From the IMG/VR virus record IMGVR_UViG_3300020404_002568, positions 1 to 31,488 of that record: a stretch of DNA of 31,488 nt; one strand, 5' to 3'. The notes under the pieces are model-generated. The model was given only the letters and a program-made list of their open reading frames with translations. It ran no database searches and was not told where the DNA came from. The translations under genes were made by a program, and so were the position numbers. This document shows, piece by piece, positions 1 through 31,488 of the stretch. The stretch is from a virus. Position 1 is the stretch's first letter. Each line of letters starts with the position of its first letter.

Positions 1-1775
1 CCAGCAGATACTTTTGGCAGCATGATAAATTTCTTAGATGGTTGAGATAAACCACCTGATACATCTAAAACTCCATCAGGTTGAGTTGATCCAATACCCA
101 CTCTCTTAAATGTAGCATTTGCATTTAGACAATCTAAATCAACAGAATCAGTATTAACTGTAGTATTGATACCAATTTTTCTAAATGATGATATGCCAGA
201 TGTTGCATTAACATTACCTATCAAATTACCTGTAACGTTTCCAGTAAGGTCAGATGTGATTGCACTAGTATTAAGTGAACCAATTAATGTTAAATTACCA
301 CCTATTATTGCATTACCAGATACGTCAAAGTTTCCTCCAACAAAAGAATTAGCTGTGACAGTACAAACTCCAGATACAGTTAGTCTCTCTTGAGGTTGTG
401 TAACACCAATACCAAGATTACCTCCCTTAGTAAGAGTCATCAATCTGACATTATTAGAACCTTTATGCCAGTGGAAATCACCTTCAGCTCCGCTAGGATT
501 GTTTGCACTCAAATGATAATTAAAGTTACCAGTTCCATAGTTTATAATATCAAGAGACTGTGCTGAACTATATGGTGAACCTGAAGATACCAGACCATAT
601 CTAAATTCTGCATTATTAGTATTATTCACACCACTTTCTCGTCCAACAGTGATACCAGCAGTTCCTGTGTCACTTGTTATTTGTAGCTCTGTATCTCCCG
701 TTTTTCTTATATGAACATCATTTGCTGGACTATTTGTTCCAACACTGAGACTTCCAATACTATATGTCTCTGTGCTAGTGCCAACAGTTCCATTATTTTC
801 TACATTAACAAGTTCATACCAACCACCAGCATGAGAAAAGTATCCTTTTCCAGTAGCATGAACGTGAGCAAACAAACCATGATATGTACCAGGATTTGGT
901 AATGCATTTAAGTTTGCATATAATGATGGTATCTTATTCTCACCTGATACACCCTCAATTGTATTACCTAAAATTGTTGTTCCACTAACATCTAGATTAC
1001 CATTTAAGTCAATACCAGATACAGTAATGTTTGGTGAACCTGATAGATTAGCTGCTGTTCCTGAAGTATTTTGACTACCAGAACTATTAACACCAGGTAG
1101 ACTTATATCAGCAGAACCATCAAAAGGCACACCTGCAATATTCCTAGCAGTTTGTAATTTAACTGCATCGTCTGCTAGAGTCGCAGTTCCAGCGTTACCC
1201 GATACATTACCAGTGACATTACCAGTCAGATTACCAATTACATTTCCAGTTACTGCACCAGTGAGAGGTCCAACAAATGATGTAGCAGTTACTATTCCAG
1301 TTGCCTTTATATGACCATAAGAACTTATACCAACTCCCTCTGGTTGTGTATTTGGATCACCACCTACTTGTAGTGTGCTAATTGCATTTGTAGTTCCGAT
1401 ACCACAATTCTGTGATGTTAAAGCGATACCAGTTGAAGATGAAACAAATTCAGTAGTAGGTAAGTTTTGTAGATATTGACCGTCACCAAAGAATGTTACT
1501 ATTCCTCCTCCCCCAGTGCTAGTAACAACACCACTCGTTATACTAATACCTGAACCAATAATCTCTGTATAGTTAAGAGTTGTTACCGTTAAAATACCTG
1601 CTTGTGCTAACGTCGTGCTTGTTACACCAGATACGATTACATTACCTACAATATCAAGAGCCTCTGAAGGCACAGTGGTTCCGATACCAACCAAACCAGT
1701 AGGTGTTACTAACAGATTGTCTTCATCAACCTGAACACCATTCCTAAAATTGAAACTCTTCTTAATATTCGCCAT
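1..1775 (-). CDS. Virion structural / tail-fibre-like protein, C-terminus off the window (partial)
   Basis: This frame is open from an ATG at 1775 to the left edge, giving 591 visible residues with no stop. The product begins MANIKKSFNFRNG and soon reaches the 'GLVGIGTT' motif. It is rich in Gly, Thr, Ser and Asn, with repeated 'TGNVTGN' blocks, 'GIGTT'/'GIGSTQPDG' motifs and a 'LQTARNIAGVPFDGS' segment of the type common in phage tail fibres. No cysteine-rich or enzymatic motif was seen. It follows the 1931-aa fibre gene by 19 bases, with an AATAAATA late-promoter candidate at that junction. The family assignment to marine T4-like fibre or structural proteins rests on motif style, and the exact virion location is unknown. 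A C-terminal chaperone or receptor-binding domain may lie outside the window. Confidence 0.8.
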   Translation of the reverse strand, partial: MANIKKSFNFRNGVQVDEDNLLVTPTGLVGIGTTVPSEALDIVGNVIVSGVTSTTLAQAGILTVTTLNYTEIIGSGISITSGVVTSTGGGGIVTFFGDGQYLQNLPTTEFVSSSTGIALTSQNCGIGTTNAISTLQVGGDPNTQPEGVGISSYGHIKATGIVTATSFVGPLTGAVTGNVIGNLTGNVTGNVSGNAGTATLADDAVKLQTARNIAGVPFDGSADISLPGVNSSGSQNTSGTAANLSGSPNITVSGIDLNGNLDVSGTTILGNTIEGVSGENKIPSLYANLNALPNPGTYHGLFAHVHATGKGYFSHAGGWYELVNVENNGTVGTSTETYSIGSLSVGTNSPANDVHIRKTGDTELQITSDTGTAGITVGRESGVNNTNNAEFRYGLVSSGSPYSSAQSLDIINYGTGNFNYHLSANNPSGAEGDFHWHKGSNNVRLMTLTKGGNLGIGVTQPQERLTVSGVCTVTANSFVGGNFDVSGNAIIGGNLTLIGSLNTSAITSDLTGNVTGNLIGNVNATSGISSFRKIGINTTVNTDSVDLDCLNANATFKRVGIGSTQPDGVLDVSGGLSQPSKKFIMLPKVSA

Positions 1776-1791
1776 CAGTTATTTTTTTAGT

Positions 1792-1799
1792 TATTTATT
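1792..1799 (-). promoter_or_regulatory. Candidate late promoter (AATAAATA)
   Basis: On the minus strand AATAAATA lies 16 bases before the ATG at 1775 and overlaps the stop of the upstream 1931-aa gene. It differs from the T4 late consensus TATAAATA at the first base. In such an AT-rich genome a chance match is possible. Confidence 0.4.
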
Positions 1800-4700
1800 T
1801 GTTTTCAAGTGTCTTAACTTTGGCAGTAAGTTCTTTAACCGCTTCGATTAAAACAGGTATCAATCTTTCATAACGAACTGCTTTTGTCCCATCATCTCTT
1901 GTTGCAGTAATACCAGGTAATCCAAGTGCCTCAACCTCTTGTGCTAAGATACCAGTATCCATTCCCCTATTTGATTGACCCCCTTTCCAATCAAATGTAT
2001 TACCACTTAAAGAATTTATCATATTGAGTGCATTTTCTATTGGAGAAATGTTTTCTTTTAGTCGAATATCAGATGTTGAGAAAGCAATTACATCATCAGT
2101 TGCGAATAATTTTCCAGTGACCTTTGCACCATCTTGTGTGGTTTCAATTTTCTTTCCTGAATTAGTGCTACCCATCCAATATAATGCAGCAGTTCCAGTA
2201 GCGTCAAACGCTGCCATAACATCACTAGCACTTCCAGAGGTTTTGGTAACAAAGACTGATTGATCACTTTGTAAATATAAACTACCAGTTCCAACTTCTC
2301 TTACGATAGAATTTAAAGTGTCATGTACAATTTCTAAATCATCATTAGCACCTAATTTAAGTTTCTTACCATCATTCAATTTAATTTCTAAATTTGTACC
2401 TGATAATGTTGTTCCATCGAATGTAAGATTAGCAGATGTTGTGGTTGTATTAGTTCCACTATTAAATAACACTCTATTAGCATCACCAACGACATTAGTT
2501 GCGGTTGTGGCACTATCAGCATTTCCTGTAAGATTACCAGTGACATTACCTGAAATAGTAGAATTAATGTTTGTAACATTAAGTGTATTAGTAGATGCTG
2601 TAAATGTTAAGTCGCCATCAGTTGTGCCATCAGTCATCGTGCCTGATGTAAGATGAGTCATAACAATTCTTTGTGTATCTCCATTTGTACCTGATGCATT
2701 TAGTTCTGCACCAGTATTTGATAATCCAGCACCATTACCGAAAAATCCTTCGCCAGTAGCAGATGAAGCAGTTATATTTTTACCAACAAATAAATTCTCT
2801 TCAATACCTACACCACCGTTTATAACTAATGCACCAGAATCTTTGTTGGTTGAAGGAGTAGTATTATTAATTCTCACCTTTCCTTCAACGGTTACGTCAG
2901 AGTTATTCCTAACTGTGCCATTGAATGTTACAGGTCCATCAAATTGTGATAATATATTCTTAGATGATCCACCTTCTACAAGGAGTCTTTCTTTAACAAT
3001 TACTTCATCAGCAACTATACTTAAACGATTTGGGTCTTCACCTGTGATTGTAGGTACAGGTATATCAAATGTTGTCTGTTGTCCACTCGCAGATGCAATC
3101 TTCGTGTTTCCGATATAGAAATCACCCTTATCATTCATACCTGTGTAAACCACATTACCACAAGAAGTTTCTTGTGCCTGTGATAGGAACTCCTCTCTTT
3201 CACTTAACGTTCTATTTTGAAGTTGTGGTAATGCTGTTGAGTAGTTACCTGGTCCATAACCAACATATTCAAAGGTATGACCTGATGCTCTTAATATGGA
3301 TGGTCTTCTAAATTCAATTGGAAGTGGTTTAATCTTATTCAAACGAGAAGATAATAGATGAGAATCAACTCTACTACCTAATACACCACGTATTACCTGA
3401 ATTGCATTGCTTGCACCTAGTGTAGCACTAGAGACACGCATTATCTCTTCATCTACTTGCAAATAAGATCCTATAGGGAAACGTTGTCTAATGTTATCTT
3501 CAGTTGCATCTCCATTTGGTAAGAGTACTTGAATAGTTTTTGAGGTTTTGGTTATGATTTGATTTGATATTAAATATTCATGATCATAAATTGACAAACC
3601 TCTAATACCTAAATTCTCTTCACCTACATTGGATGCTGCGTTGTTAGCAGATAAACCATGCTTTAAAATATATGTTGGTGATGTTAATGCAGATGTAGTT
3701 GTTGCAGTAAATGTATTCACATCAGTTACTGTCTTAACAATAAAATCTCCAAGATTCTGATCATTATTATCCAATACCCTGAATGAATTACCAACGAGTA
3801 ATCCATGTGCTGTTGTTGTATCAAATGTTGAGACTCCATTTGAAAAAGCAGCATTACCACCAGCAACATCAACAACAGGTCCCATGTCAATAACTTGCTG
3901 ACCTTCTAAAATATCATCGCTTGTGTGTTTATGTACTGTAATCGCATTGTCAAGAGTGACACTAGATATTCTATGGTAGGAATCAGTTCCAGTTGTGATA
4001 CCTGTAACCTGAACATAGTTACCAGTAGCAGTAGATATTCCAGATGTTTCTGCTATAACGAATCCACTAGCACCACCTCCAATACCTCCAGAACTTACGT
4101 CAGAACTATCAAAGTATAATTGCTCTCCATTACCATATCCAGAACCACCAGCAGTAATTGTAGCTGCTATTGCCACACCATTTTGAACTGTAACATCAGC
4201 TGTAGCACCATCCCAATTTACATTTGTAGGAGGAGTTGATGTGTCGTTTAATAATTTAACATTATGATATGTAACCTGACCTACAGCAGGTTCATGATTT
4301 GTACCACCACCTAAATTAGCAGGTTTGATAAATTTTATTGCTCCAAAATTATGTTCTTTATCAAAGGTTAATACTGCTGTAGAACCAGAATCACTTATTG
4401 CATTAATCGTGTTAGAAACGTCAAAACCACTCATAAAGTTGTTAGTAGTTTCTCTTGTAATACTTTTCTTTAAATCGTTAGTTACTACATCACCGATTGG
4501 AAAGTTTTTAGCAAATGATGATGCTTCAGGTGGATTATCATCTACATTATCACGATCATACTCAGGATATAAATTAACAATATTTTGATTGAACTTATCA
4601 TCAGAAAATTCATTTGATGGATCAACCATCTTATTGTTAGAATTTAACACAAATAGATGATAGATACCATCTTGTACACCTTCAATATATGGTGTTATAA

Positions 4701-7590
4701 CTGTTGACCTGTATATAAACAAATTTTCATTATTATCATTTCTGTCAAATCTAGGTAGTTGATTATCTCTGGTTCCAGTATTGTTTATAAATGTTCCTGG
4801 TGAATGAGCTATACCTTCAACATCTCTATTTGAGTATTTAAATTCTTTACTATTAACTCTGTCAGTAACGATAAATGTACCATTATATGCTTTATCATCT
4901 AATCCTGTGCTGTTAAGTGAACATTTAACATTTCTAACGATAATTTGATCCCCAACATTCAAATTATGTGGTTTATCAGTTCTTACAGTAATTTTTGCTG
5001 GTGGTCCACTTATGAAATTAACATTAGATATAAATCTAGTGTTACGATCAAAATCAAAATTATTTGTTCCTATTTCAGTCTTATTAAAGTCTGAATTTGA
5101 CGCTACGTTTGTAGAACTAGAATCTTGTAGAATAAATCCGTCACTTGGATCCTTTCCATTTCTTAATTCTTTTGGTACAACATATCTTAATTTGTAAATT
5201 TTATCATCTAAACTACGATTGTCTTCTCTCCTTTTTATATAACTGATATCTTGATCACTTAATAAGCTTTTATTTTGGAAAATTGTATTCCCTGTTGCAC
5301 TTGTATGAATAAACCATTGATTAGCTGTGCTGTCAAACTGTATCGGATGTCCAGCATCATTTGGTTTTTTATCTGAAACTCTACTTATAATATTAAATTC
5401 ATCAGAATCACTAGCAACACTTTTAACAAAAATTCCGTTTTGTGCATTTGATAATGATGATGCGATTCTTATTTCATTTGACGCTAAATCTGAATCTACC
5501 CCTGAAGGAGTTGCAGTTGTTCCAGTGATTGCAAAGTATATCCTATGAGGATCTATATTTTCTGGTAAATTGCCATTATCAGCGATAATTCTTATCGTTT
5601 CTCCTGTTTGCAAACTGTGATTGGGTTGAATCAAATAAACAGATTTCTTTGAAGATGTTGTGACAGAGTGAGTTGCTTTGTATTTTTTCTCTGAGGTATC
5701 TGCTGTGGCGGTTGTTGCACCATTTGACATTACAATGACAGATTCATAAGTGCTTCCATCTTTGTCAATGAATAATTTTTCATTTACCCTTGCACCAATT
5801 CGATAACCTTGAGCAAAGTGTGATGGTGGTTCAGTTACATCATTTTGACTCAATAAGTAAAATTTGGTCGCAGACGTAGGAGTTGGATCGATTTGTAAAT
5901 AGTCAATTTTTTGTTCAGCAGTTACAACTGAACGTGGATTGATAATTGAAGTGACAAATCCCTTATCATCTTTTGCAAATGCTTCTTTCTTAAATCCGTC
6001 TGCTGTGAGTGCAAAAGTACCAAAGTTAGAGTTAGAGTTTGTAATAGATGCGTCAGCACCATCTATCATGTTAAAATGACTGTGGAAACCAATTGCGAAT
6101 ACTGATACAATCTGTACGACAGCATCATTACTTACTTTAATATGGGTTGTGCGGAATCCTTTTCTATAATTTGCTTCTTGATCTAAATGATATACTGTTT
6201 CTGGATTTGTTGATGCAGATTCTGATGCTAGTAGTTCGCCAGTTTGTTTATCAAATACGATACCACTATATCTACGATTTGTTTTATCATATTTTACAAA
6301 TGCCCTGTCATCTTTTTGTAAGGAGACAGCAGTAAATTGAGCAACAACCATTGATTTAAATCCTGTTGCTTTCTTACCATCAGCATGCATACCTTGCATA
6401 CCAAATACGGAACGCATTGAGATATTAAAGATATAGGGAGATGCACCTGATACTGTATCAGTTTCAACAAGAACTTGTGCATTTGCAGAACTTAACCCAC
6501 CAACTTCACCAGCAGGTAAATTAGCTCTTACAAATGGTAAAAGATAAGTGAATGAATTATCATTAATAATACTTGAAACCTTTGTGGATATATTATAATC
6601 AGCGACATTGACTCCTCTTATCTTTATTGGTGTTCCACCTGTAAAATTATGAGGTAATGCTGTGGTTACAGTCACCACCTGTCCTGGTGTTGCACCGTCA
6701 CCTGATTCTATTTTTGTTATATTGAGTGGGTCTGTAGCAAAAGCTCCAACAATTTCAAACTCTGGTCTTTGTGGGGCAAATCCTTTGGGAGCAGTGGGAT
6801 ATTTTTGAGTTATCTCTCTATTTGCGGAAGCCTTATTATATGCGTTTGATAATTTACTATAGTAAATGTCTAAATCAGTTAAATCGCTGTATTGAGATAT
6901 CTTATTAACTCCATCAGCATATTCAAAGCATGTTAATTTGTGGTGAGAGAATGTAGGTTTTGATTTATTTGCATTGCTAAAGTTAACTGGATCAGTATAA
7001 ACTGTCTCTAATTCATTGCCATCAAAAATGGTAAACTGCCAAAAATAACAAGCACCTGTTATACGAAATATTGCACTTTCTTTAACATCATTATCTGTTG
7101 GGTTAGGGACATACTTTGGTCTTATCTTAGTCTTTCTTAAATCTAAACCAACAATTGAAGTTCCTCTAGGAACTACAACACCACCATTAACACTATTAAA
7201 TTTGTAAAGTATGTTGTCCTCTTGTGTTAAATCAAAATTAGAATCTAATGTTAAAGATAAAGTATTAATTGCTCCTGTTGAGTCTCCACCTGGACTGATT
7301 GCTCTTGCTTGTCCTAACTCTGACCTTATACCAAAACCTGGCCTGTTATCAACTATATGTTCACCAGGAAATAGAAGTATCGTTGTTCTTTCTACAAAAT
7401 CATTATCATTACCCTTTAAATATGAAAATCTAGCGGCTTCTATCATCGCCCTTTGAATCGTTTTAAAGGGTTTTGTTAAGGAATTTCCTTGATTTTCAAT
7501 ACCATCGGTTGAATCAAGATCATTTGGATTCACATAAAGTATACGTCCTTCAGCGTTCTTTATGAAATTCTCTAGCTTATTAAGAGGCAT
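1795..7590 (-). CDS. Giant tail-fibre-like protein with C-terminal S74 chaperone domain
   Basis: This is a 1931-aa virion protein. Residues from about 10 to 560 look like a pectate-lyase-type beta-helix (N-terminal 'RILYVNPND', then 'NSNSNFGTFALTADGF' near 515-532). The middle has several 'HNFTGG'/'HNLNVGD'/'HGLLVGN' beta modules, a Gly-rich 'GGSGYG' module near 1150, and an 'HTFEYVGYG...NDKGDFYIG' domain near 1433-1494. The last ~95 residues contain 'TSDIRLKENI', 'DTGILAQEVEALG' and a terminal coiled coil. This is the intramolecular chaperone of endosialidase (peptidase S74) family, which trimerises fibres and normally cuts itself off at a Ser near the domain start (about 1838-1840). The beta-helix and 'FEYVG' domains are shared with the 1180-aa protein at 14661-18203. 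ATG at 7590 is preceded only by an A-rich stretch. It is probably a long or side tail fibre; receptor unknown. Confidence 0.85.
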   Translation of the reverse strand: MPLNKLENFIKNAEGRILYVNPNDLDSTDGIENQGNSLTKPFKTIQRAMIEAARFSYLKGNDNDFVERTTILLFPGEHIVDNRPGFGIRSELGQARAISPGGDSTGAINTLSLTLDSNFDLTQEDNILYKFNSVNGGVVVPRGTSIVGLDLRKTKIRPKYVPNPTDNDVKESAIFRITGACYFWQFTIFDGNELETVYTDPVNFSNANKSKPTFSHHKLTCFEYADGVNKISQYSDLTDLDIYYSKLSNAYNKASANREITQKYPTAPKGFAPQRPEFEIVGAFATDPLNITKIESGDGATPGQVVTVTTALPHNFTGGTPIKIRGVNVADYNISTKVSSIINDNSFTYLLPFVRANLPAGEVGGLSSANAQVLVETDTVSGASPYIFNISMRSVFGMQGMHADGKKATGFKSMVVAQFTAVSLQKDDRAFVKYDKTNRRYSGIVFDKQTGELLASESASTNPETVYHLDQEANYRKGFRTTHIKVSNDAVVQIVSVFAIGFHSHFNMIDGADASITNSNSNFGTFALTADGFKKEAFAKDDKGFVTSIINPRSVVTAEQKIDYLQIDPTPTSATKFYLLSQNDVTEPPSHFAQGYRIGARVNEKLFIDKDGSTYESVIVMSNGATTATADTSEKKYKATHSVTTSSKKSVYLIQPNHSLQTGETIRIIADNGNLPENIDPHRIYFAITGTTATPSGVDSDLASNEIRIASSLSNAQNGIFVKSVASDSDEFNIISRVSDKKPNDAGHPIQFDSTANQWFIHTSATGNTIFQNKSLLSDQDISYIKRREDNRSLDDKIYKLRYVVPKELRNGKDPSDGFILQDSSSTNVASNSDFNKTEIGTNNFDFDRNTRFISNVNFISGPPAKITVRTDKPHNLNVGDQIIVRNVKCSLNSTGLDDKAYNGTFIVTDRVNSKEFKYSNRDVEGIAHSPGTFINNTGTRDNQLPRFDRNDNNENLFIYRSTVITPYIEGVQDGIYHLFVLNSNNKMVDPSNEFSDDKFNQNIVNLYPEYDRDNVDDNPPEASSFAKNFPIGDVVTNDLKKSITRETTNNFMSGFDVSNTINAISDSGSTAVLTFDKEHNFGAIKFIKPANLGGGTNHEPAVGQVTYHNVKLLNDTSTPPTNVNWDGATADVTVQNGVAIAATITAGGSGYGNGEQLYFDSSDVSSGGIGGGASGFVIAETSGISTATGNYVQVTGITTGTDSYHRISSVTLDNAITVHKHTSDDILEGQQVIDMGPVVDVAGGNAAFSNGVSTFDTTTAHGLLVGNSFRVLDNNDQNLGDFIVKTVTDVNTFTATTTSALTSPTYILKHGLSANNAASNVGEENLGIRGLSIYDHEYLISNQIITKTSKTIQVLLPNGDATEDNIRQRFPIGSYLQVDEEIMRVSSATLGASNAIQVIRGVLGSRVDSHLLSSRLNKIKPLPIEFRRPSILRASGHTFEYVGYGPGNYSTALPQLQNRTLSEREEFLSQAQETSCGNVVYTGMNDKGDFYIGNTKIASASGQQTTFDIPVPTITGEDPNRLSIVADEVIVKERLLVEGGSSKNILSQFDGPVTFNGTVRNNSDVTVEGKVRINNTTPSTNKDSGALVINGGVGIEENLFVGKNITASSATGEGFFGNGAGLSNTGAELNASGTNGDTQRIVMTHLTSGTMTDGTTDGDLTFTASTNTLNVTNINSTISGNVTGNLTGNADSATTATNVVGDANRVLFNSGTNTTTTSANLTFDGTTLSGTNLEIKLNDGKKLKLGANDDLEIVHDTLNSIVREVGTGSLYLQSDQSVFVTKTSGSASDVMAAFDATGTAALYWMGSTNSGKKIETTQDGAKVTGKLFATDDVIAFSTSDIRLKENISPIENALNMINSLSGNTFDWKGGQSNRGMDTGILAQEVEALGLPGITATRDDGTKAVRYERLIPVLIEAVKELTAKVKTLENK

Positions 7591-7639
7591 CTTTTTTATC
7601 TACTATAAATTTGATGGCAAGACCATACAATACTAGGTC

Positions 7640-7646
7640 TATTTAG
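7640..7646 (-). promoter_or_regulatory. Candidate late promoter (CTAAATA) before the 1931-aa fibre
   Basis: The 80-base gap at 7591-7670 holds CTAAATA on the minus strand, about 50 bases before the start at 7590. It is flanked by the short inverted arms CTAGG and CCTAG. The same CTAAATA heptamer recurs in other gaps of this window, which supports it as a variant of the T4 late -10 element. Confidence 0.4.
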
Positions 7647-7670
7647 CTTCCTAGTCGTGTCATCGTTTAG

Positions 7671-7865
7671 TTACTTGTCTTTTTGAGTTGTCAATTCTTT
7701 GTAAATAATTGACTCTGGAGGTAGTAATTGATCACATACTCTGAGTACTCTCATAAACTCATCAATTGTAACACATGATATTAATCTTTTATCTCCATTC
7801 TCACTTAAAAGAGCGAAAGAGCGAGAACAAATATCAATTTCTACATTGAGAACAAAGTCGTTCAT
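7671..7865 (-). CDS. Small conserved-looking hypothetical protein
   Basis: This is a 64-aa protein starting MNDFVLNVEIDICSRSF and ending in a charged tail. I do not recognise a domain. It has alternating hydrophobic residues compatible with a small alpha/beta fold, no signal peptide and no membrane segment. It lies 43 bases after the prolyl-hydroxylase-type gene on the same strand and before the promoter candidate of the giant fibre gene. It fills a gap that would otherwise be about 320 bases with the same strand and packing as its neighbours, so it is probably real. No strong Shine-Dalgarno is visible, as for most genes here. Confidence 0.6.
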   Translation of the reverse strand: MNDFVLNVEIDICSRSFALLSENGDKRLISCVTIDEFMRVLRVCDQLLPPESIIYKELTTQKDK

Positions 7866-7908
7866 GTCCGTATATGAATAACCTATTATAGTTTATGTAT
7901 GTAAATTG

Positions 7909-8493
7909 TCAAGCTTGAACTGCATAATACCAAGTAACAGCTACTCTTTTACATCCTCTCATCACTGGTTCACCTGCATGAGGAAAAGTCCAATTAGATG
8001 GAAATATCAAAGCATATCCTGGTTTTGGTTTTAATGTAGCATGGGTAAATGCTGTACCTCCACCATCAAATCCATCCGTAAGATATGTAATTACAGATAT
8101 TTGTCGATGATACTGTTCCATTTCACGATTATCTGCTGCATCATGATGAAATCCATATTCCTGTGTCTTTTCATATTGTAAAATTTGTATTCTCTCCCTC
8201 CAAGATCTAGTACCAACTCCACCAGGAATTGGATAATATGAAAATATATCATGAATCTTTCCCACCCTTCTTCTATATTCATCTAATCCCTCATTCATCT
8301 TTACATGAAGTTTTTTTGTAATATCAACCTCATCATCTAGTACTAAACCAGTGCTAGTTCGACCAGCACTTAAAATTTCTGACTTGTCATTAAAGATTGG
8401 ACAAGGTGAAAATGTTAATGTATCAATAAATTTATTAAGTTCTTGAACTTCATCTTGCTCAAGTATTTTAATAATCTGTATAAGTTCATTCAT
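7909..8493 (-). CDS. 2-oxoglutarate/Fe(II) oxygenase, prolyl-4-hydroxylase type
   Basis: This is a 194-aa enzyme. The iron-binding set is visible: His116-x-Asp118 in 'YGFHHDAADN', distal His172 in 'FPHAGEPV', and basic residues for 2-oxoglutarate at Arg179/Lys182/Arg183. Between them are 'ISVITYLTDGFDGGGTAF' and 'PKPGYALIFPS', the usual double-stranded beta-helix strands of the P4H family. Such enzymes hydroxylate proline using O2, Fe(II) and 2-oxoglutarate. Two nearby genes encode Gly-Pro-Pro collagen-like arrays, so these fibre proteins are plausible substrates (inference). The frame is open further upstream, to 8550, but that would overlap the preceding gene by 53 bases. ATG at 8493, four bases after the upstream stop, fits the tight packing and is preferred. 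2OG-Fe(II) oxygenases are recurrent in marine T4-like phages. Confidence 0.85.
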   Translation of the reverse strand: MNELIQIIKILEQDEVQELNKFIDTLTFSPCPIFNDKSEILSAGRTSTGLVLDDEVDITKKLHVKMNEGLDEYRRRVGKIHDIFSYYPIPGGVGTRSWRERIQILQYEKTQEYGFHHDAADNREMEQYHRQISVITYLTDGFDGGGTAFTHATLKPKPGYALIFPSNWTFPHAGEPVMRGCKRVAVTWYYAVQA

Positions 8494-8497
8494 ATTA

Positions 8498-8725
8498 TTA
8501 TATTGTTGTTCCGTATCCAATTTGCGGAATCCACATATTATTGGTATCACCTGATGTCGTTCCTATTCCTACTCCTCCACTATTATACTTCCATCCTATT
8601 CCAGACACTGTTGATGCAATTGCAACAAAACCATCTAATGGTGCCCATTTATTAGTGTCACCATCCCATTCAACGCTATTTTCTACAATTTTTGTGCTTG
8701 CGTTAATAATATGATAATTAGTCAT
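8498..8725 (-). CDS. Small fibre-associated hypothetical protein
   Basis: This is a 75-aa protein beginning MTNYHIINASTKIVENSVEW, with 'WDGDTNKWAPLDG', 'GIGWKYNSGGVGIGTT' and a C-terminal 'GYGTTI'. The Trp/Gly/Asn-rich beta style resembles short phage tail proteins, and the 'GVGIGTT' motif is shared with large fibre proteins in this window. ATG at 8725 is four bases after the upstream oxygenase-like stop, with AAAGAA before it, and its stop is four bases before the prolyl-hydroxylase start. Its position between two oxygenase-like genes and downstream of collagen-like fibres suggests a small fibre component or accessory. The function is unknown. Confidence 0.7.
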   Translation of the reverse strand: MTNYHIINASTKIVENSVEWDGDTNKWAPLDGFVAIASTVSGIGWKYNSGGVGIGTTSGDTNNMWIPQIGYGTTI

Positions 8726-8729
8726 TTCT

Positions 8730-9287
8730 TTAATTAAGTGTATTATTTATTTCAGGTGGATTGATACGATATCCAAAACTTATTCGGACACAATCACTAC
8801 CTACACAATGCCAGAAATATGGTGGTTTGTCAAATACATTAAATTCTCTGATAGTTATACCTCTATCATCATAGTCTGTGATTATTTCTTTTGTATCAGG
8901 ATGTCTATATCTAAAAAATGATTTTTTATCTTCGGATGCGTAAGTAATGTATAGTCTTTTACAAGGCACATTATAGTTGGTGTGCCACCCTAGATATCCA
9001 GTTGGAGGATAGATTATAAAACCACCTGAAATTACATCATCTTGTCCAACCATTTTTTTTATCTCTGGTATAAATTCATCTGCTATACTTCGATCAAATA
9101 TTTTAGCATTTTTAGGAGGAATAAAATCATACTCATCAAAATTTGGCAATTTAAATGCATCTTCCCAATCTTTATCGAAATCGAAACCTCTAATAATAGA
9201 GCTACCAATAACCCTATTGATTAAACTCATATCGAACAACCGTTCAATAGATGAACTATCATATGGGTTTCTTTTATAAGAAAACAT
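8730..9287 (-). CDS. Putative 2-oxoglutarate-oxygenase-like protein with atypical iron motif
   Basis: This is a 185-aa protein. The C-terminal half has the pattern of a cupin-type oxygenase: 'GWHTNYNVPCKRLYITYA' (His102-Thr-Asn104), a strand region, then 'FWHCVGSDCVRISFGYR' with a distal His160 and Arg168. Ordinary 2OG-Fe(II) oxygenases use His-x-Asp...His. Here the Asp is replaced by Asn104. The 'HT......RL' spacing recalls aspartyl/asparaginyl beta-hydroxylases, which bind iron without the carboxylate (family knowledge; the assignment is inference). The ATG at 9287 lies three bases after the stop of the collagen-like adhesin and the stop lies four bases before the next gene, so it is probably co-expressed with them. 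A role in modifying the fibres is possible. A degenerate, non-catalytic cupin is the alternative. Confidence 0.6.
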   Translation of the reverse strand: MFSYKRNPYDSSSIERLFDMSLINRVIGSSIIRGFDFDKDWEDAFKLPNFDEYDFIPPKNAKIFDRSIADEFIPEIKKMVGQDDVISGGFIIYPPTGYLGWHTNYNVPCKRLYITYASEDKKSFFRYRHPDTKEIITDYDDRGITIREFNVFDKPPYFWHCVGSDCVRISFGYRINPPEINNTLN

Positions 9288-9290
9288 AAA

Positions 9291-10595
9291 TTAAGTTACA
9301 ACAACCCAAACTTCTCCTCTTGCACCACCATCAGAGTCTCTTGCTCCTCCACCACCACCTGGTGTTTGTGCGTCTCCACCAGAACCTTGAGAATTTCCAC
9401 CATTACCACCCATACGACTACTACCTCCACCACTAGGAGAGTTTGAGTAATTATTCCATGCAGCACCACCAGCACCTCCTCTTAAAACATTTCCAGCACT
9501 TCCATTATATTGTCCATATGGACCATAACCACCACCGTACGCTCCACCTCCACCTTGTGTTACAGTATTACTATTACCAGGACTAGCAACACTAAAATCA
9601 CTATCACCACCATATCCTCGACCCCCACCTTGACCACCTCCAGTAGTGAAAGCACCACCTCCATCTCCACCGTCTCGATGTGGAGGTTTTTGACTATTAG
9701 GTGTACCAGGACCACCAAAATTACACCCATGTCCTCCTTGTCCACCGTATGCAGCAGCATATGTGCCAAATGATGTAGTACCTCCAGATCCAGCTACTGT
9801 TGTTCCATCAGTACCACTTGGATAAGAAGCGAGAGTTCCTCCACCTCCAATTGTAACGGATACTGATGATGGTAAATCTGACATTTTAAATTCGTAAATT
9901 CCATATCCTCCTCCTCCACCGCCACCAGCTCCACGACCACCATTACCGCCACCGCCACCGCCACCCCACAGGTGGACAGTAACTATATTACCTGAAGAGG
10001 GTTTTGTCCAAGTGCCACTTGAGGTGAATACTGTTAATAGTGAGGTTCCAGGTGGTCCTGGTGGTCCTGCGACTGATGATGGTGGACCTGGTGGTCCAGC
10101 AACTGTCGAATCGGCACCTGGTGGTCCTGGTGGTCCAGCAACTGTCGAATCAGAACCTGGCGGACCTGGTGGTCCTGCTACTGTCGAATCAGAACCTGGT
10201 GGTCCTGGCGGTCCTGGTGGTCCAGCGACTGATGAATCAGAACCTGGCGGACCTGGTGGTCCAGCAACTGATGATGGTGAACCTGGTGGTCCTGGCGGTC
10301 CTGCTACTGAAGAATCAGAACCTGGTGGTCCTGGCGGTCCTGCTACTGATGATGGCGAACCTGGTGGACCTGGTGGTCCTGCTGTGCCTGAACCAGTCTG
10401 ACCTTTTTGTCCTTTAGTAGAATTATCATCACCTTTCTGACCTTTAACACCCTTTTCCCCTTTAACACCTTTTGTTGCTGATGCTGGAGATTTTTTCCAA
10501 GCACCATTTGTACTATCCCACACAAATGTTATACCGTTCTCGGTATGTGTCTGCCCATCAGTGAGATTAGTGCTTGGAAAATCAAATGATGCCAT
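9291..10595 (-). CDS. Collagen-like fibre with glycine-rich tip domain (candidate adhesin)
   Basis: This is a 434-aa protein in three parts. Residues 1-40 form a short module with 'GITFVWDSTNGAWKKS', a type common in phage fibres. A short Gly-X-Lys stretch is followed by a (Gly-Pro-Pro)-rich shaft at about 73-183, built from 'AGPPGPPGSDSTV'-type 13-residue units. The C-terminal ~250 residues begin 'VFTSSGTWTKPSSG', 'VTVHLWGGGGGGG' and are extremely Gly-rich, ending in 'GEVWVVVT'. Such a domain resembles the Gly-rich tip domains of phage fibres and the polyglycine-sandwich adhesins of some T4-like phages (family knowledge). It is therefore a candidate receptor-binding tip. A CTAAATA promoter candidate precedes it. 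Its shaft DNA is closely similar to that of the 853-aa gene upstream. Confidence 0.8.
   Translation of the reverse strand: MASFDFPSTNLTDGQTHTENGITFVWDSTNGAWKKSPASATKGVKGEKGVKGQKGDDNSTKGQKGQTGSGTAGPPGPPGSPSSVAGPPGPPGSDSSVAGPPGPPGSPSSVAGPPGPPGSDSSVAGPPGPPGPPGSDSTVAGPPGPPGSDSTVAGPPGPPGADSTVAGPPGPPSSVAGPPGPPGTSLLTVFTSSGTWTKPSSGNIVTVHLWGGGGGGGNGGRGAGGGGGGGYGIYEFKMSDLPSSVSVTIGGGGTLASYPSGTDGTTVAGSGGTTSFGTYAAAYGGQGGHGCNFGGPGTPNSQKPPHRDGGDGGGAFTTGGGQGGGRGYGGDSDFSVASPGNSNTVTQGGGGAYGGGYGPYGQYNGSAGNVLRGGAGGAAWNNYSNSPSGGGSSRMGGNGGNSQGSGGDAQTPGGGGGARDSDGGARGEVWVVVT
10047..10379 (-). repeat. Gly-Pro-Pro collagen-like repeat array 1
   Basis: This array codes for repeated GPPGPPG blocks separated by Ser/Asp/Ala/Val linkers, with a roughly 39-base unit (13 residues). 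Unit sequences alternate between SDSTV, SDSSV and SPSSV types. It is visibly more GC-rich than the flanking AT-rich sequence because of Pro and Gly codons. Closely similar units occur at 11073-11405. Confidence 0.9.
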
Positions 10596-10621
10596 AAATT
10601 TATTACATACTATTATGGTAA

Positions 10622-10628
10622 TATTTAG
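10622..10628 (-). promoter_or_regulatory. Candidate late promoter (CTAAATA) before the collagen-like adhesin
   Basis: On the minus strand CTAAATA lies 26 bases before the ATG at 10595, inside the 45-base gap that follows the 853-aa gene. This is one of the few gaps in the leftward gene block, and it carries the same heptamer found before other genes here. Confidence 0.45.
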
Positions 10629-10640
10629 ATATCATATTGG

Positions 10641-13202
10641 TTAAATAATCTCCTGAACTGTTAAACTTGATCCTGATTCAACTGTAACTTGGTAATCCCC
10701 AGCATCTGCCTCCCTAATCCTAAGAGTATATGTTTGGCTATTACCACCATGATTATTGGAATCCACAACACTTATATTGAAACCTGTTTTATTAGTATGA
10801 CCACTATTACCAGCTGACATACCATTACTAGTAGTCACAGTCGCACCTATTTGGTTGCTACCACGATATAGTCGTAGTTGACCATGATTTACAGTTGGAT
10901 TGTCGAAATCATCATCTCTATACGAACCTGATGTGCCAGCAGCAGTAACTAATAATTTGGAACCAGATGTAGTTGGAGTGATAGTAGTAGTGATAGCTGT
11001 TTGGTAGGAGGTAGAGGTAGTACCATAATTACTAAACCGCATTGTTGAATTAATCGCTGGTGTGGTTCCAGAACCTGGTGGTCCTGGTGGACCTGGTGGT
11101 CCTGCTACTGTCGAATCAGAACCTGGCGGACCTGGTGGTCCAGGTGTTGTCGATGGCGGACCTGGTGGTCCTGCTACTGTCGAATCAGAACCTGGCGGAC
11201 CTGGTGGTCCTGCTACTGATGATGGCGAACCTGGCGGACCTGGTGGTCCAGCGACTGATGAATCAGAACCTGGAGGACCTGGTGGTCCTGCGACTGATGA
11301 TGGTGAACCTGGTGGACCTGGTGGTCCAGCAACTGATGATGGTGAACCTGGTGGTCCTGGTGGTCCTGCGACTGATGATGGCGAACCTGGTGGACCTGGT
11401 GGTCCTGCTACTGATGATGAATCTCCTTTTTCCCCTTTAGTAGCTTGTGGTGATGTTGCAGCGACCCATTGGGATGAAGTTCCGTCGTTATAATAAACAT
11501 ATAAATCTCCTTCATCACTATCCCACCATAAGTCACCTGCATTAGCACTAGATGGTCCTGTATCTGCAATATTGACAGACGAGTTTACTGATGATCCTTT
11601 TTCACCTTTTATACCTTTTTGACCTTTTTGACCTTTCTGTCCTTTATCTCCTTTACCTGCATTAGTACCATCTATTCCTTTTTCTCCCTTTTCACCTTTA
11701 CTACCTTTTTGTCCTTTATCAGCAGTAGCTCCATCTGCTCCTTTTAGACCCTTTTCACCTTTCTGTCCTTTTTCTCCTTTATTACCTTCAGTTCCATCTA
11801 TTCCTTTTTCTCCCTTTTCACCTTTATCTCCTTTAATGCCCTTGATGCCCTCTGTACCATCTATTCCTTTTTCCCCCTTTTGACCTTTTTCTCCTTTAGT
11901 GCCCTTGATGCCCTCTGTACCATTTATTCCTTTTTCTCCCTTTTCACCTTTATCTCCTTTAATGCCCTTAATTCCTTTTGTACCATCTGTTCCTTTTTCT
12001 CCTTTTTCTCCTTTAGTACCCTTGATGCCCTCTGTACCATCTATTCCTTTTTGTCCTTTTTCTCCTTTATCACCTTTCTCTCCCTTTACTCCTTTATCTC
12101 CTTTATCCCCAATTCTAGAAAAATTTAACACACATTGCTCTGTATCAGATGGCATAGTTCCTGTGCCATTCTGAACACTTACCTCAACATATCCAGTGAA
12201 ATCAACAATATTTGTTACTTCAAAGATTGCTAATGTATTATCTGAATTATCATTTGACGCAACGTACAAATATCCTTTGATAGTGCTATTAGAATCATCC
12301 CAAGATAGTAAATGATTTGATACATCAACTGAATTAATATCTAAATCATCAATATAAATTTCAGAGACGTTACTGACCGTTCCGTTATTATAACGGAATA
12401 CTCCTTGAGTTGGATCTGCTTGTATGGTTACAGATGAAAATCTATATCTTAATCCAGCTTTATCACCTTGTGCACCCTTTGTACCTACTCCCTCCTGACC
12501 TTTTACTCCCTTATCACCTTTTATTCCCTTCTCACCTTTTTTACCCTTTTCACCCTTTTCACCCTTTTCACCTTTCTCACCTTTTATTCCTTTCTCACCT
12601 TTAATTCCCTTAATACCTTGTTCTCCCTTTTGTCCTTTATTACCTGCTTGTTCTACTTCTCCCTTCTGACCTTTTTGACCTTTTTCACCAACAGGACCTT
12701 GACCACCAGCATTTGCCATTACCCACTGGGCAGAGTCATTATCTTGATAGTAGATATATAAATCTCCCTTGTCACTCTCCCACCATAACTCTCCACTTCT
12801 TGCGTTTGATGGAGGATTATTACCAATCGTAACTGGTATTACGGTTACAGTAGCTGCAATGCCTGGATGTCCAGTAGGGTTTTGAACATCAACAAATGCT
12901 TCAACCGCTGCACCCTCAAAATTTAATTGAGTAATACTGTTTGAAGTACCAACTATTACCCCTTCATCAAAAACTGAAATTGAACCAGGTATCAGACCAC
13001 CACCAACTGGAATCCAATATCTTTTACCAGGAAAACCTGGCACCGCCACTAATTGAAATTGAGAACCTGTAGGAACAGGATCTCCAATTAATGGGTCAGA
13101 TAAATTCGGTTCTGCTTGTTCAAGATTCAGATATTCATAGCGATCATCTTTTAACTGATCTTGAGGAGTTCTTTTGACTCTACCACTTAAATACTTAACC
13201 AT
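10641..13202 (-). CDS. Large collagen-like fibre protein
   Basis: This is an 853-aa protein. An N-terminal domain (1-165) ends in a 'GELWWESDKGDLYIYY' module. A Gly-X-Lys collagen-like segment (about 169-250) follows, then a globular insert (250-363), a second Gly-X-Lys segment (364-537), a second copy of the Trp-Trp module (553-583) and a Gly-Pro-Pro segment (600-710). The C-terminal domain (715-853) contains 'LRLYRGSNQIG' and 'TYTLRIREADAGDYQV', which looks like a beta-sandwich tip or trimerisation head. Pro and Lys mostly sit before Gly, the position modified by animal prolyl and lysyl hydroxylases. Collagen-like Gly-X-Y shafts are known in phage tail fibres. The ATG at 13202 lies two bases after the previous stop. 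It probably forms a trimeric fibre; its place on the virion is unknown. Confidence 0.85.
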   Translation of the reverse strand: MVKYLSGRVKRTPQDQLKDDRYEYLNLEQAEPNLSDPLIGDPVPTGSQFQLVAVPGFPGKRYWIPVGGGLIPGSISVFDEGVIVGTSNSITQLNFEGAAVEAFVDVQNPTGHPGIAATVTVIPVTIGNNPPSNARSGELWWESDKGDLYIYYQDNDSAQWVMANAGGQGPVGEKGQKGQKGEVEQAGNKGQKGEQGIKGIKGEKGIKGEKGEKGEKGEKGKKGEKGIKGDKGVKGQEGVGTKGAQGDKAGLRYRFSSVTIQADPTQGVFRYNNGTVSNVSEIYIDDLDINSVDVSNHLLSWDDSNSTIKGYLYVASNDNSDNTLAIFEVTNIVDFTGYVEVSVQNGTGTMPSDTEQCVLNFSRIGDKGDKGVKGEKGDKGEKGQKGIDGTEGIKGTKGEKGEKGTDGTKGIKGIKGDKGEKGEKGINGTEGIKGTKGEKGQKGEKGIDGTEGIKGIKGDKGEKGEKGIDGTEGNKGEKGQKGEKGLKGADGATADKGQKGSKGEKGEKGIDGTNAGKGDKGQKGQKGQKGIKGEKGSSVNSSVNIADTGPSSANAGDLWWDSDEGDLYVYYNDGTSSQWVAATSPQATKGEKGDSSSVAGPPGPPGSPSSVAGPPGPPGSPSSVAGPPGPPGSPSSVAGPPGPPGSDSSVAGPPGPPGSPSSVAGPPGPPGSDSTVAGPPGPPSTTPGPPGPPGSDSTVAGPPGPPGPPGSGTTPAINSTMRFSNYGTTSTSYQTAITTTITPTTSGSKLLVTAAGTSGSYRDDDFDNPTVNHGQLRLYRGSNQIGATVTTSNGMSAGNSGHTNKTGFNISVVDSNNHGGNSQTYTLRIREADAGDYQVTVESGSSLTVQEII
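11073..11405 (-). repeat. Gly-Pro-Pro collagen-like repeat array 2
   Basis: This array encodes about ten GPPGPPG blocks with SPSSV, SDSSV, SDSTV and STT linkers, in mostly 39-base units. It is nearly the same in unit sequence and length as the array at 10047-10379 in the next gene. Confidence 0.9.
11592..12113 (-). repeat. Gly-X-Lys collagen-like array, distal segment
   Basis: This stretch encodes about 170 residues of near-uninterrupted Gly-X-Y with Y mostly Lys (for example GEKGEKGIDGTEGIKG). A longer unit of roughly 36-45 residues, containing IDGTEGIKG, recurs several times. The coding sequence is purine-rich on the minus strand. Confidence 0.85.
12453..12698 (-). repeat. Gly-X-Lys collagen-like array, proximal segment
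   Basis: This encodes about 80 residues of Gly-X-Y, with GEKGEKGEKGEKGKKG at its core and a short interruption (EVEQA) near its start. It is followed by a globular insert before the second Gly-X-Lys segment of the same protein. Confidence 0.85.
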
Positions 13203-13204
13203 AA

Positions 13205-14659
13205 TTATGCACTACTATTTTCAAGAATACTTGCTATTAATTCCATTTCTAATGGTGCAAAAAATCCACCAGATGTGCTTTCTCCTACGTTGACAACTAG
13301 TGTCGTCGAGTTTTGTCCTGTATTATAATTATTACCAGTAGCACCGCCTGATACTGTCAATTCAGCATCTGATGCTGGATCAGTCACACGAGGATATGCG
13401 TGTTCTGTCTCTCTGTTGTCCATCGAACAACTGAATATAATTCCATTATCAATAATTCTAATTTTATCTCCATTTACTAATTTATGTGCAGATTCAGTCT
13501 TGATTACTAATTCTCCTGCTCTTAAATCATATGTCTCAACAATTTGATCATCAGGATCTCTTGAAGAACCACCACCATAATATACTGCATATTCTACATT
13601 ATATCTAGTTCCAATTTTATGAATATTATCTACTAGTGAGGGACCATCAACATATGTATGAACTGATGTATCGGATGAAGTACCAATAAACACTTTGAAG
13701 TTAGTAGAGTCTACAATTTGACCTACCTCTAAAATTTTTCCATATGCATAATCGGGTTTACCCAGATTTTGATTCTCACCTGAATTTCTTGGATATAATT
13801 TTACAGCTGAGTTACTATCAAGATCGCAAGTAAACGCAAAACTTTCCTTTTCAAGTCTTATCAAATCACCAGTGGAAAAACCATGTGCAGTGGTTGTTGT
13901 AACATTTAGTTGTCCAGTAGATGGATCATAAGATGTTCCAACAGTAGAACTAAATTTTTCATATCCATCAACCGTTGAATCTGATGCTTCTACGACTTCA
14001 ATTGCAAGAGCTTTTGATCTTTCATAATAATGAATCGCTGAATTATAATAATGTGAATAATCTTTATTAGTTATTCCAATTGGTTTTGATCCACCAATAA
14101 ATGACGTAAATGTTTTTGACGTTCCTACAAATCCCTCAATAGACTCAACTGTATATGATTGTGGTGGGTCTGGAAACACATTTGTTGTGATTCCAGTCTG
14201 TCCTGGTTTACAAGTTAAAGCAATTCCTGCAAGGGTAATCGGATCTCCTGCTTTAAATGGATGAGGTTCTTTTGTGTTTATAGTGACGATGCCAGTAGGT
14301 TCGTCATATTCAACGAATGTAATAATTCCAACTTGTTGTTGGTTTGCTTGAATAAAAATCTTATCTTGTATTATTGGAGTTTTCTCAAGTACTAATCTAC
14401 CATCAACAAGTATTGCAGCATCATTTGGTGGTATCTCAACATCTTTAATTACTCTTACTTCTCTCTTATTTCCTGTGCTTCTTTGTGTCCTTTGCTGTGT
14501 AAATGTAACTGTAGGGAAAGTTTTACCAATACCAACATTAGTAACTTGCACATACAATAATAACGCAGAAGTTCCTGTTGGCACTTCGTAAAGTTTTTGT
14601 TTGCCAGGTGAAACAGGAACTGCTATTGATACAAATTTATTAACTGGTGCTATCGCCAT
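13205..14659 (-). CDS. Virion structural protein (baseplate/tail-associated, beta-module type)
   Basis: This is a 484-aa protein starting MAIAPVNKFVSIAVPVSPGK. The N-terminal ~110 residues contain 'LYEVPTGTSALLLYVQVTNVG' and look like a compact beta domain. After that, at least three copies of a beta module with a 'T..(P/A)H.(F/L)..GD.I.(L/I)' signature occur: 'EPHPFKAGDPITLAGI', 'TAHGFSTGDLIRLEKE' and 'SAHKLVNGDKIRIIDN'. Similar modules occur in the 1931-aa fibre. Each is followed by a 'F(T/S)C' segment. The ATG at 14659 is one base after the previous stop and its own stop is two bases before the collagen-like gene. It may connect fibre to baseplate, as gp9/gp10 do in T4, but no specific homology could be shown by eye. 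Confidence 0.75.
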   Translation of the reverse strand: MAIAPVNKFVSIAVPVSPGKQKLYEVPTGTSALLLYVQVTNVGIGKTFPTVTFTQQRTQRSTGNKREVRVIKDVEIPPNDAAILVDGRLVLEKTPIIQDKIFIQANQQQVGIITFVEYDEPTGIVTINTKEPHPFKAGDPITLAGIALTCKPGQTGITTNVFPDPPQSYTVESIEGFVGTSKTFTSFIGGSKPIGITNKDYSHYYNSAIHYYERSKALAIEVVEASDSTVDGYEKFSSTVGTSYDPSTGQLNVTTTTAHGFSTGDLIRLEKESFAFTCDLDSNSAVKLYPRNSGENQNLGKPDYAYGKILEVGQIVDSTNFKVFIGTSSDTSVHTYVDGPSLVDNIHKIGTRYNVEYAVYYGGGSSRDPDDQIVETYDLRAGELVIKTESAHKLVNGDKIRIIDNGIIFSCSMDNRETEHAYPRVTDPASDAELTVSGGATGNNYNTGQNSTTLVVNVGESTSGGFFAPLEMELIASILENSSA

Positions 14660-14660
14660 T

Positions 14661-17600
14661 TTAGTTTAATGCTAATATCAGTGGAGTAAGTTGTGCTTGA
14701 ATTGCTCTGTTGAAATCTCTTCCCCTTATTGTAGATGTTGTTTGATCTATTGTCAAACCATCACCAATTCGGAAATTACCTTTTTGATCAGTGCTAGTGA
14801 ACGGTACTTGCCCACCATTAATCGCTACGACCTCATTCTCAGGTATTGGTTTACCTGCCTGGAATGGGTTAGCCTTATTTATATCTACACCTGCACCGAT
14901 GTACTCAAATGAATGTGAACTCGTTATGATTCGACTTAATCTCACAAATTCTACCTTGACATCTAAACCAATCGCATAAGGAATAAACTCATTAAAGACA
15001 ATAGTTGAAATACCAACTGGTTCTGATGTTACTGATGCTTCACTTACTGTAAATAATATAGGATCCATATCAACTTCTAATGTCGCATCAGTGCCACCAC
15101 CACCTCCTGTAATGATTACTTCTAAAGGACTCCCATTAAAGGTTTGATCTGGTAGAAAATTACGACCACTATTAATAACATCTACTGATGTTATAGTACC
15201 AGCAGCACTTACATTTGCAGAAAATTCAGGAATAATTGCCTCAGGTCCTTGTGGCGGTTGATTTAGTGATATAATTGGTGGTGCAGCAGCAGAATATTGA
15301 CCAAGATCTCCACCAGTAATAACTCTTATACCTCTGACTAATTCAAGTGGTTTAGTTATTGAAGCATTTGAGGGACTATCAGGATAATTTGACATATTTA
15401 AGTGGAAGTATGCTCCCTGTCCATCAAAAGGTGTTCTTTCTCTTCTAGTTGGTGTATTAAAATCTCTAGTTTCAGTAGTGATAATCGTATCTGCTCCACC
15501 TAACGATTCTGTTAAAGTCTTACCATCAAACTCAATATCACCAAATCCATCTGCTTTTAATCCAACATTACCAAATGATGAGTTAGAGTTTGTTAGGTCA
15601 CATTGACCTCCCGAAGTAGCAGCAATACCAACATCACAACAAATAGTAAATATTGAAACTAACTGAGCATAAGCATTATTTGATAATGATACTCCAATAC
15701 CTGCTTCATTATACTGTGTAAATGAATCACACACCATTGACTTTAAATCTTGACCTAAATTATTTTCCCCTAAAGCATCAGCATTAGCATGATCTCCATT
15801 TATCTTCATACCAATACTTTTTGTCATAAAGTTAGTGCAGTTACGAATATATGGTGATCTCCATCTTCCAGAAGAACCCTCATCTGCAGGACCTACAGCA
15901 GTAAATCCTGTGACTGCCTGAAACTCTAATCCAGCATCAATATCAACTTGAGTAGGTGGAAATGCAACAGCACCACAATTACTATGATCATCAGAAAGTG
16001 CTGCTCCTGTAAAACTTAAATTTTCTATCAGACACCCTCTCCTAACATGAAAAAAGTCTTTATTTTTATTTTCTGGTATTAATAAAACCAATCGCAAATC
16101 TTCACCATTTATAGCTACATCCTCTCTTAAACCAATCGGATTATTTTCAATATAAGTTCCAGATCTTACACGAATTGTATCACCAACTTGTGCGATAGCC
16201 GCAGCAGCACCAATTGTATATTTCGCATCTCCCTCTAATAATCCACTATTAGTATCACAACCATTCTTTGTAACCCATATAGTTCTCTTAGTTTGTACAC
16301 CAGATGGTCTCCAAGAAACACCTACACCAACTCCTGATACATCAAATGATGATAAGCGATAATCCGTCTTACAAATACCAACTCCATTATTATTAAAAAA
16401 GTCAATAAGTCTCTTATCTAATTCTAAATCACCAATAATTTTAGCATCTTCACCAACATTTAAATTTTTAGCTATCGCTACACCACCATCAATTACCGCA
16501 GCACCTGTTGTTAAGTCTGTTGATTGAACATCAGAATCTACATCTAATCTACCTCCAATGACAGTATCTTGTCCTACATTTAAATTTAAGGCAATTCCAA
16601 CTCCACCATCTATAACTGCAGCTCCTGTTGTTACATTACTTGATTGTGTGGTATCATCAACATCCAATCTACCTTTTACTACTGCATCTACACCAACATT
16701 TAAATTTTTCTCAATTCCAACTCCACCCTCTACAACTAATGCACCCGTATCTTTATCGGATGAATCAGTGGCATCCTCAATTTTTGTCTGCCCACCAACA
16801 AATAGTTTTTTGACAATACCAACACCACCATCTATTTGAACAGATGCATTAAGTGTGCTGGTCGCATCAGTGACATCATTAAAAGTAGTTAATCCATCTA
16901 CATCAAGTGTGTTATTAAGTGTAGTAGCCCCATCAACATCAAGAGTCGCATTTAATGTAGTATCTCCATCAACATCAAGTGTATTATTAAGTGTGGTCGC
17001 TCCATCAACATCAAGAGTCGCATTTAATGTAGTATCTCCATCAACATCAAGTGTGGCATTAAATGTAACATTACCATCTACATTTAATGTTGAATCAAAA
17101 TCTACCGCATCAGTTGCATGTACTGTTCCTGTAATATCTAATTGAGCACTTGGTGAATTATTATTAATACCAACTCTTGTCATTCTATAGATGTCATTAC
17201 CAGTAAATCCCCAAAAGTCTTTAGTTTGGATATTGGCAATCGTGGTTGGATTTTGAGGATTTGGAATAGGAATTAGATTATCAACTCCCGTACCTTGACT
17301 ATTAATCTGTACAAAATTAAGATGTGAATAAAGTTGTGATGTTCCACCAATCGGTAAATCTGTTCCCTCATCCTGAACTCTTATCCCATCAAGGTCAGCA
17401 GGTGAAACTTGATTCCAACGTATACCATTCTGATCCCTCTGCATATAATATCCATTCACACCAGGTGAACCTTGTGAATCGTAAATATTACGATCTACAT
17501 GAATACTACCCAAAACATCTAATTTTAATTCACCCTGTGTTGCACCATCATATTCACCAGGCACACCAGGTACACTAGTGTGTGTCCAATCACCACCAAC

Positions 17601-18203
17601 ACTTGTAGTTCCAATTCCAACAGTGCCTATTCCAGTGACTACAAAACTATCATTACCTGTGTTAATTTGAATCTTATCTACAGGTTGTGTAGTTCCAATA
17701 CCTACATCACAATCATCAGTAACAACAATACAATCATGGGCGATCTGAAATTTTCCTATAGGTCGAGTAGTACCAATACCAACTGAACCTAAATCAGTTA
17801 CATTAAATGATGTATCACCCACACCGATTTGGAAACTGTTGACAGGTTGAGTTGTTCCAATACCAACACGACCACCAACAAGTCCATCTGCTTCACTTGT
17901 AGAAGAAATTGCAACAAAGACAGTTCCTATCGCACCGACATTTAGTTGTTGATATACAGTGAGATAGTCCATATCAACTGGACCAATAAATGTTGATAGA
18001 CCTAGTACCCTAAAATTACGTTCTACTGTTAAATCAGTAAATTTTACCTCGTCACCAAAATCTATATCCTTTGCAAAAATGTCAGCGTATAGTGTACCAT
18101 AAACATACACATCATTTGTAAACTCAGATATCTGACTAAACTGGTTTACATCTTCTCTATCGTAATTTGGATTAGGTACTTCGCCCCTTAAAAAACCTGG
18201 CAT
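14661..18203 (-). CDS. Large virion structural protein with beta-helix domain
   Basis: This is a 1180-aa protein. The start 'MPGFLRGEVPNPNYDREDVNQFSQISEFTNDVYVYGTLYAD' (cited in part) leads into several 'VGIGTTQPV' motifs (100-200). Six 12-residue 'TLDVDG.TTLN' repeats follow (about 370-445), then about four ~39-residue 'TGA.VIDGGVGI..NLNVG' repeats (450-580). A pectate-lyase-like beta-helix starts at 'TIWVTKNGCDTNSG' (about 640) and runs to 'NSNSSFGNVGLKADGF' (about 885). A 'GRNFLPDQ' Gly module (1004-1041) and an 'HSFEYIGAG...DQKGNFRIGDG' domain (1092-1146) finish the chain. The beta-helix and final domain match those in the 1931-aa protein. It is typical of marine T4-like structural proteins near the baseplate. 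It lies two bases after the spike gene, so a baseplate-attached fibre or rim protein is likely. Confidence 0.8.
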   Translation of the reverse strand: MPGFLRGEVPNPNYDREDVNQFSQISEFTNDVYVYGTLYADIFAKDIDFGDEVKFTDLTVERNFRVLGLSTFIGPVDMDYLTVYQQLNVGAIGTVFVAISSTSEADGLVGGRVGIGTTQPVNSFQIGVGDTSFNVTDLGSVGIGTTRPIGKFQIAHDCIVVTDDCDVGIGTTQPVDKIQINTGNDSFVVTGIGTVGIGTTSVGGDWTHTSVPGVPGEYDGATQGELKLDVLGSIHVDRNIYDSQGSPGVNGYYMQRDQNGIRWNQVSPADLDGIRVQDEGTDLPIGGTSQLYSHLNFVQINSQGTGVDNLIPIPNPQNPTTIANIQTKDFWGFTGNDIYRMTRVGINNNSPSAQLDITGTVHATDAVDFDSTLNVDGNVTFNATLDVDGDTTLNATLDVDGATTLNNTLDVDGDTTLNATLDVDGATTLNNTLDVDGLTTFNDVTDATSTLNASVQIDGGVGIVKKLFVGGQTKIEDATDSSDKDTGALVVEGGVGIEKNLNVGVDAVVKGRLDVDDTTQSSNVTTGAAVIDGGVGIALNLNVGQDTVIGGRLDVDSDVQSTDLTTGAAVIDGGVAIAKNLNVGEDAKIIGDLELDKRLIDFFNNNGVGICKTDYRLSSFDVSGVGVGVSWRPSGVQTKRTIWVTKNGCDTNSGLLEGDAKYTIGAAAAIAQVGDTIRVRSGTYIENNPIGLREDVAINGEDLRLVLLIPENKNKDFFHVRRGCLIENLSFTGAALSDDHSNCGAVAFPPTQVDIDAGLEFQAVTGFTAVGPADEGSSGRWRSPYIRNCTNFMTKSIGMKINGDHANADALGENNLGQDLKSMVCDSFTQYNEAGIGVSLSNNAYAQLVSIFTICCDVGIAATSGGQCDLTNSNSSFGNVGLKADGFGDIEFDGKTLTESLGGADTIITTETRDFNTPTRRERTPFDGQGAYFHLNMSNYPDSPSNASITKPLELVRGIRVITGGDLGQYSAAAPPIISLNQPPQGPEAIIPEFSANVSAAGTITSVDVINSGRNFLPDQTFNGSPLEVIITGGGGGTDATLEVDMDPILFTVSEASVTSEPVGISTIVFNEFIPYAIGLDVKVEFVRLSRIITSSHSFEYIGAGVDINKANPFQAGKPIPENEVVAINGGQVPFTSTDQKGNFRIGDGLTIDQTTSTIRGRDFNRAIQAQLTPLILALN
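16875..17087 (-). repeat. Tandem 36/72-base coding repeat (LDVDG units)
   Basis: Six 12-residue units of the type TLDVDG(D/A)TTLN are encoded in tandem. Two alternating 36-base versions make a 72-base higher-order repeat. The block at 16930 recurs at 17002 almost base for base, which suggests recent duplication. Confidence 0.85.
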
Positions 18204-18205
18204 TA

Positions 18206-18931
18206 CTAAAATCCCCCAAAGTTATTAAGTGCATTCGATAATCCACTTGTGTCAATAGAACTTAATTGATTTTGCAATTGTCCACCCAATTCGGATGCCT
18301 GAGAAGCCAAAGCACCAGTATCAATATTACCTGATAATGCTTTCAATTGTTTTGATGCTTCCTGTGCCTTTTCTTTTGCTAAATCTTGAAGATTATCAAG
18401 AGCACCTCCAGTAAATGCATCAGATATAGCATTATTACCAACTTTCGTTCCACGAAAAACCAGTCCACCGAAAGTAACATCTCTTGGTGCTAAATTACCA
18501 GTTAAAGCATTTGTATTTAAGTTGGGTGTATCAAAAAATATACTATTAGAACCTTTTATCGTAACATTTTTTCTTGATGAAATATTAATATTTTCATCCG
18601 CATCAATTAATATGTTTGACCCTTTTATTTTAATATCACCATTTCTCTCTGCAGTTATTGTCACATCGCCATTTTTTCCAACAATATTAAGACAAGTACC
18701 ACCATCCTTAGTTACTCCACCCACTATAGTAATACAATCATCATTGAAGAGATTCATCTGACCATCTTCAGTAATTGACCAAACACTTGTTTGACTATTT
18801 TGTTCTGTTATCTGTTGAAATACAGATGCACCACCAAACCCTACAGTCGGATTACCCGTCTGAATTTTAAAATTGGGTCTTTGATCAAAATCCCATAGTG
18901 CCCAGTTTTGTAGATTTGTGTTAACTGCCAT
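18206..18931 (-). CDS. Beta-helical baseplate spike / needle protein
   Basis: This is a 241-aa protein. Residues about 50-145 show short strands with regular spacing: 'GDVTITAERNGDIKIKG', 'NILIDADENINISS', 'NVTIKGSNSIFF'. This resembles the triple-stranded beta-helix of T4 gp5 C-terminal spikes and gpV-type needles (family knowledge). Before that is a 'WSITEDGQMNLFNDD' segment. The C-terminal ~70 residues are Ala/Gln/Leu/Ser-rich and probably helical. It is preceded by a GATAAATA promoter candidate and directly follows the gp5-like hub gene, whose product lacks such a helix. It may therefore supply the membrane-piercing needle as a separate polypeptide. Confidence in the beta-helix is fair; the needle role is inference. 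Confidence 0.65.
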   Translation of the reverse strand: MAVNTNLQNWALWDFDQRPNFKIQTGNPTVGFGGASVFQQITEQNSQTSVWSITEDGQMNLFNDDCITIVGGVTKDGGTCLNIVGKNGDVTITAERNGDIKIKGSNILIDADENINISSRKNVTIKGSNSIFFDTPNLNTNALTGNLAPRDVTFGGLVFRGTKVGNNAISDAFTGGALDNLQDLAKEKAQEASKQLKALSGNIDTGALASQASELGGQLQNQLSSIDTSGLSNALNNFGGF

Positions 18932-18951
18932 ATGTTAGATTCTCGTATTAA

Positions 18952-18959
18952 TATTTATC
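18952..18959 (-). promoter_or_regulatory. Candidate late promoter (GATAAATA) before the spike gene
   Basis: GATAAATA on the minus strand overlaps the stop codon of the hub gene and lies 20 bases before the ATG at 18931. Seven of eight bases match the T4 late element TATAAATA. Confidence 0.55.
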
Positions 18960-21456
18960 AGTAACCATAACCACCACCTGATGGAGGTGAACTAGGTGGA
19001 CTACTTGGAGGAGAACTTGGAGGTGAACTAGGTGGTGAACTAGGTGGACTACTCGGTGGTGAACTTGGAGGTGAACTAGGTGGACCACTTGGAGGTGAAC
19101 TTGGAGGTGAACTAGGTGGACTACTTGGTGGTGAACTTGGAGGTGAACTTGCTGGAGGTCCTAATGGTGTTGAACTTGGTGGTATATAAGATGAATCTGA
19201 TGTATTAGGATCTGTAGCAAGTGGTGCCACATTTCTTAAAATTGTTGTTGTAGATGGGGTTGCACTAACAATTGATGCCCTACTTTCAGCAGGTGAGTCA
19301 TAAATTATGGCATGGGCAGTTGCAACGTGTTTAGCACCAACCATCTTAACACCCTTTGTTGGATGTACATGAAATGCACCATAATATGGTTCACCATTGA
19401 CATATCCAATAATATTATTTCTTGGGGTAATACAATCAATAACTTGTTTTGTTTCTCCTTGATAGGATGGTCTTGGAGCTATTTGTGGTTTTATTATTGC
19501 ACCAAATCCAGTTGATGATTGTATAGTCAACTGTGGAACATCTTTAACAGGTGATACATTTGTTACAACTGGATTTGGAGGTATAACATTTAGTATACGT
19601 CCATCATCATCTAAAAATTTTATATACTCATTACCGACATTATCAGTAATAATGTCATCATTTTTATAACCTTGACCAGGACTTACTACAGCAACATGAT
19701 CAATAATATATTCATTATCAATTGAGTTTTCATCTATTACGGGATAATTTTCACCAGGTGTAATAACATAGATATCTGTTACCTGTTGATAAGTTGGTGA
19801 TGCAGGGTCATAGTCAATAATCGCTCTTGCACTTGCACCATATCCCCGATCACAATTATCTGTAATCTCAACTAGTGGTGGTACGGTGTATCCTTGACCA
19901 GGATTAGTTAATTTAACTCCAATTAAACTTCCAGTTTGTTGTGCCAATCCATCCCCAACTAAAGCACCGACTATTGGTTCTGCAAGTGATCCTTCACCAT
20001 CTGAACCAAACAATTTAATTTGCATACCTTTGCAATTTGTTGGTGGTGATGCGTTACACTCACCTGAATAATTAGAATTACTCACATCAGAGTTCATAAA
20101 ATCAAACTGACCAAAACCACCTAATTGACCTAAGATGCCACCTGCTGCACCAGCAGCTTCTTGTAATGATTGAGCAGCATTAGCAGCACTCATAATCGCT
20201 GCTCCTGTTACACCTGGCATATTCATAGGACCCTTACCAAGACACCAAATACTACTTTTAACATTAGCAGTTCCTGGTGCAACACATTTGATTGCTTCCT
20301 GTATACCTAGTAATCCCTCTGCTTTTCCTCTTAAATCACTTATCATATCAAATCCACCCAATATCTTTCCAACACCTCCAAGTTCTGGGGCAAGTTCTTT
20401 ACCAATACCACTTATAATTTTATTAAAAATACTACCCATAAACTGTTCATTCATACAAGAAGTTGGATTTTCTACATTATCAAGGAACGATGTAAGCATA
20501 GATCTGATATCAGGTAACATAGTATTACCAATCGCTTCCATCACACAGGGTGCTTTCTTTTGTAATGCACCAACTGGTCCTAACATAGCTGCTTGTGCAG
20601 CAGTTCCTGCTTTTTTTGCAATCGCAGTATTTTTTGTTGCAGCAACGACCTTTGAAAATACATCACCATATAAGACATCTAAACCAGAATTTAATTTAGG
20701 TGCGAGTGAGGTCATCGCATTCTTAGTTAAATCTCCTGTAAACTTATTTGAGATACCTCCAATCTTTTTAGACAAATTTGATATTAATTTATTTTTATTC
20801 GGTCCTGTAAGATTCTTGTATTCTTTCGTCGCATTCTTTAAGTTAGTTTGTATTTCCTCTGGTTCTGAAGTTCCAGCTAACGCTACACACGAACCAACTG
20901 CATCAGATACAGAACGATACTCAACTCCAGTTTGATTCGTTAATTCTTTTGCCCTATCTTCCTCAACAACAACAGTTCTCTCTTTAGGAGTTGAACCACC
21001 ATTAGATTCTTCTTCTATGATTACTTTTCCACCAGGTTTTGTTTCAGGAGTATAACCAGAGAACGGAACAAACGGTGAAGGTGGTTCCTTATTTACAACA
21101 TATTCTGAATTACCAAAAACACCCATTATGACTGGTTGTTGTGCATCATCACCATCTAAAAAGAATCCAATAACTACGTCACCTGGTTTGACTTTTACTT
21201 TATTTTTATCGCCTCCCTTACCTGAACCAGCAGTTGCTGGCATAAGAACAGTAGCCCAAGGTAAATCTTCATCTGCAAGTTCTGTCGTATTTTGTGGATG
21301 ATACCCCATGATACGAACACGAACTCGATTTCCCCATGCTTTTGGTTTTTTACTCCACTGAAGTGCCCATGTTTTCGCAGGTGGTATCTGTCCAATCCAC
21401 CAAGTGAATCCATCTCTGCCTAGAAAATTGCTTTTTAATAGAAGGTTTTCAATCAT
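18958..21456 (-). CDS. 5: gp5-like baseplate hub protein (OB domain, no lysozyme seen)
   Basis: This is an 832-aa protein. Residues about 1-130 match the N-terminal OB-fold of T4 gp5-type hub proteins: 'FTWWIGQIPPAKTWALQW', 'NRVRVRIMGYHP', 'LPWATVLMPATAGSG', 'VKPGDVVIGFFLDGDDAQQP', 'VIMGVFGN'. In T4 this domain sits on gp27. Residues 190-480 are helical and Ala/Gly-rich with several Cys. Residues 510-610 carry 'NPGQGYTVPPLVEITD' and 'SPGQGYKNDD' beta modules, and 'YGAFHVHPTKGVKMVGAKH' lies near 690. The last ~75 residues are a Ser-Ser-Pro-Pro repeat ending GGGYGY. No lysozyme catalytic motif and no C-terminal beta-helix are visible, unlike T4 gp5. The ATG overlaps the gp27 stop (ATGA), indicating coupled translation with its partner. 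Confidence 0.8.
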   Translation of the reverse strand: MIENLLLKSNFLGRDGFTWWIGQIPPAKTWALQWSKKPKAWGNRVRVRIMGYHPQNTTELADEDLPWATVLMPATAGSGKGGDKNKVKVKPGDVVIGFFLDGDDAQQPVIMGVFGNSEYVVNKEPPSPFVPFSGYTPETKPGGKVIIEEESNGGSTPKERTVVVEEDRAKELTNQTGVEYRSVSDAVGSCVALAGTSEPEEIQTNLKNATKEYKNLTGPNKNKLISNLSKKIGGISNKFTGDLTKNAMTSLAPKLNSGLDVLYGDVFSKVVAATKNTAIAKKAGTAAQAAMLGPVGALQKKAPCVMEAIGNTMLPDIRSMLTSFLDNVENPTSCMNEQFMGSIFNKIISGIGKELAPELGGVGKILGGFDMISDLRGKAEGLLGIQEAIKCVAPGTANVKSSIWCLGKGPMNMPGVTGAAIMSAANAAQSLQEAAGAAGGILGQLGGFGQFDFMNSDVSNSNYSGECNASPPTNCKGMQIKLFGSDGEGSLAEPIVGALVGDGLAQQTGSLIGVKLTNPGQGYTVPPLVEITDNCDRGYGASARAIIDYDPASPTYQQVTDIYVITPGENYPVIDENSIDNEYIIDHVAVVSPGQGYKNDDIITDNVGNEYIKFLDDDGRILNVIPPNPVVTNVSPVKDVPQLTIQSSTGFGAIIKPQIAPRPSYQGETKQVIDCITPRNNIIGYVNGEPYYGAFHVHPTKGVKMVGAKHVATAHAIIYDSPAESRASIVSATPSTTTILRNVAPLATDPNTSDSSYIPPSSTPLGPPASSPPSSPPSSPPSSPPSSPPSGPPSSPPSSPPSSPPSSPPSSPPSSPPSSPPSSPPSGGGYGY
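18979..19150 (-). repeat. Ser-Ser-Pro-Pro coding repeat at the hub C-terminus
   Basis: This is a tandem 12-base repeat encoding SSPP about fourteen times, with one SGPP variant, just before the terminal GGGYGY. Codon choice varies between Ser and Pro synonyms, so the repeat is kept at protein level while the DNA drifts. Confidence 0.9.
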
Positions 21457-22781
21457 TTATCTTTCTTCCCCGTGGTATCCCTAATTAATTTTAATTTACT
21501 AAATGAACCTTTGATATCGTAAAAATGAACTAACTCCTTTATCATATATAGACCACTTTGCTCAACATCTTTTACCTTTGTTTTTTCAATTGTAACTTTA
21601 GCAAAATTTAATTTTATAATTGAACCCGCTGCAAGTGATGTATTTAATGGAATTGTTATATTTAATACCTGTGTGAAAATTGTATTATATCTCATCATTG
21701 CTTGTGAATGATATTCCATCGGATCAGCATTTTTCTTTCTAGAATTCGCATCCTTTTTCTCAGTGATACCAAAATCTAATGTACCAGTCATGAATCGACT
21801 TGGTACATTTCCCAAAGATTGACCTCCTTTATCAACTGGTGGTAAATGAATCTTAAAGTCTCTCCCTAAATTTTCCATTTTTTCTGCATAATCTGACACT
21901 CTGAAAGTACCTTGTTGTGGTGATGTAAACGTTGAGTCTACAGGATTAAAATACATTCGATATGTGCAATAAGAACCTTTTTGCAAATTTTCAATCATCT
22001 TCTGATTTCTAATTGTTGTATAATCTAGAATCTTATAATCTTTTTGGGGATCTTGATTATCAATAATACCTGGCGTATATGTGTACTCTATATCAAAAGG
22101 TTCTCCAGATACTAAACTATCAACCGATCTAAAATGATATCCTTCTTTTGTCTCAAAGAAAAAATATCCTGCAGTGGCACTTTTCCCACCCACTTCTGCT
22201 GGCACTGATTTTGATGCTAACCAAGTAAGTAAGTAAAAAGGTTTTTTCAAATTACCATAAAATCCATATGGATTTTGAGTGTCATCAACATCAACATTCT
22301 TATCACTTAGTAAAAATTTTTTGACTATATCTTTGACACTATCAGAAATTTTTTGTGATGATGAAAACTTATTTCCAACTCTCTGTGTTTCATTTGTTAT
22401 GGCTTCTCTAGAAACTAAATTAAGAACAAATGTTTCCCTCTCAGCGTCTATAAGAACATTTGTAATTGATGAAACATAAAATTCATTTCCATTCTTTTTT
22501 GTAAACTCCATATCTGGACCTAAACCAGTTGAAGGAATTTTTATATTAACTACTTCACCACCATTCAATGGCAATCCATTATATATGGATGCCATTTCAC
22601 CATCTTCATCTTCTATAGTAAATCCAGTATTGGATATAACTGCCTGTGCAGTTATCATTGGTGATAAAACATTTTCATAATAACTAAAAGATATAACTCC
22701 TCTTACCAAATCAACAGTTTTTTGACCGTTATTTGATACTATTTCAAATATTTCATAGATACTTTTATCTTGTGCTGCCAT
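21453..22781 (-). CDS. 27: gp27-like baseplate hub protein
   Basis: This is a 442-aa protein, slightly longer than T4 gp27 (391 aa). It starts 'MAAQDKSIYEIFEIVSNNG', followed by 'GVISFSYYENVLSPMITAQ' and 'VISNTGFTIEDEDGE', the typical opening of gp27-like hub proteins whose tube-like domains form the trimeric hub ring at the end of the tail tube. Further features are 'FYVSSITNVLIDAERETFVLNLVSREAITNE' (cited in part) and the late 'LNITIPLNTSLAAGSIIKL', which resemble hub beta-barrels. It lies one base after tape-measure-like protein 2 and overlaps the gp5-like gene by four bases, and in T4 gp27 and gp5 form a stable complex. The assignment is by motif style, length and context. Confidence 0.8.
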   Translation of the reverse strand: MAAQDKSIYEIFEIVSNNGQKTVDLVRGVISFSYYENVLSPMITAQAVISNTGFTIEDEDGEMASIYNGLPLNGGEVVNIKIPSTGLGPDMEFTKKNGNEFYVSSITNVLIDAERETFVLNLVSREAITNETQRVGNKFSSSQKISDSVKDIVKKFLLSDKNVDVDDTQNPYGFYGNLKKPFYLLTWLASKSVPAEVGGKSATAGYFFFETKEGYHFRSVDSLVSGEPFDIEYTYTPGIIDNQDPQKDYKILDYTTIRNQKMIENLQKGSYCTYRMYFNPVDSTFTSPQQGTFRVSDYAEKMENLGRDFKIHLPPVDKGGQSLGNVPSRFMTGTLDFGITEKKDANSRKKNADPMEYHSQAMMRYNTIFTQVLNITIPLNTSLAAGSIIKLNFAKVTIEKTKVKDVEQSGLYMIKELVHFYDIKGSFSKLKLIRDTTGKKDK

Positions 22782-22782
22782 G

Positions 22783-24141
22783 TTAACCTGATGATAATGC
22801 TATTGATTGAGTTAGAAGTATAAGTTCAGATAGAGAACTTCCTTTATTTACAATTTTAGTTACACTGCTTTTTGTTGGCATAGATGGTAATTGAGGAGGC
22901 ATTTGATTATTACCACCCATCATAATCATTTTTTTAATTTTTTTAGGTGCCTTTAAATTAATTTCCTTTCTTAATGACATGGGAATTATGGACATAACAT
23001 CACTAGGTGTTTTTATACCTCTTACCATTGAGGGAACACTTTTCTTTTCATCTTCTAATGTTATACCACCCGAACTAGATGTTGGAGTAGCTGATGAACT
23101 AGAACTTGTGCCTTCACCCGTTTCAAGTTCTGAAAGTAAATCATCGAGCTCTCCTTCACCCTCATTACTTGAAACTACATCCTCTAATTCATTGTTTGAT
23201 ACAATTCTTCCATCTACATCTGGTACAAATAATTCAGAACTTCGACTATCAATTCCAGCTGCATCACCAACTATGACAGGTTGCCCTGCCTCTACAGGTC
23301 CACCAATATTTCTTCTCTCTGTAATTATCGGTATTGGTCCTGTTGTTGTATCTTCTATTGAATTATCCTCAGAGATATTTTCTTCATCCTTTTCAACTGC
23401 AGAGGTATCCTCAAAATCGTCTTCTACTAAATCTTGAAAGTCTTTTTCTTGAGGTGCTTTAAATTCCTCTTCTATTCCTAAATCATCTGCGACCTTTTTT
23501 GCTTTTCGTATGTCTTCATCTAAGACTAAAAGATTAACTGATTCAAGAAAATCTTTATTTAATTTTGTTAGATTGTTTTCAGTGTTTTCAAATGTTTCTT
23601 TAATATTTTTATCATCTTCACGAAAATCAAATCTATTGAATATAGTGAGAAAGTTATCTATTCCTGCTCCAATAGAATCAAAGAAGTTTCTCATCCCGTC
23701 TATGAATGCGGTGAATACACCGACAATTCTTTTAATAAATCCAAATAATTTCTTAAAAGCCTCTATTATTTTTGGTAGATTAATTAAAGCCCAACCTATA
23801 ATTAATGTACCAACAAAATCTAATATCCTACCTAAAAATCCTTTAGTGCTCTTTTGTGCTAAGTTTCCTTGTCTTTTTGTAACTCCTGTAACTGTAGATG
23901 CTTCAAGTTCATCCTCTCTTTGCTTTCTTAAAGCATTTTCTCTCCTTTTCTTAAAAAATTCTGCATCTTGACGAATTAAAGTACTTTTAAATAGATTAGA
24001 TTTTCTTGTTTCTTTCAACAATTCACTTGATTGTTTACCTATAGAAACTAGTCCTTCAGATAAATTTGTAATTGATTTACGAATAGAATCAATACCTATT
24101 GATGATTTTCTTAATGAAGTCCTACGTAATCTTATACTCAT
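22783..24141 (-). CDS. Tape-measure-like / hub-associated protein 2
   Basis: This is a 452-aa protein. Residues 1-100 are strongly basic and helical ('RRTSLRKSSIGIDSI', 'FFKKRRENALRKQRED'). Residues 101-170 are hydrophobic: 'GFLGRILDFVGTLIIGWALI', then 'FIKRIVGVFTAFIDGMRNFF'. The middle (190-350) is acidic and rich in Glu/Asp/Ser, and the end is Lys- and Met-rich. The layout of basic coil, 'DFVGTLIIGW' hydrophobic block and flexible tail parallels the preceding 592-aa protein ('NFLFTLAGGW'), suggesting distant paralogy. Tape-measure proteins combine coils with hydrophobic segments that reach the host membrane. It starts one base after the 592-aa gene and ends one base before gp27. It could equally be a hub plug protein such as T4 gp28. 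Confidence 0.6.
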   Translation of the reverse strand: MSIRLRRTSLRKSSIGIDSIRKSITNLSEGLVSIGKQSSELLKETRKSNLFKSTLIRQDAEFFKKRRENALRKQREDELEASTVTGVTKRQGNLAQKSTKGFLGRILDFVGTLIIGWALINLPKIIEAFKKLFGFIKRIVGVFTAFIDGMRNFFDSIGAGIDNFLTIFNRFDFREDDKNIKETFENTENNLTKLNKDFLESVNLLVLDEDIRKAKKVADDLGIEEEFKAPQEKDFQDLVEDDFEDTSAVEKDEENISEDNSIEDTTTGPIPIITERRNIGGPVEAGQPVIVGDAAGIDSRSSELFVPDVDGRIVSNNELEDVVSSNEGEGELDDLLSELETGEGTSSSSSATPTSSSGGITLEDEKKSVPSMVRGIKTPSDVMSIIPMSLRKEINLKAPKKIKKMIMMGGNNQMPPQLPSMPTKSSVTKIVNKGSSLSELILLTQSIALSSG

Positions 24142-24142
24142 C

Positions 24143-25921
24143 TTAATCTGATACTCCTAAAACTGATGTTGTTGAATGAGTATGTGGATTTTGCTTATCA
24201 AAATGTATTGATGGTATGGTAGTTTTTGATGATGATGAACTTTCAACACCACCAAAATCTTGGAAACCACCCACACTATTATCTGAACCAGCCATGATAA
24301 ACTCAGTATCATTTTCTGAAAAATCACTTATTTTATTAGCAGCATCAAGATTATTATTTTTAGTTGGCGTTATGTTTTCTGAGTTACCTTTTATAGCTTC
24401 GACTTCATCTCCCTCTTTTTTGTCTCTGTTAAAAACTTTTATATCTTTCATTCCAAGTGCATTCATTATTTTCTTGGAAAGATTTTTCATCACTGACTCA
24501 CCAGCAAAACCACCAATCAAAGCACCTATGAATGCACCTGGTGCAGCACCAACACCACCAAATAAAGCACCTATTGCACCACCAGCGATAGCACCAACTT
24601 TTGCACCTGCCATAAAACCTGCTGTCGCTGCAAGTGCGGACATTAAACCACCATCTTCACTTAACAATTCACTAAAAAATGTTATAAATGGTCCTAATGC
24701 CTTTCCTAATAATTTACCAAAACCAACTTTTGGTAGTCCTTTTGTTAAATTCTTTGCCTTGCTGACAATTCCAGTCTTAGAGACTGCCCTTACTCCATCA
24801 TCAAGTAAATTTTTACCTCTATTCAATAAGCCTTTTGCTCTACCAAAAAGACCACCACTTCTTCCTAATGATACTGGTTTGTTTAATTGACCAGCTGCCA
24901 TAGTTGGATCAGAACCACTGAAAAATTTTTGTGTATTCAGTTTAGGAGGGACTGACTGAAATTTTTCCGTACCCTGAAAAAAGTTTCTTACTCTACCAAA
25001 AATACCAGTTTTTGACGCATTAGGATTAATTATTTTTTTAATATTTCTAAGTGGTCTATTTTGAAATTGTCTTGGATTTATTTTTCTTCCTAAAGTCTTT
25101 GAAAATGTTTTTTTGATTATTCTACCACCAGATCCTAATGCCTTAAAACCAAGATAATCTGCAAGTATACGGGTGAGAAAACCACCAATTCCACCTGCAG
25201 TAAGAACTCCAGCTGTCAATAATGCTGCTTTTTTAACAAGTCCAGCTAATAATATCTTTACACCTGTCAAAGCTGCCTTAAATATTCCCCCAAAGGCAAT
25301 TTTTGCTACATTACCACTAAAAACTGCTAATATACCAAGAACTTTTTTCATTCCTATCTTGATAGCAGTTAAAGAACCTAGTATGACTGTTAAACCAACT
25401 AAAAATTTAGTTTTTAATCTATTAATCTTATCAACATTACCCTCTGCCATCGCTTGGAGTAAGTCAATACCAGTTACTGTTAACCAACCACCAGCAAGTG
25501 TAAATAAAAAATTCGTTAATTGACTTAATATACCTTGAGTTTTAACACCTATTTTCTGAAGTGGTTGTGCTAAACTAGATTGTATTTTATTTTCAAGAGC
25601 ACTCTCTTTGCCTTCTCTTAATCCTTGTTCTGCTAATATTCTTTCTCTATTTTGCTTTGCTGCTTCTCTTTGTCTTTCAAGTTGATCACCTAAAGCTAAA
25701 TTTTCTTTTACACTTTTTAAATTAAAATCTAAAGTTGCAACTTGTCTTGATATGTTTTGTAATTGACCTGAAACTGATGTGAGTTTCAATGATTGTTCTT
25801 GTAACAAATCAGTTGTTACAGTATCTGGTTGTGAATTTTGCGATGCACCAAGAAAACTAGAAGAAATATTTCTCCTAACTGCCCTTATTCCTCCTGATAT
25901 TGGTGAACCGAACTCATCCAT
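24143..25921 (-). CDS. 29: Tape-measure candidate (gp29-like hub / tail-length determinator)
   Basis: This is a 592-aa protein, close to T4 gp29 (590 aa). Residues 35-125 form a coiled-coil-like region ('QLQNISRQVATLDFNLKSVK', 'LERQREAAKQNRERILAEQG'). Residues 130-260 contain several membrane-like segments ('NFLFTLAGGWLTVTGIDLL', 'FLVGLTVILGSLTAI', 'LLTAGVLTAGGIGGFL'). Residues 270-400 are basic and residues 415-480 form a Gly/Ala-rich block ('GAIAGGAIGALFGGVGAA'). This mix is typical of tail tape measures. It directly follows gp26-gp51, the classic place for the tape-measure gene after its chaperones. The ATG overlaps the gp51 stop by eight bases. The role is inferred from composition, length and position; sequence identity to T4 gp29 was not established. 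Confidence 0.65.
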   Translation of the reverse strand: MDEFGSPISGGIRAVRRNISSSFLGASQNSQPDTVTTDLLQEQSLKLTSVSGQLQNISRQVATLDFNLKSVKENLALGDQLERQREAAKQNRERILAEQGLREGKESALENKIQSSLAQPLQKIGVKTQGILSQLTNFLFTLAGGWLTVTGIDLLQAMAEGNVDKINRLKTKFLVGLTVILGSLTAIKIGMKKVLGILAVFSGNVAKIAFGGIFKAALTGVKILLAGLVKKAALLTAGVLTAGGIGGFLTRILADYLGFKALGSGGRIIKKTFSKTLGRKINPRQFQNRPLRNIKKIINPNASKTGIFGRVRNFFQGTEKFQSVPPKLNTQKFFSGSDPTMAAGQLNKPVSLGRSGGLFGRAKGLLNRGKNLLDDGVRAVSKTGIVSKAKNLTKGLPKVGFGKLLGKALGPFITFFSELLSEDGGLMSALAATAGFMAGAKVGAIAGGAIGALFGGVGAAPGAFIGALIGGFAGESVMKNLSKKIMNALGMKDIKVFNRDKKEGDEVEAIKGNSENITPTKNNNLDAANKISDFSENDTEFIMAGSDNSVGGFQDFGGVESSSSSKTTIPSIHFDKQNPHTHSTTSVLGVSD

Positions 25922-26093
25922 TACGTTCTTGTTGTGCTTTTAGATTTTCCTCTTCAATATATTGTTGGAGAAGTGAAACATATATTTCTCTCTCCCAAGG
26001 AATCATGTTTTCTAGCTCCGTCAAGCTATATTTATGATGCTGTATCAAGGCAAAATTTAATTTATAGTATGACACTAGATCCTCATGTGCCAT
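25914..26093 (-). CDS. 51: gp51-like baseplate hub assembly protein (tail-assembly chaperone)
   Basis: This 59-aa gene runs from an ATG at 26093 to a TGA at 25914-25916. The product begins MAHEDLVSYYKLNFALIQHH and contains 'LTELENMIPWEREIYVSLL', ending in a charged helix. The 'MIPWEREIYVSLL' motif is of the type found in small helical tail-assembly chaperones encoded just before tape measures. In T4, gene 51 follows gene 26 and catalyses hub assembly. Here it starts two bases after the gp26 stop, and its end overlaps the start of the tape-measure candidate. It may be made both alone, by reinitiation, and as a -1 frameshift fusion to gp26 (see the slippery site at 26102-26108). No Shine-Dalgarno is evident before the ATG. 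Confidence 0.8.
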   Translation of the reverse strand: MAHEDLVSYYKLNFALIQHHKYSLTELENMIPWEREIYVSLLQQYIEEENLKAQQERNG

Positions 26094-26095
26094 AC

Positions 26096-26812
26096 TTATC
26101 CGAAAAAACTCTGCAACCCCTCAATTGTAATTTCACTTTCAACTTTTGTATTTGGATTGATAACTTTAACTTTATGAGATAATTTTGGCATGGTATCAAA
26201 GAATTTTTCAATCTCTTTAAATTGTGAGGAATTTAATGATTCTAAAAATTCAACTAATTCTTTGCTTGTACAATCTTCCTGTGTCCAAGATTCTTCTTCT
26301 GAATAAATCTGATCTATACAAGATGCTATCAAATCAAAAGTGTCATTAACATTAATATCACCAGCAGAAAAATTTGATTTAATAAACTCATTCAATGAGG
26401 GGTATCTCATTTTGAGAGTATATGTATCATCTAATTTTATATCTGGTGAATGCCCCTCAGTTCTTTGAACTTTTATAGAATCAATATTAATTGATGTAGG
26501 GACTTGTGTTTTTTCATCATCAGGACATGTTACCATGACTTCAATCTGTTCTCCAACAGATTTACCACGTACATTTAAAAATAAGTATTCAATATCAAAA
26601 GTTGATAATTTATCAACCTTTATACCTTTCGTCAGAATACAAGTAGATAAAATACTTTTTACTGCAGTTGCAATTTGTTTTTGATCTTGAGACTCTAAAG
26701 CTATAATCAAAATTTTCTCTTCTTTCACAAGAAAAGGTCTATATTTTATCTTTCGATTAGACGAAGGAAGCACCAACTCATAAGTTGGTGTTGAAATTGT
26801 TGGTAAAGGCAT
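26096..26812 (-). CDS. 26: gp26-like baseplate hub assembly protein
   Basis: This is a 238-aa protein; T4 gp26 is 208 aa. It starts 'MPLPTISTPTYELVLPSSNR', followed by 'KYRPFLVKEEKILIIALES', the typical opening of the T4 baseplate-protein (gp26) family. 'FLNVRGKSVGEQIEVMVTC' lies in the middle, and a helical, acidic C-terminal half contains 'LVEFLESLNSSQFKEIEKFF'. The N-terminal strands of this family bind other hub or tape proteins during assembly. A perfect TATAAATA late promoter lies 25 bases upstream. The stop codon lies just after a TTTTTTC heptamer, and the -1 frame is continuous with gp51, which would give a 299-residue fusion. The start ATG at 26812 is unambiguous. Confidence 0.85.
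   Translation of the reverse strand: MPLPTISTPTYELVLPSSNRKIKYRPFLVKEEKILIIALESQDQKQIATAVKSILSTCILTKGIKVDKLSTFDIEYLFLNVRGKSVGEQIEVMVTCPDDEKTQVPTSINIDSIKVQRTEGHSPDIKLDDTYTLKMRYPSLNEFIKSNFSAGDINVNDTFDLIASCIDQIYSEEESWTQEDCTSKELVEFLESLNSSQFKEIEKFFDTMPKLSHKVKVINPNTKVESEITIEGLQSFFG
26102..26108 (-). promoter_or_regulatory. Candidate -1 ribosomal frameshift site (TTTTTTC)
   Basis: Minus-strand codons are AGT TTT TTC GGA TAA, so the heptamer is T-TTT-TTC, a canonical X-XXY-YYZ slippery site in the gp26 frame. After a -1 slip the ribosome reads CGG ATA AGT and then ATG, entering gp51 in frame. No experimental support; a stimulatory structure was not modelled. Confidence 0.55.
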
Positions 26813-26837
26813 AATATTCTAAGCACTTCAGTGTGAT

Positions 26838-26845
26838 TATTTATA
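26838..26845 (-). promoter_or_regulatory. Late promoter (perfect TATAAATA) before gp26
   Basis: TATAAATA on the minus strand is identical to the T4 late promoter consensus. It sits in the 50-base gap between gp54 and gp26, 25 bases before the ATG at 26812, and would drive gp26-gp51 and the genes after them. Confidence 0.75.
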
Positions 26846-26862
26846 GAGGTTTTTTAATACTA

Positions 26863-27708
26863 CTACCTCTCATATTGTGTTATTACACTTGATGGACGAA
26901 CTGAACTATTCTGTGATGTATCGGTTCCGCCATATTTTCCATTTGCTTCTGAATTTTTTGTATCTAAACCTGACCTTGTTATTATACCATAAGCATTTTG
27001 ATTAATAAGATTTTGATTATCAGATACGCTTCCTCCATCTCTTACAGGATTTCCTAAATTAAATATTTCATTGAAAGCTCTCTTTAAATCTCTGGCGAGT
27101 GATGATGATTCACCACAAATATATCTATCATAACTAAATGAAGCTGACGCTTTTAATACCTGTGATCCTTGATATGATACTCTTGTAGAATTTAATGCTA
27201 AAGGAAATAGTCCTATAAAACGATACTCTAAAAATCGATTATAATCTCTTTCAAATTTTATAATTTTTGTTTCATTTGATTTATAAGTTTCTGGATAATT
27301 TAATTGAAAATGATAAGCATCACTTGCTAAATTAGTATTTGCACCAGTAATATACTCCATCCAATGTTCTATAAATTTCATTGATTTATATTCATTATCT
27401 ACATAAAACTCTAATTGAATCTGAGTAAAGTTACGAGTATGAGCAAATCTTTCTACAACACCTTGGAAATCTCCACGAGTATCAATGGATGCTAATGCAC
27501 TTCCTGGTAAAAGTGCACCACTACATAATAATCCTGCATCTTCAACTACAAAACGATCATTCACACCTTTTCTTCTTAAAAAAGAACGCAATCCACCACT
27601 TGATTGATTACTAGGTAGAGCAAACTTTACTAAGTATTGAGATGTCTGTGCTACATTCTGAAATCTAGGTAAAAAATCTGATATTGGTCTTGGTCTCGGT
27701 GCTGGCAC
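26863..27708 (-). CDS. 54: gp54-like baseplate tail-tube initiator
   Basis: This is a 281-aa protein; T4 gp54 is 320 aa. 'ISDFLPRFQNVAQTSQYLVKF' (cited in part) and 'DRFVVEDAGLLCSGALLPGS' at the N-terminus are characteristic of the tail-tube fold. It is followed by 'VERFAHTRNFTQIQLEFYVD', 'FIEHWMEYITG' and 'LFPLALNSTRVSYQGSQVLK', which match the tube-protein superfamily shared by gp19, gp48 and gp54. gp54 sits on gp48 at the top of the baseplate and nucleates tube polymerisation. The C-terminal ~60 residues are low-complexity. The start is GTG (27708), read MPAPRPRP; no better ATG precedes the conserved region. A CTAAATA promoter candidate lies at 27734-27740. Other tube-family members are possible, but a separate gp48 exists at 28534. 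Confidence 0.8.
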   Translation of the reverse strand: MPAPRPRPISDFLPRFQNVAQTSQYLVKFALPSNQSSGGLRSFLRRKGVNDRFVVEDAGLLCSGALLPGSALASIDTRGDFQGVVERFAHTRNFTQIQLEFYVDNEYKSMKFIEHWMEYITGANTNLASDAYHFQLNYPETYKSNETKIIKFERDYNRFLEYRFIGLFPLALNSTRVSYQGSQVLKASASFSYDRYICGESSSLARDLKRAFNEIFNLGNPVRDGGSVSDNQNLINQNAYGIITRSGLDTKNSEANGKYGGTDTSQNSSVRPSSVITQYER

Positions 27709-27709
27709 T

Positions 27710-27716
27710 CTAAATA
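27710..27716 (+). promoter_or_regulatory. Candidate late promoter (CTAAATA) for gp4
   Basis: CTAAATA on the plus strand lies 24 bases before the gp4 ATG at 27741 and begins two bases from the gp54 start codon. It faces a matching copy on the other strand. Confidence 0.5.
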
Positions 27717-27733
27717 AAACTACGTAACATATC

Positions 27734-27740
27734 TATTTAG
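27734..27740 (-). promoter_or_regulatory. Candidate late promoter (CTAAATA) for gp54
   Basis: CTAAATA on the minus strand lies 25 bases before the gp54 GTG at 27708 and directly abuts the gp4 ATG on the opposite strand. Together with the copy at 27710-27716 it makes a symmetric divergent pair. Confidence 0.5.
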
Positions 27741-28175
27741 ATGTCTTATAAGGGAAAATACTACCCCTCTTATCCCAAAAAGTATAAAGGTGATCCAACA
27801 AATATCATCTATAGATCACTATGGGAAAGAAAGTTCATGGTTTATTGTGATAAGAATGATAATATATTGGAGTGGGCAAGTGAAGAAATTGCGATACCTT
27901 ATCGTTCACCCGTTGATAATCGTGTACATCGTTACTTTCCTGACTTTTATATGAAAGTCAAGGAACGTGGTGGTAAAATAAAAAGATATGTAATTGAAGT
28001 GAAACCAGCGAAACAAACAAAACCACCTGTAAAACCAAAGAGACAAACAAAAGGATATATTCGTGAAGCATATGAATATGCAAAGAATCAAGCAAAATGG
28101 AAGATGGCACGGGAGTTCTGTGCTGATCGTCAGTGGGAGTTCAAGGTAGTTACAGAAAAAGAGTTAGGAATATGA
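27741..28175 (+). CDS. 4: gp4 head completion protein (PD-(D/E)XK nuclease fold)
   Basis: This is a 144-aa protein of the T4 gp4 (gp50) head-completion family. The opening 'YKGKYYPSYPKKYKGDPTNI' and 'IYRSLWERKFMVYCDKN' are characteristic. A nuclease-type active site is visible: Glu29 in 'LWERK', Asp68 in 'RYFPDFY' and the 'IEVK' motif at 85-88. The Lys-rich tail 'QTKPPVKPKRQTKGYIREA' may bind DNA. In T4 the protein acts on filled heads before tail joining. It starts the rightward gene block, with no clear Shine-Dalgarno and a CTAAATA element upstream, and it overlaps the next gene by four bases (ATGA). Confidence 0.9.
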   Translation: MSYKGKYYPSYPKKYKGDPTNIIYRSLWERKFMVYCDKNDNILEWASEEIAIPYRSPVDNRVHRYFPDFYMKVKERGGKIKRYVIEVKPAKQTKPPVKPKRQTKGYIREAYEYAKNQAKWKMAREFCADRQWEFKVVTEKELGI

Positions 28176-28519
28176 GTCGCATCGACCCCATCATGAAAAA
28201 TCTAATCGGGAATGAAAATCCTGATGATTTAGCACAAGATATATTAGGAGTATTAACAGAGGGAAGTAATATTCCTCAAGAGGGAAGTTATTATGTTTTT
28301 GTATATAAACCAAAAACTCCAAATATTAGATATGATGCACATCCACTTGTTGCAGTGACTGATGTTTTTCAGTGGGGATTTAAGGGATTAAATTTTCACT
28401 GGGGAGAAATGAGGCAGTACACATTTCCAGAAGTTATTGGTGGATTATATCAAGTCGATGAAATGGAACTCAGAGATTTAAGAACAATACCATTTGGTAG
28501 AATTAGACTAAATACATAA
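28172..28519 (+). CDS. Conserved-looking hypothetical protein between gp4 and gp48
   Basis: This is a 115-aa protein beginning MSRIDPIMKNLIGNENPDDL. ATG at 28172 overlaps the gp4 stop (ATGA); the longer open frame from 28133 lies inside gp4 and is not credible. The core has 'YYVFVYKPKTPNIRYDAHPL' and 'VTDVFQWGFKGLNFHWGEMR', with many aromatic residues and Pro turns, which suggests a compact beta fold. No membrane segment or catalytic motif was seen. Coupling to gp4 and adjacency to gp48 suggest a role in head completion or baseplate assembly. I do not recognise a T4 counterpart. Confidence 0.75.
   Translation: MSRIDPIMKNLIGNENPDDLAQDILGVLTEGSNIPQEGSYYVFVYKPKTPNIRYDAHPLVAVTDVFQWGFKGLNFHWGEMRQYTFPEVIGGLYQVDEMELRDLRTIPFGRIRLNT
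28508..28514 (+). promoter_or_regulatory. Possible late promoter (CTAAATA) for gp48
   Basis: CTAAATA occurs 19 bases before the gp48 ATG, inside the last codons of the preceding gene. The bases are also constrained by coding, so this is a weak call. Confidence 0.3.
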
Positions 28520-28533
28520 AAAAGAGGCGAGTG

Positions 28534-29667
28534 ATGCTATTAGCAGATGTTTCGGGAAATAATAATAACAAATCACAGAATGTTTCTAAGCAAGTAAATA
28601 CATCTGATGATAAAACTGGTAAAAAATCAAGGAATTTACCACATCCAAAAATAATGTCATATCCCGTTGCAGTAACTCCTGATGAAAATAATGGATCAAG
28701 ATTATTAATTAAATGTTTTGAATATATACCACCTGATACTTCATTATCTCATGGATATCAGGTCAGAAGATCTAATGAGACAGGTGTAGATGAGAGAGGA
28801 GTAAAACAAGTAAAAGGAGAATATGTTAAAGCAAATAATAATGATGGCACTTTACGTCAATTTCCAGAGAACATAGGTCTTAGTAATAGAGGAGCAAGCG
28901 ATAGAATAGGTGAAGGGCAAAAAACTAGTCATCTTTATTATATTGAGTTGCCTATACCACAAGATGTTAACGATTCTAATACTGTGACTTGGGGTGATAA
29001 TACGATGAATTTATTTCAATTAGCAGGTATAAAGGCAATAGAAGGTGGATTTACGGATACGGGGGAAACAATGCAGCAAGCTGCTTCCATGTTTACACAA
29101 CCATTTCTACAGGAAAATTTTAGTGACAATCCTACTTTAAGAAATTCTTTTGCAGCGGCTATAGCAGGTAGAGCAGTGGGTGCAACTGGTAATCAAATTA
29201 GACCAAATACTGTTCTTGCAAGATCAAGAGGTGAAATATTAAATTCAAACTTAGAATTATTATTTGATAGTGTAAACTTAAGATCATTTCCTTTTTCTGT
29301 TACTTTCTCACCAAGAAGTCCAAGAGAAGCATTGAGGGTGAAACAAATTATCCGTGCGTTAAAGAGTTCAATGGCAGCAAAAAAGAAAACAACTGATGTT
29401 GGTCAAGGTGGAGCATTTTTAAAGGCACCAGATGTTTTCCATTTGAGATATTTACATAATGGTAAAGATCATCCATTCTTAAATAGCTTTAAACACTGTG
29501 CCTTAACTGGAATGTCAGTAAATTATACAAATACTGGTACTTTTGCATCATATAGTGATGGTACTCCAGTAAGTATTCAAATGAGTATGACCTTTAAAGA
29601 ACTCAATCCAGTTTATAATGAAGATTATGATCAATTTGATAGTAATTCTAAAGGAGTTGGTTTTTAA
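28534..29667 (+). CDS. 48: gp48-like baseplate tail-tube cap
   Basis: This is a 377-aa protein. 'HLYYIELPIPQDVNDSNTVT', 'LFQLAGIKAIEGG', 'NTVLARSRGEILNSNLELLF' and 'LRSFPFSVTFSPRSPREALR' (the last two joined by DSVN) match the tube-like domain of the T4 gp48 family, in which 'N..LELLF' and 'F.F...PRS..EA..V' are recurrent. gp48 joins the baseplate dome to gp54 and the tube. The first ~50 residues are low-complexity (Asn/Lys/Ser). GTG at 28531 is also in frame, but AAAGAGG six bases upstream of ATG 28534 gives a better-spaced ribosome site, so ATG is preferred. Confidence 0.8.
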   Translation: MLLADVSGNNNNKSQNVSKQVNTSDDKTGKKSRNLPHPKIMSYPVAVTPDENNGSRLLIKCFEYIPPDTSLSHGYQVRRSNETGVDERGVKQVKGEYVKANNNDGTLRQFPENIGLSNRGASDRIGEGQKTSHLYYIELPIPQDVNDSNTVTWGDNTMNLFQLAGIKAIEGGFTDTGETMQQAASMFTQPFLQENFSDNPTLRNSFAAAIAGRAVGATGNQIRPNTVLARSRGEILNSNLELLFDSVNLRSFPFSVTFSPRSPREALRVKQIIRALKSSMAAKKKTTDVGQGGAFLKAPDVFHLRYLHNGKDHPFLNSFKHCALTGMSVNYTNTGTFASYSDGTPVSIQMSMTFKELNPVYNEDYDQFDSNSKGVGF

Positions 29668-29673
29668 TGGCAG

Positions 29674-29681
29674 TATAAATA
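29674..29681 (+). promoter_or_regulatory. Late promoter (perfect TATAAATA) before the 120-aa gene
   Basis: TATAAATA lies just after the gp48 stop, only five bases before the ATG at 29687. A normal late start point would fall on or next to the ATG, giving a leaderless message for this gene or serving gp53 downstream. Confidence 0.6.
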
Positions 29682-29686
29682 TTAAC

Positions 29687-30049
29687 ATGAAATACAACAT
29701 TACTCACGCACTAGTAGTATTAAAACCAGGAGCAGAATACTCTCTTGATGGTGAAGATTATTCTGATCTTAATTGGTTAGACAGTGGCATAACAAAACCA
29801 ACAGAAACTGAAATTAATAATAAAATTGCAGAACTTGATACTGCAGAACCTATGAAATTATTAAGAATTGAAAGAGATAGATTACTTATAGCAACAGATT
29901 GGAGAGCATCCTCAGATTTGACTTTATCTGATGCCTGGAAAAATTATCGTCAGGCACTTCGTGATTTACCTGCAAGTGCATCACCAACCTTAAATTCAGA
30001 TTATGACTTAGATAATAGTTCAGTGACATGGCCATCAAAACCATCATAA
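29687..30049 (+). CDS. Small tail-assembly-chaperone-like protein
   Basis: This is a 120-aa protein starting MKYNITHALVVLKPGAEYSL. A C-terminal helical motif, 'LRIERDRLLIATDW' followed by 'LSDAWKNYRQALRDLPA', matches the phage tail assembly chaperone family usually coded next to tail fibres (family knowledge). The N-terminal half has 'LNWLDSGITKPTETEIN', also typical of that group. ATG at 29687 is chosen; the longer open frame from 29618 lies inside gp48. It sits between gp48 and gp53 with six bases to gp53. Its partner is unknown, and one of the large fibres on the opposite strand is plausible. Confidence 0.75.
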   Translation: MKYNITHALVVLKPGAEYSLDGEDYSDLNWLDSGITKPTETEINNKIAELDTAEPMKLLRIERDRLLIATDWRASSDLTLSDAWKNYRQALRDLPASASPTLNSDYDLDNSSVTWPSKPS

Positions 30050-30055
30050 AATTAA

Positions 30056-30778
30056 ATGGGATACTTTAATAATTTACCAGACATACTATATCAATCACCA
30101 CTACCAGATAGATCCTCAAGTGCTGATTTGATAAGAATTAAAAATATTTTTCGTAGATCAAAATTATTTAACTACTTAAAAGAAAATATTACTTTGTTTA
30201 ATAAGTTTATAATTGAAGATGGAGATAGACCCGATACAGTTGCAGAGGAATTGTATGGTGACTCACAGTTTGATTATGTGGTTATATTAACTGGTGGGAT
30301 TATAAACATTAATAATGAATGGCCACTTCAAGATTATCAAATTTATGATCTCGCATTAAGTAAATACGGTACAGAAAAAAAGATGAATGAAATTCATCAT
30401 TATGAAACATATGAAATTAAAGATAGTAAAGGTCGTCAAATATTACCACCAAATCTAATCGTTGATGCAGAATTTAAGATGGACGGTAGCAGTTTACGCT
30501 TGCCATCAAATCGTTTTAATATAATTTCACAATCTGGTAATAGACAATTAGATGATAAGAATGAATATACTGTTATAACTGATGATATAGCAAGACCTGT
30601 CACAAATTACGAATTTGAGATATCCCTAAATGAGCAGAGAAGAAAAATAGACTTATTAAGACCAGAATATCTATCAACATTTGTTAATGATTTAAAGGAT
30701 GTGGTAAGATATAGTAAAAACTCAAATTATATTACAGGCTCATTAGCATCAACTGAAGTAACTAATTTAACTTCATAA
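30056..30778 (+). CDS. 53: gp53-like baseplate wedge protein
   Basis: This is a 240-aa protein; T4 gp53 is 196 aa. It starts MGYFNNLPDILYQSPLPDRS. 'FIIEDGDRPDTVAEELYGDS' followed by 'QFDYVVILTGGI' and 'NNEWPLQDYQIYDL' is the characteristic gp53 segment, a LysM-like fold that clamps wedges together around the hub (family knowledge). 'NEIHHYETYEIKDSKGR' and a C-terminal 'LRPEYLSTFVNDLKDVVRYS' follow; the latter helix is common in cyanophage versions. It is the last gene of the rightward block and ends just before a strong hairpin shared with gp32. Confidence 0.85.
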   Translation: MGYFNNLPDILYQSPLPDRSSSADLIRIKNIFRRSKLFNYLKENITLFNKFIIEDGDRPDTVAEELYGDSQFDYVVILTGGIININNEWPLQDYQIYDLALSKYGTEKKMNEIHHYETYEIKDSKGRQILPPNLIVDAEFKMDGSSLRLPSNRFNIISQSGNRQLDDKNEYTVITDDIARPVTNYEFEISLNEQRRKIDLLRPEYLSTFVNDLKDVVRYSKNSNYITGSLASTEVTNLTS

Positions 30779-30801
30779 AAAAAGGGGGTCAAATGACCCC
30801 C
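30777..30801 (-). terminator. Rho-independent terminator of gp32
   Basis: On the minus strand a 7-bp stem GGGGGTC/GACCCCC with a 4-base loop is followed by seven T residues, a textbook intrinsic terminator 7 bases after the gp32 stop. On the plus strand the same hairpin lacks a clean T tract, so termination of the gp53 message there would be weaker. Confidence 0.9.
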
Positions 30802-30807
30802 ATGTAA

Positions 30808-31488
30808 TTATTCTTCCGCTAGTTTTTGGAAGTACGATAATGCATCGTCATCATCTTCATTTACTGAGGATGGTGTTGTTGATACAGCAGCGGTTACTAA
30901 TTCCTCTGCAGCACCACGATCATTATCTTCATCAACGACTTCGTATGATGGAGTTGCTGTTTTCTTGTTTCCAAGAACATAATCTAAGCGAGTCTTCAAC
31001 TCTTCGTAAGTCTTGAACTGGTCGTTCGCAACAAGTTCAGCAAGAGAGAATTGCTTTTTCCAGAGTGTTTCAAGAGCGTCATCATCATTAAGAAGTGGAC
31101 TAACAGCAGCAAACTCAGAACTGTCGTAATTCCTATATCCTGCAACATTTTTTGCTTTTAACTTAAAGTTTGCACCTTGCCAGAAATCGAATGGATCGAT
31201 TGCTTCTTCATCCTCAAACTCAGGTTGCATTGCTGCAGTAAGTTTATCAAAGATTTTCTTACCATACTTAAATAAGAATACTCTGCCTTCGTTCTCAGGA
31301 TTTGCAGGGTCTTTTACTACATAGATGTTTGATACATATGTCAACTTACGCTTCTGCTTTCTTGCAGTTTCTTTCCCAAGATCAGTGCCATTATTCCAGA
31401 GTAAAGAATTGTACTCAGAAACAGGGTCTTTCTGTCCTAGTGTGGTAAGAGAGTTCTCTATATACCATCCACCAGGTCCTTGGAATGC
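30808..31488 (-). CDS. 32: gp32 single-stranded DNA-binding protein (N-terminus off the window)
   Basis: 226 C-terminal residues are visible. The frame is open through the right edge, and a TTG at 31344 is internal. 'GGWYIENSLTTLGQKDPVSE', 'TARKQKRKLTYVSNIYVVKD', 'PANPENEGRVFLFKYGKKIF' and 'WQGANFKLKAKNVAGYRNYD' align by eye with T4 gp32. The end is acidic ('NEDDDDALSYFQKLAEE'), as in T4, where that tail recruits replication proteins. The cysteines that bind zinc in T4 gp32 (in 'ETC' and 'CPVC') are replaced by Ser, Asp and Ser here. The gene is convergent with gp53 and ends at its own terminator. Confidence 0.92.
   Translation of the reverse strand, partial: AFQGPGGWYIENSLTTLGQKDPVSEYNSLLWNNGTDLGKETARKQKRKLTYVSNIYVVKDPANPENEGRVFLFKYGKKIFDKLTAAMQPEFEDEEAIDPFDFWQGANFKLKAKNVAGYRNYDSSEFAAVSPLLNDDDALETLWKKQFSLAELVANDQFKTYEELKTRLDYVLGNKKTATPSYEVVDEDNDRGAAEELVTAAVSTTPSSVNEDDDDALSYFQKLAEE

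Follow-up and report, generated by a model that had tools for sequence, protein, structure and literature searches.

Organization of the gp26-gp51 locus

The window, i.e. the whole stretch of 31,488 nucleotides analysed here (IMG/VR virus record IMGVR_UViG_3300020404_002568), comes from a marine T4-type phage and carries on its minus strand, in this order, a tube-like gene, gp26, gp51 and a tape-measure candidate, the last of which is assigned by position and features. The first of these genes (26863-27708) encodes a tail-tube-family protein (Phage_TTP_2, E=2.9e-14; phrog_45 tail tube, E=9.3e-35) at the position of a gp54-like tube initiator, and the gene at this position is annotated as baseplate tail tube initiator in HTVC008M and Aeh1. 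gp26 (26096-26812, frame 0) encodes 238 amino acids, matches PF12322 (E=3.2e-75) and phrog_150 (E=1.8e-81), and is the putative short tail assembly chaperone (TAC-N). The gp51 reading frame (25914-26102) lies in the -1 frame relative to gp26, matches phrog_634, 'baseplate hub assembly catalyst' (E=6.6e-28), and would form the C-terminal part of a fusion (TAC-NC). Counted from its ATG, the gp51 ORF occupies 25914-26093 (59 aa), and this ATG (26091-26093) could start gp51 alone. The original prediction placed the pair directly before a tape-measure candidate; the next ORF (24143-25921, 592 aa), which has glycine-zipper/hydrophobic stretches, indeed shares 8 nt with the end of gp51, and this position is conserved family-wide. 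In HTVC008M and Cr30 the gene downstream of gp51 is annotated as tail tape measure.

In pelagiphage, Caulobacter and Rhizobium/Agrobacterium relatives, gp51 and the tape-measure gene are separated by an extra small ORF (L086 3403-3735, L087 2372-2620, L090 2369-2779 and L096 2317-2682); the window has no such ORF. The gene after gp51 in S-CREM2 (L197, 2413 onward; 154483-159180 in the record) is labelled 'endolysin' yet occupies the tape-measure position, and its product has around 1,565 aa, compared with 592 aa in the window. The tail of S-CREM2, at about 418 nm, is reported to be the longest among isolated cyanomyoviruses (PMC10665884).

The 3' end of gp26 reads CAG AGT TTT TTC GGA TAA, and the gp51 ATG follows 2 nt past the stop in the -1 frame; the minus strand from 26110 to 26091 is AG T TTT TTC GGA TAA GT ATG. 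The predicted gp26 end and its in-phase T-TTT-TTC are thereby confirmed. Relative to gp26, the slippery heptamer (26102-26108) is phased as a canonical X XXY YYZ site, and one sense codon (GGA) separates its last codon from the gp26 stop. The -1 frame, which had been predicted to run open through the gp51 ATG and to encode a 299-residue fusion, does so, with no stop from within gp26 to the TGA at 25914-25916. A -1 slip on T TTT TTC would yield FF-RIS-MAHED..., the predicted junction being ...LQSFFR-ISMAHEDLVSYYK. Residues 1-284 of the resulting 299-aa fusion match phrog_150 (E=9.6e-94).

Modelled with AlphaFold (mean pLDDT 88), gp26 gave a moderate match to 2ob9, the tail assembly chaperone of HK97 (Z 7.7, residues 1-86). 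Other top matches from the second-look aligner were 3fgx (Z 8.0) and YqbN 3klu (Z 7.2), with unrelated rows at 4.3 or below, and a Foldseek search of the model against the PDB returned no significant match (E ~1). These chaperone-fold matches are moderate and confined to residues 1-96 at most; gp26 has approximately 240 aa, compared with 96-119 residues in the matched chaperone structures, at about 10% identity. The predicted fold appears to resemble those of HK97 and other tail assembly chaperones, a likeness that we treat as supportive only.

Conservation of the slippery heptamer

In the window alone the heptamer is unremarkable, as five other in-phase TTTTTTN sequences occur in the approximately 8,900 codons of its large ORFs. 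The original prediction proposed a check on whether the heptamer and the -1 relation are conserved among relatives, which we have carried out. TTTTTTC was found at the identical place, ten bases before the stop and with the -1 frame open, in all 79 close IMG/VR relatives that have the junction (around 67-89% identity). Among the 80 sequences that these form with the window, codon 236 is TTT in 80 and codon 237 is TTC in 80; TTT makes up 74% of the Phe codons elsewhere in gp26. The residue preceding the Phe pair varies (S/N/A/D/H), with its third base always T. A more distant second set has T TTT TTC, TTA or TTT in all loci but one. Of 171 sequences (the window and IMG/VR loci, the most distant at about 36% identity), 170 carry T TTT TTN in phase (135 C, 26 A and 9 T), and in the sole exception, L100, the gp26 frame is broken. 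Wherever the heptamer is present and enough sequence is available, the -1 frame continues without a stop into gp51, and the frame relation is thus conserved. Conservation of this extent rules out a chance origin of the heptamer.

The site is also present in 21 of 26 named phage records, namely P-SSM2, S-CAM1, Syn1, MED4-213, HTVC008M (SAR11), Cr30 (Caulobacter), RHph_Y68, PhiW-14, Vibrio D484, Desulfovibrio 7757, Astolliot, IG49, Pseudoalteromonas XG4, AsFcp_4, Mendera, ORM_20, Variovorax V45v66, S-CREM2, Aeh1, PX29 and Cronobacter S13. Their hosts include Prochlorococcus, SAR11, Vibrio, Aeromonas, Rhizobium, Caulobacter and Desulfovibrio, and the gp51 core is still recognisable in distant phages. 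Searches of IMG/VR with the Desulfovibrio and Vibrio D484 sequences returned no relatives, so that these two clades rest on named records. Among the same 26 records, Cygsa01, Vibrio D494 and VAP7 have an overlapping TAATG instead of the heptamer, and T4 and a Gelderlandvirus have no heptamer and a gene-25-type ORF after gp26.

Stimulatory elements around the heptamer

Upstream of the heptamer lies a Shine-Dalgarno (SD)-like element, GAGGGG (26117-26122), whose core GAGG ends 10 nt upstream of the slip site. In 166 of 183 loci GAGGG or GAAGG occupies positions 14 to 10 ahead of the heptamer, and in 116 of the 183 GAGG/GGAGG lies exactly 10 nt upstream. The Glu codon at this element is GAG in 74 of the 80 close relatives, against a preference for GAA elsewhere. 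The SD spacing of the Escherichia coli dnaX frameshift site is approximately 10 nt.

Downstream, folding and covariation identify a stem-loop (26066-26096) with an 11-bp stem (26086-26096 with 26066-26076) and a 9-nt loop. It begins 5 nt past the heptamer, overlaps both the gp26 stop and the gp51 ATG, and has a minimum free energy (MFE) of -13.1 kcal/mol in the window. Over 71 sequences, 93.2% of the stem cells are paired, and none of 500 shuffles attained the observed covariation score of 0.156. At one stem pair U-A, A-U and G-C interchange, a synonymous Ala third base being coupled to a Val/Glu/Ala codon change; the tree carries eight double compensatory stem changes, seven of them at this pair. 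A second group has a stem of different composition at the same place, which also covaries. The junction MFE has a median of -10.8, compared with a mean of -4.5 for gp26 control windows (p=6e-16), and the junction fold falls in the lowest 5% of controls in 43 of 70 non-redundant loci and outside it in 27; some heptamer-bearing loci have no strong predicted stem. The stimulatory elements typical of bacterial -1 sites are conserved here, namely the SD-like element and, in most groups, the covarying stem-loop.

A hairpin proposed by RNAalifold in part of this region, GAGGG/TTTTTTC, pairs two invariant elements with no two-sided changes, and was not counted as support. In one lineage (L047, L062, L063 and L066) the left stem arm is replaced (GTGTAGCCCTCTCC), which abolishes both the gp51 ATG and the conserved stem and keeps the heptamer and the SD-like element; this replacement has the look of a recombination event there.

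Transcripts in the gp51 frame could also be produced if RNA polymerase, rather than the ribosome, slipped on the T run. Runs of 6-8 T do occur at the site, and transcriptional slippage has been documented on runs of about 9 (PMC5009743). However, the run is mostly just 6 T, ended by C, A or G. Both the SD-like element and the covarying stem-loop, furthermore, characterise ribosomal -1 sites, and we regard a transcriptional origin as highly improbable.

The start of gp51

In 53 of 183 loci, among them those of HTVC008M, Desulfovibrio 7757 and IG49, the -1 frame contains no ATG, GTG or TTG upstream of the conserved gp51 core. Reinitiation therefore cannot make gp51 there, and judging from these sequences the gp51 part can hardly be made otherwise than as an extension of gp26. 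Reinitiation had been put forward originally as the simpler alternative: ribosomes would stop at the UAA and restart 2 nt later at the AUG, giving a separate 59-aa gp51, and the heptamer would be incidental. The UAAGUAUG arrangement, the AUG retained in most close relatives of the window and the overlapping TAATG of a few heptamer-less relatives are all in agreement with such a restart. However, the start-less loci exclude it as the sole route. In addition, the AUG position is occupied by Leu in other clades, the purine-rich GAGG lies around 25 nt before the AUG, which is too distant for a normal SD sequence, and the invariant heptamer and the fused nature of T4 gp51 would be left unexplained. 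We consider it scarcely credible that reinitiation acts by itself.

A variant compatible with frameshifting is that both routes operate in the window's clade, the frameshift giving TAC-NC and reinitiation some free gp51. The AUG 2 nt past the stop is kept in nearly all close relatives, and some free gp51 may be made in this clade. However, this AUG has no SD sequence of its own, is covered by the stem-loop and is replaced by a Leu codon in other clades, and the retained Met may be merely a residue of the fusion. Double use of the junction is thus conceivable but rather unlikely.

gp51 is often omitted or started late in public genomes (S-CAM1, Aeh1, HTVC008M and others), and no joined (ribosomal slippage) CDS was found at gp26/gp51 among the annotated records fetched. 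The gene is unannotated, though encoded in the -1 frame behind the heptamer, in Aeh1 (L198 1767-1947), AsFcp_4 (L191), Cronobacter S13 (L200), ORM_20 (L193) and S-CAM1 (L083). Aeh1 has been described as being without gp51 (PMC3037559), which is explained by its frame lying, unannotated, behind T TTT TTC. In Syn1 (L084 2268), HTVC008M (L086 3253), Astolliot (L095 2313) and IG49 (L096 2184) the annotated gp51 start lies around 30-50 nt past the gp26 stop; these late starts are probably an artefact of a forced start codon.

Relationship to T4 gp26 and gp51

T4-type phages rank among the most abundant viruses of the ocean. In T4 itself gp26 is followed by gene 25, the heptamer is absent, and gp51 (249 aa) is encoded on the strand opposite to gp26. 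Residues 1-201 of T4 gp51 match PF12322, the gp26 family (E=7.7e-55), its C-terminus is the gp51 domain, and the protein aligns with the 299-aa fusion of the window across the junction (E=1e-6). By homology, T4 gp51 is a paralogue of gp26 to which the gp51 domain is joined in frame, and equals the product expected here. This paralogy lends indirect support to a short and a long product that would have their N-terminus in common. Thus T4 gp26 and gp51 would correspond to TAC-N and TAC-NC, the long form being a separate gene, and by its gene arrangement T4 does not frameshift at gp26/gp51. Cyanophage gp51 has been described as missing the first 200 or so residues (PMC3037559), which the shift would explain, as gp26 would supply these residues.

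It seems to us fairly likely that the gp26-gp51 frameshift, with its SD-like element and stem-loop, is older in the T4 superfamily, and that the T4/coliphage branch duplicated gp26 and fixed the fusion as gene 51. If a duplication did replace the recoding site in this way, it would account for T4 as the textbook exception to the conserved chaperone frameshift. By the present data, this exception is confined to the T4 branch sampled (T4 and a Gelderlandvirus) and does not hold for the superfamily.

Proposed mechanism

The conserved slip site, frame, stimulators and gene order, and the homology to T4 gp51, are best explained if gp26 is the short tail assembly chaperone (TAC-N) of a T4-type phage and -1 slippage produces a 299-aa gp26-gp51 fusion (TAC-NC), an explanation in which we have great confidence. 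SD-like pairing 10 nt upstream and the stem-loop 5 nt downstream would hold some of the ribosomes translating gp26 in a pause at T TTT TTC. These ribosomes would slip back by one base, bypass the gp26 stop and read on through gp51. By analogy with lambda G/GT, many gp26 molecules and a few fusion molecules would then coat the tape measure encoded next, recruit tail-tube subunits and leave. What we infer from the arrangement is the slippage itself, its efficiency and a chaperone function for both products.

The original proposal of a frameshifting tail chaperone pair is well borne out by the conserved heptamer and frame, the SD-like element, the covarying stem-loop, the start-less gp51 loci and the in-frame fusion found in T4 gp51. 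With very high probability, the site in the window is a working -1 programmed frameshift for the long tail assembly chaperone, and nearly all relatives examined outside the T4/coliphage branch very probably make a gp26-gp51 fusion by a -1 slip. The frameshift is ordinary in kind and well supported, and its compact, conserved junction is useful for settling both the T4 exception and the annotation of gp51.

Comparison with known systems

The tail assembly chaperone frameshift was shown to be conserved by Xu, Hendrix and Duda in 2004, and, according to a review, long-tailed phages 'except T4' share a conserved G-T frameshift (PMC5009743). Vladimirov, Gautam and Davidson (2022, Virology 566:9), as cited in two later papers (PMC10274946, PMC12846349), assigned T4 gp26 and gp51 as tail assembly chaperones, under a title that stresses a mechanism other than frameshifting. 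According to the PRFect paper, they noted some T4-like phages in which a short gene is accompanied by a long, fused one (PMC10274946), and the Adele paper gives them credit for poly-T slippery signals found within T4-like TAC-N genes (PMC12846349). From the latter credit, the frameshift itself is probably not new, and was probably already recognised in outline. The original idea that it could link the T4 and lambda systems is therefore supported as such, but the link had been drawn before (Vladimirov et al. 2022, via PMC10274946 and PMC12846349), and T4 itself has separate genes. In the literature searched, where Vladimirov et al. 2022 is represented by the papers citing it, we found no paper tying cyanophage gp26/gp51 to frameshifting, and no mention of the covarying stem, the SD-like element, the start-less gp51 clades or the Aeh1 case; the 2022 article may hold them.

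The two T4 chaperones are the same two proteins as those described here, T4 gp51 corresponding to the predicted frameshift product. T4 differs in that the long form is a separate paralogous gene on the opposite strand and gp26, without the heptamer, is followed by gene 25. A frameshift described in Vandenendeviridae and Andersonviridae, which are different phage families, shares the poly-T motif (GTTTTT) at the 3' end of the short chaperone gene and a -1 frame open into the next ORF, and the passages of PMC12846349 consulted describe no stimulators for it. The -1 cassette of E. coli dnaX likewise combines an upstream SD-like sequence, a slippery heptamer and a downstream stem-loop (PMC5009743), but in dnaX the heptamer is A AAA AAG, slippage reaches around 50% and the product is truncated, whereas T TTT TTN in gp26 is predicted to extend the protein.

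Several features are shared with lambda G/GT. Both have the order of tube-family gene, short chaperone, -1 extension and tape measure, a slip site a few codons before the stop and, as predicted here, a short and a long product, and the predicted fold of the short protein may be chaperone-like. Since lambda G and GT are absent from mature virions (PMC5009743), a missing junction peptide in virions would not refute the frameshift at gp26-gp51. Differences from lambda G/GT are the slip sequence, T TTT TTN, and its accompaniment by a stem-loop and, upstream, an SD-like element.
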